This document shows, piece by piece, positions 1 through 64,000 of a stretch of DNA of 64,000 nucleotides. The notes below the pieces were generated by a model. It saw only the letters and a program-made list of their open reading frames with translations. It was not told the origin of the DNA and searched no databases. Each line of letters starts with the position of its first letter. Within the stretch, counting starts at the first letter, position 1. A program made the translations under genes and the position numbers. This stretch comes from Caulobacter sp. (GTDB taxonomy: Bacteria; Pseudomonadota; Alphaproteobacteria; Caulobacterales; Caulobacteraceae), in the NCBI GenBank assembly GCA_016125585.1, contig WGLL01000002.1, forward strand, positions 268,666-332,665. The letters are read 5' to 3'.

Positions 1-1751
1 AGATCGGCGCCGAGGGCCTCGCTGCGGGCGGCGATCTCGACGGCGCTCTTGCCGCCGGCGCCTTCGGTCATCAGGTCGGCGGCCATGCCGGCCAGCCCGG
101 CCTTGCCGTCCGGGTCATAGATGGAGCCGGCCCGGACCGTCAGATCGGCGGTGACCAGCGGCAGGTCGCTGGAGCGGGCGACAATCACCCTCAGGCCATT
201 GGCCAGGGTCTTTTCGGTTGGCGTCGGCAACACCGGGGCGATCGGCGCGCCCAGCGGCGGCGGCGCCTGGCGCTCGCCCTCCGGCGCCAAGGTCACCCGG
301 CGGCCGGTGAAGGGCCGGCTGGCGACCTTCACCGGCTTGGCGACCTTGTCCTTCTCGCCGGCGGGGCGCTGGCTTTCGTCGAGATAGCGCACCACGACCA
401 TGTGGTCCGGCGACAGATATTTCCGCGCCACCCGCTGCACGTCCTCGGCGGTCACCGCCTGCAGGTCGGCGATGCCGGTGTTGGCCTTGGCCGCATCGCC
501 CTCGAGCACCAGGGCCGAGCCCAGCACGAAGCCGCGGCCATCGATGGTCTCACGCTGCCGCACGGCCCCGGCGATCATCTCGCTCTTGGCCTCGGCCAGC
601 TCCTCGGCGGTCGGCGGCGCGTCGCGCAGGCGGGCGACCTCGGCCAGCAGGGCGGTCTCGCCCTGGTCCAGGGTCTTGCCGCCGGCCATGATGGCCCCGA
701 CGTAAAACAGCCCGGGCTGGGCGTTGAGCTCGGCGTTGGAAAAGGCGGCCTGGGCGATCTGCTGGTCATAGACCAGGCTGTTGTAGAGCCGCGAGGACTT
801 GCCGCTGGAGAGGATGGCGTCGAGCACGGTCAGGGCGGCGGCGTCCGGGTCGGCGGCCTTGGGGCCCTGCCAGGTGATGGCGATGGCCGGCAGCGGCACA
901 TTGGGGGCGTAGCCGGTGACGGTGCGCGGGCCGGTGCGCGGCGGCTCCTTGATGGTCACCCGCTTCAGCGGCGTGTCCGGCGTCTTGATGGGGCCGAAAT
1001 ACTTGTCGACCCAGGCGTCCAGCGTGGCGGGGTCGAAATTGCCGACGATGATCAGGGCGGCGTTGTCGGGCCGATAGTAGTCGGCGTGGAAATTCAGCAC
1101 GTCGTCGATGGTCGCGGCGTCGAGATCCTCGATCGAGCCGATCACCGGCCGACGATAGGGGTGTTTGGCATAGCTGGCCGACGGCACCAGCAGGGCCTGG
1201 AAGCGACCGTAGGGATTGGCCAGCACCCGCAGGCGCAGCTCCTCCTTCACCACGTCCCGCTCGGAGGCGAAATTGTCCTGGTCGACCACCAGCGATCCCA
1301 GCCGCTGGGATTCAGCCCACAGCAGCCGCTCCAGGTGATGGGCCGGCGCCACCTCGTAGTAGGCGGTCATGTCGTCGGCGGTGAAGGCGTTGTTGAAGCC
1401 GCCGACATCCTCGGTCATCCGGTCCAGGCTCTCGGCCGGCATGTCGCGGGTGGCCTTGAACATCAGATGCTCGAACAGATGGGCGAAGCCGGTGCGGCCC
1501 TCGGGGTCGTCCTTGCCGCCGACGCCGTACCAGACCTGGACGGTGACATTGGGGGTGGTGCGGTCGAGGGAGGAGATGACCCGCAGGCCGTTGGGCAGCA
1601 CCCGTTCGCGGTAGACGATCGGCGGGGCCGCCGGCTGGCTGGCCGAGGCCGTCTCCCGGGCCAGGGCGGGCGGGGCGAGGGCGAGACCGGTCGCGCCGGC
1701 CAGCAGCAGGGACAGGGTCAGGGCGCGAATGAGGGGGGCGGGCTTCAGCAC
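1..1751 (-). CDS. M16 family zinc metallopeptidase (partial, C-terminus beyond window)
   Basis: Insulinase/pitrilysin-like protease, read on the minus strand and cut by the left edge after about 583 residues; the ORF track misses it because no stop lies in the window. A hydrophobic leader (residues 1-32, ending in ALA) suggests export to the periplasm. The inverted zinc motif HLFEH is at residues 91-95 and the downstream EEL glutamate lies in ERDVVKEELRLRV. The first M16 catalytic and C-terminal domains are followed by a second N-terminal-type domain starting near TLANGLRVIVA, so the full protein is probably the two-repeat form of about 900 residues. The start is a GTG at 1751 with GGAG six bases upstream. 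Family is clear; the substrate is unknown. Confidence 0.9.
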   Translation of the reverse strand, partial: MLKPAPLIRALTLSLLLAGATGLALAPPALARETASASQPAAPPIVYRERVLPNGLRVISSLDRTTPNVTVQVWYGVGGKDDPEGRTGFAHLFEHLMFKATRDMPAESLDRMTEDVGGFNNAFTADDMTAYYEVAPAHHLERLLWAESQRLGSLVVDQDNFASERDVVKEELRLRVLANPYGRFQALLVPSASYAKHPYRRPVIGSIEDLDAATIDDVLNFHADYYRPDNAALIIVGNFDPATLDAWVDKYFGPIKTPDTPLKRVTIKEPPRTGPRTVTGYAPNVPLPAIAITWQGPKAADPDAAALTVLDAILSSGKSSRLYNSLVYDQQIAQAAFSNAELNAQPGLFYVGAIMAGGKTLDQGETALLAEVARLRDAPPTAEELAEAKSEMIAGAVRQRETIDGRGFVLGSALVLEGDAAKANTGIADLQAVTAEDVQRVARKYLSPDHMVVVRYLDESQRPAGEKDKVAKPVKVASRPFTGRRVTLAPEGERQAPPPLGAPIAPVLPTPTEKTLANGLRVIVARSSDLPLVTADLTVRAGSIYDPDGKAGLAGMAADLMTEGAGGKSAVEIAARSEALGAD

Positions 1752-1850
1752 GGGACACTCCGGAACGGGGAGATGGGACCGTATCACCGCCCCGGGGCTT
1801 TGAAAGGTTACCGAGTTGTCATGCTTTGATTGAGTACTGTGGCGCGCGCG

Positions 1851-1880
1851 AAAAAGGGCGGCGCCGGACGGCGCCGCCCT
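1851..1880 (-). terminator. Rho-independent terminator after DUF1328 gene
   Basis: A perfect 10-bp stem (GGGCGGCGCC / GGCGCCGCCC) with a 4-base loop is followed on the minus strand by TTTTT. It lies 30 bases past the stop codon of the small DUF1328 gene and would end that short transcript before the M16 gene. Confidence 0.85.
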
Positions 1881-1910
1881 TGAGACTTTCCGTTGGTCCT
1901 GACCGCTGGG

Positions 1911-2081
1911 TCAGGGCGCCCGGCCCCGGACCAGGTTCATGACCAGAGAGACCACGAACAGGACCAGGAAGATGAAGAACAGAATCTTGGCGATTCCGAC
2001 GAAGGTGCCGGCGAGACCGCCGAAACCAAGAACTGCCGCGACCAGCGCCACGACAAGGAAAATAAGCGCCCACCTGAGCAT
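1911..2081 (-). CDS. DUF1328 small membrane protein
   Basis: A 56-residue protein, too short for the supplied ORF track, beginning [11 protein letters not shown] with two hydrophobic segments and a glycine-rich turn ([14 protein letters not shown]), the typical pattern of DUF1328/YtjA inner-membrane proteins. The ATG at 2081 follows AGGAG with good spacing. An upstream GGAAC-N16-CGTTT promoter indicates general stress control, and a strong terminator follows. A second DUF1328 paralogue lies at 24311-24487. Molecular function of the family is unknown. Confidence 0.9.
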
Positions 2082-2137
2082 CTTCCACGTCTCCTGTTGT
2101 TTCTGAAGAACGCGACAGAACCGCGTTGTCGGATTGG

Positions 2138-2163
2138 AAACGTGGAGTCCGGAACAGGGTTCC
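2138..2163 (-). promoter_or_regulatory. SigT/EcfG-type general stress promoter for DUF1328 gene
   Basis: On the minus strand GGAAC (2163-2159) and CGTTT (2142-2138) are separated by exactly 16 bases, matching the GGAAC-N16/17-CGTT promoter of alphaproteobacterial EcfG sigma factors. It would give a leader of about 50 bases before the start at 2081. Confidence 0.75.
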
Positions 2164-2185
2164 GTCGGGCGCGAATTTTACCGTT

Positions 2186-2809
2186 TTATCTGGGCGCCGG
2201 ATAGGCGTATCCGCCGCCGCCGGCCTTGGCGGCCGCCAGCTGCGAGGCGGCGAAGTCCCAGTTGGCCAGGCCGTCGAACCAGGCCTCCAGGAAGCCTTTG
2301 CGGTTGTTCTGGTGGTCCAGATAGTAGGCGTGTTCCCAGACATCGCAGACCAGGATCGGAAAGCCTTCGCCACTGGCGATGGGCGTGCCGGCGTCATGTG
2401 AGGGGACCATCTTCAGGGCCCCGTCCTTCCACACCAGCCAGGCCCAACCCGAGCCGAACTGGCCGGCGCCGGTCTCGACGAACTTGGTCTTGAGGCCGTC
2501 GAGGTCCCCGAAGGCGGCGTCGATGGCGGCGGCGAGATCGCCGCTCGGCCTGGCCGGGGACGGCGCCATGCAGTGCCAGAAGAAGGCGTGGTTCCACGCC
2601 TGGGCGGCGTTGTTGAACAGCTTGCCCGGTCCCGCGGCGGCGACCACCGACTCCAGGCTTTCAGGCGTCTCGCCCTTGTCCTTGAGCAGGCCGTTGAGGG
2701 TGTCGACATAGGCCTTGTGGTGCTTGCCATGGTGGAACGACAGGGTCCTGGCCGAGACGACGGGTTCCAGGGCGTCCTGGGCGTAGGGCAGGTCAGGCAG
2801 TACAAACAT
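2186..2809 (-). CDS. sodB: Superoxide dismutase, Fe type
   Basis: Converts superoxide to oxygen and hydrogen peroxide. The 207-residue length is normal. N-terminal metal-ligand helix HGKHHKAYVDTLN, the AAQAWNHAFFW segment with the iron-type glutamine and second histidine, and the C-terminal DVWEHAYYLDHQNNR segment with the aspartate and histidine ligands are all present. No signal peptide is visible, so it is cytosolic. The ATG at 2809 is preceded by AGGAG. It stands between stress-related membrane protein genes, but no SigT promoter was found directly upstream. Confidence 0.96.
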   Translation of the reverse strand: MFVLPDLPYAQDALEPVVSARTLSFHHGKHHKAYVDTLNGLLKDKGETPESLESVVAAAGPGKLFNNAAQAWNHAFFWHCMAPSPARPSGDLAAAIDAAFGDLDGLKTKFVETGAGQFGSGWAWLVWKDGALKMVPSHDAGTPIASGEGFPILVCDVWEHAYYLDHQNNRKGFLEAWFDGLANWDFAASQLAAAKAGGGGYAYPAPR

Positions 2810-2879
2810 GGCAAAGCTCCTCTTGCCGCCGGCGGGGAGGCGCGGCGGGGTTAGACAAAACAGGTTGTGATGGCGGCAA

Positions 2880-3290
2880 TCAGGTCTTGCCGCGTCCGTC
2901 CATGAAACCGCGGACGACCGCGCTGATCAGGGCGGGATTGCGCAGGGCGTAGACGCCGACGGCGATGGCGGCGCCGGCCGAGAGCATCGGGCGATCCTTG
3001 ACCACGCCAAGGATGAGTCCGGCCAGATCGGAGCCCGCGGCGCCGGTTCCGGCCGCCTCGGCCGCCTTGGCCTTTTTCCGATCACCGTCCAGCTTGCTGG
3101 CGGTGATCACGGCGATGACGATCGCCAGCAGGGCGGCGGCCCCGGCGACGACGGCGCTGGCCCCGGCCTCCCCGAGGGAGGGCTTGACCAGCGCGTAGAG
3201 CGTAAAGAAGGCGGCGACGATCGAGATGACCACCGCGGCGACGATCGCCGCAGCGGTCGCCAGCGCCGCCAGCGTTCGTTCAATAATCAA
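2880..3290 (-). CDS. Holin-like small membrane protein
   Basis: A 136-residue protein with two strong transmembrane stretches near the N-terminus, a charged linker (SKLDGDRKKAKAAEAA) and a weaker hydrophobic segment near residue 105. The layout resembles phage-holin-superfamily (Hol_X-like) accessory proteins that often pair with DUF883 proteins. The only sensible start is TTG at 3290, overlapping the DUF883 stop codon (TTGA), so the two are translationally coupled. Likely part of the stress-induced envelope set. Function unknown. Confidence 0.75.
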   Translation of the reverse strand: MIIERTLAALATAAAIVAAVVISIVAAFFTLYALVKPSLGEAGASAVVAGAAALLAIVIAVITASKLDGDRKKAKAAEAAGTGAAGSDLAGLILGVVKDRPMLSAGAAIAVGVYALRNPALISAVVRGFMDGRGKT

Positions 3291-3631
3291 CGCCGGTCGC
3301 CGCGTCCGGCCAGCAGCAGGCCCAGAAGCAGTCCGACGCCCACGCCGGCCAGTGTGGCGGTGATCGGCCGTTCCTTGACCCGTTCGGAGACGTAGCGCTG
3401 GGCGACATCCAGTTGATGGCTGGCGCTGTCGGCATAAGTGCGGCTTTGGGCGCGGAAGGTTTCGAGGCCCTCGCGGATGGCGGCCTCGGCCCGATTGGCG
3501 GCTTCGCTGACGCTGGCCTTGGCCGCGTCGGCGGCCTCGACAAAGCTCTTTTCCGCGTGGGACGCGGCGCTCTTCAGCGCGGCCTTGGTCTTGTGGGCTT
3601 CGGTTTCGGCGCTGGTGGGCACGTTGGGCAT
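3287..3631 (-). CDS. DUF883 (ElaB/YqjD-like) membrane-anchored protein
   Basis: A 114-residue protein with a long alanine-rich amphipathic helix (coiled-coil prone, residues 5-85) and a C-terminal glycine/leucine-rich membrane anchor (GVGVGLLLGLLLAGR) followed by basic residues, as in ElaB/YqjD/DUF883 proteins that tether to the inner membrane. I prefer the ATG at 3631, which has GGAG eight bases upstream, over the ATG at 3646 used by the ORF track. It is the first gene of a two-gene unit behind a GGAAC-N16-CGTT promoter. A ribosome-binding role is known for YqjD in E. coli; it is not shown here. Confidence 0.8.
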   Translation of the reverse strand: MPNVPTSAETEAHKTKAALKSAASHAEKSFVEAADAAKASVSEAANRAEAAIREGLETFRAQSRTYADSASHQLDVAQRYVSERVKERPITATLAGVGVGLLLGLLLAGRGDRR

Positions 3632-3693
3632 CAAGTCACTCCGCATCGGGTTAGCGCCCCCATTTTTCGGGCGTCACGATCAATAGCGCTGAC

Positions 3694-3718
3694 AACGCGG
3701 GAGCCGCGTCTGGGTTCC
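3694..3718 (-). promoter_or_regulatory. SigT/EcfG-type promoter for DUF883 and holin-like genes
   Basis: Minus strand GGAAC (3718-3714), 16-base spacer, CGTT (3697-3694). It lies about 60 bases upstream of the DUF883 start and divergent from the HWE kinase gene. Confidence 0.75.
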
Positions 3719-3785
3719 AATGTAGGGCGCCGCAGCGCGGTGCGCCACTGGTCGCGTCATGATCGAACTCGGTCTATGGTGGGGC

Positions 3786-5693
3786 ATGAGTGAAATTGTC
3801 GCACCTCACGTTGAGATGGCGGAAGAGGACCGCCTGTCGGTTCTTCGAGGTCTCGGCGCGCTGGACAGCGAAAGTGACCCCCGCTTCGACCGGGTCGCCC
3901 GGCTCGCGGCGGCCCTGTTCCGGGCGCCCAGGGCCAGCGTCCTGCTCGTCGATTCCGACCGCCTCTGGCACAAGGCCAGCGTCGGCCTGCCCCGCAGCGA
4001 ATATGCCCGCGCCGGCACCCTCGCCGACGTGATGATCGCCCGCAATGAGGCGCTGATCAGCGGCGACATTCAGTCCGACCCGCGCTTCGATTCCGCCCGC
4101 CGGGGCTTCACCCAGGTCGATGTCCGCTTCTACGCCGTCGCCCCGCTGACCACGGCCGACGGGGCGGTGGTCGGCCTGCTCGCGGTCGGGGACACCGAGC
4201 CCCATCCGCCCGGCGACGACAACCAGCTGGAGGCGCTGAAGGATCTCGCCGCGGTCGCCACCGACCTGTTGCTGGCCGATGCGCGCCGGATGGCGGCGGA
4301 ACGGGGACGGGCCGTTGATCTGCGCCGCCGGCGCCTTGCCGTCGAGGCCGCCGAGCTTGGCGAACTGGAATGGGACATCGTCTCCGACCGCCTGATCGTC
4401 GATGACCGGATGCGCGACATGACCGGTCTGAGCTGGGATGAGGAACCGGGACGGGGCGGCGCCACCTCCTTCAGCTTTGTCCATCCCGACGACCGCGAGG
4501 CGCTTCAGTCGGAGGTGGCGGCCGCGCTGCAGGCGACCGGCGCCTATCGCGCCGAGTACCGCATCGTGCGACCGGACAATGGCGAGACCCGATGGATGAT
4601 GGGCGCCGGCGCCCTGCTGCGCGACGATCAGGGCGAAGCCCGCCGGGTGATCGGGGTCGTGCAGGACATTACCGAACGCAAATGGGGCGAGGAGCAGCGG
4701 GACCTGCTGATGGCCGAACTGGACCACCGGCTCAAGAATGTCCTGGCGGCCGTCCAGTCTCTCGCCGCCCAGACCGTCCGGCGCTCCGACTCGACTGATG
4801 ACTTTCTGGAGCGGTTCTCCGGCCGCCTGCGAGTCATGGCCCAGGCTCAGGAATTCCTCACCGCCACCCGTCGCGGCGGCGCCGGTCTTGAGGCGATCAT
4901 GGCCTCGGAACTCGGCGGCCTCGGGGAAGGTCAGGCCATCTGGTCGGGGCCGGACCTGTTCCTGACCCCCCGCGCCGCCAACGCCCTGTCCCTGGCGCTG
5001 CATGAGTTGACCACCAACGCGGTCAAATACGGCGCCCTGTCGACGGAGGGCGGCCGGATTCTGGTCGACTGGCGGACGCGGTCCGATGGCGGTTTCGTCA
5101 TCGACTGGATCGAGACCGGAGGGCCCCCGGTCGAGCCGCCCGAGCGCTCGGGGTTCGGCTCGGTCTTGCTGGAGCGGGTCACCGGCCGGGAACTGGGCGG
5201 CAGTTGCAAGGTCACCTATGGCCGCGACGGCGTCAGGGTGCTGATCACGGCCGGACCGGCGGCCCTGGCCAGCCCCGAGGAGGCCGCGCTCGCGCCGGAG
5301 CCGTCGAAGATCACCGTCCGGTCGAGCGAGGCGGGAGCTCTGGGGGTCGAGGGGCTCAAGCTGCTGATCGTTGAGGACGCCACCCTTCTGGCGCTGGAGC
5401 TGGAGGCGGGGCTGACCGAGGCCGGCGCGCGGGTTGTCGGCGCCGCCGCCGATGTCGCCGAGGCGCTCGTCCTGGCCGAGGGCGACCTGGATGCGGCGGT
5501 GCTGGACGTCAATCTGGCGGGAGAGATGGTTTGGTCGGTCGCCGAGCGGCTCCTCGCCCGCGGCATCCCCTTCGTCTTCGCCACCGGCTATGGCGAGCAC
5601 GGCGTGCCGGCGCCGTTCGAGGCCCCGGTGGTGCGCAAGCCCTACGACATTCAACAGATCATCCGGGCCGTGGCCGGGGTCGTGGGTCGCTAG
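3786..5693 (+). CDS. HWE-family sensor histidine kinase with C-terminal receiver domain
   Basis: Cytosolic hybrid kinase of about 635 residues. Domains in order: GAF (roughly 15-165), PAS/PAC (about 185-310, ending in VIGVVQDITERK), HWE/HisKA_2 dimerisation domain with the phospho-accepting histidine in ELDHRLKNVLAAVQSL, an HWE ATPase domain (HELTTNAVKYGALS, then GFGSVLLERV), and a receiver domain (about 525-635) with AVLDVNL and the conserved lysine in VVRKPYD. No membrane segments are visible. I prefer the ATG at 3786 (GGTGGGG upstream) over 3759. It is divergent from a SigT-type stress promoter; HWE kinases such as PhyK and LovK control the general stress response in Caulobacter, so a related role is plausible but inferred. 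Confidence 0.9.
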   Translation: MSEIVAPHVEMAEEDRLSVLRGLGALDSESDPRFDRVARLAAALFRAPRASVLLVDSDRLWHKASVGLPRSEYARAGTLADVMIARNEALISGDIQSDPRFDSARRGFTQVDVRFYAVAPLTTADGAVVGLLAVGDTEPHPPGDDNQLEALKDLAAVATDLLLADARRMAAERGRAVDLRRRRLAVEAAELGELEWDIVSDRLIVDDRMRDMTGLSWDEEPGRGGATSFSFVHPDDREALQSEVAAALQATGAYRAEYRIVRPDNGETRWMMGAGALLRDDQGEARRVIGVVQDITERKWGEEQRDLLMAELDHRLKNVLAAVQSLAAQTVRRSDSTDDFLERFSGRLRVMAQAQEFLTATRRGGAGLEAIMASELGGLGEGQAIWSGPDLFLTPRAANALSLALHELTTNAVKYGALSTEGGRILVDWRTRSDGGFVIDWIETGGPPVEPPERSGFGSVLLERVTGRELGGSCKVTYGRDGVRVLITAGPAALASPEEAALAPEPSKITVRSSEAGALGVEGLKLLIVEDATLLALELEAGLTEAGARVVGAAADVAEALVLAEGDLDAAVLDVNLAGEMVWSVAERLLARGIPFVFATGYGEHGVPAPFEAPVVRKPYDIQQIIRAVAGVVGR

Positions 5694-6922
5694 ATCACGC
5701 CGCGCGCCCGCAGGTCGGCCAGGGTTTGCGGCGTCGCCCCGGCGCGCTCGGTCAGCACCCTGTCGGTATGTTCGCCCAGGGCCGGCCCGGGCCAGCGGAC
5801 GCCGCCGGGCGTCCGGCTCATCCGGGGGAAGGCGTTCTGCATCTTCACGCTGCCGAACACCGGATGCTCGGTCTCGACGATCGCCTCGCGCGCCGCGAAC
5901 TGCGGATCGGCCAGCATGTCGGGCGCCCGATAGACGCGGCCGGCGGCGACGCCGCTGGTTTCCATCAGCGCCAGCAGGGCGTCCGCGGTCAGGGTCGAGG
6001 TCCAGGCGCCGATCAGGGCGTCCAGCTCGGTCTGGTTTTCGCCGCGGGCGGCATGGCCGGCATAGCGCGGATCGCTCGCCAGTTCCGGCCGGCCCATGGC
6101 CTTGCAGAGCCTGGCGAACAGGGTGTCCTGGTTGGCCCCGATGACCACCAGGGCCCCATCGGCGGTGGGGTAGGCGTTGGACGGGGCGATGCCGGGCAGC
6201 ACCGCGCCGGAGCGTTCGCGGATGTAGCCGGTCAGGCCGTATTCGGTGACCAGGTTTTCCATGACCGACAGCACGCTCTCATAGATGGCCGCGTCGACCA
6301 CCTGGCCCCGGCCGGTGGCGTGCCGCGCATGAATGGCCATCATCACCCCCAGCGCCGCGTTCAGCCCGGCCAGGCTGTCGCCGATGGAGATGCCGGCCCG
6401 GGCCGGCGGGCGGTCCGGCTCGCCGGTGACATAGCGCAGGCCGCCCATGGCCTCGCCGATCAGGGCGTAGCCGGCCCGCTGGGCATAGGGGCCGGTCTGG
6501 CCGAACCCGGACACCCGGGCCATGACCAGGCCCGGATTTTCGGCGCTCAGGCTGTCGTAGCCCAGACCCCATTTCTCCAGCGCGCCGGGGCGGAAGTTCT
6601 CGACCAGCACGTCGGCGCCGGCGATCAGCCGCCGGGCGATCGCCTGTCCCTCGGGTTCGCGCAGATTGAGGGTCACCGATTGCTTGTTGCGGCCGATCAC
6701 CGGCCACCATGGAGAGTGGCCCTTGGGCAGGCTGCGTCCCCACTGGCGCATCGGATCGCCCTTGCCGGGATCCTCCAGCTTGATCACCGTCGCCCCGAAG
6801 TCGCCGAGAATCTGCCCGCAGAAGGGACCCGCGATCAGGGTGCCCATCTCGATGACGGTCAGCCCGGCCAGGGGCCCCGCCGCTTTGGGCGAATTGGTTT
6901 GTCCGGCGTCGGAACGCATCAC
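5690..6922 (-). CDS. CaiB/BaiF family (class III) CoA transferase
   Basis: A 410-residue acyl-CoA:carboxylate CoA transferase. The N-terminus shows the family pattern GPLAGLTVIEMGTLIAGPFC, then GADVLVENFRPGALEKWGLGY, and the catalytic aspartate in GISIGDSLAG. It would move CoA between carboxylic acids in the cytosol; the substrate cannot be told from sequence. Its stop overlaps the kinase gene stop by 4 bases on the opposite strand (convergent). The start is GTG at 6922 or the adjacent ATG at 6919. Confidence 0.92.
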   Translation of the reverse strand: MMRSDAGQTNSPKAAGPLAGLTVIEMGTLIAGPFCGQILGDFGATVIKLEDPGKGDPMRQWGRSLPKGHSPWWPVIGRNKQSVTLNLREPEGQAIARRLIAGADVLVENFRPGALEKWGLGYDSLSAENPGLVMARVSGFGQTGPYAQRAGYALIGEAMGGLRYVTGEPDRPPARAGISIGDSLAGLNAALGVMMAIHARHATGRGQVVDAAIYESVLSVMENLVTEYGLTGYIRERSGAVLPGIAPSNAYPTADGALVVIGANQDTLFARLCKAMGRPELASDPRYAGHAARGENQTELDALIGAWTSTLTADALLALMETSGVAAGRVYRAPDMLADPQFAAREAIVETEHPVFGSVKMQNAFPRMSRTPGGVRWPGPALGEHTDRVLTERAGATPQTLADLRARGVI

Positions 6923-6937
6923 GCCCCCGTGAGGTTT
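6911..6937 (+). promoter_or_regulatory. Possible SigT-type promoter for DUF4142 gene (one mismatch)
   Basis: GGAAC at 6911-6915, 17-base spacer, then GGTTT, one base off the CGTT consensus. It overlaps the start of the divergent CoA-transferase gene. A perfect 9-bp hairpin (CCGCCGGTC-GTG-GACCGGCGG, near 6954-6974) lies in the would-be leader. Confidence 0.35.
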
Positions 6938-6999
6938 ACATGGGTATCTGCCCCGCCGGTCGTGGACCGGCGGCGGCCTGTTACTGAAGGAGTTCTCCC

Positions 7000-7581
7000 A
7001 TGTATCGCAAGCTTCTCATCACCGGCGCCGCCTGCGCCGCCCTCGCCCTCGCCGCCTGCGGCAAGAAGGTCGACGACACCGACATGGCCGCCCAGGGCAC
7101 GCCGGACGCCAACCCGATGGCGACGGTGCCGACCCCGGCTGATGAAACCGCCGCCCCGGACTTCGTCAACAAGGCCGCCGCCAGCGACATGTTCGAGATC
7201 GAATCCAGCAAGCTGGCCCTGACCCGCAGCACGACCCCGGCGGTCCGGGAGTTCGCCCAGATGATGATCGACGCCCACACCGCGACCACGGCCGGCCTCA
7301 AGGACGCCATCGCCGCCTCGGGCCAGACCCTGTCGCCGCCGACGACCCTGCCGTCCGATCTCCAGGCCAAGCTGGATGACCTGTCCAAGGCCTCCGACGC
7401 CGACTTCGACAAGGCCTACATGGACGCCCAGATCGACGGTCATCAGGCCGCGCTCAACCTGCTGACCCGCTATGAGACCGGCGGCGACGTGCCGGCGCTG
7501 AAGACCTTCGCCACCGAGACTGCCCCGAAGGTGCAGTCGCATCTGGACAGCGCCAAGACCATTCGCGACGGCCTGAAATAG
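7000..7581 (+). CDS. DUF4142 lipoprotein
   Basis: A 193-residue lipoprotein: short basic n-region, hydrophobic core and lipobox LAAC with cysteine near residue 20, so it is acylated and exported. The mature part is a helical DUF4142 domain (ferritin-like four-helix fold) with FEIESSKLALTRSTTP and FAQMMIDAHTATTAGLKDA, typical of the family. The start is supported by GAAGGAG. DUF4142 genes are often stress-induced; a weak SigT-like promoter lies upstream. Biochemical function unknown. Confidence 0.88.
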   Translation: MYRKLLITGAACAALALAACGKKVDDTDMAAQGTPDANPMATVPTPADETAAPDFVNKAAASDMFEIESSKLALTRSTTPAVREFAQMMIDAHTATTAGLKDAIAASGQTLSPPTTLPSDLQAKLDDLSKASDADFDKAYMDAQIDGHQAALNLLTRYETGGDVPALKTFATETAPKVQSHLDSAKTIRDGLK

Positions 7582-7594
7582 TCCGTCCGGTGGC

Positions 7595-8098
7595 CTAGCG
7601 GCGAATCTCCACCGCGTCGCCCGGTCGGGCCCTGGCCAACAGGGTCAGCAGGTCTGGCCGATCCAGGGCGACGCAGCCTTCGGTCGGGCCGTGGTCCGGC
7701 CGGGTGAGGTGAAGGAAGATGGCCGATCCGGCGCCGGGAACCACCGGGTCGTCGTTGTGGCCCAGGACCAGCACCAGGTCATAGAGGTCGTCGTCCCGCC
7801 ACAGCCGTTCATGGCTGGCGTCAAAGGGCAGGCGGACACGCTGGTTGTAGGCGGCGTGGTCCGGCGCATCGCACCAGCCCTCATCGGGCTGGATGGCGTG
7901 AGTTGGCAAGCCTGTGCGCGGCGGCGGCGCCTTGTCCGGGCGATAGAGCAGGCGGCGGATCGGCCAGACCCCCGCCGGGCTGGCGCCGTCGCCTTCCCGC
8001 TTGTCGGCCGCCGCCACCACGCCGCCCTTGCCCAGGACGCAACGGACGGTTTGACCGTCGATCAGGAAGCGGCCATCGGCATGGGCGACATAGATCAT
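7595..8098 (-). CDS. L,D-transpeptidase (YkuD) family protein
   Basis: A 167-residue YkuD-fold enzyme. The catalytic region is HGPTEGCVAL, with the nucleophilic cysteine in the TEGC variant common in short alphaproteobacterial members, and the family histidine in IFLHLTRPDHG. It would cross-link or exchange peptidoglycan stem peptides, or attach ligands to them. No signal peptide is evident, which is usual for this short subgroup and leaves its location open. The true start is the ATG at 8098 with GGAGG upstream; the 388-residue ORF in the track extends through antisense of cenR and is an artefact. Confidence 0.85.
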   Translation of the reverse strand: MIYVAHADGRFLIDGQTVRCVLGKGGVVAAADKREGDGASPAGVWPIRRLLYRPDKAPPPRTGLPTHAIQPDEGWCDAPDHAAYNQRVRLPFDASHERLWRDDDLYDLVLVLGHNDDPVVPGAGSAIFLHLTRPDHGPTEGCVALDRPDLLTLLARARPGDAVEIRR

Positions 8099-8152
8099 TT
8101 TACAGCCTCCGGCCCGGCGCTCGATGCTTGGCGCGAGGGGGCGAAACGGTGC

Positions 8153-8851
8153 ATGGTCCGGCTTATGGCGCAACGCAAGACCCTCCTGATCATCGACGAC
8201 GACGCGGACCTGCGCGGCGCCCTGGCCGAGCAGCTGCGGCTGCATGAGGAATTCACCACCCTTGAGGCCGGTTCGGCGGCCGAAGGCTCGGCCATGGCCA
8301 AGGACGTCAGGCCGGACATGATCCTGCTCGATGTCGATCTGCCCGACATGGACGGGCGCGAGGCCTGCCGCCTGATGCGCAAGGCGGGGGTCACCGCGCC
8401 GATCGTCATGCTGACCGCCGCCTCGACCGACGCCGACACCATTCTGGGTCTCGAATCCGGGGCCAACGGCTATCTGACCAAGCCCTTTCGCTTTGCGGTC
8501 CTGCTGGCCCACATCCGCGCCCAGCTGCGCAGCCATGAAGCCAGCGAGGACGCGGTCTTCCGCATCGGCCCCTATGAGTTCCGCCCGGCCTCCAAGCTGC
8601 TGGTCGACGACAAGGGCAAGAAGGTCCGGCTGACGGAAAAAGAGACCAACATCCTGAAGTATCTCTACCGCGCCGGCGCCAAGGCCATTCCGCGCGAGGA
8701 GCTGTTGACCGAGGTCTGGGGCTATAACGCCGGGGTCACCACCCACACCCTGGAAACCCACGTCTACCGCCTGCGTCAGAAGATCGAACCCGATCCCGGC
8801 CAGGCGCGACTTCTGATCACCGAAGCCGGCGGATATCGGCTGCAGCCGTAG
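8153..8851 (+). CDS. cenR: OmpR-type response regulator, CenR-like
   Basis: About 232 residues: receiver domain with acidic pocket IIDDDADLRGALAEQL, phospho-aspartate in ILLDVDLPDMDGREA and lysine in LTKPFRF, then a winged-helix DNA-binding domain (LTEKETNILKYLYRAGAK ... VTTHTLETHVYRLRQK). It strongly resembles CenR, an essential Caulobacter envelope regulator, from memory of that protein's sequence pattern. The start may be 8153 (G-rich upstream) or the ATG at 8165. The partner kinase CenK is not in this window. Convergent with xthA. Confidence 0.85.
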   Translation: MVRLMAQRKTLLIIDDDADLRGALAEQLRLHEEFTTLEAGSAAEGSAMAKDVRPDMILLDVDLPDMDGREACRLMRKAGVTAPIVMLTAASTDADTILGLESGANGYLTKPFRFAVLLAHIRAQLRSHEASEDAVFRIGPYEFRPASKLLVDDKGKKVRLTEKETNILKYLYRAGAKAIPREELLTEVWGYNAGVTTHTLETHVYRLRQKIEPDPGQARLLITEAGGYRLQP

Positions 8852-8922
8852 GTCCGTGTGTTGGTGCGCCCCTCGATGCGCCTCACGGCGTGAGGCTGCT
8901 CAGGGGGCCCAAGGACCCATCT

Positions 8923-9729
8923 TCAGACCATGAAGTCCGCCGTCACCGGGGCGTGGTCTGACGGCTTGTCCCAGCCCCGCACATCGTCATGCACCCGCGA
9001 CAGCGCCTTGCCGGTGTGGAGGGTCGCGGCCTTCATGCCCGGCGAGACCCAGATGTGGTCCAGCCGCAGGCCCCGGTTGGAGGCGCGGAAGTCGGCGGCG
9101 CGGTAGCTCCACCAGGAGAACAGCTTCTCCGGATCGGGGATGGCCTCGCGCACCACGTCGATGAAGCCGAGGGAGGCCTTCAGCTTCGCCATCGCCCCGA
9201 CCTCGATCGGGGTGTGGCTGACCACCTTGCTCATGAATTTGTGGTTCCAGACGTCGAACTCACCGGGCGCCACATTCAGATCCCCGACCAGGGCCAGCGG
9301 CCTTGACGGATCGCGGGCCGCCATCTCGGCGGTCAGCTTCTCGAAGAAGTCTAGCTTGTGGTCGAACTTGGGATTGGTCTCGCGGTCGGGGGTGTCGCCG
9401 CCGGCGGGGATGTAGAAGTTCTGGATCTCGACCCCGGCGACCACGGCGCCGACGCAGCGGGCATGGCCGTTCTTGCAGACGTCCAGCGGCGGGGCGTCCT
9501 CTATGGGCAGGCGCGAGGCGATGCCGACCCCGTGCCAGCCCTTCTGGCCCTTGATGCGAAAATGGTTGAATCCCAGGGCCTCGAACATGGCCTTGGGGAA
9601 TTCCTCGGTCTGGCACTTGATCTCCTGCAGGGCCAGGACGTCGGGCGCGACCTCATCGACGAAGCGGCCTATCAGGTCGCCGCGCGGGCGGACGGAGTTG
9701 ATGTTCCAGGTGGCGAGTCGAAGGCGCAT
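8923..9729 (-). CDS. xthA: Exodeoxyribonuclease III
   Basis: AP endonuclease and 3'-5' exonuclease of base excision repair, 268 residues (family usual length). Motifs: LATWNINSVRPR at the N-terminus, LALQEIKCQTEEFP with the metal-binding glutamate, LVGDLNVAP with the catalytic Asp/Asn, and SDHAPVTADF at the C-terminus with the catalytic Asp-His pair. Leftward, in the order ftsK-lolA-xthA. A composite palindromic repeat starts 10 bases upstream of its ATG and even supplies part of the leader (AGGAAG). Confidence 0.96.
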   Translation of the reverse strand: MRLRLATWNINSVRPRGDLIGRFVDEVAPDVLALQEIKCQTEEFPKAMFEALGFNHFRIKGQKGWHGVGIASRLPIEDAPPLDVCKNGHARCVGAVVAGVEIQNFYIPAGGDTPDRETNPKFDHKLDFFEKLTAEMAARDPSRPLALVGDLNVAPGEFDVWNHKFMSKVVSHTPIEVGAMAKLKASLGFIDVVREAIPDPEKLFSWWSYRAADFRASNRGLRLDHIWVSPGMKAATLHTGKALSRVHDDVRGWDKPSDHAPVTADFMV

Positions 9730-9738
9730 GGGGTCTTC

Positions 9739-9843
9739 CTAGAGCGCGTTCCGATAAGTGGGAACCGGTTATCGGATCGAACGCGCGACCAGGACAGGCG
9801 CTCGGAGTGGGCGAATTGAGGTCATCAATTCGGCCCGCTCCGG
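9739..9843 (+). repeat. Composite two-hairpin intergenic repeat, copy 1
   Basis: Begins CTAGAGCGCGTTCCGATAAG. The first stem pairs GCGCGTTCCGATAA with TTATCGGATCGAACGCGC (4-base bulge); the second pairs GAGTGGGCGAATTGA with TCAATTCGGCCCGCTC. Copies also occur at 30664, 37764 and 63761, all in the same orientation and all just 5' of leftward genes. It resembles the Caulobacter intergenic repeats described in the literature. Confidence 0.85.
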
Positions 9844-9854
9844 GTTGGGCCGGC

Positions 9855-9890
9855 AAAAGAAAACGCCCGGCCACCAGAAGCGGCCGGGCG
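9855..9890 (-). terminator. Rho-independent terminator of a small transcription unit
   Basis: Perfect 9-bp stem (CGCCCGGCC / GGCCGGGCG) with a 9-base loop followed on the minus strand by TTTTCTTTT. It lies just after the stop of the small ORF at 9907-9981 and separates it from the repeat and xthA. Confidence 0.85.
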
Positions 9891-9906
9891 CTGCAAAGTT
9901 TGTCTC

Positions 9907-9981
9907 TCATGCCGCCGCCGGGAGGGGATAGTTTTCCGGCACGGTCCGCGGCGGCGCGAGGTCGGACGCGCCAACCGCCAT
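9907..9981 (-). CDS. Putative leaderless 24-residue small protein (or small RNA)
   Basis: An ORF encoding MAVGASDLAPPRTVPENYPL and four more residues, with mostly G/C third positions like true genes of this genome. The ATG at 9981 lies 9 bases past a good -10 box, at or within a couple of bases of the expected transcription start, so translation would be leaderless, which is common in Caulobacter. The TGA is followed 16 bases later by a strong terminator. An in-frame ATG at 9990 would lie inside the -10 box. The unit may instead be a non-coding RNA of about 125 bases. I do not recognise the peptide. Confidence 0.45.
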   Translation of the reverse strand: MAVGASDLAPPRTVPENYPLPAAA

Positions 9982-9989
9982 GTGTTGCA

Positions 9990-10018
9990 TTAGAACAACT
10001 TGTGGACGGAAACGTCAA
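9990..10018 (-). promoter_or_regulatory. Sigma-70-type promoter of small transcription unit
   Basis: Minus strand TTGACG (10018-10013), 17-base spacer, TTCTAA (9995-9990). It is followed by a short ORF and a clear terminator, giving a predicted transcript of about 125 bases. Confidence 0.6.
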
Positions 10019-10069
10019 CGACATTTCCGTGAAATCTTGGCTGTGCCCGAACGGACACAGGCGGCTCGC

Positions 10070-10714
10070 CTAGGGCCGTCCGGTGCGGCGGGCCGGCGGG
10101 AACGGGGCGGCGAACAGCTTGGGGTCGAGGCCGGAGACCCGCTCCAACCCGACCAGGCGAACCCGGGTCGGCCCCTGGACCGTGTTGATGACCCAGCCCA
10201 GCAGCGACATCGGACTGTCGGCGAAGTTCAGCGTCAGGCTGCCGCGCGTCTGTTTGCGGCCATCCTCGACGGTCAGGGCGAAGCCGTTGTTGAGGCGCGA
10301 GACCCGGGTCACCACCACGCCCTTGTCGAGGCGCACGTCCTGCGCCAGGAACAGGGCCAGCGGCGTCTGGCCCAGCGGATAGCGGTTGACGGTCTTGAGC
10401 CGCGTGTCGGCCTCGGACACGAAGCGGCCGTCGGAGACCAGCAGCTTGCTGGCCGGCGCGTCATAGGCGAACCGGGCCTTGCCCGGGCGCTGAAGGTAGA
10501 AGTCGCCCTGCACCTCAACGCCGCGTGGGTCGGTCTGGATAAACCGCCCCTTCGCCGAGTTCAGGCTCTGGAGATAGGCGGTCGCCTTGTTGACCAGCGC
10601 CTTGTCGGCGGCGGAGAGGGTGGCGGCCAAAGCGGGCGAGGCCAGCAGGGCCGCGGCGGGCGCGGCCAGCAGGCCTGCCAGCAGCAGGCGTCGATCGGTA
10701 TGGGTCTGGGTCAT
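10070..10714 (-). CDS. lolA: LolA-family outer membrane lipoprotein carrier
   Basis: A 214-residue periplasmic chaperone-like protein with a cleavable N-terminal signal (DRRLLLAGLLAAPAAALLAS ... ALA; the paired arginines leave a Tat route possible). The mature domain has the LolA pattern: SLNSAKGRFIQTDPRGVEVQG, GDFYLQRPGKARFAYDAP, and a beta-rich half-barrel. It would carry lipoproteins from LolCDE to the outer membrane. The start is the ATG at 10714; the extra N-terminal residues of the ORF track are not supported. It lies just downstream of ftsK on the same strand, an arrangement seen in related bacteria. Confidence 0.88.
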   Translation of the reverse strand: MTQTHTDRRLLLAGLLAAPAAALLASPALAATLSAADKALVNKATAYLQSLNSAKGRFIQTDPRGVEVQGDFYLQRPGKARFAYDAPASKLLVSDGRFVSEADTRLKTVNRYPLGQTPLALFLAQDVRLDKGVVVTRVSRLNNGFALTVEDGRKQTRGSLTLNFADSPMSLLGWVINTVQGPTRVRLVGLERVSGLDPKLFAAPFPPARRTGRP

Positions 10715-10819
10715 GTCGGCCCTAAAGTCCTGAAACGTCCATCGGGTTGCAAGGCTAGCGGCTTCGAGCGGCCAAATCATGGTCGCTCGCCCCGGGGACG
10801 ACCCGGTCCCCGTCCGGAG

Positions 10820-13186
10820 TCACATCGGCGGCGGCGGACCGGCCAGGATTTCCCGCTTTCCGGCGTGGTTGGCGGCGCCGACCACGCCTTCCCGCTCCAT
10901 CCGCTCCATCAGCGAGGCGGCGCGGTTGTAGCCGATCTGCAGCCGCCGCTGGATGTAGCTGGTCGAGGCCTTGCGATCGCGGGTGACGACGGCCACCGCA
11001 TGGTCATAGAGGTCGCCGCCGCTGCCGTCGGAGGCCACGGCGCCCTCGCCGTCCTCGTCGTCGTCGCCGCCGGCGGTGACTTCCTCCAGATACTGCGGCA
11101 CGCCCTGGTCGCGCAGGAACTTGGCCACCGCCTCGACCTCGCCGTCGCTGACGAAGGGTCCGTGCAGGCGGGTCGTGCGGCCGCCACCGGCCATGTAGAG
11201 CATGTCGCCCATGCCCAGCAGCTGCTCGGCGCCCTGCTCGCCCAGGATGGTGCGGGCGTCGATCTTGCTGGTCACCTGGAAGCTGATCCGGGTGGGGAAA
11301 TTGGCCTTGATGGTGCCGGTGATGACGTCGACCGACGGGCGTTGCGTGGCCATGATCAGGTGGATGCCGGCGGCGCGGGCCATCTGGGCCAGCCGCTGCA
11401 CGGCGCCCTCGATGTCCTTGCCGGCGACCATCATCAGGTCGGCCACCTCGTCGATGACCACCACCAGATAGGGCATGTGTTCGGGGCGGATCTTCTCGGA
11501 CTCGTAGATCGGCCGGCCGGCGTCGTCGAAGCCGGTCTGGACGGTGCGCTCGAAGTGCTCGCCCTTGTCCAGCGCCTCCTTGGCCCGCTCGTTGTAGCCG
11601 CCGATGTTGCGCACGCCGATCTTGGACATGCGGCGATAGCGGTCCTCCATCTCCCGCACCGTCCACTTCAGGGCGACGATGGCCTTCTTGGGATCGGTGA
11701 CCACCGGGGCCAGCAGATGCGGGATGCCGTCATAGACGCTGAGCTCCAGCATCTTCGGGTCGATCATGATGAAGCGGCACATCTCCGGCGGCAGCCGGTA
11801 GAGGATCGACAGGATCATGGCGTTGACCCCGACCGACTTGCCCGAGCCGGTGGTGCCGGCGATCAGCAGGTGCGGCATCTTGGCCAGGTCGGCGATATAG
11901 GGCTCGCCGCCGATGGTCTCGCCGAGCGCCATGGGCAGGATCGGCCCCTGCTTCTCGTAGTCGGTGCTGGCCAGCAGGTCGCGCAGATAGACGGTCTCGC
12001 GCTTGGCGTTGGGCAGTTCGATGCCGATGGCGTTGCGGCCCGAGACCACCGCCACGCGGCAGGCGGCGACGCTCATCGAGCGGGCGATGTCGTCGCTCAG
12101 CGCCACGACGCGGGCATGCTTCACGCCGGGGGCGGGGGTCAGCTCATAGAGGGTGACGACCGGGCCGGGGCGGATCTGGTCGATGGCGCCGCGCACGCCG
12201 AATTCCGACAGCACGCTTTCCAGCAGCCGGGCGTTCTGGCGCAGGGCCTCCTCGTCATAGACGCTGGCCCGCGGCTTGGGCTGGGCCAGCATCGACAGTT
12301 CCGGCAGGCGGAAGCCGTCCTCCGACGGCTCGAAGTCAAAGGCCGCCTGACGTTCGCGATGCTCGCGGCCCGAGGTGCGGGACGGGGCCTTGGGCTGACG
12401 GATGGCCAGGGTCGGCTGGGGGGCGACGGGGGCAGGCGCCTCGGCCTCCTCGATCTCGTGGACCGGCGGGGCGGCCCTGGCCGGACGGCGGGCCTTTGCC
12501 GCGATCGGCTTTTTCTCGGGCCTGGCGGGCCGCTCCGCAGCCGCGTCGCGCAGGCGCGGCTGCAGCATCCGGGCCAGCCAGTCGCCGTCGGCGCCGCTGG
12601 CCAGTTTCTGCAGGCCCAGAGACCAGACGGTGGCGGTCAGGCCGCCTGCGGCCAGCAGCAGCCCGGCGATCAGGGCCGCGCCGGGCAGATGGACAAAGCT
12701 GAACAGGTTCCGCACCAGGGAGAACAGGCCCTGGCCCCAGAGGCCGCCGAGACCCAGCGCCAGCGGCCAGGCGCTCGGCGGCGGCGGCGCGGCCAGGGCG
12801 GCCGACAGCAGCAGCACGCCCAGGGCGCCGACCAGGGCCCGCAACCGCAGGGCTGTGCGGCCCCGATCCGGCTCGGGGTCCAGCACCCGGGTCATGCCAA
12901 AGGCGGTCATCAACACCGCGCTCAGCCAGGCGCCGAGGCCCAGGGACTGCATGGCGATATCGGCGATGATGGCGCCGGCCCCGCCCAGCGCATTGGTGGC
13001 GGCGGCTCCGGTGACGGCGTTGAGGCTGGGATCGGCGGCGTTGTAGGTGGCCAGCACCACGGCCAGGCCGGCGCCGGCGGCCGCGGTCAGCCCGCCGCGA
13101 AACCGCGCCGCGCCGGGCAGGCCCCAGGCAATGACCGCCGCCTCGAGAAGCAGATCCGCCCCTGATCGCCGCGCCGCCTTCGCCAT
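10820..13186 (-). CDS. ftsK: DNA translocase FtsK
   Basis: Septum-located DNA pump that coordinates chromosome segregation with division. 788 residues: four or so N-terminal transmembrane helices (to about residue 200), a short Pro/Ala-rich linker (about 210-290, with [13 protein letters not shown]-like composition), the alpha/beta RecA-like motor with Walker [12 protein letters not shown] and Walker [15 protein letters not shown], and the C-terminal gamma winged helix ([20 protein letters not shown]) that reads orienting sequences. Start is the ATG at 13186. Confidence 0.97.
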
Positions 13187-13271
13187 CTGAAAAGACCCCT
13201 GAACACCGTTGGACCCCTGTTGTGAGGCCGGAGGGTTAAGGGGCGTTTACTTTACCCGCCTCGCAACGCGA

Positions 13272-13949
13272 CTAGCGGCCGAACCCGGTCAGTTTCTGCA
13301 GCAGGCCGACCGGCCCCTCGAAGGCGGCCGAACCATAGGACACCGCCAGGGCGTAGCAGACCTCGCCCGGCAGGGCCTTGGGCTCATGCTTGAAACCCGG
13401 CGCGCCGACATTGATGTCGCCGGGGCCGTAGACCTCATGGCCGTCGTGGAAGGCGCCGGTCAGGACCAGGGTGAACTCGTCGCCCTCGTGATCGTGGCTG
13501 GCCACGCCGGCGCCAGGCTCGATGCGCAGCAGGTCGACCTTGCCTTCTCCCGGCATCGGCAGGGTCAGGCGGCGGATGCCAAAGCCGGCGAAGCCGAAAT
13601 GACCGCCCTCGACGATGGCCTCATAGGCCGCTTCGCGAACCGGGTCAGGCAGGGCCAGAAGTTCGCCCAGGGACCGGGAGGCCGCGCCGGCGGCGCGCTT
13701 GACCGAAGCAGGGGCGGGCGGGGTGTCGAGGGACTCGAAGGCGGCGATGCGGGCCAGGGCCTGGTCGGCGGCGTCCTCGCCCAGCGCGACCGGCGTCTCT
13801 GCGTCGAGAAAGCCGGCGGCCAGGGCCTCGCCGGGCGCGGGACGATCATCGCGCAGCGAGGCCGCCGTGGCGGCAAGCAGCTTCAGCCCGGCGTCGGGGG
13901 CGTCGCGCAGGCGGTCGACAAACAGATCAATATTGGCGTTCACGGTCAC
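13272..13949 (-). CDS. ChrR-like cupin anti-sigma factor lacking zinc-finger ligands
   Basis: About 225 residues. The C-terminal half is a cupin with ChrR-type metal ligands (VASHDHEGDEFTLVLTG, later GFKHEP). The N-terminal half aligns by eye with the sigma-binding domain of ChrR (ETPVALGEDAADQALARI) but contains no histidine or cysteine before the cupin, so the zinc anti-sigma (HxxxCxxC) site is missing. It follows an ECF sigma factor gene by 82 bases on the same strand, supporting a sigma/anti-sigma pair. Start taken as GTG at 13949 (GGAGG upstream); TTG at 13973 and GTG at 13943 are alternatives. Confidence 0.8.
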   Translation of the reverse strand: MTVNANIDLFVDRLRDAPDAGLKLLAATAASLRDDRPAPGEALAAGFLDAETPVALGEDAADQALARIAAFESLDTPPAPASVKRAAGAASRSLGELLALPDPVREAAYEAIVEGGHFGFAGFGIRRLTLPMPGEGKVDLLRIEPGAGVASHDHEGDEFTLVLTGAFHDGHEVYGPGDINVGAPGFKHEPKALPGEVCYALAVSYGSAAFEGPVGLLQKLTGFGR

Positions 13950-14031
13950 GTTCCGCAGGCCTCCGGGGTCCAAGGCAAGCGATATGGAGCGGCTTGGGAA
14001 CCCGTCAAGGCGGGGCGTATCGGGGCGGTTC

Positions 14032-14604
14032 TCACGTGGCGTCCCCCAGGGCGGCGCGCAGTTTGGCGAAGGCCAGCCGCAGCCGTGACTTGACCGTGCC
14101 CAGGGCCAGACCGGTGGCCTCGGCGATCTCGCTGTGGCTCAGGTCGTCATAGAAGGCCCGGCGGACAAGGTCGCGCTGGTCCTCCGGCAGATCGCCGAGG
14201 GCGGCGGTGATGCGCTTCCGCTGCTGACCGGCGGCGACGCCGTCGCTGGGATCGGGCGCCTCGGGCGGGGCCAGGGCCGGGTCGTCGACATCCAGGACCG
14301 CGGTGCGATCGCGGCGGAACACGTCGATGCGGCGATTGCGGGCGATGCGGAAGATCCAGGTCGAGACGCTGGCCTTGGCCGGATCGAAGCTGGCGGCCTT
14401 GCGCCAGACGGTGACCAGAACCTCCTGGGCCAGTTCCTCCGACCGGGCGGCGTCCAGGCCCAGACGGATCAGATAGCCCTTCACCCGCGGCGCATAGTGT
14501 TCGAACAGATGGCGAAAGGCGGCCCGGTCGCCGCGCTCGGCGATGGCCGTCACCAGGCGGGCATAGGGGTCGTCGTCGCCGCCGATACGCTCGCCGTCCT
14601 GCAA
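14032..14604 (-). CDS. ECF sigma-70 family factor (RpoE/ChrR-type group)
   Basis: A 190-residue sigma factor with region 2 (FRHLFEHYAPRVKGYLIRLG, then ELAQEVLVTVWRKAASFDP and WIFRIARNRRIDVFRR) and region 4 (LPEDQRDLVRRAFYDDLSHSEIAEATG, GTVKSRLRLAFAKLRAAL). Divergent from phaZ and followed by a ChrR-like cupin partner, as in ECF11-type systems that answer singlet oxygen or lipid peroxides. The start is TTG at 14604 with AAGGGA upstream; a GTG further in is possible. The inducing signal is inferred from homology only. Confidence 0.9.
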   Translation of the reverse strand: MQDGERIGGDDDPYARLVTAIAERGDRAAFRHLFEHYAPRVKGYLIRLGLDAARSEELAQEVLVTVWRKAASFDPAKASVSTWIFRIARNRRIDVFRRDRTAVLDVDDPALAPPEAPDPSDGVAAGQQRKRITAALGDLPEDQRDLVRRAFYDDLSHSEIAEATGLALGTVKSRLRLAFAKLRAALGDAT

Positions 14605-14765
14605 CTGAGGGGTCCCTTGTGCGCTGCCGTCTGGACCTCGTCATAGATACTCGCGGGCCGGGCGCCAACGGGCGATCCTCTATTGGCCCCCCTGCGACGA
14701 TCAGGGGCTGGACTTCGTTAAGGCCCGGCGTGCTATGCTGCGACGCACAAAAGGTTCGAAGCTCC

Positions 14766-16040
14766 ATGCTCTACGCTTTGCAGGACGCCACCTATCACGC
14801 CGCCGCTCCGATGCGGATGGCGGCCCGGATGGCCCGGGACTTCTGGTCCTCGCCGCTCAATCCCGCGCGGGATTCGGTCATCGGCCGCAATCTCTATGCG
14901 GCGGCCGATCTCTACGCCAACGTCACCCGGCGCTATGGCAAGCCGGCCTGGGGGCTGGACAGCACCGTGGTCAACGGCGTCACCGTCGCGGTGCGCGAGA
15001 CGGTGGTCTGGGAAAGCCCCTGGTGCCGCCTGATCCAGTTCGACCGCGACATGGCCGGCATGCGCCGCGCCGGCAAGATGCAGCTGGACCCGGCGGTCCT
15101 GCTGGTCGCGCCCCTGTCGGGCCACTACGCCACCCTGCTGCGCGGCACGGTCGAGGCGCTGTTGCCGCACCATGCGGTGTTCGTCACCGACTGGTCCAAC
15201 GCCCGCGACGTGCCGATGATGGAAGGCCGCTTCGACTTCCACGACTACATCGACCACATCCGCACCATGCTGGGGGTGATGGGCGCCCGGGCCCACGTCA
15301 TCGCCGTCTGCCAGCCGGGACCCGCCGTGCTGGCCGCCGCCGCCCTGATGGCCCAGGACAACGACCCCGGCCGGCCGCGGACCATGACCTTCATGGGCTC
15401 GCCGATCGACGCCCGCCTGTCGCCGACGGTGACCAACCGCCTGGCCGAGGAACGCCCCTTCACCTGGTTCCAGGGCAACATGATCTACACCGTGCCGCCG
15501 CCCCATCCGGGCGCCCTGCGGCGCGTCTATCCGGGCTTCGTGCAGCTGGCCAGCTTCATGTCGATGAACCTGGAAAAGCACCAGGAGGCGCATCAGCGCT
15601 ATTTCGAACAGCTGGTCGACGGCGACGGCGACAGCGCCGAGAAGCACCGCGTCTTCTATGACGAGTATCTGTCGGTGCTGGACCTGACCGAGGAGTTCTA
15701 TCTCCAGACGGTCGACATCGTCTTCCAGAAGTATCTGCTGCCCAGGGGCGAGCTGGTGCATCGCGGCCGCAAGGTCGATCCCTCGGCCATCACCGACATC
15801 GGCCTGATGACGGTGGAGGGCGAGCATGACGACATCTCCGGCATCGGCCAGACCCAGGCGGCGCACGACCTGTGTTCCGGCATTCCGGCCGAGATGAAGC
15901 GCGACTATGTCCAGCCCGGCGTCGGTCACTACGGGGTGTTCAACGGCCGCAAGTTCCGGGAACAGATCTATCCCCGGGTGGCGGCCTTCATCCGCGAGAT
16001 CGACCCGGACTTCGAGACCGGCTCCCTGCCGACGACATGA
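14766..16040 (+). CDS. phaZ: Intracellular polyhydroxyalkanoate depolymerase
   Basis: A 424-residue PhaZ1-type enzyme that breaks down polyhydroxybutyrate granules. The active-site cysteine lies in AVCQPGPAV (cysteine instead of the usual lipase serine), with the aspartate region VEGEHDDISGIGQT and the histidine in GVGHYGVFNGRKF. No signal peptide, consistent with an intracellular granule-associated enzyme. The ATG at 14766 has AAGG upstream; the longer ORF in the track is not needed. Divergent from the ECF sigma factor gene, so a link to that regulon is possible but unproven. Confidence 0.93.
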   Translation: MLYALQDATYHAAAPMRMAARMARDFWSSPLNPARDSVIGRNLYAAADLYANVTRRYGKPAWGLDSTVVNGVTVAVRETVVWESPWCRLIQFDRDMAGMRRAGKMQLDPAVLLVAPLSGHYATLLRGTVEALLPHHAVFVTDWSNARDVPMMEGRFDFHDYIDHIRTMLGVMGARAHVIAVCQPGPAVLAAAALMAQDNDPGRPRTMTFMGSPIDARLSPTVTNRLAEERPFTWFQGNMIYTVPPPHPGALRRVYPGFVQLASFMSMNLEKHQEAHQRYFEQLVDGDGDSAEKHRVFYDEYLSVLDLTEEFYLQTVDIVFQKYLLPRGELVHRGRKVDPSAITDIGLMTVEGEHDDISGIGQTQAAHDLCSGIPAEMKRDYVQPGVGHYGVFNGRKFREQIYPRVAAFIREIDPDFETGSLPTT

Positions 16041-16079
16041 CCGTTTCGCCGGGCGCGGTTCCGGATTAATCCAGGGACC

Positions 16080-16805
16080 ATGAAGCTCTTCGCACCGCCC
16101 GCCTATGCGCATGGCGACCGGCTGGAAACCGCCGGCCATGTGCTGCGCCTGTCGGTCAACGCCCGCGCCCGGCGCATTTCCCTGCGGGTCGATCGCACGC
16201 GGCGCGAGGTGATCGCCACGGCCCCCACGGCGCGGCGGCTGGGCGAGGCAGTGGCCTTCGCCCGCGAGCGGATCGGCTGGATCTCCGAACAGCTGGCCGA
16301 CCTGCCGGCGCCCAGGGCCATCGCCCCGGGCATGACCATTGATCTGTTCGGCGAGACCTTCTCCCTGGTCGGCCGTCCGGGCCGCGCCCGGCTGGACCTC
16401 GAGGCCCGCACCCTGGGAGCGGCCGATGACGCCGCCTTCGCCGACCGGGCCCTGCGGCTGATCAAGGCCGAGGCGAAGCGTCGCTTCACCCTGATGACGC
16501 AAGACTACGCCGCCACCCTGCAACGGCCCGCGCCGTCGGTCAGCGTCGTCGATCCCCGGGGCCGCTGGGGCAGCTGCAGTCCGGCCCGGCCCGGCCGTCC
16601 GGCGTCGATCCGCTACAGCTGGCGGCTGGCCCTGGCCCCGCTGGCGGTGGCCGATTACGTCGTCGCCCACGAATGCGCTCATCTCGTCGAGGCCAATCAC
16701 AGCCCTCGCTTCTGGGCCCTGGTCGACCGCATCTTCGGCGACCCCGCGCCGCACCGCGAATGGCTGCGGGCGCACGGCGCGGGGCTGCACGCCTTCGGCC
16801 GCTGA
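16080..16805 (+). CDS. YgjP/SprT-like M48-family metal-dependent hydrolase (DUF45)
   Basis: A 241-residue putative zinc protease. The signature HECAHLVEANHSPRFWALV contains the HExxH zinc motif, with the N-terminal half matching the YgjP family (SVNARARRISLRVDRTRREV) and PRGRWGSCSP just before the active site. No signal peptide. It follows phaZ by 39 bases and may be co-transcribed with it. Physiological substrate unknown. Confidence 0.9.
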   Translation: MKLFAPPAYAHGDRLETAGHVLRLSVNARARRISLRVDRTRREVIATAPTARRLGEAVAFARERIGWISEQLADLPAPRAIAPGMTIDLFGETFSLVGRPGRARLDLEARTLGAADDAAFADRALRLIKAEAKRRFTLMTQDYAATLQRPAPSVSVVDPRGRWGSCSPARPGRPASIRYSWRLALAPLAVADYVVAHECAHLVEANHSPRFWALVDRIFGDPAPHREWLRAHGAGLHAFGR

Positions 16806-16818
16806 GCCTGGCGCGCGA

Positions 16819-17445
16819 TCAGGGTTCGAGAAAGGCCTCGATGGCGGCGAAGCCGGCGGCGCCGCTGGCGGCGAGCTCCCGGGATGTGACCGCCGTGACC
16901 CCGCCCAGGGCATAGACCGGCGCCGGCGTCGCCTCGACGATGGCGGTGAAGGCGCCGACCCCCAGCGGCGCGCCGGCCGAGGGGCTGTTGCTGGCGAACA
17001 CCGGCGAGACCAGCACCGCATCGGCGCCGCCCTTCGCCGCCGCGACGGCGGCGGCCCGGTCGTGCGCCGCGGCGGTGAGAATCCAGTCGGGGCGGGCGGC
17101 GCGCCGGGCCGGCAGATCGGCCAGGCTCCGTTGCGGCAGATGCAGGCCGTCGGCCGCGATGGCCAGGGCCAGGTCCGGGTCCGCCCCGGCCAGCAGGATC
17201 AGGCCGCGCTGTCGGGTCAGGGCGCGCAGCCTGCGGCCCTGGTCGACCGCGTCATTGGCCCCGAAGGCGCGAAAGATGACCCCGACGCCGGGCGGCAGCC
17301 GCGCGACCACGGCCTCGGGATCGGGTGTGCGGGCCGGGTCGGTGAGGAACAGCAGCCGGGGCAGGCCCTTGGCCGGGCCGTGGCGGGGGGTTAAGCCTGC
17401 CGCCGCCGCCGCCAACCCTGCAAGACCCGCAAGTGACCCAGACAC
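16819..17445 (-). CDS. Thiamine phosphate synthase-like (TenI/ThiE family)
   Basis: TIM-barrel protein of about 200 residues with the ThiE/TenI pattern: RLLFLTDPARTPDPEAV at the N-terminus, GLHLPQRSL, GADAVLVSPVFASNSPSAG (phosphate-loop strand) and VYALGGVTAVTSRELAASGA at the C-terminus. The degenerate middle and lack of other thiamine genes nearby make a TenI-like or unknown role as likely as true ThiE. The ORF-track start (GTG at 17445) overlaps the divergent yggS start by 13 bases and adds an Ala/Gly-rich leader, so the real start is probably further in (a TTG lies about 30 bases later). Confidence 0.75.
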   Translation of the reverse strand: MSGSLAGLAGLAAAAAGLTPRHGPAKGLPRLLFLTDPARTPDPEAVVARLPPGVGVIFRAFGANDAVDQGRRLRALTRQRGLILLAGADPDLALAIAADGLHLPQRSLADLPARRAARPDWILTAAAHDRAAAVAAAKGGADAVLVSPVFASNSPSAGAPLGVGAFTAIVEATPAPVYALGGVTAVTSRELAASGAAGFAAIEAFLEP

Positions 17446-18128
17446 AAACCCTCTCCATCGCCGACTCCCGCCAGGCCATCCTGGAGCGGATGGCCGCCGC
17501 CGCCCGTGGCGCGCTGATGCCGCCCGGCGGCCGCGATCCGGCCGACATCACCCTTGTGGCCGTCTCCAAGCAGCAGCCGCAAGAGAAGATCGCCGCCATG
17601 CTGGATGCGGGCCAGCGGGTGTTCGGGGAAAACCGGGTGCAGGAGGCCCAGGCCCGCTGGGTCGACGGCCCCAACCGGCGCGAGGGGCTGGAGCTGCGGC
17701 TGATCGGGCCGTTGCAGAGCAACAAGGCCCGCGAGGCGGTCGCCCTGTTCGATGTGATCGAGACCCTGGACCGGGAAAAGCTGGCCGCCGCCCTGGCCGG
17801 GGCCTTCGAGCGGGAGGGGCGGACGCCGCGTCTCTATATCCAGATCAACACCGGCGAGGAGCCGCAGAAGGCCGGCGTCGCCCCTGGAGAGGCAGACGCC
17901 TTCATCGCCCGCTGCCGGGACCACTACGGCCTGGCGATCGAGGGGCTGATGTGCATCCCGCCCGAGGCCGAGGCGCCGGGCCCCCATTTCGCCCTGCTGG
18001 CCAGGATCGCGCAACGCAACGGCCTGGCCCGGCTGAGCATGGGCATGAGCGCCGATTTCGAAACCGCCATCCGTTTTGGCGCCACCAGCGTGCGGGTCGG
18101 CTCGGCGCTGTTCGGCGGCCGCGGCTGA
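17433..18128 (+). CDS. yggS: YggS-family pyridoxal 5'-phosphate binding protein
   Basis: A 231-residue PLP homeostasis protein (PLPBP/YggS), alanine racemase N-terminal fold. ITLVAVSKQQP contains the PLP lysine, followed by FGENRVQEAQARW, HxxxLQSNK-type LIGPLQSNKAREAV, YIQINTGEEPQKAGV and LSMGMSADFETAIRFGATSVRVG, the phosphate-binding end. It buffers free PLP rather than catalysing a reaction. GTG start at 17433. It overlaps the annotated start of the divergent TenI-like gene. Confidence 0.93.
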   Translation: MTQTQTLSIADSRQAILERMAAAARGALMPPGGRDPADITLVAVSKQQPQEKIAAMLDAGQRVFGENRVQEAQARWVDGPNRREGLELRLIGPLQSNKAREAVALFDVIETLDREKLAAALAGAFEREGRTPRLYIQINTGEEPQKAGVAPGEADAFIARCRDHYGLAIEGLMCIPPEAEAPGPHFALLARIAQRNGLARLSMGMSADFETAIRFGATSVRVGSALFGGRG

Positions 18129-18210
18129 CGGGGATGGAGGTGGCTGGCGGCGCGGCGGTTGAGGGGGCCAGGGGTCATCTGGCCTTCACTCTCAAATTTT
18201 ATCCGTCTCC

Positions 18211-18308
18211 TCCGGACTTGTTCCGGGGGTCCATACGCGTCCGGCGTCGGCCAGGTCGGGCGCGACCCTTCAACCGCTCGCGTCAATGGACCGCCGGAAC
18301 AGGTCCGG
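18211..18308. repeat. Inverted intergenic repeat pair in the 18129-18442 gap
   Basis: Left arm TCCGGACTTGTTCCGGGGGT (18211 on, continuing CCAT) and right arm ATGGACCGCCGGAACAGGTC (18286 on) are near-perfect reverse complements, 51 bases apart. No ORF or promoter is apparent in the rest of this 314-base gap apart from the palindrome at 18416. Confidence 0.65.
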
Positions 18309-18415
18309 CGGTGACGGGAGGGTGGGGGTGGGGACGGCCCGAGACAGCCGGGTGACCGCGCGAGGGGCGAACCTGCAAACGTCCGCGCCGCCCTCATCCG
18401 GCCGCTACGCGTCCA

Positions 18416-18440
18416 CCTTCTCCCGGCAAGCGGGAGAAGG
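18416..18440. repeat. Short perfect palindrome next to M1-fusion stop, possible terminator
   Basis: CCTTCTCCCG-gcaag-CGGGAGAAGG, a perfect 10-bp stem with no U-tract. It sits two bases from the stop codon of the leftward ABC-permease/M1 gene. It could act as a transcript 3' end stabiliser; the sequence type is dispersed in many alphaproteobacteria. Confidence 0.6.
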
Positions 18441-18442
18441 AT

Positions 18443-21400
18443 TCACCCCCCGATCTTGGCCACGTTGTCGTCGGAGTTGCGGTCGATGAGGATGTTGTAG
18501 GGATCGACCCCGACGAAGGCGGGCTTCTTGTCGACGGTGAAGGTCAGGGTCTGCCTGCCCGATTTGATCGGCCGCCGCTGCAGCACCAGCACCTTGCTCT
18601 TGTCGAAGCCCTTGTCGCCCGGCTTGGCGGTGAAGACGCCGATATCCAGCATCTCGTTCATCGGCGCCGCCGTCTCCTTGCCCTTGCCGTCGGCGTAGAG
18701 CTTCTTGGCCTCGACGGTGATGGAGACGTCGAACCTGCCGTCCTTGCGGGCGACGACCGAGCTGGAGGCGACCTTCACGTCATACAGGGTGATCCGCTCG
18801 AACAGATCGGTGATCAGGTCCTGCTTGTCGGCCGGGGCCTCGGCGCGGAACAGGGCGATCAGGTCGGTCGAGATCGGATAGGGGGCGCCCTTGAAGGCGT
18901 GCTGCTCCAGGAAGACGTGCAGGGCGTGGTTGACCTTGTCCTCGCCGATCTCCTCGGCCAGGCGGTACATGACCAGCGAGCCCTTGCGGTAGTGGATATA
19001 GCCCTGGTTCGGCTCAACGCGGCTGAGCGGCTTTTCCTCGACCGGCTGGCCGCCGCGCGACCGCAGATAGCTGTCGAGTTCGAACTTGAGGAACTTGCGG
19101 ATCTGGTCCTCGCCATAGAGCTTCTTCATCACCCTCAGGGAGGAGTACTGCGCCATGGTCTCGCTCATCAGGGTCACGCCCTCCTGGTCGGCGCCGACCA
19201 CCTGATGGGCCCACCACTGGTGGCCGATCTCATGGGCGCCGACATAGGTGACCATGTCGATCTTCTCCGGATCGCTGTAGTCGGCGATGAAGAACAGACC
19301 CTCCGACCAGGGCATGGTCCCGGCGAAGGCCTGGGCGAACTGGGCGTAGTCGGGGAACTCGATGAATCGCAGATGGTCGAACTGATAGGGGCTGAAATTG
19401 GTCTGGTAATAGTCCAGCGCCGCCTTCATCGCCGCCTTCATGCGATCGACATTCCAGGGGTGGGCCGGGTCGTAATAGACCTCCAGCTCGACCCCCTTGT
19501 AGTTTTCCCGGCTGACGGCGTAGCGCGCCGACTGGATGGAGAAGAAGGGCATCACCGGCGCCTCGGTAATGAACCGGGCCCTGCGACGCTTGCCCGTGGG
19601 CGTGTCGACGATCCGGTCGGATACCCGCTTGCCCGGCGCGATCGGCGTCTGGTCGGCGGCGGTGGTGATGGTGATGTCCGAGGTCATGAAGTCGGCGTCG
19701 TGGCGCAGGTAGTTGAACTGCCGTGACGGGACGTCGCCCAGTTTGGCGATCGGCTGATCGGGATTGAGGCCGTACTTGCGACGCTTGGCCCGGTCCTGCA
19801 GCCCGTCGCCGGGCCAGATGCCCAGGGCCGGGGCGAACTCGGCGGAATTGATGAAGGTGCCGTTGTCGACGATGCGCCTTTCGTTGCCGCTGTTCTTGAA
19901 GCCCTTCTGCGACCGCTCGGTGATGAAACTCATCGTCCGCACCTCGCCCGGCGCCATCGGGGTGTCGAAGGTGAAGATGCGATAGTTGAAGCGGTCCAGC
20001 GTCTCCTTGGGCCGGGCGCCCTGGATCGACAGGCCCTTGACCTTGAGATCGCGGTCAAAGCGGACATGGACCTCGCGCAGCGGCTGGTCGGTCATGTTCT
20101 TCAGCACATAGTCGCCGGTGACCACCATGCTGGGCTGGTGCGGCCGCAGATCGACGTCCAGCTTCATCGACTGGATCTTGGGCTGCGGCACCTTGTCGTA
20201 GTGGCGCTGGACGATCAGCACCTTCTCGTAGTCGGCCTGCCATTTCTCGTTGTCGATGGTGTTGCGGTAGTCGTTCCAGACGTTGGTGTTGAGGAAGATC
20301 CAGCCTCCGACCGCGGCGGTGGCCAGGAGGGTGATCCCGAACAACAGGCCGGCGCGGCTGTTGAGCCGGTGCGGCAGGCGGCGCAGCCGGGGCCACAGCC
20401 GCTGCTCGGCGCCGCGCCGCCAAAGGCCCCAGGAGAGCACCAGCAGCAGCAGGGCGAACAGGGACCAGTAGGTCCGGGCGATCCAGGCCCCGATCCAGAA
20501 CTTGCCCAGGCCATTGATATCCGACATCGGCGTGCCGAAGCCGCCGTCGTTGGGAATGGACGCGTAGTTGTAGAGAATGTGGTCGAAGCCGAGATTGCCC
20601 AGCGTCAGGGTGGTGATCAGATAGATCACCATCAGCCCCCAGCCGACGAACTTGTGGGGACTGATCGCCTGGATGAAGACCGCCAGCGCCGCCATCAGTA
20701 TGCAGTCGACGGTCTGCGGCAGGACGTACCACAGCAGCCATTTGCCAAGCTCGTAGTGGGGATAGCCCTTGAAGGTCTGGATCAGGATCGCCGCGACCAT
20801 GCTGATCAGCAGGGTCGAGATCAGCACCAGGGAAATGGCCAGGGTCTTGGGGGCGACGAAGGCCCAGTCGGGCACCGGCGAGGCGTCGATGATCTCGTGG
20901 GTCTTCTTTTCGCGCTCCCGCCAGACCAGCTCACCGGCGTAGTAGACGGCGATGATCGTCGGGATGATGGAGAAACTGCCCAGCAGCGCCGGAATCAGGA
21001 CCCGGGTCAGCGGATAGATGGCGCCGCCGTAGCCGGTGTCGTCGGTCGCGCCCCACAGGCCGCCCAGGGCGTTGAACAGGCCGATGGCCAGAAGCACCAG
21101 ATAGGCCGGGCTGCCGAACACCTGGCCCATGTCGAGCCGGGTGCGCTTCATCAGCTGCGCCCAGGCCGTGCTCCAGCCGAACGACGGTTTCGGCAGGGCC
21201 TGGAGGGCCAGGGACGGGCGCTCGCCCGACGGTGTGACCGCCGCCGCCGCGGCCAGCCTGGCCTGGCGCGCCCGCTTGCCCGAAAGTTTGCCCGGGGTGA
21301 ACCGGAACAGCAGCATCGGCAGGCTCAGCACCACCGCCGACAGGGCCAAGGCATAGACGCGGTTGAACAGGATGACGCCGTCGAGGGCCGGGACCAGGGT

Positions 21401-22084
21401 GTTCCGGTCGGCCGCTGTCCAGTATTTGGTCGTCAGGAAGAAGGCGCCGAAGCCCATCGGCTCCCAGTGGGCGGCGATCTCGCGCAGTTCGGGCTTGCGC
21501 GTCAGGATGTTGCTGACGGTCCAGATCACCAGGAAGGCGATCACCCCGACATAGGTCCACATCATCGACCGGGTTGTGGTGGCCAGGACGAAGAACAGCG
21601 CAGAGGTCAGCAGGATGTTGGGCAGGGCGATGACGAAGTAACTGAACAGGAAGGGTTCCAGCGTCAGCGGCCCCAGGGTTTCCTTGTCCACCCAAGGCAT
21701 GACGCTGCCGATGACGATGCCCAGCGGCACCGCCAGGAAGGCCAGGGACGCGGCCAGGAAGGCGCCAGTGAAGCGGCCGTAGAGATAGTCGAACCGCCGG
21801 ATCGAGGTGGATCGCAGGATGCCGCCAAAGCCGGTCTCGTCATCGCGGACGATAACGTTGGCCACGAAGGCCGTGGACACGAACATGAAGAACAGCGTCC
21901 AGATCAGATGGGTCTGGGCGATGGCGAAGGGCGCGTTCTTGTGAATCGCGCCGCCGCCGCCGATCTGGATCTGGTCGATCACCACGGACCCGAAAGTCAG
22001 CAGAAAAAAGATGGCCGCGGCGACCCAGAACACCGGGTTCTTGACCTGATAGCGGAACTCGAAGCTGGCGATCTTGAGGAACAT
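18443..22084 (-). CDS. ABC transporter permease fused to M1-family aminopeptidase
   Basis: 1213 residues. The N-terminal half (to about residue 600) holds two ABC-2-like membrane blocks of roughly six helices each, starting MFLKIASFEFRYQVKNPVFW. The C-terminal half is an M1 metallopeptidase with the zinc motif HEIGHQWWAHQ near residue 948 and the third ligand glutamate in TLMSETMAQYSSLRVMKKLY. The peptidase is probably on the periplasmic face. The gene follows its ATPase partner by 11 bases. This fusion recurs in proteobacteria; the substrate is unknown, perhaps a peptide that is exported and trimmed. Confidence 0.93.
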   Translation of the reverse strand: MFLKIASFEFRYQVKNPVFWVAAAIFFLLTFGSVVIDQIQIGGGGAIHKNAPFAIAQTHLIWTLFFMFVSTAFVANVIVRDDETGFGGILRSTSIRRFDYLYGRFTGAFLAASLAFLAVPLGIVIGSVMPWVDKETLGPLTLEPFLFSYFVIALPNILLTSALFFVLATTTRSMMWTYVGVIAFLVIWTVSNILTRKPELREIAAHWEPMGFGAFFLTTKYWTAADRNTLVPALDGVILFNRVYALALSAVVLSLPMLLFRFTPGKLSGKRARQARLAAAAAVTPSGERPSLALQALPKPSFGWSTAWAQLMKRTRLDMGQVFGSPAYLVLLAIGLFNALGGLWGATDDTGYGGAIYPLTRVLIPALLGSFSIIPTIIAVYYAGELVWREREKKTHEIIDASPVPDWAFVAPKTLAISLVLISTLLISMVAAILIQTFKGYPHYELGKWLLWYVLPQTVDCILMAALAVFIQAISPHKFVGWGLMVIYLITTLTLGNLGFDHILYNYASIPNDGGFGTPMSDINGLGKFWIGAWIARTYWSLFALLLLVLSWGLWRRGAEQRLWPRLRRLPHRLNSRAGLLFGITLLATAAVGGWIFLNTNVWNDYRNTIDNEKWQADYEKVLIVQRHYDKVPQPKIQSMKLDVDLRPHQPSMVVTGDYVLKNMTDQPLREVHVRFDRDLKVKGLSIQGARPKETLDRFNYRIFTFDTPMAPGEVRTMSFITERSQKGFKNSGNERRIVDNGTFINSAEFAPALGIWPGDGLQDRAKRRKYGLNPDQPIAKLGDVPSRQFNYLRHDADFMTSDITITTAADQTPIAPGKRVSDRIVDTPTGKRRRARFITEAPVMPFFSIQSARYAVSRENYKGVELEVYYDPAHPWNVDRMKAAMKAALDYYQTNFSPYQFDHLRFIEFPDYAQFAQAFAGTMPWSEGLFFIADYSDPEKIDMVTYVGAHEIGHQWWAHQVVGADQEGVTLMSETMAQYSSLRVMKKLYGEDQIRKFLKFELDSYLRSRGGQPVEEKPLSRVEPNQGYIHYRKGSLVMYRLAEEIGEDKVNHALHVFLEQHAFKGAPYPISTDLIALFRAEAPADKQDLITDLFERITLYDVKVASSSVVARKDGRFDVSITVEAKKLYADGKGKETAAPMNEMLDIGVFTAKPGDKGFDKSKVLVLQRRPIKSGRQTLTFTVDKKPAFVGVDPYNILIDRNSDDNVAKIGG

Positions 22085-22095
22085 GACCCGGATCC

Positions 22096-22971
22096 TCAGG
22101 CGGCGCGGGCGGCGTGGAGGGTCGAGAAGTAGACGTCTTCCAGACCGCCCTCGACCGGCGTGAAGCCGTCGCCGGGATCGCCGTCGGACTCGATGTGAAC
22201 CACCGTCCGGCCGGTGAACAGGCGGGTGTGGATGACCGTGTAGCGCTTGCGGAGGGCCTCAAGTTCGGACTTGTCGACCGTCTTCTTCCAGATGCGGCCC
22301 TTCAGCTGGGCCACCAGCTCCAGCGGCGCGCCCTGTTTGACGATCCGGCCCTGGCAGATGATGGCCATGGCCGGGCAGAGGTCGGAGACGTCCTCGACGA
22401 TGTGGGTCGAGAGGATGACCACCACATTCTCGCCGATCTCGGCCAGCAGGTTGAGGAAGCGGTTGCGTTCCTCGGGGTCGAGGCCGGCGGTGGGTTCGTC
22501 GACGATGATCAGGGCCGGATCGCCGATCAGGGCCTGGGCGATGCCGAACCGCTGGCGCATGCCGCCGGAAAACCCGGCCAGGGCGCGCTTGCGGACATCC
22601 CAGAGGTTGGTCTGGTTGAGCAGATATTCGACGGTCTCGCGCCGCTCCTTGCCGTTGGAGACGCCCTTCAGCACCGCCATGTGGTCGAGCATGTCGTAGG
22701 CCGAGACCCGGGGGTAGACGCCGAAGTCCTGCGGCAGGTAACCGAGCACCTTGCGCAGGTCCTCGGGATCCTTCAGCACATCGATGTCGCCGAACCGGAC
22801 ATGGCCGCTGGTGGGGGCCTGCAGGGTGGCGATGGTTCGCATCAGGGTCGATTTGCCGGCCCCGTTGGGCCCGAGCAGGCCGTACATGCCCTTGGGCACG
22901 ATCAGGCTGACCTCATCCAGCGCCTTGGCGCCGTTCGGATAGATGTGCGTCAGGTTCTCGACGATGAGCAT
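22096..22971 (-). CDS. ABC transporter ATP-binding protein
   Basis: A 291-residue ABC-2-type nucleotide-binding subunit: Walker A LLGPNGAGKSTLMRTI, Q-loop LPQDFGVYPRVSAYD, signature FSGGMRQRFGIAQAL, Walker B ALIIVDEPTAGLDPEERN and H-loop VVILSTHIVEDV. A C-terminal extension of about 80 residues follows. The start is the ATG at 22971 (GGTGGAG upstream), not the longer ORF-track form. First gene of an operon with the permease/M1 fusion. Confidence 0.93.
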   Translation of the reverse strand: MLIVENLTHIYPNGAKALDEVSLIVPKGMYGLLGPNGAGKSTLMRTIATLQAPTSGHVRFGDIDVLKDPEDLRKVLGYLPQDFGVYPRVSAYDMLDHMAVLKGVSNGKERRETVEYLLNQTNLWDVRKRALAGFSGGMRQRFGIAQALIGDPALIIVDEPTAGLDPEERNRFLNLLAEIGENVVVILSTHIVEDVSDLCPAMAIICQGRIVKQGAPLELVAQLKGRIWKKTVDKSELEALRKRYTVIHTRLFTGRTVVHIESDGDPGDGFTPVEGGLEDVYFSTLHAARAA

Positions 22972-23133
22972 GGCGGCTCCACCCCTTGAAAAAATCCCGC
23001 AAGGCCCGAAGGCCCCAACTCCCCGGTCGCCAGTCTTGGCCGGGCGGCGATCCCGGGGCAAGTGAAACAACGGTAAGGGGAATGTCGCGCGAACGCGGTG
23101 CGGCGTCAGATCGCCGCCCGGGGTGTAACAATC

Positions 23134-23164
23134 TTGAACGAATTTCCCAACGGCGCATTATGAT
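23134..23164 (+). promoter_or_regulatory. Possible sigma-70 promoter for the HTH-like protein gene
   Basis: TTGAAC (23134-23139), 19-base spacer, TATGAT (23159-23164) in a locally AT-richer stretch. The spacer is long, so support is moderate. Confidence 0.35.
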
Positions 23165-23259
23165 ATCCGGGATCACCGGGCCGTTCAGTAGGGAGGCGCG
23201 CCGGGAGATGCTTGTTTGTCTCCGGAGTTGCGTTCCTTGCGTCTGTGTCGCTCGCGTTG

Positions 23260-24192
23260 ATGTCCGCTTCCGCATCACACTTCATGCCCCGCGGAGACGC
23301 CGCCGGAGCCGATCGGGGCTTCGAACGGTTCAAGTCTCTCGTGCTCGAGGTCGCCACCCAGCCGGCGCTGGACGCGGTGATCGCCCATCCCGAGTTTCCG
23401 CGGGTCGCCCTGGCGATGGTCGAGGGCTGGGGACCCCACAACGAGGATGACGCGGGCATGACCCGCACCCTGCGGGACGTCGGCCACTATATGGCCGGTG
23501 TCTGGAGCCTGGCCCTGTCGGGCTCGGCAGAGCGCCTGAGCCATGTCAGCCTGACCCGATTGTTCGAGCCCCTCGGCCTGGGCAGCCGCACCCGGGCCCA
23601 TGCCCTGATCGCCTATTTCCGCACCCGGGGCATGATCCGCCCGATCGAGAGCCGGGGCGACGGGCGGTTGCGAAACTACGAGGCGGCGCCGGCGCTCAGG
23701 CAGCTGTTTCACAACCGCTTCCGGCGGGAACTGACCACGGCCGCGCCGCTGATCGCCGGGGCGGACGCCATCCTGGCCCGATGGGACGAGCCGGGCCTGT
23801 TCGAGGCCTTCATGGTCGCCAACGGCCAGTTCATGGTCGGCAGCTATCTCAACTTCGACCGCGAGGCGGCCAATCTCGACGTCTTCGCCCAGCGTCATGC
23901 CGGCCTGACCGTCCTTGGGCAGATCATCGCGGCGGCCCCGCGAACCGGCGTGTTCCCGCCCGATGGGCCGGTGGCCATCAATCTGCGGGACATCGCCCGT
24001 CGCTCGGGCGTGTCGCGGGCCCAGGCGCGAAACGTCATCCGGGCAGGGGAAAAGGCCGGATTCCTGACGACGCGGGAGGAGGGATGGGTGGACTTGTCGC
24101 CCGACCTTCGCCACCAGCTCGTCTATCTGCTGGCGGCCTATGTCCTCAGCCTGACCTGGTGCGCCAACCAGGCGATGGGCGAGACCGTCTGA
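23260..24192 (+). CDS. Uncharacterised protein with two winged-helix-like segments
   Basis: Roughly 310 residues, soluble. I do not recognise a named family. Two stretches look like DNA-binding helices: SHVSLTRLFEPLGLGSRTRA followed by YFRTRGMIRPIESRGDGR (a winged-helix wing pattern), and INLRDIARRSGVSRAQARNV followed by AGEKAGFLTTREEGWVDLSP. This suggests a transcription regulator with duplicated wHTH domains around a helical core. The start is unsure: TTG at 23212 has GGGAG just upstream but weak coding composition; ATG at 23260 or 23284 fits codon use better. Confidence 0.7.
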   Translation: MSASASHFMPRGDAAGADRGFERFKSLVLEVATQPALDAVIAHPEFPRVALAMVEGWGPHNEDDAGMTRTLRDVGHYMAGVWSLALSGSAERLSHVSLTRLFEPLGLGSRTRAHALIAYFRTRGMIRPIESRGDGRLRNYEAAPALRQLFHNRFRRELTTAAPLIAGADAILARWDEPGLFEAFMVANGQFMVGSYLNFDREAANLDVFAQRHAGLTVLGQIIAAAPRTGVFPPDGPVAINLRDIARRSGVSRAQARNVIRAGEKAGFLTTREEGWVDLSPDLRHQLVYLLAAYVLSLTWCANQAMGETV

Positions 24193-24310
24193 GGCCCGAC
24201 CGGGCCCTGTTTGTCGCCCGGGTCTCTGAAATGTGACCCGGGTCCCGGGATATGCGGCGGCGCTGATGCGTTTCGCTCGGGACCAACCACACAAACAGGA
24301 CACCTGAGAC

Positions 24311-24487
24311 ATGCTCAAATGGGCCCTTATTCTCGCCGTCGTGGCGATCATCGCCGGGGTGCTCGGCTTTGGCGGCATCGCCGGCGCCGCCGCCGGGATC
24401 GCCAAGCTCCTGTTCGGCCTGTTCGTCATCGGCTTCCTGATCGTCCTGGCCCTCGGCATCTTCGGGGCCAAGAAACTGACCAGCTGA
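24311..24487 (+). CDS. DUF1328 small membrane protein (second copy)
   Basis: 58 residues, absent from the ORF track, starting [20 protein letters not shown] with two hydrophobic segments around a Gly/Ala-rich turn and ending KKLTS. It is clearly paralogous to the protein at 1911-2081. No exact SigT promoter was found upstream (best is a poor GGGAT-N17-CGTT), so its control may differ. Confidence 0.88.
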
Positions 24488-24585
24488 CGCGGGTCGTTCC
24501 GGCGCCGGGCGGGCGGTCTAAACCAAGGCGAAAGGCTTGAGGCGTATGACAGCCTCCAAGTTGAGACGTCCGAAAGCGCCCGCCC

Positions 24586-25665
24586 GTGCAGATCGACATT
24601 GTCCGCCCCGATGAACTGACAGCCGCCCAGGTCGAACACTGGGCGGGACTGCAGGGCGGCGATACGCGGCTGCACAGCCCCTTCCTGTCGCCCGGCTGGG
24701 CGCGGGCGGTGGCGGCGGCCCAGGGCTCCCGGGCCAACGTCAAGGTCGCCCTGCTGCACGAGGGGGGCGAGGCCCGGGGGTTCATGGCCGTCAAGGCCGG
24801 GTTGCTGACCGCCATGCCGGTCGGGGCGCCGATGTGCGACTACCAGGGCCTGGTGGCCGAGCCGGGAACTCCGTTCGATGCGGTGCACATGGTTCAGGCG
24901 CTGGGCGTCGGCCGGTTCGACTTCTGCCACATGCTGGAAGGCCAGAGCGGCTTCGAGGCCCACCTCAAGGGCGCCCAGCCCTCCTTCGCCATCGACATGC
25001 CCGAGGGCTACGAAGCCTATGCCCAGGCCCGGCGCGCCGCCGGCGTCACCGCCCTGAAGGACACCGACAAGAAGCGCCGCAAGATGGAGCGCGAGGCCGG
25101 CACGCCCGTTTTCGCCGCCTTCTCCCGCTCGCGGGCCGACTTCGACCAACTGATCGCTTGGAAGCGGGCGCAGTGGAAGGCCACCGGCCAGACCGACGTG
25201 CTGGCCGCCGGCTGGACCTCGAAACTGGTGCGCGACCTGTTCCAGAGCCGCGACCCGGATTTCGGCGGCGTCCTGTTCACCCTCCATGTCGGCGAAAAGC
25301 TGGTCGCGGCCCAGTTCAACCTGAGGGCTCACGGGGCGATCAACAGCTGGCTGATCGGCCATGACCCGGCCTTCGAGCGCTGGAGCCCGGGGATGATCCT
25401 GTTCCAGGATATCCTGCGCTGGATGGATTCCTCGCCCTACTGGCGGCTGGACCTGGGCGCCGGCGACTACCGCTTCAAGCGCGAGCTGGCCAACGTCGTG
25501 ACCCCGGTCTCCCACGGCTTCGTCGGCGACGCCTCTCCGGCCGCCCTGATGCGCGGCGCCGCCTATGCCCTGCGCCAGGCGGCCGAGTCCCTGCCGCTGG
25601 GCCCGGTGTCGGCGCTGCCCGGCAAGGCCATGCGGCGGCTTGACCTGATCCGCGGATTGCGGTGA
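24586..25665 (+). CDS. FemAB/GNAT-like acyltransferase (CelD/HfsK type)
   Basis: A 359-residue protein with a double GNAT-like fold. The C-terminal acetyltransferase domain (BcsL/CelD type) covers about 155-300, with LIAWKRAQWKATGQTDVL and the characteristic WSPGMILFQDILRWM and RLDLGAGDYRFKRELAN. Such proteins acylate sugars or join amino acids to polymers; Caulobacter HfsK, a holdfast polysaccharide factor, belongs to this group, but no holdfast genes are near. GTG start at 24586. Its stop overlaps the upstream start option of the next gene (GTGA). Confidence 0.85.
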   Translation: MQIDIVRPDELTAAQVEHWAGLQGGDTRLHSPFLSPGWARAVAAAQGSRANVKVALLHEGGEARGFMAVKAGLLTAMPVGAPMCDYQGLVAEPGTPFDAVHMVQALGVGRFDFCHMLEGQSGFEAHLKGAQPSFAIDMPEGYEAYAQARRAAGVTALKDTDKKRRKMEREAGTPVFAAFSRSRADFDQLIAWKRAQWKATGQTDVLAAGWTSKLVRDLFQSRDPDFGGVLFTLHVGEKLVAAQFNLRAHGAINSWLIGHDPAFERWSPGMILFQDILRWMDSSPYWRLDLGAGDYRFKRELANVVTPVSHGFVGDASPAALMRGAAYALRQAAESLPLGPVSALPGKAMRRLDLIRGLR

Positions 25666-25697
25666 AGCCTGCGGGCTCCCACAGGCCCAGGCTTTCC

Positions 25698-26900
25698 ATG
25701 ACCCTCACCATCGACGACATCCGCGCCGCCGCGGCCCGCCTTGAGGGCCACGTCGAGCGCACGCCCTGCCGCTATTCCCGCACCCTGTCGGAGATTACCG
25801 GGGCGCAGGTGTGGGTGAAGTTCGAGAACCTGCAGTTCACCGCCGCCTACAAGGAGCGCGGCGCGCTGAACAAACTGCTGCTGATGAGCGAGGCCGACCG
25901 GGCCAAGGGCGTCATCGCCGCCAGCGCCGGCAACCACGCCCAGGGCCTGGCCTATCACGCCACCCGGCTGGGCATCCCCTCGACCATCGTCATGCCCAAG
26001 GGCACGCCCTTCGTGAAGGTCGAGCACACCCGCAACCACGGCGCCACCGTGGTCATCGAGGGCGAGAGCTACGACGACGCCTACGCCCACGCCATGAAGC
26101 TGAAGGCCGAGAAGGGCATGACCTTCGTCCATCCCTTCGACGACTATGAGGTGATGGCCGGCCAGGGGACCATCGCCCTGGAGATGCTGGAGGATGTGCC
26201 GGATCTGGAGATCCTGCCGGTGCCGATCGGCGGCGGCGGCCTGATCAGCGGCGTCGGCACGGCGGCCAAGGCGCTGCGGCCCGATATCCGCATCATCGGC
26301 TGCGAGCCGGCGATGTATCCCAGCTTCACCGCCCGCATGCGCGGCATCAACGGCCAGTCCGGCGGCCAGACCATCGCCGAGGGCATCGCCGTCAAACAGG
26401 TCGGCGAGCTGACCTATGGCGTCGCCCGGCCGATCATCGAGGATGTGCTGCTGCTCGAGGAGTCCTTCATCGAACGGGCGGTGGCCCTCTACTGCAATGT
26501 CGAGAAGACCGTGGCCGAGGGCGCCGGGGCGGCGTCGCTGGCCGCCCTGCTGGCCTATCCCGAGCGATTCCGCGGCAAGAAGTGCGGCCTGATCCTCTGC
26601 GGCGGCAACATCGACACCCGCCTGCTGGCCAGCGTCCTGACCCGCGAACTGGTGCGGGCCCAGCGGCTGGTCTCCCTGCGCATCGTCGGCGACGACCGCC
26701 CGGGCCTGCTGGCCACCGTCTCCCGGGTGATCGGCGAGATGGGCGGCAACATCATCGAGGTGGCGCACAATCGCCTGGCCCTCGACGTGCCGGCCAAGGG
26801 CGCCGAGTTCGACATCATGATCGAGACCCGCGACGCCCGGCACACCCAGGAGATCATGGATGTGCTGCGCGAACACGGCTACCCGCCCCGCGCGGTCTAG
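25698..26900 (+). CDS. ilvA: Threonine ammonia-lyase with C-terminal ACT domain
   Basis: PLP enzyme converting threonine to 2-oxobutanoate and ammonia, first step to isoleucine. 400 residues: PLP lysine in FTAAYKERGALNK, ASAGNHAQGLAYHA, phosphate-binding loop IGGGGLISGVGTAAK, and ILCGGNIDTRLL; the C-terminal ACT domain (RIVGDDRPGLLATVSRVIGE) indicates amino-acid regulation. Length matches the short, single-ACT form rather than the 500-residue biosynthetic IlvA, so a catabolic (TdcB-like) role is also possible. ATG at 25698 is chosen to match the family N-terminus (TIDDIRAAAARLEG). Confidence 0.92.
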   Translation: MTLTIDDIRAAAARLEGHVERTPCRYSRTLSEITGAQVWVKFENLQFTAAYKERGALNKLLLMSEADRAKGVIAASAGNHAQGLAYHATRLGIPSTIVMPKGTPFVKVEHTRNHGATVVIEGESYDDAYAHAMKLKAEKGMTFVHPFDDYEVMAGQGTIALEMLEDVPDLEILPVPIGGGGLISGVGTAAKALRPDIRIIGCEPAMYPSFTARMRGINGQSGGQTIAEGIAVKQVGELTYGVARPIIEDVLLLEESFIERAVALYCNVEKTVAEGAGAASLAALLAYPERFRGKKCGLILCGGNIDTRLLASVLTRELVRAQRLVSLRIVGDDRPGLLATVSRVIGEMGGNIIEVAHNRLALDVPAKGAEFDIMIETRDARHTQEIMDVLREHGYPPRAV

Positions 26901-27001
26901 AGGCGCGGCGAAAACCACGAGGCGGGCCCGCCCCCTCTTCGCAGGGTGACGACCAGCGCGAAACTCGCTAACTGCGCTTCATCGTTCCACAGAGAGCCGC
27001 C

Positions 27002-27499
27002 ATGCGCCGCATCGCCACTGTCCTGCTCGCCGCCGTCGCGGCCCTGTCCCTGGCCGCCTGCGACGGCGGCAAGGCGGCCCGCAAGAACCTGATGGAAGGG
27101 ACCGAGTTCCTGGCCGAGAACGCCAAGGCCGAAGGGGTCAGGACCCTGCCCGACGGTCTGCAGTATCGCATCATCGAGTCCGGTCCGACCACGGGCCTCA
27201 AGCCCCGTCGCGGCGACGAGATCAAGGTCCACTACGAAGGCAAGCTGCTGAACGGCGAGGTGTTCGACTCCAGCTTCGAGCGCGGCGCCCCGACCACCAT
27301 GGAGCTGAACAATCTGGTCAAGGGCTGGATGGAGGCCGTGCCGATGATGCGGCCCGGAGACACCTGGGTGCTCTATGTCCCGCCGGACCTCGGCTACGGC
27401 AAGGACGGATCGGGCGGCATTCCGCCCAATGCGGTGCTGGTGTTCCGCATCGAACTGATCGACGTCCTGCCGTCCGGGCGGAATTCGGCCAGGGGCTGA
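27002..27499 (+). CDS. FKBP-type peptidyl-prolyl isomerase, lipoprotein
   Basis: 165 residues with an N-terminal signal and lipobox SLAACDGG (cysteine near residue 20), so a periplasm-facing lipoprotein. The FKBP domain covers about 55-155: GDEIKVHYEGKLLNGEVFDSSFERG, NNLVKGWMEAVPMMRPGD, YVPPDLGYG and IPPNAVLVFRIELIDV. It would speed proline isomerisation during folding of exported proteins. Confidence 0.94.
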   Translation: MRRIATVLLAAVAALSLAACDGGKAARKNLMEGTEFLAENAKAEGVRTLPDGLQYRIIESGPTTGLKPRRGDEIKVHYEGKLLNGEVFDSSFERGAPTTMELNNLVKGWMEAVPMMRPGDTWVLYVPPDLGYGKDGSGGIPPNAVLVFRIELIDVLPSGRNSARG

Positions 27500-27523
27500 C
27501 GCGCCTCCCCCGAGGGGGAGCGG

Positions 27524-28381
27524 TCAATCCGTGAACACCACCGTCTTGCGGCCGTTCAGCAGCACCCGGTCTTCCAGCCGCCAGCGCAGGGCGCGAGCCA
27601 GGACGCGGCGTTCGATGTCGCGCCCCTTGCGGATCAGGTCTTCGGGCCGGTCGCGGTGGCTGATGCGCTCGACGTCCTGTTCGATGATCGGCCCCTCGTC
27701 GAGATCGCCGGTGACATAGTGGGCGCTGGCCCCGATCACCTTCACCCCCCGGGCATGGGCCTGGTGATAGGGCCTGGCGCCCTTGAAGCCCGGCAGGAAG
27801 CTGTGGTGGATGTTGATGCAGCGCCCTTCCAGCTTGGCCGCCAGCCCGTCGGACAGCACCTGCATGTAGCGGGCGAGGACCACGATGTCGGTCTTCGTCT
27901 CGCGGATCAGCGCCCACAGTTCGGCCTCCTGCTCCAGCTTGGTCTCCTTGCTGACCGGCAGGTGATGGAAGGGCAGGCCTTTCAGATCGACATGACGGAA
28001 GGTCTCGGCGGCGTGGTTCGAGACCACCGCCGCCACATCCATCGGCAGCTCCTCGATGCGCCAGCGGTAGATCAGGTCGGCCAGACAGTGGTCGGTCTTG
28101 CTGGCCAGGATCATCACCCGGTAGCGGTCGGCCGGATCACGCAGGGTCCAGCGCATGGCAAACGCCGCCCCGACCGGTTCGAAGCCGGCCTTCAACTCGG
28201 CCACTCCCGCCTCGCCGGGGTCGAACACCACCCGCATGAAGAAGGCCCCGGTCTCGGCGTCGTTGAACTGCTGCGCATCGAGGATGTTGCAGTCGCGGTC
28301 GGCCAGAAAGGCGGACACGGCGGCGACGATGCCGCGCCGGTCAGGGCAGGACAGGGTCAGGATGGGGGCGTTGGCGATCAT
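27524..28381 (-). CDS. purU: Formyltetrahydrofolate deformylase
   Basis: Hydrolyses 10-formyl-THF to formate and THF, feeding formate to purine synthesis and balancing one-carbon pools. 285 residues: N-terminal ACT domain ([19 protein letters not shown]) and a C-terminal formyltransferase-like domain with [19 protein letters not shown], the [19 protein letters not shown] motif carrying the catalytic histidine, and [12 protein letters not shown] with the aspartate. Start is the ATG at 28381; the ORF track's 388-residue form runs through the upstream repeat. Confidence 0.95.
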
Positions 28382-28427
28382 GGCAGATGGCCGGTAGCGG
28401 CCCCGGGGCGGCAGGGCAAGCCGACAA

Positions 28428-28625
28428 ATCCTCCTCCGGCCGCAGGTCGGGGGAGGGGGACCGCGCGAAGCGGGGGTGGAGGGGGCGGCGCAGGGCCTTG
28501 AAGGGGAGACCCGAAGGGCCGCGCTCTCGGGCGACTCGCCAACCATCGGCGCTGCCCCCTCCACCGCCGCCCCTTGAGTCGGGGCGGCGGTCCCCCTCCC
28601 CCACGCTTCGCGCGGAGGAGGATAT
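28428..28625. repeat. GC-rich inverted repeat between purU and argE
   Basis: The left arm (28428-28490) and right arm (28551-28625) share modules in opposite orientation: ATCCTCCTCC, GGGGGAGGGGGACCG, GCGAAGCG and GGTGGAGGGGGC. They flank a 60-base centre. It fills nearly all of the 260-base divergent gap and leaves no clear promoter. The pattern resembles dispersed non-coding repeats of Caulobacterales. Confidence 0.7.
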
Positions 28626-28641
28626 TGGGTAGAGCTTGCCC

Positions 28642-29814
28642 ATGACCGCATCAGACGCCCTGCACGCCCGCGCCACCGACATCCTCTCAACCCTCGTCGG
28701 CTTTGACACCACCTCGCGCCATTCGAACCTGGACCTGATCGAATGGGTCGAGGCCTATCTCGCGGGGCATGGCGTGACGTCGCGACGGGTGGCCAACGCC
28801 GACGCCAGCAAGGCCAATCTGATGGCCAGGGTCGGGCCTGCCGCCGAGGGCGGAGTGATCCTCTCGGGGCATACCGACGTGGTCCCGGTCGATGGCCAGC
28901 CCTGGACCTCCGATCCCTTCACCCTGACCGAGCGCGACGGCAAGCTCTACGGTCGCGGCAGTTCCGACATGAAGGGCTTCATCGCTCTGGCCCTGGCGGC
29001 GGTTCCCGACCTGATCGCGGCCGATATCCGGCGGCCGGTGTGGCTGGCCCTGTCCTATGACGAGGAAATCGGCTGTCTCGGGGCCCCGGCGATGATCGAG
29101 GCCCTGGCCGGGGTCGATCCGCGTCCGGCCCTGGCGGTGGTGGGCGAGCCGACCGGCATGGAGGTGGTCGGGGCGCACAAGGGCATCCTGTCGGCGACGG
29201 TGGTGGTCAATGGCCGCGAGGCCCATTCCAGCCAGACCCACCTGGGGGTCTCGGCCAACATGACGGCCCTGGGCCTGATGGCGGAACTGACGGCCCTGGC
29301 CGACCGGCTGATCGCCGCCGCCGATCCGGCCTCACCCTTCGAGCCGCCCCACGCCACCCTGACCATCGGCGTCATCCAGGGCGGCACGGCGATCAACATC
29401 CTTGCCCGGGAATGCCGCTTCTCCTTCGATCTGCGCTGCCCGCCGGGACAGGACCCCAACGCCCTGCTGGCCCCCTTCTTCGACCGCTGCCGGGCGCTGG
29501 ACGCGGCGCTGAAAGCCCGGTCGCCGGAGATGGGGGTGCGGTTCGAGGTGCATGCCGACGTCCCATCCCTGGCCCTGCAGGCCGGCGGACCGGCCGAGGC
29601 CCTGGCCCGTCGCCTCGCCGGCGACAACGGTCCCCTGCGCGCCGTGCCCTATGCGGCCGAGGCCGGACAGTTCCAGCTGGGCGGCTTTCCGGTGGTGCTG
29701 TGCGGGCCGGGCTGGATCGACCAGGCGCACCAGCCCGATGAATGGATCGAGATCAGCCAGATGCGGCGCGGCGCCGACTTCATGACCCGACTGGTGGAGG
29801 CCCAGAGCGTCTGA
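28642..29814 (+). CDS. argE: Acetylornithine deacetylase (M20 family)
   Basis: Removes acetate from N-acetyl-ornithine in arginine synthesis. 390 residues with M20 metal sites: [13 protein letters not shown] (His/Asp), [13 protein letters not shown] (bridging Asp), [12 protein letters not shown] (catalytic and metal Glu), [11 protein letters not shown] and a late histidine in [13 protein letters not shown]. The dimerisation domain lies at about 180-290. ATG at 28642. Other M20 hydrolases cannot be fully excluded, but motif detail fits ArgE. Confidence 0.92.
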
Positions 29815-29849
29815 GCCCTGAAGCGGCTGACGCCGGCCGTCACGCGTCG

Positions 29850-30089
29850 TCAGGCGTCGCCGTCGTCGTCGCCGAAGTCGGCCGGACCCGGCTCGAACGA
29901 CAGGATGTCGCCGGGCTGGCAGCCCAGTTCGCGGCACAGGGCGTCGAGGGTCGAGAAGCGGATGGCGCGGGCCTTGCCGGTCTTCAGGATCGACAGATTG
30001 GCGATGGTGACGCCGACCCGGTCGGCCAGTTCGGTGAGGGACATGCGCCGCTCCAGCAGCACGCGGTCCAGGCGGACGTGAATGGCCAT
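29850..30089 (-). CDS. Small XRE/Cro-type HTH regulator (YozG-like)
   Basis: 79 residues, one helix-turn-helix (RMSLTELADRVGVTIANLSI ... TLDALCRELGCQPGDIL) and an acidic tail (FGDDDGDA). It follows the DUF2975 gene by 17 bases, a conserved pairing in which the small regulator probably controls the operon. Confidence 0.92.
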   Translation of the reverse strand: MAIHVRLDRVLLERRMSLTELADRVGVTIANLSILKTGKARAIRFSTLDALCRELGCQPGDILSFEPGPADFGDDDGDA

Positions 30090-30106
30090 GATCTAGACTC
30101 CGGCCC

Positions 30107-30637
30107 TCATATCGTCAGTTCGGCTTCGTTGCGCAGGCGGGCGCCTTCGCGGAACACCTCGGCCAGCACGAAGACGACCATGACCGAAAACCAGGTGGTG
30201 GGGCTGAACCCGGCGCTGATCTGCTGCAGGCCCGGCAGCATCAGCGCCGCGGCGGTGGTGTAGATCCAGGTGCAGACCGTCAGCCCGGCCAGGCACAGGC
30301 CGATCAGGCGCAGCCGGCCGACATTGTCGGGATGGAAGGGGTCGCCGGCGGTCAGGGTTTTGAAGATCCGGCGCAGCTGGCCGACGATCAGCAGCCATCC
30401 GCTGGCGTACAGGGCGCCGCCGAACAGGCCGGCGGTCAGGGTGGCGCCGATATGGTCGGCGGTTCCAAGATCGGTCTTGATCTCGATCTTGGCGATCAGG
30501 TCGGTGTTGAAGCTGAGCAGCAGCATCACGACCCCGGCCAGGGCCAGGGCGCCGATCAGTCCCCACAACAGGAACCAGGTCACATCAAGAATGATTTTCA
30601 GGAAGCTCGAGATCGAGCCGGGTCCCAGGGTCCTCAT
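30107..30637 (-). CDS. DUF2975 four-helix membrane protein
   Basis: 176 residues with four predicted transmembrane helices (around 20-42, 62-85, 115-135 and 150-168) and a short charged C-terminus. DUF2975 proteins are inner-membrane proteins of unknown function usually encoded beside a YozG-like HTH regulator, as here. The start is the ATG at 30637 with AAGGAAC upstream; the ORF-track extension runs into the repeat at 30664. Confidence 0.88.
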   Translation of the reverse strand: MRTLGPGSISSFLKIILDVTWFLLWGLIGALALAGVVMLLLSFNTDLIAKIEIKTDLGTADHIGATLTAGLFGGALYASGWLLIVGQLRRIFKTLTAGDPFHPDNVGRLRLIGLCLAGLTVCTWIYTTAAALMLPGLQQISAGFSPTTWFSVMVVFVLAEVFREGARLRNEAELTI

Positions 30638-30663
30638 GACCGTACTGTTCCTTGAGTGTCTTT

Positions 30664-30709
30664 GAGCGCGCGTTCCGACAGGCGGTATCCGGTTATCGGA
30701 CCAAACGCA
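30664..30709 (+). repeat. Composite intergenic repeat, copy 2 (degenerate, first hairpin only)
   Basis: GAGCGCGCGTTCCGACAGGC ... GGTTATCGGACCAAACGCAC, diverged from the other copies and without the second hairpin. It ends 27 bases upstream of the DUF2975 start codon, the same relative position and orientation as the other copies. Confidence 0.7.
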
Positions 30710-30868
30710 CCACAAGCAAAGACGCCGGGGCCGGGGATTTGTCTCCAGCGGATGCGGTCCTGATGCGGCGGCCGGCTGGAGGGGCGTCTGCCGCCCGCCG
30801 GTGCGATCCCGGGGTCGGGTCGCTCGGCGAGCGGGTCTGGACGCGGAGTCTCATGAAAGAACCGCCGA

Positions 30869-30985
30869 TCAGAATGACTGGGCGAAGAAGCTGTAGGCGG
30901 CCAGCGGCATGGCGACGACGACGGCGGTGTAGACGATGCCGACGGCGAGGCGGTCGATCAGTTTGGTGGCATTGGCGAAAGTCAT
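30869..30985 (-). CDS. Small single-span membrane protein
   Basis: 38 residues, MTFANATKLIDRLAVGIVYT followed by a hydrophobic segment and AAYSFFAQSF. The ATG at 30985 has AGGGACC upstream. One membrane span with a short basic-polar N-terminus. No family recognised; could be a small stress or regulatory membrane peptide. AT-rich palindromes lie upstream at 31103-31141. Confidence 0.5.
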   Translation of the reverse strand: MTFANATKLIDRLAVGIVYTAVVVAMPLAAYSFFAQSF

Positions 30986-31102
30986 TGGCGTCAGGTCCCT
31001 CTGGTGTCTGTCGGTCCGCCCCTGGAGGGTGAAACCGGCGGGCGACAACAGCGCCGCCCGTGAGATGAGGGATAGAGGCGCATCGCTTATCAATCAAATT
31101 AC

Positions 31103-31141
31103 ATATCGTTTAACGATATTAAACTCTCGTAACAGAGTTAC
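31103..31141. promoter_or_regulatory. AT-rich nested palindromes, operator-like
   Basis: ATATCGTT-T-AACGATAT (31103-31119, perfect 8-bp arms), overlapping TTTAA-CGATA-TTAAA, then AACTCT-cgtaac-AGAGTT and GTAAC-AGA-GTTAC (31129-31141). The block stands out from the GC-rich surroundings, between the 38-residue ORF (leftward) and the Pro/Ala-rich gene. The rest of this 254-base gap holds nothing else I can identify. Confidence 0.5.
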
Positions 31142-31239
31142 TGGATGTTTAACCGCGCGCGGGTCGGGGCCCGGCCGGCGGGACCCCGATCCGATGCTTT
31201 GAAACGCGGCGTCCGACCGGTCCGGGGCCGGCGGTCGCG

Positions 31240-31767
31240 CTAGAACGGCACTTCCGGCGGCGGCGGGGCCTTTTCGCGGGGCGGCTCGGGCGCGGTCTTC
31301 GGGGTGGGCGAGGCCTTGGGGGCCGCCTTGGGCTGCGCCGCCTTAGGGGCCGGGGGTTTGGGGGCCGGGGGTTTGGCCGCCGGGGGTTGCGTCGATGCCG
31401 GCTGGCCGGCGGCGGACGCCTTCTCCGGGGGCTTTTCGGCGGCCTTGGCCGGCGGCGGGGCTTCCGGCGCGGCGGCCTCGCTGGCCGGCGGCGCCTCCGG
31501 CGGTTCTTCCTCGACCACCTTGGGGGCGGGTTTGGCCGCCGGAACCTGGGCCGGCGGCGGAGTGGCGAAACTGCGTTCCAGCGCGGCCGGGTCGATCGGC
31601 ACCGCCTCGGGCGGTCCGGCCACGGCGGCCGGCGCCGCGGCGGTCCCTTCCCATTCGGGGGCGCTGCGCCGCAGCGAATCGTTCATGCCCATCCACAACC
31701 CGACCGCCGCGCAGGCGATCAGGGCCAGGACCACAAGGCGGAGGGTGGCGGGCGAGATCCGGTGCAT
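31240..31767 (-). CDS. Pro/Ala/Lys-rich membrane-anchored protein
   Basis: 175 residues: a short N-terminus, one transmembrane helix (about 9-25, LRLVVLALIACAAVGLWMG), then a long periplasmic low-complexity tail rich in PAKPPAPKPPAPK-type repeats and PPPPEVPF at the end. The design resembles TonB-like or envelope-spanning linkers but without a recognisable C-terminal domain. The sequence after residue 60 may be disordered. Function unknown. Confidence 0.65.
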   Translation of the reverse strand: MHRISPATLRLVVLALIACAAVGLWMGMNDSLRRSAPEWEGTAAAPAAVAGPPEAVPIDPAALERSFATPPPAQVPAAKPAPKVVEEEPPEAPPASEAAAPEAPPPAKAAEKPPEKASAAGQPASTQPPAAKPPAPKPPAPKAAQPKAAPKASPTPKTAPEPPREKAPPPPEVPF

Positions 31768-31827
31768 CCGGCGACACTATCGGCAGTCGTCGCGGGGGAA
31801 AAGCGTCGTCGTTGAAGGCCCGCTCTT

Positions 31828-31914
31828 GAAAACTGGACGTAGGGGTCCATTTTAATCTTGCCGCGGCGTCCGCCCGGCTGTAACCGCTTCGCAGGACGCC
31901 AGCGTCCAGTTTTC
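31828..31914. promoter_or_regulatory. Operator-like palindromes upstream of the emr operon
   Basis: An imperfect palindrome AAAACTGGAC-gtaggg-GTCCATTTT (about 31829-31853) has the size and shape of a TetR-family operator. Its left half GAAAACTGGACG (31828-31839) recurs as the exact reverse complement CGTCCAGTTTTC at 31903-31914, 32 bases before the emrA start. The terminal gene of the operon is a TetR regulator, its likely reader. Confidence 0.6.
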
Positions 31915-31945
31915 ATTTCCCGCCGTTTTCCAGGGCTGTTGATCC

Positions 31946-33055
31946 ATGCCGTCCATCCCCAGGCAAAGACTTGTTCCCATGATTGTGGCCGGCGTGGTCG
32001 CGGTCGCCGTCATCATCGGCGGCGGCGTCTGGTGGCACGGCAAGCAGAGTTTCGAGGGCACCGACAACGCCTTCGTCCAGGCCGACACCGTCCAGGTCAG
32101 CCCCCAGGTCTCCGGCTATGTGCTGGAGGTGCTGGTCAGCGACAACCAGCAGGTCGAGGCCGGACAGGTCATCGCCCGCATCGACCCGGCCACCATCCAG
32201 GCCCGCTATGACCAGGCCGCCGCCAATGTGCGCGCCCTGCAGGCCGACGTTCAGGCGGTCGACGACAAGCGCGCCCTGGAACAGGCGATGATCGCCCAGA
32301 AGGCGGCCGGGGTCGCCAGCGCCCGGGCCGACGCCGGCCGCATGGCCGTCGATTCCCGCCGCTACGGCGATCTCGCCGCCAAGGGCTGGGTCTCCGACCA
32401 GAAGCTGCAACAGGTCAAGGCCGGCGAGAAGCAGTCGGAAGCCAGCGTCGCCGCCGCCGAGGCCGCCCTGACCGCCGAACAGCGCGCCGCCCAGTCGCTC
32501 GGCTCGGCCCGGGCCCAGAAGGTCGCCCAGGTCCAGGCCGCCCAGGCCGCCGTCGAACAGGCCCGCATCGATCTCGAACGCACGGTGATCCGCGCCCCGG
32601 TGGCCGGCGTCGTCGGCGCCCGCTCGGTGCGCCCCGGCCAGCTGGTCCAGCCCGGCCAGACCATGATGGTGGTGGTGCCGCTGAGCGAGACCTATGTGGT
32701 CGCCAATTTCAAGGAAACCCAGGTGTCGCGCCTGCGCATCGGCCAGCCGGTCGAGATCAAGGCCGACGCCTTCGGCAAGCAGACCCTCAAGGGCCATATC
32801 GAGAGCTTTTCCCCGGCAACGGGCGCCGAGTTCGCCCTGATCCCGGTTGAGAACGCGGTCGGCAACTTCACCAAGATCGCCCAGCGGGTGCCGGTGCGGA
32901 TCGTCGTCGACAAGGGCCAGCCCCTGTCCGGCGCCCTGCGTCCCGGCCTGTCGCTGGAGGTCAAGGTCGATGTCCGGGTCCGCTCGGGCCTGACCTTCGC
33001 CGAGTCCGGGGCCCAGACGCCCCAGCTCGCCGCCCAGCCTGATCCCCGGCCATGA
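31946..33055 (+). CDS. emrA: EmrA-like membrane fusion protein (HlyD family)
   Basis: 369-residue periplasmic adaptor of a drug efflux pump. One N-terminal anchor helix (about 10-30), the biotinyl-lipoyl half-motifs (TVQVSPQVSGYVLEVLVSDN and later RAPVAGVVGARSVRPGQLV), and a long alanine-rich coiled-coil hairpin (about 90-200) between them. It would link an inner-membrane MFS pump to an outer-membrane channel, which is not encoded here. Its stop overlaps the next start (ATGA). Confidence 0.92.
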   Translation: MPSIPRQRLVPMIVAGVVAVAVIIGGGVWWHGKQSFEGTDNAFVQADTVQVSPQVSGYVLEVLVSDNQQVEAGQVIARIDPATIQARYDQAAANVRALQADVQAVDDKRALEQAMIAQKAAGVASARADAGRMAVDSRRYGDLAAKGWVSDQKLQQVKAGEKQSEASVAAAEAALTAEQRAAQSLGSARAQKVAQVQAAQAAVEQARIDLERTVIRAPVAGVVGARSVRPGQLVQPGQTMMVVVPLSETYVVANFKETQVSRLRIGQPVEIKADAFGKQTLKGHIESFSPATGAEFALIPVENAVGNFTKIAQRVPVRIVVDKGQPLSGALRPGLSLEVKVDVRVRSGLTFAESGAQTPQLAAQPDPRP

Positions 33056-34650
33056 CCGACGCCGCAATCGGCGGCGCACCCTCTGTCGCCGGCGCCCCCG
33101 CCGCCGAAAAGATCAACTGGCTGCCGGTGTTCCTCGGCTTCGGGGGGATGATCATCGGCCAGTTCATGGCCATCCTCGACATCCAGGTCGTCGCCGCCTC
33201 CCTGTCGCAGATCCAGGCCGGGGTCGGGGCGACCACCGACGAGATGAGCTGGGTCCAGACCATCTATCTGCTGGCCGAGGTGGTGATCATGCCGCTGACC
33301 GCCTACCTCTGCCGCATGGTCAGCACGCGCCGCTTCTTCATGGGCGCCTGCATCCTGTTCATCGGCTCCAGCATCCTTACCGGCCTGTCGACCAACATCG
33401 AGATGATGATCTTCCTGCGCGCCGTGCAGGGGATCGCCGGCGGCGCCATGATCCCGCCCGTCTTCGCCACCGCCTTCACCGTGTTTCCGCCCGAGCGGCG
33501 GATCACCGCCAATGTCGTGGTCGGGCTGATCGTCACCCTGGCCCCGACCATCGGCCCGACCCTGGGCGGCCACCTGACCGAATGGACCAGCTGGCGCTGG
33601 CTGTTCTTCATCAACGTGCCGCCTGGCCTTCTGGCCCTGTTCCTGGTCAGCCGTTACGCCAACTTCGACAAGGGCGACCCGAGCCTGGCCAAGGGCGTCG
33701 ACTGGTGGGGCGTGGGTCTGATGGCGGTCGGCCTGCTCAGCATCCAGTATGTGCTGGAGGAGGGCGCGCGGAACAGCTGGTTCCAGGACGACGTCATTCT
33801 TTGGCTGATGGTGCTGGGGGTCATCGCCATGGGCGCCTTCATCTGGCGGCAGCTGGTCTACAAGCAGCCCATTGTCTCCCTGCGGCCGTTCACCGACCGC
33901 AACTTCGCCCTCGGCATCGTCATGACCTTCGTTTCCGGGGTCAGCCTCTATGGCGGCACCTTCGTCCTGCCCCTGTTCCTGGCCCAGGTGCGGCAGTATT
34001 CGGCCGCCGAGGTCGGCACCACCATGCTGGTCTCCGGCCTGACCATGTTCCTCTGCGGCCCGATCGCCGGGCGGCTGGTGCGGTTGTTCGACGCCCGGGT
34101 GGCGATGGTCGTCGGGTTTGTGCTCGCCGCCTATGGCACCGGCATGGCCAGCGCCGTCACCGCCGACTGGGGCTTTTCCCAGTTCGCCCTGATGCAAGCG
34201 GTGCGGGCGGCCGGGGTGATGATCGCCATGATCGCCACCCAGCAGATGACCATCAGCACCATCCCCATGAGCATGATGAAGGACGCCTCGGCCCTGGTGA
34301 ACCTGATGCGCAACGTCGGCGGGGCCGTGGGCCTGGCGCTGCTGTCCACCCTGCTCAGTCGACAGATGGCGGTTCACTACGCCGACATCGCCAGCAAGGT
34401 CAGTCTCGACAACAGCACAAGCCAGGCCATGATCGAGGGCCTCACCGCCCGCATGGCCCAGCTGGGCACGGCCGATCCCGCCGGCGCCGGCCGCAAGGCC
34501 TTCAGCATGCTGATGCACCGTGACGCCTCGGTCCTGGCCTTCGGGGACGCCTTCGCGGCCCTGGCGGTGGGCCTTGGGCTGGCGGCGGTGCTGGCGTTGT
34601 TCGCCAAGCCGGGCAAGGCCGCGGCCCCGGCCGCCGCGGGGGGACATTGA
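33052..34650 (+). CDS. emrB: EmrB-like MFS drug transporter (DHA2, 14 helices), first copy
   Basis: 532 residues with 14 predicted membrane helices. DHA2 signatures: FGGMIIGQFMAILDIQVVAA (motif D1 type) and WRWLFFINVPPG in the first half. Proton-driven export of hydrophobic compounds together with EmrA. ATG at 33052 overlaps the emrA stop, indicating translational coupling. Confidence 0.93.
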   Translation: MTDAAIGGAPSVAGAPAAEKINWLPVFLGFGGMIIGQFMAILDIQVVAASLSQIQAGVGATTDEMSWVQTIYLLAEVVIMPLTAYLCRMVSTRRFFMGACILFIGSSILTGLSTNIEMMIFLRAVQGIAGGAMIPPVFATAFTVFPPERRITANVVVGLIVTLAPTIGPTLGGHLTEWTSWRWLFFINVPPGLLALFLVSRYANFDKGDPSLAKGVDWWGVGLMAVGLLSIQYVLEEGARNSWFQDDVILWLMVLGVIAMGAFIWRQLVYKQPIVSLRPFTDRNFALGIVMTFVSGVSLYGGTFVLPLFLAQVRQYSAAEVGTTMLVSGLTMFLCGPIAGRLVRLFDARVAMVVGFVLAAYGTGMASAVTADWGFSQFALMQAVRAAGVMIAMIATQQMTISTIPMSMMKDASALVNLMRNVGGAVGLALLSTLLSRQMAVHYADIASKVSLDNSTSQAMIEGLTARMAQLGTADPAGAGRKAFSMLMHRDASVLAFGDAFAALAVGLGLAAVLALFAKPGKAAAPAAAGGH

Positions 34651-34652
34651 CG

Positions 34653-36284
34653 ATGAGCCAGTCGGGGGACGCCATGAAATCCGGGGATGACATCACCGTC
34701 GCCCAGGCGCCGACCACGGCGTCGGGGGCGGTCGACTGGACGCGGCTGTTCATCGGCTTTGGCGGCATGGCCATCGGCCAGTTCATGGCCATTCTCGATA
34801 TCCAGATCGTCGCCGCCAGCCTGCCGCAGATCCAGGCCGGGATCGGGGCCAGCGCCGACCAGGTCAGCTGGATCCAGACCGCCTATCTGATCCCCGAAGT
34901 GGTGATGATTCCGCTGTCGTCCTACCTGTCCCGCCTCTGGGGCACCCGGGCCGTGTTCATGATGAGCTGCGGCGGCTTCATCCTGATGAGCGTCGTCGCC
35001 GGCCTGTCGACCAGCATCGAGTTCATGATCATCGCCCGGGCCCTGCAGGGTTTCATCGGCGGGGCCATGGTGCCGACGGTGTTCGCCACCGCCTTCACCG
35101 CCTTTCCGCCGGAAAAGCGCATCGCCGCCAATGTCGCCACCGGCATGATCGTCACCCTGGCCCCGACCGTCGGGCCGATCCTCGGCGGCCATCTGACCGA
35201 GTGGCTCAGCTGGCGCTGGCTGTTCTTCATCAATGTCGGGCCGGGCCTGCTCAGCCTGTTTCTGGTCGGCCGCTACGCCAACTTCGACCGCGGCGACCGC
35301 AGCCTGTCGGCCGGCTTCGACTGGTTCGGCCTGACCACCATGGCGGTCTTCCTGATGAGCCTGCAGTACGTCGTCGAGGAGGGGGCCAAGGACAACTGGT
35401 TCGAGGATGGGACCATCCTCTGGCTGACGGTGCTCTGCGCCATCAGCGGCGTCACCTTCGTCTGGCGCACCCTCAGCTACCACAAGCCCCTGGTGCAGCT
35501 GCGCGCCTTCGCCGACCGCAACTTCACCCTCGGCATCCTGATGACGGCGGTGTCCGGCGTCAGCCTCTACGGCGGCACCTTCCTGATGCCCCTCTACCTT
35601 GGCCGGGTGCGACAGTTCTCGGCCGCCGAGGTCGGCACCACCATGCTGGTCTCCGGCATCTGCATGTTCTTCACCGGCCCGCTGGTCGGCCGGTTGGCGC
35701 GGACCATCGACGCGCGGATTCCGATGTTCATCGGCTTTTCGATGGTCGCCTGGGGCATGTGGCTGGGCCACGACATCAACGGCGAATGGGGCTTCTGGGA
35801 GTTCGCCAGCCTGCAGGCCTTCCGCGGCTGCGGGGTGATGATCGCCATGATCGCCACCAGCCAGCTGACCATGTCGACCCTGCCGCCGGCCATGGTCAAG
35901 GACGCCTCGGGCCTGATGAACCTGTCGCGCAACACCGCCGGGGCCATCGCCATGGCCTATCTGTCGACCACCCTGACCACCCGCACGGCCGAACATATGG
36001 ACGCCCTGTCCTCGCGCGTGACCATCGCCTCGGTGGACGCCCAGGCGATGATCGCCGGCCTGACCCAGCGCATGGCCGCCATGGGGGTCGCCGACCCCGA
36101 GGGCGCCGCCCGCAAGGCCTTCCAGTTCTTCATGAACAGGCAGGCCTCGATCCTGGCCTTCGGCGACGGCTTTACCGTGCTCGCCCTGGCCGGCGCGCTC
36201 GCCGCCGCCCTGGCCCTCTTGGCCAGGCCGGCAAAGGTCCCGCTTTCTCCCGCCGCGGCCGAGGCCGCCGCAGAGGCGCACTGA
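34653..36284 (+). CDS. EmrB-like MFS drug transporter (DHA2), second copy
   Basis: 543 residues, closely related to the preceding pump: by eye more than half of positions match, including MAILDIQIVAASLPQIQAGI, HLTEWLSWRWLFFINVGPG and YANFDRGD. The ATG at 34653 has a GGGGGGA ribosome site eight bases upstream; the ORF-track TTG start is less likely. One adaptor with two tandem pumps suggests either a heteromeric or an alternative-specificity pump arising by duplication. Confidence 0.92.
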   Translation: MSQSGDAMKSGDDITVAQAPTTASGAVDWTRLFIGFGGMAIGQFMAILDIQIVAASLPQIQAGIGASADQVSWIQTAYLIPEVVMIPLSSYLSRLWGTRAVFMMSCGGFILMSVVAGLSTSIEFMIIARALQGFIGGAMVPTVFATAFTAFPPEKRIAANVATGMIVTLAPTVGPILGGHLTEWLSWRWLFFINVGPGLLSLFLVGRYANFDRGDRSLSAGFDWFGLTTMAVFLMSLQYVVEEGAKDNWFEDGTILWLTVLCAISGVTFVWRTLSYHKPLVQLRAFADRNFTLGILMTAVSGVSLYGGTFLMPLYLGRVRQFSAAEVGTTMLVSGICMFFTGPLVGRLARTIDARIPMFIGFSMVAWGMWLGHDINGEWGFWEFASLQAFRGCGVMIAMIATSQLTMSTLPPAMVKDASGLMNLSRNTAGAIAMAYLSTTLTTRTAEHMDALSSRVTIASVDAQAMIAGLTQRMAAMGVADPEGAARKAFQFFMNRQASILAFGDGFTVLALAGALAAALALLARPAKVPLSPAAAEAAAEAH

Positions 36285-36285
36285 C

Positions 36286-36891
36286 ATGCCCAGACTGACC
36301 GGACAGATTGATCTTTCCAAGACCGAGGCCATCCTCGACGCCGCCTCCGAGGTGCTGGCCGAACGCGGCCTGGCCGCCCCCATCCAGGAGATCGCCCGCC
36401 GCGCGGGGGTCTCGAAACAGACCATCTACAACCGCTACGGCAGCAAGACCGAGCTGGTCCGGGCCCTGGTCGAGCGGCGGGTGGATTCGATCACCGCCCC
36501 CCTGCGGACCCCCGGCGCCGAGCAGCGTCCCGAGGAGACCCTGGCCGCCTATGCCCGCACCCTGCTGCAGGTCATCTCCACCGGCAGCTATTCGGTGATG
36601 CGGCTGTCGATCCAGAGCGCCGCCGAAATGCCCGATCTGGCGCGCGAGGTGTTCGAGAGCGGCCCCAAGCGCTCCCGCGCCCAGCTGGCCGCCTTCCTGG
36701 ACCTGGAAACCCGGGCCGGCCGGCTGAACGTCGACGATCCCCTGCAGGCGGCGGAATTCTTCGGCGGCATGGTGCTGGGTCACCGCCAGACCCAGGCCCT
36801 GCTGCGGCTGGGCTGGGACCTGTCGGAGGCGGAGATCGACAAACTGGCCCGGGCCGCCGCCCGGGTCTTCATGCGGGCCTACGCGGCCTAG
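36286..36891 (+). CDS. TetR-family regulator of the emr operon
   Basis: 201 residues: N-terminal TetR HTH (ILDAASEVLAERGLAAPIQE, then IARRAGVSKQTIYNRYGSKT) and an all-helical ligand domain. It starts one base after the second pump gene stop and ends overlapping the convergent fabI stop by 4 bases. Likely a repressor that senses a pump substrate and autoregulates the operon through the palindromes at 31828-31914. Confidence 0.92.
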   Translation: MPRLTGQIDLSKTEAILDAASEVLAERGLAAPIQEIARRAGVSKQTIYNRYGSKTELVRALVERRVDSITAPLRTPGAEQRPEETLAAYARTLLQVISTGSYSVMRLSIQSAAEMPDLAREVFESGPKRSRAQLAAFLDLETRAGRLNVDDPLQAAEFFGGMVLGHRQTQALLRLGWDLSEAEIDKLARAAARVFMRAYAA

Positions 36892-37709
36892 CCCGCGCCG
36901 TTGGCGATTTCGTCCGGCAGCCCCATCATGTGGAAGCCGGCGTCGACGTGGATCACCTCGCCGGTGGTCGAGCGGCCCAGATCCGACAGCAGCCACAGGG
37001 CGCAGCCGGCGACCCCTTCCATGCTGGTGTCTTCCTTCATGGCGCTGAACATCCGGCCCTGGCCGAGCAGGCCCCGGCCGCCGCTGATCCCGGCCAGGGA
37101 CAGGGTGCGCATGGCGCCGGCCGAGATGGCGTTGACCCGGATGCCCTGGGGGCCCAGGTCGCGGGCGATGTAGCGGGTCGCCGCCTCCAGCGCCGCCTTG
37201 GCCACGCCCATGGTGTTGTAGTTGGGAATGACCCGCTTGGAGCCAAGGTAGGTCATGGTCACCATCGACCCGCCCGGCTTCATCATCTTGCTGGCGCGCC
37301 TGGCCGCGTCGACGAAGCTGAAGGCGGAGATGTTCATCGCCGTCAGGAACCCGTCCCGCGTGGTGTTCTCGACAAAGCTGCCCTTCAGCTCGTCCTTGTT
37401 GGCGAAGGCGATGGAGTGGACCAGGAAATCCAGCCCGCCGAAGCGCTGCTCCAGCTCGGCGAAGGCCGCGTCCATCGAGGCGTCATCGGTCACCTCGCAG
37501 GGGATGAAATCGGTCACCCCGATCGCCTCGCCCAGCGGCCGCACGCGCTTTTCCATGTCCGGCAGATAGGCGAAGGCCAGCCGGGCGCCCTGGGCGGCCA
37601 GCTGCTGGGCGATGCCGTAGGCGATGGAATTGTGGTTCGCCACCCCCATGACCAGCCCGGTCTTGCCGGCCATCAGGTCACCCTTGGGGAAGCTGTATTC
37701 TTCGGCCAT
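36888..37709 (-). CDS. fabI: Enoyl-[acyl-carrier-protein] reductase (NADH)
   Basis: Last reductive step of fatty acid elongation, target of triclosan. 273 residues, SDR fold: nucleotide-binding GVANHNSIAYGIAQQLAAQG, SIAFANKDEL, the FabI-type catalytic pair in YLGSKRVIPNYNTMGVAKAA (Tyr and Lys six apart), and C-terminal GEVIHVDAGFHMMGL. GAGGAG precedes the ATG. It belongs to the fabA-fabB-fabI group but is separated from fabB by an oxidase gene. Confidence 0.96.
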   Translation of the reverse strand: MAEEYSFPKGDLMAGKTGLVMGVANHNSIAYGIAQQLAAQGARLAFAYLPDMEKRVRPLGEAIGVTDFIPCEVTDDASMDAAFAELEQRFGGLDFLVHSIAFANKDELKGSFVENTTRDGFLTAMNISAFSFVDAARRASKMMKPGGSMVTMTYLGSKRVIPNYNTMGVAKAALEAATRYIARDLGPQGIRVNAISAGAMRTLSLAGISGGRGLLGQGRMFSAMKEDTSMEGVAGCALWLLSDLGRSTTGEVIHVDAGFHMMGLPDEIANGAG

Positions 37710-37763
37710 GCGGCGTCTCCTCGAAGCTCTTGCGGCGGTTTATAGGGGGTTCGGCGCGGGACG

Positions 37764-37868
37764 CTAGAGCGCGTTCCCATTGGTGGGAACCGGCAATCGG
37801 ATCAAACGCGCGACCCGCAAGAGTCCGGAGCGGCGCAACATCGGTCCGTCATGTCGCGCCCGCTTCAC
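37764..37868 (+). repeat. Composite two-hairpin intergenic repeat, copy 3
   Basis: CTAGAGCGCGTTCCCATTGG ... CGGATCAAACGCGCG, then a second stem GAGCGGCGCAACAT / ATGTCGCGCCCGCTT. It contains a CcrM-type GAGTC site. It starts 55 bases upstream of the fabI start and its far end overlaps the stop codon of the oxidase gene. Confidence 0.8.
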
Positions 37869-39073
37869 GCCCGAGCGGTCTCGAACAGCGGCGCGACCGT
37901 GGCGATCGCCGCCTCGGCCTCGGCCCGGTCGGGGGTTTCGTCCTCCGAGCCGTAGCCCCACATGGCCGGGCCGCCATACTGGACGACGATGCCGTCCGGC
38001 CGGGGCAGCACGTTCACATGCCGGTAGTAGAGGCCGTAAGAGACCTCCGGCTGCGGGGCCAGCCAGGCGATCTGGCCGCGCACCGGCGTCACGCTGTCGT
38101 CCTGCCACAGGGCGCGGGCCCCATAGCCGGTGCAGTTGACCACCACCGGCTGCGCCAGGCGGGCGAGGTCGGCCGGGGTGTTGAAGGTCATGGTCTCGAT
38201 CCGGCCGCCCTCGACCAGGAAATCGCTGGTCAGCAGATGGGCCAGTTCGGCGACGTTGAACTGCATCGACACCCCGTGCCGCGCCCGGGCGACCGGGAAG
38301 GGATGTTCGGACGGCTCCAGGCTCCGCCACGGCGGCGCCGTACCGGGCAGGTCGGCCTCGAAGAAGTTTACCCGCGGAACCGACACCGGCCGTTCCGGGA
38401 AGGCCACGGGCGGGCCCCCGGCGTCCGGCGCGTCGAACAGCGTGTAGCGGTCGGTCCAGGCCACCGGATCGCCCGGCAGGCCGAGCAGCGTCTGCCAGGC
38501 GGCGTAGGAGGCGCGGGCCATCTGGTCGTAGAGGGCGGGAAAGGCGCCATCCACCTTGTCGGCGTTGGCGATCCGGCTGTCGGGCGACCAGGTGCCGGTG
38601 GCCCGCGCCGACCGCGTATAGGGCGCCCGGTCGGCGGCGTAGATGGTCACCTTCGCCCCGGCCCGCAGCAAGGTCAGGGCGCTGGTCAGGCCGATGACGC
38701 CGCAGCCGATCACCGCGACCTCCCGCGTCCCGCCCTGCAGCGCCTTGGCCGCCGCGATCCGGGCGCTGCCCCAGGACAGGGACCAGCCGCTGCCGCCGTG
38801 GCCGTAGTTGTGCACCACCCGCTTGCCGGCGACCTGTTCGACATCCAGCCGGGGGCCGGCGTCGCGGAACGGCCGCAGGCAGACGGTGATCCTGGTGATC
38901 CGGTCGGCCCGCATCTTCAGCGGCGCCAGCGGCGGGACGACGAAGCGCGGCCGTGGCGGCAGGGCCAGGGGTGCGGCGGCGCGCGGCGTCTCGCAGCCGG
39001 CCAGGCCCAGGGCGCCAAGCCCGCCGATACCGGCCAGGACGGCGCGTCGGCTGCGAAGATCGGCGGTCGTCAT
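37865..39073 (-). CDS. FAD-dependent D-amino-acid-oxidase-family protein, apparently circularly permuted, Tat lipoprotein
   Basis: 402 residues. N-terminus LRSRRAVLAGIGGLGALGLAGC is a twin-arginine signal ending in a lipobox (Cys27). Unlike ordinary DAAO proteins, the segment normally at the C-terminus (CLRPFRDAGPRL and VVHNYGHGGSGWSLSWG, residues 65-102) comes before the FAD dinucleotide motif VIGCGVIGLT (121-130); the protein then runs through the usual middle (TGTWSPDSR, NCTGYGARALW) and stops after NVLPRPDGIVVQYGG and a helix, where that segment would be expected. Likely an exported amino acid or amine oxidase. GGGAG supports the ATG at 39073. Lies between fabB and fabI. Confidence 0.85.
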   Translation of the reverse strand: MTTADLRSRRAVLAGIGGLGALGLAGCETPRAAAPLALPPRPRFVVPPLAPLKMRADRITRITVCLRPFRDAGPRLDVEQVAGKRVVHNYGHGGSGWSLSWGSARIAAAKALQGGTREVAVIGCGVIGLTSALTLLRAGAKVTIYAADRAPYTRSARATGTWSPDSRIANADKVDGAFPALYDQMARASYAAWQTLLGLPGDPVAWTDRYTLFDAPDAGGPPVAFPERPVSVPRVNFFEADLPGTAPPWRSLEPSEHPFPVARARHGVSMQFNVAELAHLLTSDFLVEGGRIETMTFNTPADLARLAQPVVVNCTGYGARALWQDDSVTPVRGQIAWLAPQPEVSYGLYYRHVNVLPRPDGIVVQYGGPAMWGYGSEDETPDRAEAEAAIATVAPLFETARA

Positions 39074-39147
39074 GCGGGTCTCCCGGGCCAGGCGCCGGGG
39101 AACCCTAACCAACCGGCGGCGCCGGAGCCAGCCTTGAGGCCGGCGTC

Positions 39148-40359
39148 CTAGACCCTGGCCATGATCAGGCAGCCGTTGGTGCCGCCAAAACCGAAGCTGT
39201 TGCTCATCGCCACATTGACCGGCTTGTCCGACCGCTTGAGCAGGATCGGCAGGTCGGCGAAGGCCGGATCGAGCGTGTCGATATTGGCGCTCTCGGCGGC
39301 GAAGTCGTTGTTCATCATCAGCAGGCTGTAGATCGCCTCCTGCGCCCCGGCCGCGCCCAGGCTGTGGCCGGTCAGGGACTTGGTCGAGCTGATCAGCGGG
39401 GCCTTGTCGCCGAACACCTGGCGCACCGCGTCCATCTCCTTGGCGTCGCCGACCGGGGTCGAGGTGCCGTGGGGGTTGAGGTAGTCGATGGTCCGGCCGC
39501 CGGCGCTGTCCATGGCCAGTTTCATGCAGCGGATGGCGCCTTCGCCGGACGGCGCGACCATGTCGAAGCCGTCGCTGTTGGCGGCATAGCCGACGATCTC
39601 GCCGTAGATCTTCGCGCCGCGCGCCCTGGCCCGCTCGTAGTCCTCCAGCACCACGATCCCGGCGCCGCCGGCGATGACGAAGCCGTCGCGGTCGGCGTCA
39701 TAGGCGCGGCTGGCCCGGGCCGGAGTGTCGTTGAACTTCGACGACATGGCGCCCATGGCGTCGAACAGGTTGGACAGGGTCCAGTCCTCTTCCTCGGTCC
39801 CGCCGGCGAAGATCACGTCCTGCTTGCCCCAGGCGATCTGCTCATAGGCCGAGCCGATGCAGTGGGTGGAGGTGGCGCAGGCCGAGCTGATCGAGAAATT
39901 GAGGCCGCGAATCTTGAACCAGGTCGACAGCACCGCCGAGGGGCCGCTGCTCATCGCCTTGGGCACCGCGAACGGACCGATGCGCTTGGGGCCCTTCTCG
40001 CGGGTGGTGGCCGCCGCCTCGACGATGACGTGGGTCGAGGGACCGCCGGAGCCGACGATCAGGCCGGTCCGCTCGTTGGAGACCTCGCCCTCTTCAAGAC
40101 CGGCGTCGGCGATCGCCTGTTCCATGGCGATGTGGGCATAGCCGGTGCCCTTGGCCAGGAAGCGGGCGGCGCGGCGGTCGACATGCTCTTCCCAGGCGAT
40201 GTCGGGCACGGCCCGCACCTGACAGCGGAAACCCAGTTCGGCGTAATCGGGCGCGGCGGTGACGCCGCTGCGGGCCTCGCGCAGCGAGGTCAGCACCTCG
40301 CCGGCGTTGTTTCCAATCGACGAGACGATGCCGATGCCGGTGACCACGACGCGTCGCAT
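39148..40359 (-). CDS. fabB: 3-oxoacyl-ACP synthase I
   Basis: Condensing enzyme needed for unsaturated fatty acid elongation. 403 residues, thiolase fold, with the catalytic triad: cysteine in [14 protein letters not shown], histidine in [11 protein letters not shown] and histidine in [14 protein letters not shown], and C-terminal [21 protein letters not shown] precedes the ATG at 40359. Follows fabA by 51 bases in an operon. Confidence 0.96.
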
Positions 40360-40410
40360 GGCGACTCCTTCATTCCCCAAGGTGCAGAGACGTTTCTTGT
40401 TGTTCTGTCG

Positions 40411-40932
40411 TCAGACCATCGACGCGGGGTCGAACAACCCCACGCGCAGGTCCTTGGCCTCATAGATGGGCTTTCCATCGGCTTCGAGAACCCCGTCGCC
40501 GATTCCCATGACCAAACGTCGCATGATCACCCGCTTGAGGCTGATGCGGTAGACCACCTTTTTCACCGCCGGGGTGACCTGTCCGGTGAACTTCACCTCG
40601 CCCACGCCCAGGGCGCGGCCCTTGCCGGGGGCGCCCGACCAGCCGAGGAAGAAGCCGACCAGCTGCCACATGGCGTCCAGGCCCAGGCATCCGGGCATCA
40701 CGGGGTCGCCCTCGAAGTGGCATTTGAAGAACCAGAGGTCGGGATTGATATCCAGTTCGGCGACCATCTCGCCCTTGCCGTACAGCCCGCCCTCTTTCGA
40801 GATCAGGTTGATGCGGTCCATCATCAGCATCGGCGGGGCCGGCAGCTGGGCGTTGGCCGGACCAAACATCAGACCCTTGGAACAGGCGATCAGGTCGTCA
40901 TAGCTGTAGGAAGACTGGGGCTCGTGCGTCAT
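40411..40932 (-). CDS. fabA: 3-hydroxydecanoyl-ACP dehydratase/isomerase
   Basis: Introduces the cis double bond for unsaturated fatty acids. 173 residues (normal), hot-dog fold; catalytic histidine in [20 protein letters not shown] with the family aspartate in the same helix ([11 protein letters not shown]). The ORF track only has an extended form; the ATG at 40932 starts [20 protein letters not shown] as in the family. A TTGAGG-N15-GCTACG element at 40989-41015 could be its promoter. First gene of fabA-fabB. Confidence 0.95.
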
Positions 40933-41012
40933 GTAATTCCAAAGCCGCGCGGCCGGCGGCAGTTCCTTGGCGTAAAATGTGGACCGGGGCGTAGCACGGC
41001 CCCCGGCCCGCC

Positions 41013-41549
41013 TCAACCAGCGGGAACCCGCACCCCGGTGCAGCTCGGCGGCGGCCCGCCGCCCCAGATCTCGCCGTCCGGCGCCCAGCCGCTGGCCCCG
41101 CCGGCCTCCAGCTTGCTCCAGCCGTTCTCGGCCTTGACCTGCGAGGCCACCGCCCCGGAGCGCAGATAGGCCACGACCCGCGCCCCCTCGCGCGGCTCGG
41201 CCAGCAGCGGCAGATCGCCTGGCTTGACCCGCATGGCGGTGCGGCTGCCGTCGACCATCTGTTCCTTCAGCCAGGCCTCCCCGCCGTCGGGGCCGCGCAC
41301 CTTGCGCCATTCCCGGCTCTCGGCCACGACCATCACCGGCATCCGGCGAACCCGCCAGACCCAGAGGATGCGCTGGTCCAGGCCCGGGCCGTTGCGGGCG
41401 TTCACCTCGCCGGACTTGAGGGCGACAAAGCGGGGCACCGGAAAGCCCGAGGGGGTCTTGCACCGGGCGGTCTCGCCATCGCCGCAGGCGGCCAGCAGCA
41501 CGCAGGCCCCGACGGCGGCGAGACTCAGCGGCGGGCGGCGCATCGGCAT
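41013..41549 (-). CDS. SH3-domain lipoprotein
   Basis: 178 residues: signal peptide with lipobox LLAACGDG, then two bacterial SH3-like repeats ([20 protein letters not shown] and [20 protein letters not shown]) typical of cell-wall-interacting proteins. Probably periplasmic, binding peptidoglycan or a partner. Start is the ATG at 41549 or 41543. Divergent from the 2-hydroxyacid dehydrogenase gene, with a perfect 14-bp palindrome between them. Confidence 0.88.
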
Positions 41550-41586
41550 TGCGGGTCTCCAAGGGTCCGGGCGGCGGTCCGACCAT

Positions 41587-41600
41587 CGGACAATTGTCCG
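41587..41600. promoter_or_regulatory. Perfect 14-bp palindrome in a divergent promoter region
   Basis: CGGACAATTGTCCG, fully self-complementary, 38 bases upstream of the SH3 lipoprotein start and 136 bases upstream of the dehydrogenase start. It could be an operator for a dimeric regulator. Confidence 0.45.
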
Positions 41601-41735
41601 CCTAAGGCGCCGCGCCGGTGTGAATCTTGCGTTAAAAACGTATCCGGCGCCGCAATTGGGTTCCACTGGCGGCTGTCGCGCTTTATCTGTCGGACGGCGC
41701 CCACACGGGCGGCGCTCGCTTGCCCGGAATGCGTT

Positions 41736-42722
41736 ATGGCCGTCAAGAGACCCAAGGTTATCGTCACCCGCAAGCTGCCGGATCCGGTCGAGACCCGGAT
41801 GCGGGAGCTGTTCGACACCGAACTGAACGTCAGTGATACGCCGATGGGCGGCGAACAGCTGCTCGACGCCCTGTCCCGCGCCGACGTCCTGGTGCCGACC
41901 ATCACCGATCGCCTCGATTCGCGCCTGCTGTCGCGGGCCGGCCCCAACATGAAGCTGATCGCCAACTTCGGCGCCGGGGTCGACAACATCGACGTCGCCA
42001 CCGCCAACCAGCGGGGCATCATCGTCACCAACACCCCCGGCGTCCTGACCGAGGACACCGCCGACCTGACCATGGGCCTGATCATGGCCTCCAGCCGCCG
42101 GGTCGTCGAAGGCGCCAATGTCGTGCAGAGCGGCGACTTCTCCGGCTGGTCGCCGACCTGGATGCTGGGCCGCCGCATCTGGGGCAAGCGCCTGGGGATC
42201 ATCGGCATGGGCCGCATCGGCCAGGCCCTGGCCCGCCGCGCCAAGGCCTTCGGCCTGTCGATCCACTATCACAACCGCAAGCCGGTCAGCAGCCGCATCG
42301 CCGACGAGTTGGAGGCCACCTACTGGGAAAGCCTCGACCAGATGCTGGCCCGGATGGACATCATCTCGGTCAACTGCCCGCACACCCCGGCCACCTACCA
42401 CCTGCTGTCGGCCCGGCGGCTGAAGCTGCTTCAGCCGCACGCCATTGTCGTCAACACCGCCCGCGGCGAGGTCATCGACGAGGGCGCCCTGGCCAATATG
42501 CTGGCCCGCGGCGACATCGCCGGCGCCGGCCTCGACGTCTATGAGCACGAGCCGGCGATCAATCCCAAGCTGCTCAAGCTGCCCAACGTCGTGCTGCTGC
42601 CGCACATGGGCTCGGCCACGGTCGAGGGCCGCATCGACATGGGCGAGAAGGTCATCATCAACATCAAGACCTTCATGGACGGCCACCGTCCCCCGGACCG
42701 CGTCCTGCCCTCGATGCTGTAG
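41736..42722 (+). CDS. D-2-hydroxyacid dehydrogenase (glyoxylate/hydroxypyruvate reductase type)
   Basis: 328 residues, NAD(P)H-dependent reductase of glyoxylate/hydroxypyruvate class. Rossmann motif GIIGMGRIGQALARR, catalytic arginine in NTARGEVIDE, glutamate in GLDVYEHEP and histidine in LLPHMGSAT. Cytosolic. Substrate preference (glyoxylate, hydroxypyruvate or other) is not readable from sequence. Confidence 0.93.
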   Translation: MAVKRPKVIVTRKLPDPVETRMRELFDTELNVSDTPMGGEQLLDALSRADVLVPTITDRLDSRLLSRAGPNMKLIANFGAGVDNIDVATANQRGIIVTNTPGVLTEDTADLTMGLIMASSRRVVEGANVVQSGDFSGWSPTWMLGRRIWGKRLGIIGMGRIGQALARRAKAFGLSIHYHNRKPVSSRIADELEATYWESLDQMLARMDIISVNCPHTPATYHLLSARRLKLLQPHAIVVNTARGEVIDEGALANMLARGDIAGAGLDVYEHEPAINPKLLKLPNVVLLPHMGSATVEGRIDMGEKVIINIKTFMDGHRPPDRVLPSML

Positions 42723-42825
42723 GGCCCGGCGCCGCGGGTCCGGCGCGCCCGGGCTACCTATCGCTTGACGGGTGACGCCGGAGCTTTCAACCTCTCCCCG
42801 GGGAGTAACGGGGGGAGCGTTCCAG

Positions 42826-44817
42826 GTGCAGCCTACACGTCGCCAGCTCACGGCGGGCCTGATCGGCGCGGGGCTGATTGGACCGGCCGGCCGCGCCCTC
42901 GCCGCCGCCGCCCCGCCCAGCCTCTACGACATCCTCCGCGAGCCTGCGGTGCTGGACGCGGCCCTGTCGCCGTCGGGCCAGGATGTCGCCGTGCTCGGCG
43001 AGAGTATCGACGCCAATGACGTCCGCACCACCTACCTGGCCCTGATCAAGGGCGACGATCCGGCCGGGCCGTCGCGGCGGCTGAACCTGGGCGATGTCGA
43101 TATCGAACAGGTGGCCTGGGCCAACGACCAGCGGCTGCTGGTCTGGGTCAAGAAGGAGTTGCACGTCACCTACAGCGGGCCCGGCGGCAGCGGCTCCAAC
43201 GACGTCATCGCCCGGCGGCTCCTGGCCATCGGCGCCGACGGCTCCAATCCGGTGGCCCTGCTCAGCGACGACAAACGGGCCTTCCGGGGCAACCTCAACC
43301 TCGGCCGGGTGATCGATTTCATGCCGGACGACCCGGACCGCATCCTGATGCAGGTGGCCGACAACAGCCGCGGCGTCTGGGCGCTCTACCGGGTCAATGT
43401 GGTCAGCGGCGCCTCTGAATTCGTCGAACGCGGCGGCGACAACACCTTCGGCTGGTGGAGCCAGGGCGGCGTTCCCGTGGCCCGCTATGACGTCAACGCC
43501 CGGCGCACGGTGGTCAATCTCAACATCCGCGCGCCGGGCGAGACCGACTGGACGACCCTGCGCCAGGTGCGCCTGGACGAGCAGGGCGACATGGATTTCG
43601 ACATCGTCGCCAACGGCGACGCCCCGGGCCAGGTGCTGATCGCCGCCCGGCTGGAAGGCGACCAGACCGTCGTCATCCGCCCCTTCGATCTGAAGACCCG
43701 CCAGTTCGGCGACAGCGTCGTCCACCGACCCAGTCATGACGTGGAACGGGTGGTCCAGGACCGGGCCGGCCGCATGATCGCCGCCGCCTTCCTCGAGGAC
43801 CGGCTCAGCTACGACTTCGCCGACGCTTCCCTCAAGCCGCACCACAAGGCGCTGGAGGGCTTCTTCGACAAGACCTGCAATGTCGCCCTGGCCGAGTCGG
43901 ACGCCACCCTCAACCGCCTCCTGCTGCGGGTCGACGGACCGCGCGAGCCGGGGGCCTGGTTTCTCTATGATCGCGCCGCCGCCAGCCTGGAGCCGCTGGG
44001 CGCCGAGCGCCCATGGCTGACCCCCGAGCGGCTGGCCAGGGTCGAGACCCTGAAGGTCGCCGCTCGCGACGGCCAGGCCCTGACCGCCTATCTGACTGTG
44101 CCGCTGGCCGCCGGCCCGCGTCCGCTGGTCGTGCTGGCCCACGGCGGCCCGGAATCCCGCGACCGCTACGGCTGGGACGACTGGGCCCAGGCCCTGGCCG
44201 CCCGCGGCTGGCTGGTGCTGCAACCCAATTTCCGGGGTTCAGAGGGCTATGGCAGGGCCTTCATGGAGGCGGGACGGCGGCGCTGGGGCGATTTGATGCA
44301 GCAGGACATCGAGGACTGCGTGGCCGCGGTGATCCAGGCCGGCCGGGCCGACGCCGCGCGGGTGGCGATCATGGGCGCCTCCTACGGCGGCTACGCGGCC
44401 CTGATGGGGCCGGTCCTGCGGCCCGATCTCTACAGGGCCAGCGTCTCCATCGCCGGGGTCAGCGACCTGCCGGCGATGATGGCCTGGGAGCGACAGGAGG
44501 AGGGGCCCTCCTCGCCGGTCTATGACTACTGGAAACAGGTGATCGGCGATCCCGACGCCGACAGCGCCCGCCTGGTCGCCGCCTCGCCGGCCCGCCGGGC
44601 CGAGGCCCTGACCGCGCCGGTGCTGCTGATCCACGGCGACAAGGACGACATCGTGCCCCTCGCCCAGTCGAAACTGATGCGCGACGCCCTGAAGAAGGCG
44701 GGACGCGCGCCGGACTATCTGGAGATCAAGGACATGGGCCACCGCGACTGGTCGCCCCAGGAGTCGCAGAAGGTGCTGACCCGGGCGATCGGGTTTCTTG
44801 ACAAGGCGCTGGCCTGA
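42826..44817 (+). CDS. S9-family prolyl oligopeptidase-like peptidase, Tat-exported
   Basis: 663 residues: Tat-type signal (PTRRQLTAGLIGAG ... ALAAAAP), a beta-propeller (about 60-400), and an alpha/beta hydrolase domain with the serine in GASYGGYAAL (near residue 521), aspartate in IHGDKDDIVPL and histidine in MGHRDWSPQ. Periplasmic dipeptidyl/acyl-aminopeptidase-like enzyme. Start is the GTG at 42826 with GGGGGAG eight bases upstream; the ORF-track start adds residues before the signal. Confidence 0.93.
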   Translation: MQPTRRQLTAGLIGAGLIGPAGRALAAAAPPSLYDILREPAVLDAALSPSGQDVAVLGESIDANDVRTTYLALIKGDDPAGPSRRLNLGDVDIEQVAWANDQRLLVWVKKELHVTYSGPGGSGSNDVIARRLLAIGADGSNPVALLSDDKRAFRGNLNLGRVIDFMPDDPDRILMQVADNSRGVWALYRVNVVSGASEFVERGGDNTFGWWSQGGVPVARYDVNARRTVVNLNIRAPGETDWTTLRQVRLDEQGDMDFDIVANGDAPGQVLIAARLEGDQTVVIRPFDLKTRQFGDSVVHRPSHDVERVVQDRAGRMIAAAFLEDRLSYDFADASLKPHHKALEGFFDKTCNVALAESDATLNRLLLRVDGPREPGAWFLYDRAAASLEPLGAERPWLTPERLARVETLKVAARDGQALTAYLTVPLAAGPRPLVVLAHGGPESRDRYGWDDWAQALAARGWLVLQPNFRGSEGYGRAFMEAGRRRWGDLMQQDIEDCVAAVIQAGRADAARVAIMGASYGGYAALMGPVLRPDLYRASVSIAGVSDLPAMMAWERQEEGPSSPVYDYWKQVIGDPDADSARLVAASPARRAEALTAPVLLIHGDKDDIVPLAQSKLMRDALKKAGRAPDYLEIKDMGHRDWSPQESQKVLTRAIGFLDKALA

Positions 44818-44844
44818 TTTCTCCCCGCGAACGCGAAGCAGGCC

Positions 44845-45825
44845 TCAGGGCCTGGCTCCCTCCACCTTCGCCTTGTGCCAGGCGTCGAGGTCGGCGGCCG
44901 AGCGGTCGGCGATCTGTTCCATCGGAACGTGGCCGACGTCCGGATAGATGATCAGGGTGGACCCCGGGATGGCGGCGGCGAATTTGCGGCCGGCCTCGGC
45001 GCTGATCAGCTTGTCGGTGTCGCCATGCAGGATCAGGGTCGGGACCTTGATTGTCGCCAGCCGCGCGGGATCGGCGAAGCGCGGCCCGGCCGGATCGCTC
45101 ATCATGCCCAGGATGATGTCCTTGTGACCCGGCGCCCGGGCCAGCTCGACATAGCGGGCGACCATGGCGTCGCTGACCATATCCGGCGTCGGCGCGAAGG
45201 CTGATCGCAGGCCCTGGCGGGTCATGGAGGTGGTGTCGAGGTCGCCCAGCAGGAAGCGGCCGACCGGATTGCGCAGGATCTTGAAGATGACCGGCGAGCC
45301 CTTCTGGGCCTTCTCGGGAAAGCCGGCGGCGTCGACCAGCACCAGGCCCTCGAGCCGGTCTGGGTGGTTCAGCGCATACTGCCAGGCCACGCCCCCGCCC
45401 ATGGAATTGCCGGCCAGGGTGAAGCGGCCCAGCTTCAGATGGTCGACGACGCCCTCGACGGTGTCGTCAAAGGCGGTCGGGGTCAGCCGGTAGCCGGCCG
45501 GGGCCCGGGTCAGGCCAAAGCCGGGCAGGTCGAGGCTGACGATGCGGTAGTCCTTGCCCAGCCGCTGGACCCAGGGCTCCCAGGTCTCGAGATTGGCCGC
45601 GAACCCGTGCACCAGCACCAGCACCGGCCCGTCCGGGTTGCCCTGGTCGCGATAGTGGGCGCGGACGCCGCCGGGCAGATCGACCCACTCGCTCTCGGTG
45701 TTGGCGTATTTCGCCTCCAGCGTGGCCCACGGAATCTCGCCGCGCCGCAGGCTGAACCAGCCGATGATGACCACCAGCAGTATCAGGCCGACGAGGCCCA
45801 GCAGGATCTTGCCCAGCAGCTTCAT
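44845..45825 (-). CDS. Alpha/beta hydrolase with N-terminal membrane anchor
   Basis: 326 residues: N-terminal helix (LLGKILLGLVGLILLVVIIG) anchoring it to the inner membrane or acting as an uncleaved signal, then an alpha/beta hydrolase core with oxyanion region LVHGFAANLETWEPW, nucleophile serine in GNSMGGGVAWQYA, aspartate in HGDTDKLIS and histidine in DVGHVPMEQIADRSA. Substrate unknown; resembles lipase/esterase-like enzymes. Convergent with the S9 gene. Confidence 0.9.
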   Translation of the reverse strand: MKLLGKILLGLVGLILLVVIIGWFSLRRGEIPWATLEAKYANTESEWVDLPGGVRAHYRDQGNPDGPVLVLVHGFAANLETWEPWVQRLGKDYRIVSLDLPGFGLTRAPAGYRLTPTAFDDTVEGVVDHLKLGRFTLAGNSMGGGVAWQYALNHPDRLEGLVLVDAAGFPEKAQKGSPVIFKILRNPVGRFLLGDLDTTSMTRQGLRSAFAPTPDMVSDAMVARYVELARAPGHKDIILGMMSDPAGPRFADPARLATIKVPTLILHGDTDKLISAEAGRKFAAAIPGSTLIIYPDVGHVPMEQIADRSAADLDAWHKAKVEGARP

Positions 45826-45892
45826 GACGCGCCCTCCCCGAGCGGTGTTTTGCGGGAGGGTATGCCGGGCGGGGCGGATGGGCCAGCGCCTC

Positions 45893-45995
45893 CTTCGACA
45901 CGCGACCCGCCGGGTCGGTACTCAGGATGACGAATATTTTTGCGGCCCCTCCCCCGTCGTCATGCTGAGTAGCGGCCGTAGGCCGCGTGTCGAAG
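45893..45995. repeat. Inverted intergenic repeat (two facing arms)
   Basis: Left arm CTTCGACACGCGACCC ... TACTCAGGATGACGA and right arm CGTCATGCTGAGTA ... CGCGTGTCGAAG are reverse complements over most of 40 bases, with a short AT-rich centre (GAATATTTTT). It fills most of the 190-base gap between the hydrolase start and the rutE stop. It has the form of a dispersed BIME-like element. Confidence 0.75.
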
Positions 45996-46016
45996 CACGC
46001 ACCAATGACAAGGCGG

Positions 46017-46610
46017 TCAGGCGATCTGGCAGGCGTCCTCGAAGCTCAGGCGCGGGCTGCGCGGGAACAGGTCCTTGTCGGTGCCGTGACCGATCGAACA
46101 GATGAAGTTCGACTTCACGCTGGTCCCGGCGAAGAAGGCCTCGTCGACCTTGTCGTTGGCGAAGCCGCTCATCGGGCCGCAGTCCAGGCCCAGCGAGCGG
46201 GCGGCCATGATCAGATAGGCCCCCTGCAGCGTGCCATTGCGGAAGGCGGTGACCTGCGCCACCTCCGAGCCCTTGGGAAACCAGTCCTTGGCGCCGGGAT
46301 TGTGCGGGAACAGTTCCGGCAGCCGGTCCATGAACTCCAGGTCGTGGCCGATGATCACCGTGCAGGGCGCCTGCCGGATCTTGGGGGCGTTCTGGGCCGA
46401 GGCGCAGGCGGCCAGCCTTTCCTTGCCGGCTTCGCTGGTCACGAAGACGAACCGGGCCGGGCAGGCGTTGGCCGAGGTCGGCCCCATGCGCGCCAGGTCA
46501 TAGACCGCCCGGATCAGGGTCTCCGGCAGGGGTTCGGTCTGCCAGCCGTTGCGGGTGCGGGCTTCGCGGAACAGCTGGTCGAGGGCGGCGTCGGACAGGG
46601 GGGCGGACAT
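46017..46610 (-). CDS. rutE: RutE-like malonic semialdehyde reductase / nitroreductase
   Basis: 197-residue FMN-dependent nitroreductase fold: LFREARTRNGWQTEPLP at the N-terminus, RMGPTSANACPARFVFV (FMN-binding), LMMAARSLGLDCGPM-type LIMAARSLGLDCGPMSGF and FICSIGHG at the C-terminus, as in RutE/HadB proteins. It may reduce malonic semialdehyde, but other rut genes are absent, so the natural substrate is uncertain. ATG at 46610 with GGAG upstream. Confidence 0.88.
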   Translation of the reverse strand: MSAPLSDAALDQLFREARTRNGWQTEPLPETLIRAVYDLARMGPTSANACPARFVFVTSEAGKERLAACASAQNAPKIRQAPCTVIIGHDLEFMDRLPELFPHNPGAKDWFPKGSEVAQVTAFRNGTLQGAYLIMAARSLGLDCGPMSGFANDKVDEAFFAGTSVKSNFICSIGHGTDKDLFPRSPRLSFEDACQIA

Positions 46611-46686
46611 CAGATCTCCATCGGTAACGGCTTGAGTGGCATATAGCGCTTTGCGGCGAGAGAGCCACCCGAGGGTAACCCGGCGA

Positions 46687-47208
46687 TCAGGGCAGAGGTT
46701 TCTTTTCACCCCAGCAGGCCTTCAGGGCCTCTTCGGCGTCGAGCGCCCAGGCCGCGGCCGGGAGATTGGCATCGAAGACTACAGATCCCTGGCTGCCGTC
46801 GGCCAGTCGGCCCCTGGCGCCAACCGATATGGCCCAACCGTCGGTCGGTCCGGGCAGCCCCGGGTGATTCCAGGCGTCCACGTCGATGGATGTCTTCAAG
46901 TGAGGCTCAACGGCGAGCACGGTCGCCGCCAGTTGGGGACAACTCGCCTCGTCAGTTGTCTGGAGGACAGGGGCATAGACTGGCGCGTCAAGTCTCATGT
47001 CCTCAAACAGGGTGATCCTCCGCCCCGTCCACTCGCCGCGCCCGCCCTGTATGAAGCTCACAACAACGAACGGCCCGCCCGCCTCCTGACTCGGCTCGAT
47101 GCTGAACCAGACATTGGCGTCCGACGGGCGAACATCAACCTCCTGCGCCCAAGCCGGGATCGCGGCCAGAAGGCTGGCCGTCAGCAGCAGGATGAACGGC
47201 GGCCGCAC
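46687..47208 (-). CDS. Secreted protein of unknown function
   Basis: 173 residues with a clear signal peptide (LLLTASLLAAIPAWAQ, cleaved after AWA). Mature part mixed alpha/beta with two cysteines (EASCPQL and KACWGEK). No family recognised. Its GTG start overlaps the nfuA stop by one base (TAGTG), so it may be translationally coupled to nfuA although functions seem unrelated. Codon use is slightly less GC-biased than neighbours. Confidence 0.7.
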   Translation of the reverse strand: MRPPFILLLTASLLAAIPAWAQEVDVRPSDANVWFSIEPSQEAGGPFVVVSFIQGGRGEWTGRRITLFEDMRLDAPVYAPVLQTTDEASCPQLAATVLAVEPHLKTSIDVDAWNHPGLPGPTDGWAISVGARGRLADGSQGSVVFDANLPAAAWALDAEEALKACWGEKKPLP

Positions 47209-47771
47209 TACAGCGTCTGCTCGACCCGCATCACTTCCGGCACATAGTGGCGCAGCATGTTCTCCACCCCCGACTTCAGGGTCGCCGCCGAGGAGGGGCA
47301 GCCGGCGCAGGCGCCGCGCATGTGCAGATAGACGGTGCCGGTCTCGGCCTCGAAGCGGTTGAAGACGATGTCGCCGCCGTCCTGGGCCACCGCCGGGCGG
47401 ACCCGGGTGTCCAGCAGGTCCTTGATCTCGGCGACGATCTGGGCGGTCTCGCCCTCATAGACGATCTCGTCGGCCGCCGCCGGGCCGTCGGTCAGCATCG
47501 GCTTGCCGGCGGTGTAGTGGTCCATGATCGCCGCCAGGATCGGGGCTTTCAGATGCGCCCAGTCGACCCCTTCGGCGCGGGTGACGGTCAGGAAGTCGGG
47601 GCCCAGGAAGACGCGCTCGACGTCGCCCAGCTCGAACAGGGCGGTCGCCAGCGGCGAGGCCGCCGCCTCCCCGGCCGAGGCCAGCTCGCGGCTGCCGGCG
47701 CCGAGCACCTCGCGGCCGGGCAGGAACTTCATGACGTCGGGGTTGGGGGTGGTTTCGGTCTGGATGAACAT
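47208..47771 (-). CDS. nfuA: NfuA-type Fe-S cluster carrier
   Basis: 187 residues: N-terminal Nfu domain (MFIQTETTPNPDVMKFLPGR) and C-terminal NifU-like domain with the cluster-binding pair in GACAGCPSSAATLKSGVEN. It would carry a [4Fe-4S] cluster to target apoproteins in the cytosol. Divergent from the P450 operon by 132 bases. Confidence 0.95.
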   Translation of the reverse strand: MFIQTETTPNPDVMKFLPGREVLGAGSRELASAGEAAASPLATALFELGDVERVFLGPDFLTVTRAEGVDWAHLKAPILAAIMDHYTAGKPMLTDGPAAADEIVYEGETAQIVAEIKDLLDTRVRPAVAQDGGDIVFNRFEAETGTVYLHMRGACAGCPSSAATLKSGVENMLRHYVPEVMRVEQTL

Positions 47772-47903
47772 GGCGAATCCTCGGGGCTGCCCGTCAGATG
47801 GTCCTTTGCGGGCGCCACGGCAACCCTTCCGCGGCCCTGGCAGGTGACAAACCGCCGTTTCCGTGGCCCTATGTAAACAACGAAAAGATAGGGGAGAAGA
47901 TCA

Positions 47904-49166
47904 ATGGCCGATGGCGCCTTTGACAAGCTGGCCGCCGCGCGGGCGGAGGCCTGGTCCACGCCGCTTGAGCAGATCAACCCGGCCGACCCCGCCCGCTTTC
48001 GCGACAACACCTTCTGGCCCTTCTTCGAGCGTCTGCGCCAGGAAGACCCGATCCACTACACCGCCGAGAGCGAGTGGGGGCCCTACTGGTCGGTGACCCG
48101 CTTCGACGACATCGTCGCCATCGACACCAACCACGAGGTCTTCTCCTCCGACGCCCATCTGGGCGGCATCACCATCCGCGACATGGATGACGACTTCATC
48201 CTGCCGATGTTCATCGCCATGGACCGGCCCAAGCACGACGTTCAGCGCAAGACCGTCAGCCCCTCGGTTAGCCCGGCCCGGCTGATGGAGCTGGAGCCGA
48301 TCATCCGCGAGCGGGTCTGCCGCCTGCTCGACGAGCTGCCGATCGGCGAGGAGTTCAACTGGGTCGACCGCATCAGCATCGAGCTGACCACCCAGATGCT
48401 GGCCACCCTGTTCGACTTCCCCTTCGAAGACCGCCGCAAGCTGACCCGCTGGTCCGACGTCGCCACCGCCATCGAAGGCTCGGGCATCATCGAGAGCGAG
48501 GACCAGCGCCGGGCCGAACTGCTGGAGTGCCTGGAGTATTTCACCGGCCTGTGGAACGAGCGGATCAACGCCCCGCCCGGCAACGACCTGATCTCAATGC
48601 TGGCCCACGGCGAGCACACCCGCAACATGGAGCCGATGGAGTATCTGGGGAACCTGATCCTGCTGATCGTCGGCGGCAACGACACCACCCGCAACTCCCT
48701 GACCGGCGGACTTCTGGCCCTCAACGAGAACCCCGATCAGTACGACAAGCTGCGGGCCGATCCCTCGCTGATCCCCTCGATGGTTTCCGAGATCATCCGC
48801 TGGCAGACGCCCTTGGCCCATATGCGCCGCACCGCCCTGCGCGACTTCGAGATGGGCGGCAAGACCATCAAGAAGGGCGACAAGGTCATCATGTGGTATG
48901 TCTCGGGCAACCGCGACGCCAGCGTGATCGAGAACGCCGACGCCTTCATCATCGACCGCGAGCGGCCGCGCCACCACATGTCCTTCGGCTTCGGCATCCA
49001 CCGCTGCGTCGGCAACCGCCTGGCCGAGATGCAGCTGCGCATCGTCTGGGAAGAGGTGCTCAAGCGCTTCCCCCGCATCGATGTCGTCGGCGAGCCGACC
49101 CGGGTCTATTCGGCCTTCGTCAAGGGCTACGAGACCCTGCCCGTGGTCATCCCCGCCAAGATCTGA
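47904..49166 (+). CDS. Cytochrome P450, CYP153-like (alkane/fatty acid hydroxylase type), first copy
   Basis: 420 residues, soluble class I bacterial P450. I-helix oxygen motif GGNDTTRNSL, ExxR as EIIRW, and heme loop FGFGIHRCVGNRLAEMQLRI with Cys368. The N-terminal ESEWGPYWSVTRFDDI and C-terminal FVKGYETLPVVI match the CYP153 terminal hydroxylase family, which oxidises medium-chain alkanes, fatty acids or terpenes. No ferredoxin or reductase is encoded nearby, so electrons must come from elsewhere. GGGGAG precedes the ATG. Possible -35/-10 upstream (TGACA ... TATGT). Confidence 0.9.
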   Translation: MADGAFDKLAAARAEAWSTPLEQINPADPARFRDNTFWPFFERLRQEDPIHYTAESEWGPYWSVTRFDDIVAIDTNHEVFSSDAHLGGITIRDMDDDFILPMFIAMDRPKHDVQRKTVSPSVSPARLMELEPIIRERVCRLLDELPIGEEFNWVDRISIELTTQMLATLFDFPFEDRRKLTRWSDVATAIEGSGIIESEDQRRAELLECLEYFTGLWNERINAPPGNDLISMLAHGEHTRNMEPMEYLGNLILLIVGGNDTTRNSLTGGLLALNENPDQYDKLRADPSLIPSMVSEIIRWQTPLAHMRRTALRDFEMGGKTIKKGDKVIMWYVSGNRDASVIENADAFIIDRERPRHHMSFGFGIHRCVGNRLAEMQLRIVWEEVLKRFPRIDVVGEPTRVYSAFVKGYETLPVVIPAKI

Positions 49167-49190
49167 TCAGCAACCACAAGGACAATCGCC

Positions 49191-50453
49191 ATGGCCGACG
49201 GAGCTCTCGACAACCTGGCGGCGGCGCGGGCCGAGGCGCTGTCGACGCCCCTGGAGCTGCTCAATCCGGGGGAGCCCTCGCGCTTCGCCGACAACAGCTT
49301 CTGGCCGGTGTTCGAGCGGCTGCGCAAGGAAGACCCGGTCCACTACACCGCCGAGAGCGAGTGGGGTCCCTACTGGTCGATCACCCGCTTCGAGGACATC
49401 GTGGCGGTCGACACCAACCACCAGGCCTTCTCCTCCGACGCCCATCTCGGCGGCATCACCCTGGCCGACTTCAATCCCGAGTTCATGCTGCCGATGTTCA
49501 TCGCCATGGACCCGCCCAAGCATGACGTGCAGCGCAAGACCGTCAGCCCCGCCGTCAGCCCGGCCCGGCTGATGGAGCTGGAGCCGATCATCCGCGAACG
49601 CGCCGGCAAGCTGCTCGACGACCTGCCCATCGGCGAGGAGTTCAACTGGGTCGACCGCATCAGCATCGAACTGACCACCCAGATGCTGGCCACCCTGTTC
49701 GACTTCCCCTGGGAGGACCGCCGCAAGTTGACCCGCTGGTCCGACGTCGCCACCGCCATCCCCGGCCAGGGCGTCGTCGAGACCGAGGAGGAGGGTCAGA
49801 TGGAATTGCTCGGCTGCCTCGAGTATTTCACCCGCCTCTGGAACGAGCGGATCAACGCCCCGCCCAAGCCCGACCTGATCTCCATGCTCTGCCACGGCGA
49901 GAGCACCAGAAACATGGAGCCCATGGAATATCTTGGGAACATCATCCTGCTGATCGTCGGCGGCAACGACACCACCCGCAACTCCATCACCGGCGGCCTG
50001 CTGGCCCTCAACCAGAACCCCGATCAGTACGACAAGCTGCGGGCCGACCCCTCGCTGATTCCGTCGATGGTCTCCGAGATCATCCGCTGGCAGACCCCGC
50101 TCGCCCACATGCGCCGCACCTGTGTCGAGGACACCGTGGTCGGCGGCAAGCTGATCAAGAAGGGCGACAAGGTGGTCATGTGGTATGTCTCGGGCAACCG
50201 CGACGAGACGGCGATCGAGAATGCCGACGCCTTCATCATCGACCGCGAGCGGCCGCGCCACCACATGTCCTTCGGCTTCGGCATCCACCGCTGCGTCGGC
50301 AATCGCCTGGCCGAGATGCAGCTGCGCATCGTCTGGGAAGAGGTGCTCAAACGCTTCCCCCGCATCGACGTCGTCGGCGAGCCCAAGCGGGTTTATTCAA
50401 GCTTTGTAAAGGGTTACGAGACCCTGCCAGTGATCATTCCGGCCCGCGCCTAG
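49191..50453 (+). CDS. Cytochrome P450, CYP153-like, second copy
   Basis: Same length and architecture as the preceding gene, differing in scattered residues (by eye roughly 85% identical): GGNDTTRNSI, EIIRW, and FGFGIHRCVGNRLAE with Cys368. Separated by 24 bases and preceded by AAGGAC, so co-transcribed. Tandem duplication with different substrate pockets is likely. Convergent with the DUF2063 gene 15 bases away. Confidence 0.9.
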   Translation: MADGALDNLAAARAEALSTPLELLNPGEPSRFADNSFWPVFERLRKEDPVHYTAESEWGPYWSITRFEDIVAVDTNHQAFSSDAHLGGITLADFNPEFMLPMFIAMDPPKHDVQRKTVSPAVSPARLMELEPIIRERAGKLLDDLPIGEEFNWVDRISIELTTQMLATLFDFPWEDRRKLTRWSDVATAIPGQGVVETEEEGQMELLGCLEYFTRLWNERINAPPKPDLISMLCHGESTRNMEPMEYLGNIILLIVGGNDTTRNSITGGLLALNQNPDQYDKLRADPSLIPSMVSEIIRWQTPLAHMRRTCVEDTVVGGKLIKKGDKVVMWYVSGNRDETAIENADAFIIDRERPRHHMSFGFGIHRCVGNRLAEMQLRIVWEEVLKRFPRIDVVGEPKRVYSSFVKGYETLPVIIPARA

Positions 50454-50468
50454 GTCTTCGGGCCGGCC

Positions 50469-51266
50469 TCAGTCGGCGATGATCAGGCCCGCCTGGACGG
50501 CCAGGGGCGTCCACAGGATCAGGTCCGCCAGCAGGTCGCCGGCGTCCGCCTCGCTCGCCGCCCGGGCCACCGCCTCCATCGCCGAGGCTCCCTCGTGGCC
50601 GACCGCGGCGAGCCAGGCATGGCGACCGGAACTGAGGCTGTGCAGGCCGACGCGATAGCCGCTGCGGGCCACGGCGACCAGGCTCGGACGGGCGACCGGC
50701 GTCGTTGGCGCGCGGCCCTCGGCCACGGCCGCCACCAGCGGCGCGAAGTCGAAATCCAGCGCCATCAGGCTGGTCGTCGCCGGCAGGCGAAGCCGACCCG
50801 CCGGATGCAGCAGCAGATCGACCGGCGGCGCCGCCACGCCCTCCGGCCCCGGCGCCCGCAACGCCTCCGACCAGGCTCGCTCCAGCCGCGCCAGCTGGGC
50901 CGGGATCGACTCCGCCGCGCCGGCGGCGACGTCCGGCTGGATGCTTTCCAGCCAGGCCGGGAAACGGGCCCCCAGGCGGTGCAGGCTCGGTCCTTCGGGC
51001 GGGCAGGCGGCGATGTAGCTGTCGGCGAAGAGGTCGAATACTTCCGACCCCGTCAGGGCGCAGAGGGTGGGAAACTCCCGTCGCAGGCTGTCGAGCAGGC
51101 GGGCGCGATAGCCCCGCGCATAGAGGGACAGACGCCGCTGCGCGCTCAGCGGCGAGGGCGCCAGCAGAGCGGCGGCGCGGGTCCAGCTGTCGCTCGCCGG
51201 GCGGGTCACCGCCTGGAGGAAGGCTGCCTGTATCCGGGCGAGGTCGGGAGCGGCGGCTTCAGGCAA
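50469..51266 (-). CDS. DUF2063 (BufC/HvfC-like) partner protein
   Basis: About 265 residues, helical N-terminal half (LARIQAAFLQAV, QRRLSLYARGYRARLLDSLR, EFPTLCALTG, FADSYIAACPPEGPSLHRLG) typical of DUF2063 proteins that bind the peptide substrate for a DUF692 oxygenase. No signal peptide or membrane segment. I choose a TTG at 51266, overlapping the DUF692 stop by 8 bases with GAGG upstream; the ATG at 51329 is the alternative. It is the third gene of the unit with DUF692 and the ferritin-like protein. Confidence 0.88.
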   Translation of the reverse strand: MPEAAAPDLARIQAAFLQAVTRPASDSWTRAAALLAPSPLSAQRRLSLYARGYRARLLDSLRREFPTLCALTGSEVFDLFADSYIAACPPEGPSLHRLGARFPAWLESIQPDVAAGAAESIPAQLARLERAWSEALRAPGPEGVAAPPVDLLLHPAGRLRLPATTSLMALDFDFAPLVAAVAEGRAPTTPVARPSLVAVARSGYRVGLHSLSSGRHAWLAAVGHEGASAMEAVARAASEADAGDLLADLILWTPLAVQAGLIIAD

Positions 51267-52125
51267 CGGCGGCCTCGCGGTGCTGACGGTGCAACCGGGC
51301 CTTGGCCAGCTCGGCCAGCAGCTCGTCATAGGGCGGGATCGCCGCGTCCCATTCCAGCAGGGTCGACACCCCGCCGGTGTGCCGCTGAGCCAGGGCGTAG
51401 AGGGGCCAGACCGCGTCCGGCACCGGATGGTCGTGGGTGTCCATCAGATGGTCGCCGCAGTCGCTGGGCCCGGCCAGATGGACCTGGACGATGTGATCGG
51501 CCGGCAGGGCCTGGATATAGGCCACGGGATCAAGCCGGTGGTTGAAGGCGCTGACATGGACGTTGTTGCAGTCGAGCAGCAGGCCGCAGCCGGTGTCCTC
51601 CGCCAGCCGGCCCAGAAACGCCCATTCCGGCATCTGGCTGGCCGAAAACTCCAGATAGCTGCTGGGATTTTCGATCACCAGCGGGCGGCCCAGGATATCC
51701 TGCACCGCCCTTACCCGGTCGGCGACATGGGCCAGGGCGGCCTCGGTCAGGGGCATGGGCAGCAGGTCGTGGCTGTTGGCGCCGCCGACGCCGGTCCAGC
51801 AGAGGTGGTCGGAGATCCAGGCCGGCTTCACCCGCTCGGCCAGCCCGGCCAGATCCTTCAGATAGGCGCGGTCCAGAGGATCGGTCGAGCCGATCGACAG
51901 CGAGACCCCGTGCATCACGACCGGCCGGTGCGCCGCGACATGCTCCAGCACCCGCGCCGCCCAGCCGTGATGGCCGATGAAGTTCTCGCTGATGATCTCG
52001 AACCAGTCGACGCCCCATTGCCCTGGCGGGGTGCGCATCAGGTGGCCGAAATGTTCGTCCCGCAGGCCAAGGCCGTCCCCCAGATGGGGGAGGCCAAGGC
52101 GGGGTCGGGTCCGGCCCGTCGTCAC
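51259..52125 (-). CDS. DUF692 / MNIO multinuclear non-heme iron oxygenase (BufB/MbnB-like)
   Basis: 288 residues, TIM-barrel iron enzyme. Family motifs: WFEIISENFIG, VMHGVSLSIGSTDPLD, WISDHLCWTG, LVIENPSSYLEF, LLLDCNNVHVSAFNH, IVQVHLAGP, MDTHDHPVPDAVW and STLLEWDAAIPP, most of the His/Asp/Glu metal ligands being present. MNIO enzymes convert cysteines of ribosomal peptides to heterocycles or related groups. The start is GTG at 52125, overlapping the stop of the upstream ferritin-like gene (GTGA); the ORF-track extension is a shadow. Note HLAGP where many relatives read HLAGH. Confidence 0.92.
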   Translation of the reverse strand: MTTGRTRPRLGLPHLGDGLGLRDEHFGHLMRTPPGQWGVDWFEIISENFIGHHGWAARVLEHVAAHRPVVMHGVSLSIGSTDPLDRAYLKDLAGLAERVKPAWISDHLCWTGVGGANSHDLLPMPLTEAALAHVADRVRAVQDILGRPLVIENPSSYLEFSASQMPEWAFLGRLAEDTGCGLLLDCNNVHVSAFNHRLDPVAYIQALPADHIVQVHLAGPSDCGDHLMDTHDHPVPDAVWPLYALAQRHTGGVSTLLEWDAAIPPYDELLAELAKARLHRQHREAAVA

Positions 52126-54098
52126 GTCGACGGCGGGAAGGCGAGGCGGATGGCCGAGGCCGGCGGCGGGTCTTCCGGCGGGGTCTTGCCGCGGGCGACC
52201 ATCACCGCCTTGAAGGCGTCCCAGGCGATGGTGTGCACCTTCTCTCCGGTGTTGAAGGGCAGAACGCCGTCCTTGGTGATCTCCACCGAATGCCAACCCT
52301 CGGGCGGGGTGTCGACAAAGTCGAACAGCTGCATCTTGCCGGTGGTGGGGAAGACCTGGGAGGCCGAGATCGGCACGGCGCAGCCGCCGAATCCGCCGCA
52401 TTTGTTGTCGCCGGGCGCGGAATAGAAGTCGCTGGCGCCCGACGAGCCGCAACCGTTGGCGCTGCAACTGGCGGCGGCCGGGGCCCGGGCCGCCAGGGCC
52501 GAGCCACAGACGCCGCCGCCGGTTGTCGGCTGCACGAAGCCGCAGCCGCCGGTCGCCCGGCAGAGGTTGGAGCCCCGGCAGCCGTGAAAGACCTCGACCT
52601 GGGCGCAGCTGTTGGTTCCGTCCCCTGTGAAATCGATGCCCTGGCAGCTGTGATAGAGGGCGCCCGGCTGCAGGGCCGGCAGGCTGAGCGACAGGTCCGG
52701 CGTCTCGCCCAGAATGGCCCAGGCGGTGCTCATGCGGTCGCCTGATCCGCTCATCGAGGGGAAGGGAAACTGCGGCGCGGGCTTCCCGGGCGGCGGGGTC
52801 CAGTAGCTGTTGAGCACCGAGGTGACGCCATAGATGGCCCCGACCACCGCCTGGCTGAGCAGCGTCTTGCTGCCGGCGTCGGACGACAGGGTGTTCATCG
52901 CCGTCGCCACCTCTTCGGGGGTCGGCAGCTTGTAGGGGTTGGTGGGATCCAGCTTGTCGGTCTTGAGCATCTCCGGCTTCCAGGTCGGATTCTTCTTCCG
53001 CCAGATGGGCCAAGTGACGATCTTCGGCAGTTTGTCCGCCAGTTCGGCGAAGCGTTCGAAGTGATCGCGGCCGTCATTGGCCCACCGCGCCTCGGCGTCG
53101 GCGGAGGCGATCAGCTTTCCGGCGTCGTCATAACTGGGGTAGTCGACCTTCAGGGCCTCGTCGTCTGGCTGGTACTTCGGATCGACGGCCTTCAGCATCC
53201 CGGCGGTGCGGCGATTGATGGTGCTGCCCTCGCCCTGGTCGGTGATGGCGTCCATCATCTGCACCAGTTGATTGAAGGCGACCCGGGGGTCGGACAGGGC
53301 GATGGTCGTCTCGAAGTTGATGAACTCGCGCCTGCGGTGGCCGGGGCTGGTGTAGTTGAACAGGTCGTTCTGTACCGCTGACGGGTTGAACACCTCGTCC
53401 CACATCGTCTTTCCGTCGTCGTAGCTCAGGTTCAGATAGTCGTAGTAGCACTGGTACATCCAGCCGATGGTGCCGAACAGCGGCAGGGCGTCGCCCGCCT
53501 TCCAGCCCACGAAGGGAACTGCCGGGAAGTAGTCCTTCTCCTTGTCCGGCTTGATATTGTCCCTGGCGAGCTTCTCGGGCTGCTCGATAGCGAGGAACAG
53601 GCGCAGGGTGTCGTCGTTCAACGGCCCGACGTTCACCGCCACGTCCTCGTGGGCCTCGGTGTCCTTCAGGTCGATGATGCCGGGAATGACGCTCTTGTCG
53701 GCCCCGTAGCAGAGCCAGCCGCCATGGTCGTCCTGCAACGGAGCGCCGGTGAAGGTCGGGTTGACGCCGATCGCGGTGGCCATGTTGGCCGCCATCTGCA
53801 AATGCAGCATCTCCTGGATGAACACCGAGAAGATGATGTTGAAGGCCTCGTCATTGACCGTCTTCGGCTCGGCCGTGGTCTTGGCGCCGGCCCAGAGGCG
53901 GCCCTCGTAGAAGTCGGTCTTGGCTCCGGTGATCGGGTGGAAGCCCTGGATGGAATAGAGGCTCGTCATGTAGAGCGGGATGGTGAACAGCTCGACGTTG
54001 ACCGCCATCTGGGCGACGGCCCTGAGAGCCGCGATGTCGGTGGGGCGGTCGCTGGCGGGCCGGGTTGGCCGAGCCGAGGCGCTGAGCGTGCGGGACAT
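52122..54098 (-). CDS. Ferritin-like (VioB/PF12902-type) protein with C-terminal Cys-rich domain, candidate MNIO substrate
   Basis: 658 residues, no signal peptide. The N-terminal part (about 20-290) is a ferritin-like domain of the iminophenyl-pyruvate dimer synthase type, with VNVELFTIPLYMTSLYSIQG and FSVFIQEMLHLQMAANMATA (Glu...ExxH). A linker follows, then ten cysteines between about 485 and 573, including HGCRGSNLCRATGGC and NKCGGFGGCAVPI, and finally an 85-residue tail with KVHTIAWDAFKAVMVARGK. It precedes and overlaps the DUF692 gene. GGAGGAG precedes the ATG at 54098. Large ferritin-like proteins of this build are known as sequences, but I know of no assigned function. Confidence 0.85.
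   Translation of the reverse strand: MSRTLSASARPTRPASDRPTDIAALRAVAQMAVNVELFTIPLYMTSLYSIQGFHPITGAKTDFYEGRLWAGAKTTAEPKTVNDEAFNIIFSVFIQEMLHLQMAANMATAIGVNPTFTGAPLQDDHGGWLCYGADKSVIPGIIDLKDTEAHEDVAVNVGPLNDDTLRLFLAIEQPEKLARDNIKPDKEKDYFPAVPFVGWKAGDALPLFGTIGWMYQCYYDYLNLSYDDGKTMWDEVFNPSAVQNDLFNYTSPGHRRREFINFETTIALSDPRVAFNQLVQMMDAITDQGEGSTINRRTAGMLKAVDPKYQPDDEALKVDYPSYDDAGKLIASADAEARWANDGRDHFERFAELADKLPKIVTWPIWRKKNPTWKPEMLKTDKLDPTNPYKLPTPEEVATAMNTLSSDAGSKTLLSQAVVGAIYGVTSVLNSYWTPPPGKPAPQFPFPSMSGSGDRMSTAWAILGETPDLSLSLPALQPGALYHSCQGIDFTGDGTNSCAQVEVFHGCRGSNLCRATGGCGFVQPTTGGGVCGSALAARAPAAASCSANGCGSSGASDFYSAPGDNKCGGFGGCAVPISASQVFPTTGKMQLFDFVDTPPEGWHSVEITKDGVLPFNTGEKVHTIAWDAFKAVMVARGKTPPEDPPPASAIRLAFPPST
52380..52646 (-). 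other. Cys-rich segment encoding the likely modification region
   Basis: Codes for ten cysteines within 89 residues (approximate positions 485, 498, 507, 513, 519, 531, 545, 550, 567 and 573). Two sub-patterns repeat: C-x5-C-x5-C and C-x5-C, glycine-rich (CRGSNLCRATGGC, CGGFGGC). The rest of the protein has only a few cysteines. Confidence 0.75.
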
Positions 54099-54193
54099 GA
54101 CTTCTCCTCCAGGATGAAACGCGAGGAGAGTGACTTCAAGTTGTATGAGTCGTCAATCAACCTGAACCTGCTGAAGGGCAAATTCGCCGGACT

Positions 54194-54667
54194 TCAGGCG
54201 AGATCGGCGATTTCCTCGTCGGTCAGATCGCCCGGAACCACCGTCACCGGCAGCTTGCGGCGGCCCCAGCTGACGCCGTCCTTGGCGATCGAGCTGATCA
54301 GGGCGCCGGGGTTGCGGCCGCCGGGCGAGGCGGCCAGCACCAGGATCTTGATATCGGGGTCTTCCTCGACCACCCCGCGGATCGCGGCCCGGACCGAGTC
54401 GTTATGGCGGATCAGGAATTCGGGCGGGGAGCCCGAAATGTCCACGACCTGCTCAGCCAGCTTTTGCAGCATGGCCTCGGCCTCGGCGCGCTCCTGACGC
54501 TCCATTTCCTCGCGCACGCCGCTCCAGTGTTCGAACACCGCGGGCTCGATCACTTTCAACAAGGCGACATGGCCTCCGGTCGACCGCGCCCGACGGCTGG
54601 CGAACCTCAGGGCCGCGTCGAACTCGGGAGTGTCATCGGCGATGACCAGAAACTTGCGTCGGCTCAT
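54194..54667 (-). CDS. Universal stress protein (UspA) family
   Basis: 157 residues, single Usp domain: FLVIADDTPEFDAALRFASR at the N-terminus, HVALLKVIEP, IKILVLAASPGGRNPGALIS and LPVTVVPGDLTDEEIADLA at the end. The usual ATP-loop GS pair is not seen, so it may not bind ATP. It ends 95 bases upstream of the ferritin-like gene on the same strand and could be read with it. Soluble. Confidence 0.9.
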   Translation of the reverse strand: MSRRKFLVIADDTPEFDAALRFASRRARSTGGHVALLKVIEPAVFEHWSGVREEMERQERAEAEAMLQKLAEQVVDISGSPPEFLIRHNDSVRAAIRGVVEEDPDIKILVLAASPGGRNPGALISSIAKDGVSWGRRKLPVTVVPGDLTDEEIADLA

Positions 54668-54729
54668 GGGCGGGGACGGTGAAGGCTGGAGGGGGGCAGC
54701 GTCAACGCAAATCCGCCGCCCCCGTCCGT

Positions 54730-55764
54730 TCAGGCGCCCCAGAAACCGACCCGGGCCTTGACCTCGGCCACCGTCTGGCTGGCGACCTCGCGGGCCTTCA
54801 GCGCTCCGGCGCCAAGGATGCGATCGATCTCCGCCGGATCGTCCAGATAGCGCCGCATGGCCTCGCTGACCGGCGACAGGGCCGAGACGGCCAGATCAGC
54901 CAGGGCCGGCTTGAAGACGCCGAATCCCTGACCGGCGAACCGGGCCAGAACCTCGGCCTTGGACTCCCCGCCCAGCGCCGCGAAGATGCCGACCAGATTG
55001 TCCGCCTCCGGCCGCAGGGCCAGGGCTTCCAGGGTGTCGGGCAGCGCCTCGGGATCGGTCCGCGCCTTGCGGATCTTGGCGGCGATGGCGTCGGCGTCGT
55101 CGGTCAGATTGATGCGTGACAGGTCCGAGGCGTCCGACTTGCTCATCTTGGCCTGGCCGTCGCGCAGACTCATGATCCGCGCGCCCGGGCCCTGGATCAG
55201 CGGCTCGGGCAGCGGGAAAAAGCCCGGCGCCTCGAAGTCGTGGTTGAACTTCTGGGCGATGTCGCGGGTCAGTTCCAGATGCTGTTTCTGGTCCTCGCCA
55301 ACCGGCACCTTGGTCGCCTTGTAGATCAGGATGTCGGCCGCCTGCAGCACCGGATAGGTGTAGAGGCCGACGCTCGAGCGTTCCTTGTGCTTGCCGCTTT
55401 TCTCCTTGAACTGGGTCATCCGGTCCAACCAGCCGAGGCGGGCGACGCAGTTGAAGATCCAGGCCAGTTCGGCGTGCTCGGGCACGGCCGACTGCGGGAA
55501 GATGGTCGCCTTGGCCGGATCGAGTCCGGACGCCAGATAGGCGGCGGCGATCTCGCGGGTCTGGCCGGCCAGCAGGGCCGGGTCCTGCCAGACGGTGATG
55601 GCGTGCATGTCGGCGACGAAGATGAAGGTGTCGATCTCGTGCTGCAACCGGGCGAACTTCACCAGGGCGCCGAGATAGTTGCCCAGATGCAGGGCGCCGG
55701 AGGGCTGGACGCCGCTGAGCACGCGCTCGGGGCCGGCATAGGAGACGGGAGTCTGGTCGGTCAT
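54730..55764 (-). CDS. trpS: Tryptophanyl-tRNA synthetase
   Basis: 344-residue class I synthetase. HIGH motif variant in [23 protein letters not shown] in [14 protein letters not shown], and [19 protein letters not shown] and [16 protein letters not shown] for tryptophan binding. Charges tRNA-Trp. Cytosolic. Follows murJ and a small secreted protein gene on the same strand. Confidence 0.97.
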
Positions 55765-55912
55765 GATCTACTTCGCGAAAAGGTCAGGTCTGTCGGCGCG
55801 CGGACAGAGTCGGCGCGGGCGGTCTAGCGGGCGATCAGGCGGCGCCATCGGCGCGAATGCTGGAACATGACCATGTCCACGCCAATAGGCGAGACGGGCG
55901 CCGGAGGCAAGA

Positions 55913-56437
55913 TCAAGGCGGCGGGAACAGCGCCGCGCAAGGCGCCGCGGTCCAGGGCGACAGGGCCGTGTAGACCCCGCCTTCCGGCCCGTCCTCGCTC
56001 CACGGCCACCGGTCATTGTCGCGGATGATGGCCCGGACCTGGAAGCGGCAGTCGCCGGCGGTCGGCGCGTCCGGCATGCCCCTGGTCAGCCGGGCGGGCG
56101 TGGTGCGCCGCGTGACGGTCTCGCCCGGCTGGACCTCCCAGGGTTCGGCTCGATCAAGGACCGGCCAGGCGGATTTGTAGAGCGGCGTCCACCATCCGTC
56201 CTCATCCCGCGTGGAAACGAAGTCGCCGTCCGGCCCCTGTACGCGGATGAAGATCAGGCTGTAGCTCAGACCCTCGACGTCCTTCGGATCGGCGATCCGC
56301 ATCGGGGTGGTCCGGTTGCTGGCCAGGACCAGGGTCACCTCGTCGGCGCTGGCTAAGATGGTGAAAGCCGGCGGCGGCTCCGCGGGTTGAACCGGTGCCA
56401 GGAACAGCAGGGCCAGCATGGGTGCTAGGGGCGACAT
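55913..56437 (-). CDS. Secreted protein of unknown function
   Basis: 174 residues with an N-terminal signal (MSPLAPMLALLFLAPVQPAE). The mature part is beta-rich with two cysteines (TAGDCRFQVRAI and AAPCAALF). No family recognised. Starts ten bases after the murJ stop, so probably co-transcribed with murJ. Confidence 0.65.
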   Translation of the reverse strand: MSPLAPMLALLFLAPVQPAEPPPAFTILASADEVTLVLASNRTTPMRIADPKDVEGLSYSLIFIRVQGPDGDFVSTRDEDGWWTPLYKSAWPVLDRAEPWEVQPGETVTRRTTPARLTRGMPDAPTAGDCRFQVRAIIRDNDRWPWSEDGPEGGVYTALSPWTAAPCAALFPPP

Positions 56438-56447
56438 GGCGTGAAAG

Positions 56448-58106
56448 CTAGGCCGGTCTGCGCCGCCTGAGGAGTCCCTTGATCTCGGCCACCGTCATGC
56501 CGCCCGTCAGCACCACCAGCACCGGATAGATCGGCAGGACGGCGAAGCAGACGGCCAGGACGGCGATCTCCTTGGCCCCGATCCGCACCAGGCTGATGTG
56601 TTCGAACAGGCCCTGGATGACGGGGCGGAAATGGCCGGCGATCGCCAGCAGGGCGGTAAGGATGGCGCTGGCCGCCAGCACCCGGATGATGCGGCTCCAG
56701 GCCGAGGGCGTCGGCGTCCAGTCGCCGCGCCGGCGCAGGGCCCAGTACATCTGGGCGACGTTTATCCAGCTGGCCGCCGAGGTGGCGATGGCGATGCCGG
56801 GGAAGCCGACGATGAAGAACAGGCTCGCGCCCAGTACGATATTGACCGCCACAGAGATCAGGGCGAACCGCATCGGGCTTTTGGTGTCCTCGCGGGCGAA
56901 GAAGATCGGATTCATCACCCGCGCCAGCACGAAGGCCGGTACGCCCCAGCCATAGTGAAACAGGGCCGAGGCGGTCTGTTGCGCGTCAAAGCTGGTGAAG
57001 GCGCCCCGGGTGAACAGGGCGTCGACCAGGAAGAAGGGAATGGCCATCAGCGCCGCCGCCGCCGGCAGGGTCATGGCCAGGGCGAAGACGACCGCCTGGT
57101 CGGTGGTGTCCTGGGCGTCCTTGTGGTCGCCCGCCTGCAGGGCCTGCGACAGCCGGGGAAGAAGGGCGATGCCGATCGCCACCCCGACCATCCCCAGCGG
57201 CAGTTGATAGAGCCGGTCGGCATTGGCCAGCCAGGTGCGGGGGCCGTCGCCGGGGGCCATTGAGACCAGGCTTCCGGAGACGAAGATGTTGATCTGGGTG
57301 ACGCTGGCGGCGATGGCGGCGGGAATGGCCACCTTGATCAGGCGCTTGATCTCGGGGGTCAGCCTGGGCAGGCGCGGGCGGATGCGGGCGCCGGATCGCC
57401 AGGCTCCCCACCACAGCAGGCCGGCCTGCAGCACCCCGGCGATGACGACGGCGATGCTGGCGGCATAGGCGGCGTCGCCGCTGTTCTTCTGCGGCAGCAC
57501 GGCGATCAGCATCACCGCATTGAGCACGATCGGCGCGGCGCCGGAGAGGATGAAGCGGTTGCGGGCGTTGAGCGCCCCGGAAAACAGGGCGGTGATCGCC
57601 ATGCAGCTGAGATAGGGCATGGTGATCTGGGTCAGGGTCACCGCCAGCTTGAACTTCAGCGGTTCGTCCCGATAGCCGTAGTTGATCAGATACATCAGCC
57701 ACGGCATCGCCAACTGGGCGAGGATCACCAGGGCCAGGGTCATGGCCGCCAGGGTGGCCAGGGCGTCGCTGGCCATGTCGTCAGCCCGCTCGCCGCCCTC
57801 GGCGGTGAGGGTGCGGCTGTAGGCCGGCACGAAGGCGGAGCTGAAGGCGCCCTCGGCGAAGATGCGCCGGAACAGATTGGGGAAGCTCAGGGCGGTGTTG
57901 TAGGCGTCGGCCCAGGGCCCGGCGCTGGCCCCGAGCTGGGCGTTGATCACCACATCCCGGGCCAGGCCCATGAACCGGCTGATCAGGGTCAGGCCGGAGA
58001 AAATGATCGAGTTCTTGATAATCCCTGCGCGGGGTTTTTCCGCCGCGGCGTCGGAAGCGGCCTCGGAGGGGGAGGCGGTCGGCTCGGAGGGCGGGGCGTC
58101 GGTCAC
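56448..58106 (-). CDS. murJ: Lipid II flippase MurJ
   Basis: 552 residues, about 14 membrane helices, MOP-superfamily fold. Flips lipid II across the inner membrane for peptidoglycan assembly. Recognisable N-terminal region SRFMGLARDVVINAQLGAS, FRRIFAEGAFSSAFVPAYS and PLGMVGVAIGIALLPRLSQA. GTG start at 58106, with a charged, acidic 27-residue N-terminal extension. Lies between glnD and trpS. Confidence 0.95.
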   Translation of the reverse strand: MTDAPPSEPTASPSEAASDAAAEKPRAGIIKNSIIFSGLTLISRFMGLARDVVINAQLGASAGPWADAYNTALSFPNLFRRIFAEGAFSSAFVPAYSRTLTAEGGERADDMASDALATLAAMTLALVILAQLAMPWLMYLINYGYRDEPLKFKLAVTLTQITMPYLSCMAITALFSGALNARNRFILSGAAPIVLNAVMLIAVLPQKNSGDAAYAASIAVVIAGVLQAGLLWWGAWRSGARIRPRLPRLTPEIKRLIKVAIPAAIAASVTQINIFVSGSLVSMAPGDGPRTWLANADRLYQLPLGMVGVAIGIALLPRLSQALQAGDHKDAQDTTDQAVVFALAMTLPAAAALMAIPFFLVDALFTRGAFTSFDAQQTASALFHYGWGVPAFVLARVMNPIFFAREDTKSPMRFALISVAVNIVLGASLFFIVGFPGIAIATSAASWINVAQMYWALRRRGDWTPTPSAWSRIIRVLAASAILTALLAIAGHFRPVIQGLFEHISLVRIGAKEIAVLAVCFAVLPIYPVLVVLTGGMTVAEIKGLLRRRRPA

Positions 58107-58188
58107 AGCGCGCTTCTGCGCCGCGCCGTTCGGAGGGTCAAGATGAGGCGTGTGCAGGTCGCGCGCGACTATGGTGCAGCCTGCGGCG

Positions 58189-61014
58189 TCAGCGCCCCTC
58201 GCTGGCGCGGGCCCGCTGCAGCCGGGGCCGGGCCTTTCCGCCGACGCGGGGCTCCTCGGCCCGCAGCACGGCCAGCAGGCTGGCTTTCAACGAGGCCTGC
58301 CGGCGGGGGTCGGTCAGCTTCTCACCCTCGGCCGTGGTGACATAGAAGGCGTCGACCGCCCGTTCGCCGTAGTTGTCGATATGGGCCGAGACGATGCTGA
58401 GCCCGGCGTCGGAGATCGCCCCCGCCAGGGCCTGCAGCAGGCCGGGCCTGTCGCGGCCGGAGGCCTCGACCACCGTGGCTTCCCGCGAGGCCTCATTGTC
58501 CAGCATGACGGTCGAGGAGATGGCGAAGGCGGCGGTTCGGCCATGGTCGGAGCGGGGCGTCTCGGCGCGGGACATCTCGCCTCGCGCGGCGGATTCCAGC
58601 GCGTCGGCCAGGCGTCGCAGGCCGGGCGGGTTGTCGCGGCCGAATGGCCCGCCGGCCGCGTCCTGCACCTGAAAGACATCCAGGGCCTGGCCATTGCGGG
58701 AGGTGAAGATCCGCGCGCCCAGAACGTTGCCGCCCATGCCGGCGATGGCGGCGGCGAGGTCGGCGAACAGGCCCGGCCGGTCGGTGGCGGCGACGACCAG
58801 CTCGGCGGTGCTGCGGTCGGTGCGGATACGGCCGCCGGCGGCCGCGCCCCCCTGCTCGGCGGCCCGGCCGGCGAGGATGGCGTGCTCGACGATGTCGGCG
58901 CTGGAAAAGCCGATGAAATAGGCGTTCTCCATGGAGTCGGCCCAATCGGCGGCCTCCGGATGGGCGGCGGCCAGTTCGGCCCGGGCGTCGCGGGCGACGC
59001 TTTCATGGTGGCGCTGGGCGGCGGCGGCCGGATCGCTGCCCCGGCCGCCGCGGAAGATGGCCTCGGTGGCGGCGTAGAGCTCGCGCAAGAGTTGGCCCTT
59101 CCAGCCGTTCCAAACCCCAGGGCCGACGGCGCGGATGTCGGCCACGGTCAGCACCAGCAGCAGGCGCAGCCGCTCGGGGCTCTCGACGATGCGGGCGAAG
59201 GCGGCGACGGTTGCCGGGTCGGTCACGTCGCGCTTCTGGGCGGTGTCGCTCATCACCAGATGATGCTCGACCAGCCAGGCGACCAGCTCGATCTTCTTGC
59301 GGTCGATGCCCAGCCGTTCGCAGGCCTGGCGCGCCGCCCGGGCCCCGGCCTTCTCCTGACCCCCGGCCCCGCCCTTGCCGGTGTCGTGCAGCAGCATGGC
59401 CAGGAACAGCGACTCCTTGTCGTTGATCAGCGGCAGGATGATGGTGGCCAGCGGATGGTCGGCGATCAGCCGGCCCTTGGAGATGTCGTTGATCAGCCCG
59501 ATGGCCCGCAGGGTGTGCTCGTCCACCGTATAGCTGTGGTACATGTTGAACTGCATCTGGGCGACGATCCGGCCGAACTCCGGCACGAACCGGCCCAGGA
59601 CGCCGGCCTCGTTCATCAGCGTCAGGGTGCGATAGGGCTTGCGGCCCCGGGCCAGGATGTCGAGGAAGGCCTCGGCGGCGTCCTTGTCGCGACGCACCTT
59701 CGAGCCGATCAAGTGCAGCGACCGGGTCACCGCCGTGAAGGCGTCGGGATGCAGGTCGAGATTGAGCACATCGGCGATGCGGAACAGCCGGATCAGATCG
59801 ACCGGATCGCGTTCGAAAACCTCGGGCCCTTCGACCGTGAGACGGCCGTTCTCCTCATGAAAGCCGGGATAGTCGAGGGGCTTGCGCTTGATCTTGCGAC
59901 GCCCCGGCAGGAAGCGCGACAGGCCCTTCGGCTCCTGCTTGTACTGCTCGGCCTCCAGCTTGGCGGAAAAGGCCCGGGTCAGGGCCCCGACCTCGCGGGC
60001 GATCAGGAAATAGTGGCGCATGAAGCGCTCGACGGCGGGGTTGTCGGCTCGGTCGCCGTATCCCATCCGTCGGGCGATCTCCGGCTGCACGTCGAAGGTC
60101 AGCCGCTCCTCGGGCCGGCCGGTGGCGAAGTGCAGGTGGGCGCGGACCGCATGCAAGAAGTCGAAGGCGCGGGTAAAGGTCCGCACCTCCCTGGGGTCGA
60201 AGTGCGGCAGGCGGAAGATGTGGGCCGGACGCTCGACCGGATAGAGGTATTCGGCGATCCACATCAGGGTGTGCAGGTCGCGCAGGCCGCCCTTGCCCTC
60301 CTTGACGTTGGGCTCGACCATGTAGCGGCTGGCCCCGGCCCGGGTGTGGCGCTCGTCGCGTTCCTTCAGCTTGGCGGCGACGAATTCGGGCCCGGTGCCC
60401 CTGACCACCTCATTGAAGAAGCGGCTCTTCAGTTCGGCCGCCAACTTCTCGTCGCCGGTCAGCCGCCGCGCCTCCAGCAGCGAGGTGCGGATGGTGAAAT
60501 CCTCGCGGGAGAGCTTGATGCATTCCTCGACGGTGCGGCTGGCGTGGCCAACCTTGAAGCTCAGATCCCACAGGGCATAGAGCATGTACTCGATGACGCT
60601 CTCGGCGTGGGCGGTCTGTTTCCACGGCCGCAGGAACAGGAGGTCGAGGTCGGAATAGGGGCTCAGCACCGCCCGGCCGTAACCGCCCACCGCCATCAGG
60701 CACAGCCGCTCGCCCTCGGTCGGGTTGCGGGCCCGGAAGACATGGACGGTGGTGAAGTCATAGAGGGCGGTGACCACCTGGTCGGTGACGCCGCACAGCA
60801 ATCGGGCCGTCTCCATGCCCCCGGCGCCGTTCTCCAGCCGCTCCTTGGCGATCATCCGGCCCCGAAACAGCGCCTGCTTGAGGATGTCCAGCGCCCGCCG
60901 CCGCTGCTCGGCCTCATCGCCGATGGCGTCCAGCGCCGCCGCCGACAGCCGCGCGCGCAGGGCCTCGCCGTCGACGACGTGTTCGAGGCGGGTCGGGCGG
61001 AGACGGGGGGCCAT
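58189..61014 (-). CDS. glnD: Protein-PII uridylyltransferase / uridylyl-removing enzyme
   Basis: 941-residue nitrogen sensor that uridylylates PII according to glutamine level. Nucleotidyltransferase domain with GGYGRAVLSPYSDLDLLFL (residues 110 on), the PII-uridylyltransferase middle domain, HD hydrolase domain with LLHDTGKGGAGG and ACT domains at about 740-830 and 850-930 (ATDRPGLFADLAAAIAGMG and SGRDRPGLLQALAGAISDAG). ATG at 61014. Confidence 0.97.
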   Translation of the reverse strand: MAPRLRPTRLEHVVDGEALRARLSAAALDAIGDEAEQRRRALDILKQALFRGRMIAKERLENGAGGMETARLLCGVTDQVVTALYDFTTVHVFRARNPTEGERLCLMAVGGYGRAVLSPYSDLDLLFLRPWKQTAHAESVIEYMLYALWDLSFKVGHASRTVEECIKLSREDFTIRTSLLEARRLTGDEKLAAELKSRFFNEVVRGTGPEFVAAKLKERDERHTRAGASRYMVEPNVKEGKGGLRDLHTLMWIAEYLYPVERPAHIFRLPHFDPREVRTFTRAFDFLHAVRAHLHFATGRPEERLTFDVQPEIARRMGYGDRADNPAVERFMRHYFLIAREVGALTRAFSAKLEAEQYKQEPKGLSRFLPGRRKIKRKPLDYPGFHEENGRLTVEGPEVFERDPVDLIRLFRIADVLNLDLHPDAFTAVTRSLHLIGSKVRRDKDAAEAFLDILARGRKPYRTLTLMNEAGVLGRFVPEFGRIVAQMQFNMYHSYTVDEHTLRAIGLINDISKGRLIADHPLATIILPLINDKESLFLAMLLHDTGKGGAGGQEKAGARAARQACERLGIDRKKIELVAWLVEHHLVMSDTAQKRDVTDPATVAAFARIVESPERLRLLLVLTVADIRAVGPGVWNGWKGQLLRELYAATEAIFRGGRGSDPAAAAQRHHESVARDARAELAAAHPEAADWADSMENAYFIGFSSADIVEHAILAGRAAEQGGAAAGGRIRTDRSTAELVVAATDRPGLFADLAAAIAGMGGNVLGARIFTSRNGQALDVFQVQDAAGGPFGRDNPPGLRRLADALESAARGEMSRAETPRSDHGRTAAFAISSTVMLDNEASREATVVEASGRDRPGLLQALAGAISDAGLSIVSAHIDNYGERAVDAFYVTTAEGEKLTDPRRQASLKASLLAVLRAEEPRVGGKARPRLQRARASEGR

Positions 61015-61061
61015 GGAACCTTATGTGCGGTGCAAAACGCCTGGAGGCAATGGCGGGACGG

Positions 61062-63749
<2,688 letters not shown>

Positions 63750-63760
63750 CGTCCGGGAAC

Positions 63761-63866
63761 CTAGAGCGCGTTCCGATAAGTGGGAACCGGCTATCGGATC
63801 AAACGCGCGATCAACAGGAACCTGGAGCGGCTCGATTTGAGTCCATCGAATCGAGCCAGGCTCTAG
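63761..63866 (+). repeat. Composite two-hairpin intergenic repeat, copy 4 (complete)
   Basis: Bounded by CTAGAGC (63761-63767) and its reverse complement GCTCTAG (63860-63866). First stem GCGCGTTCCGATAAG / CTATCGGATCAAACGCGC, second stem GGCTCGATT / AATCGAGCC. Holds two CcrM-type GANTC sites (63839 and 63848). Best-preserved copy in the window. Confidence 0.85.
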
Positions 63867-64000
63867 GTCGTGGACTCATAAGCTCTGAGCCACAGGCGTG
63901 TCGATGCGAGTAGGACGGCGGCGAGGAAGTTTCTGGCCAGCTTGTCGAAGCGGGTTGCGATGCGCCGGAAGTGCTTGAGCTTGCAGAAGAAGCGCTCGAC
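63863..64000 (-). mobile_element. End of an IS5-like insertion sequence, truncated by the window
   Basis: The transposase reading frame ends in the CTAG shared with the composite repeat, and the element continues beyond the window. IS5-group elements often duplicate a CTAG-like target. No second end can be seen. Confidence 0.65.
63863..64000 (-). CDS. IS5-family transposase, C-terminal fragment
   Basis: 46 codons in frame from the window edge to TAG at 63865-63863: VERFFCKLKHFRRIATRFDK followed by LARNFLAAVLLASTRLWLRA and YESTT. The pattern F-x-KLK-x-FRRIATR-x-D-K...NFLA is the C-terminal signature of IS5/IS1031-group DDE transposases. Codon choice is less GC-biased than in neighbouring genes, as expected for a mobile gene. 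It was not on the ORF track because it runs off the window. Confidence 0.8.
   Translation of the reverse strand, partial: VERFFCKLKHFRRIATRFDKLARNFLAAVLLASTRLWLRAYESTT

Follow-up and report, generated by a model that had tools for sequence, protein, structure and literature searches.

The gene at 37865-39073 on the minus strand of the window (the whole 64,000-nucleotide stretch of DNA analysed) encodes, with a probability of about 0.87, a natural circular permutant of the D-amino-acid oxidase (DAAO)/D-aspartate oxidase (DASPO) fold. Judged from its sequence, the product would bind FAD, is probably exported and would oxidise a small carboxylate substrate. The chain would begin with the strand and helix that come last in a canonical DAAO, carrying the carboxylate-binding arginine and the HNYGHGGSG flavin loop. 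After a junction it would continue as the usual first strand with its GxGxxG motif, and it would end with the helix that normally precedes the last strand. The features of the locus, in the order in which the permuted gene is read, are as follows.

39148-40380, minus strand: fabB (beta-ketoacyl-ACP synthase I), the upstream neighbour (NCBIfam NF005935, 688.5 bits)
37865-39073, minus strand: coding sequence of the predicted circularly permuted DAAO-family flavoprotein, 402 amino acids (open reading frame and translation; Pfam DAO in two pieces, 100.1 bits)
38993-39073, minus strand: residues 1-27, putative twin-arginine-like, lipoprotein-like export signal (SRRAVLAG...LAGC, with Cys27), from the sequence and from RR and lipobox patterns in most relatives
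38735-38902, minus strand: residues 58-113, the relocated DAAO C-terminal segment (strand, RPFR, HNYGHGGSGWSLSWG, helix), matching 7ct4 320-369, 9vpf 308-360 and positions 301-352 of the Pfam DAO profile
38873-38875, minus strand: Arg67, equivalent by alignment to Arg283 of mammalian DAAO
38720-38734, minus strand: residues 114-118, a short junction between the former C-terminal helix and the former N-terminal strand, with constant spacing in most relatives
37883-38728, minus strand: residues 116-397, predicted FAD- and substrate-binding core in normal order (Pfam DAO 2-297; 7ct4 20-302 with the family profile)
38690-38707, minus strand: residues 123-128, the dinucleotide-binding motif GCGVIG (translation; start of the Pfam DAO profile)
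38012-38014, minus strand: Asn354, at the position of DAAO Tyr228 in the rotated alignment
36888-37709, minus strand: an enoyl-ACP reductase FabI-like gene, the downstream neighbour (NCBIfam NF005078, 2.2e-95, below the curated cut-off)

The reading frame spans 39073 to 37865, with the ATG at 39073 as the preferred start codon and an in-frame TTG further upstream, at 39112, as a possible one. The gene is present as a single copy in the source genome. In the translation LRPFRDAGPRL and HNYGHGGSGWSLSWG (residues 66-102) come first and GCGVIG (123-128) follows, Leu66 with RPFR and the run from His88 to Gly102 both standing ahead of Gly123 to Gly128; the residue numbering and motif order given in the original prediction are correct.

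The swapped order is seen directly in comparisons with enzymes of solved structure. When the single protein was searched against all PDB sequences the best matches were DAAO and DASPO, with residues 59-108 falling on their C-terminus and residue 115 onward on their N-terminus. The front segment (59-108) aligned with residues 320-369 of the DAAO 7ct4 (36.2 bits, i-E 2.8e-8; 2.2e-14 with the family profile), and the downstream part aligned with residues 20-302 of the same chain. As a sequence match, that of the front segment to the DAAO C-terminus is far above chance. The Pfam DAO profile (PF01266) is covered once by the native protein, as 2-299 and 301-352 in swapped order, and the score of 100.1 bits against a curated cut-off of 27.9 places the protein in the DAO superfamily. 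Rotation of the protein, with residues 115-402 placed first, gave one Pfam DAO stretch (4-356 to 2-352/353, 106.8 bits). A rotated family profile built from 10 relatives likewise matched the DASPO 6rkf (2-342/346, E 4.3e-43) and the DAAO 7ct4 (E 7.9e-43) in one stretch each, with glycine oxidases reaching only about 1e-5, whereas the family profile in native order matched the solved enzymes as two swapped stretches. The protein thus consists of two complementary pieces in swapped order with the old termini joined, which is the arrangement of a circular permutant and not that of a canonical DAAO or DASPO chain. The GxGxxG motif, expected at the N-terminus (PMC9844085), lies at 123-128, after the C-terminal segment. 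That segment occurs only once: neither the open reading frame, nor the 155 bases from its stop to fabI, nor the rest of the window contains another copy, and the protein does end where the segment would otherwise follow, as originally claimed.

The junction is compact. In canonical bacterial members the last helix ends ~11 residues past the Trp-Gly of NYGHGG…WG, and the first strand begins 2-3 residues after the initiator. In the window protein the same last helix passes into the same first strand through ~4-5 residues, so that hardly any linker has been added between the old ends. The loop between the final core helix and the C-terminal strand is where the chain now opens: behind the signal its first element is the strand ADRITRITVCLRPFR and its last is the helix DETPDRAEAEAAIATVAPLF, in keeping with the placement of the new termini first suggested. 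The parts of the flavin site are divided over the two halves, with GxGxxG and NCTG in the core and HNYGHGGSG in the front segment. On the most economical reading the front segment would close against the core in the manner of DAAO, most likely with both pieces forming one FAD site. AlphaFold models calculated from 7 and 9 sequences were of low confidence (mean pLDDT 39.9 and 49.3). The best Foldseek match in the PDB for the second of these (pLDDT 49.3) was yeast DAAO 1c0k, with E 2.6e-3, TM 0.27 and an rmsd of 14.7 Å, which is no real superposition.

The original prediction proposed a permutation-aware comparison and a search for other proteins of the same order, and both supported it. Relatives were collected as 59 distinct sequences, and each one contains the HNYGH-type motif once, at the front. 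The spacing from HNYGHxGxG to GxGxxG is 26 residues in 54 of them. Compared with eight canonical DAAO proteins, 58 of the 59 match with both pieces, all swapped, and none is collinear. Such relatives are found in Caulobacter, Polymorphobacter and other Alphaproteobacteria, and in the window's order they occur in 59 of 150 sampled genomes (14 of 31 genera). In a sample of Pseudomonadota they are present in 19 of 399 genomes, 18 of these being Alphaproteobacteria, and plasmid records add Niveispirillum, Kozakia, Bradyrhizobium, Rhizobium, Mesorhizobium and one actinomycete, Nonomuraea. The rotated full-length profile found matches in 14 of 299 Pseudomonadota genomes, each of them broken into two pieces, as permuted genes should be, and detected no canonical-order DAAO past 1e-20 in those 299 genomes. 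Members are annotated in the databases as 'FAD-dependent oxidoreductase'. The same order thus recurs in dozens of related bacteria, and the swapped order is therefore a real and old natural rearrangement of DAAO.

The low confidence of the AlphaFold models, and the division of one relative (Mesorhizobium pOM4) into two overlapping reading frames, might be taken to mean that the front segment is a separate or decaying piece (a fusion remnant, or the product of a frameshift or an assembly error) that leaves the fold incomplete, and that the gene is a truncated DAAO or a pseudogene. We regard this as highly improbable, given the identical order in 59 distinct sequences from many genera, the constant junction spacing and the lack of another copy of the segment. 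Moreover Arg67 and the HNYGHGG loop are nearly invariant, pointing to strong purifying selection on the front segment. Truncation, assembly error and frameshift were rejected on the strength of this conservation across relatives.

Several individual loci have features of their own. In Mesorhizobium onobrychidis pOM4 (L153:7971-9034) the two overlapping reading frames have 95 and 259 codons; the split falls just inside GxGxxG and stems from a frameshift or sequencing error, and the thiamine-diphosphate enzyme gene alongside is intact. In Nonomuraea gerenzanensis (L150:7848-10724) the permuted DAAO and a thiamine-diphosphate enzyme lie beside transposase-like reading frames, and this setting in an actinomycete suggests horizontal transfer of the locus from proteobacteria. 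On an IMG/VR contig (L089:1-7400) a permuted gene whose end seems to be truncated or frameshifted has a terminase-like gene on one side and portal-, protease- and capsid-like genes on the other, a setting like that of a prophage or gene-transfer-agent cluster. A phage origin of the permuted gene was considered from three copies in the viral-contig collection and rejected, with zero matches among annotated phage genomes.

In a tree containing the canonical enzymes sampled, a single branch separates the permuted proteins from them (SH-aLRT 99, all columns). The same branch is recovered without the moved segment (99/99 support, all bootstrap trees); the tree is unrooted, and the canonical sample is small with long branches. 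The swapped order thus fits a single origin in these sequences. An unrooted tree leaves the direction of change unfixed, and the swapped order could instead be ancestral, or have arisen more than once. We consider this improbable, because the permuted rows lie on one side of one well-supported branch and because the canonical order, common to DAAO, DASPO and glycine oxidase of animals, fungi and bacteria, is the likely ancestor. Under a single permutation of a canonical DAAO, the order would presumably have arisen once, when two copies produced by duplication fused and the outer ends were lost.

The active site is conserved in part. Arg283 binds the substrate carboxylate in mammalian DAAO (PMC6279847), and its equivalent is arginine in all 59 permuted and all 8 canonical rows of the alignment. 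The arginine-proline pair is present as R67-P68-F-R70. The glycine of GxRPxR is replaced by Cys-Leu (VCLRPFR), leaving RPxR as the exact part. The YGHGGxG loop is present as Y90GHGGSG96 with invariant glycines, and Gly94 occupies the Gly313 position. Across the permuted family the FAD-loop glycines, HNYGHGG and the Arg283 equivalents are invariant or almost so. The Tyr228 equivalent is tyrosine in 21/21 rows of the other permuted clades; in the window protein it is Asn354, and Ser, Asn, Phe or Gly is found there across the window's clade. Only in this clade are Thr44, Gln53 and Tyr228 replaced, by Arg, Ser and Asn respectively, and the GGT motif lost. Three kinds of permuted protein can thus be distinguished, the window's clade being the first. 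The L019- and L033-type groups have putative export signals and keep Tyr228. The predicted cytosolic sister clade (L039, L091, L150, L151, L152 and L040) also keeps Tyr228 and is mostly signal-less, L040 being the member with a signal.

With Tyr228, the partner of the carboxylate-binding arginine, lost from the clade, the substrate of the window protein is uncertain, as is any action on D-amino acids, and the term 'D-amino-acid oxidase' used in the original prediction is best read here as a label of family and not of activity. The swap may be real and the window's clade may yet no longer be an amino-acid oxidase, having become a dehydrogenase, or an oxidase acting on some other carboxylate (a 2-hydroxy acid or an N-substituted amino acid, for example), with a periplasmic cytochrome or quinone as its electron acceptor. 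The losses of Tyr228, Gln53, Thr44 and GGT in this clade only would agree with such a change, as would a cytochrome c gene directly downstream in Kozakia, where a beta-lactamase-fold hydrolase gene lies two genes upstream. We consider this a serious but not the favoured possibility. The Arg283 and Gly313 equivalents are retained, and the Tyr228-type tyrosine is not universal in any case, being variable in some DAAOs or DAAO candidates (PMC9844085). The cytochrome c neighbour is found in one locus only, and the Kozakia neighbours are an isolated hint to function.

At the level of sequence patterns, most members of the window type and of the L019/L033 types start with a twin-arginine-like motif, and a lipobox-like pattern is present in 43 of the 59 sequences. 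Export of most window-type members is therefore likely. We propose that the window protein is a periplasmic, lipid-anchored FAD oxidoreductase acting on a small carboxylate, probably an amino acid. In the window's clade the reaction would take place in the periplasm after twin-arginine/lipoprotein export, and the enzyme would convert a small molecule bearing a free carboxylate (an amino acid, for example) by oxidation to the imine or 2-oxo acid. Export as the reason for the permutation is disfavoured, as five of the six sister-clade members (L039, L091 and L150-L152) have no visible signal.

The genes flanking the permuted gene differ between clades. The order fabA-fabB-permutant-fabI is found in four caulobacterial loci, the window and three others. 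A comparison of 35 loci revealed no shared partner gene for the window's clade, conservation of the neighbours does not extend from clade to clade, and the fab genes are uninformative, so the neighbourhood was dropped as a guide to function for the window's clade. In four loci of another alphaproteobacterial family (L054, L061, L063 and L064) an HslU-like AAA ATPase gene lies directly beside the permuted gene, and the other side looks like hslV. Sister-clade members (n = 4, plasmid or chromosomal, in Bradyrhizobium, Rhizobium, Mesorhizobium and Nonomuraea) directly adjoin a thiamine-diphosphate enzyme, an arrangement in keeping with an oxidase that acts on an amino acid and a neighbour that uses the resulting 2-oxo acid. 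In the Bradyrhizobium and Rhizobium plasmids (L151 and L152) a berberine-bridge-type FAD oxidoreductase (FAD_binding_4 + BBE) lies upstream and the thiamine-diphosphate enzyme downstream, possibly forming a small biosynthetic or catabolic operon.

Few flavoenzymes have been studied as much as DAAO, which has found wide use in biotechnology. All the family segments of DASPO (EC 1.4.3.1) and DAAO (EC 1.4.3.3), such as 6rkf, 7ct4 and 1an9, are common to the permutant: GxGxxG, RPxR, YGHGGxG and the carboxylate-binding arginine, with an end-to-end match after rotation. The permutant differs from them in having the C-terminal segment at the front and, in most window-type members, an export signal; the window's clade differs also in the loss of Tyr228 and GGT. 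Canonical DAAO-like proteins of Actinomycetota (L144-L149) are homologous to the permutants over the whole length and closely alike in the RPxR...NYGHGG segment, but their chain order is normal, they have no export signal and they branch separately in the tree. The superfamily core is common also to glycine oxidase ThiO and other GR2 flavoenzymes (PF01266), but there it is in canonical order and the similarity is far weaker (about 1e-5 compared with 1e-43). Circular permutation is a known evolutionary route, and in itself no new kind of biology. Natural permutants are known elsewhere in swaposins, legume lectins and permuted methyltransferases, where the rearrangement is of the same kind, with the chain ends moved and the parts homologous. 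To our knowledge there is no natural circular permutant among the DAAO/GR2 flavoenzymes, and we found no published report of a circularly permuted DAAO or FAD oxidoreductase in the open-access literature searched. A bioinformatic survey of DAAO describes an N-terminal fingerprint with GxRPxR and YGHGGxG as further conserved regions, makes no mention of permutation, and describes bacterial DAAOs as poorly mapped and hard to recognise (PMC9844085).

We think it likely that a single ancient permutation gave rise to a new alphaproteobacterial family of the DAAO fold, with a very short linker and a front segment that contributes half of the FAD/substrate site, and that one of its clades became a lipoprotein of the periplasm, its active site altered and its reaction possibly a new one. 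A natural permutant of DAAO exposes an overlooked alphaproteobacterial family. It shows where the fold tolerates new termini, and offers a ready scaffold for fusions and sensors. It also poses a testable question, that of whether a large Rossmann-type flavoenzyme is equally able to fold and to bind FAD when an element of the cofactor site is made first rather than last.
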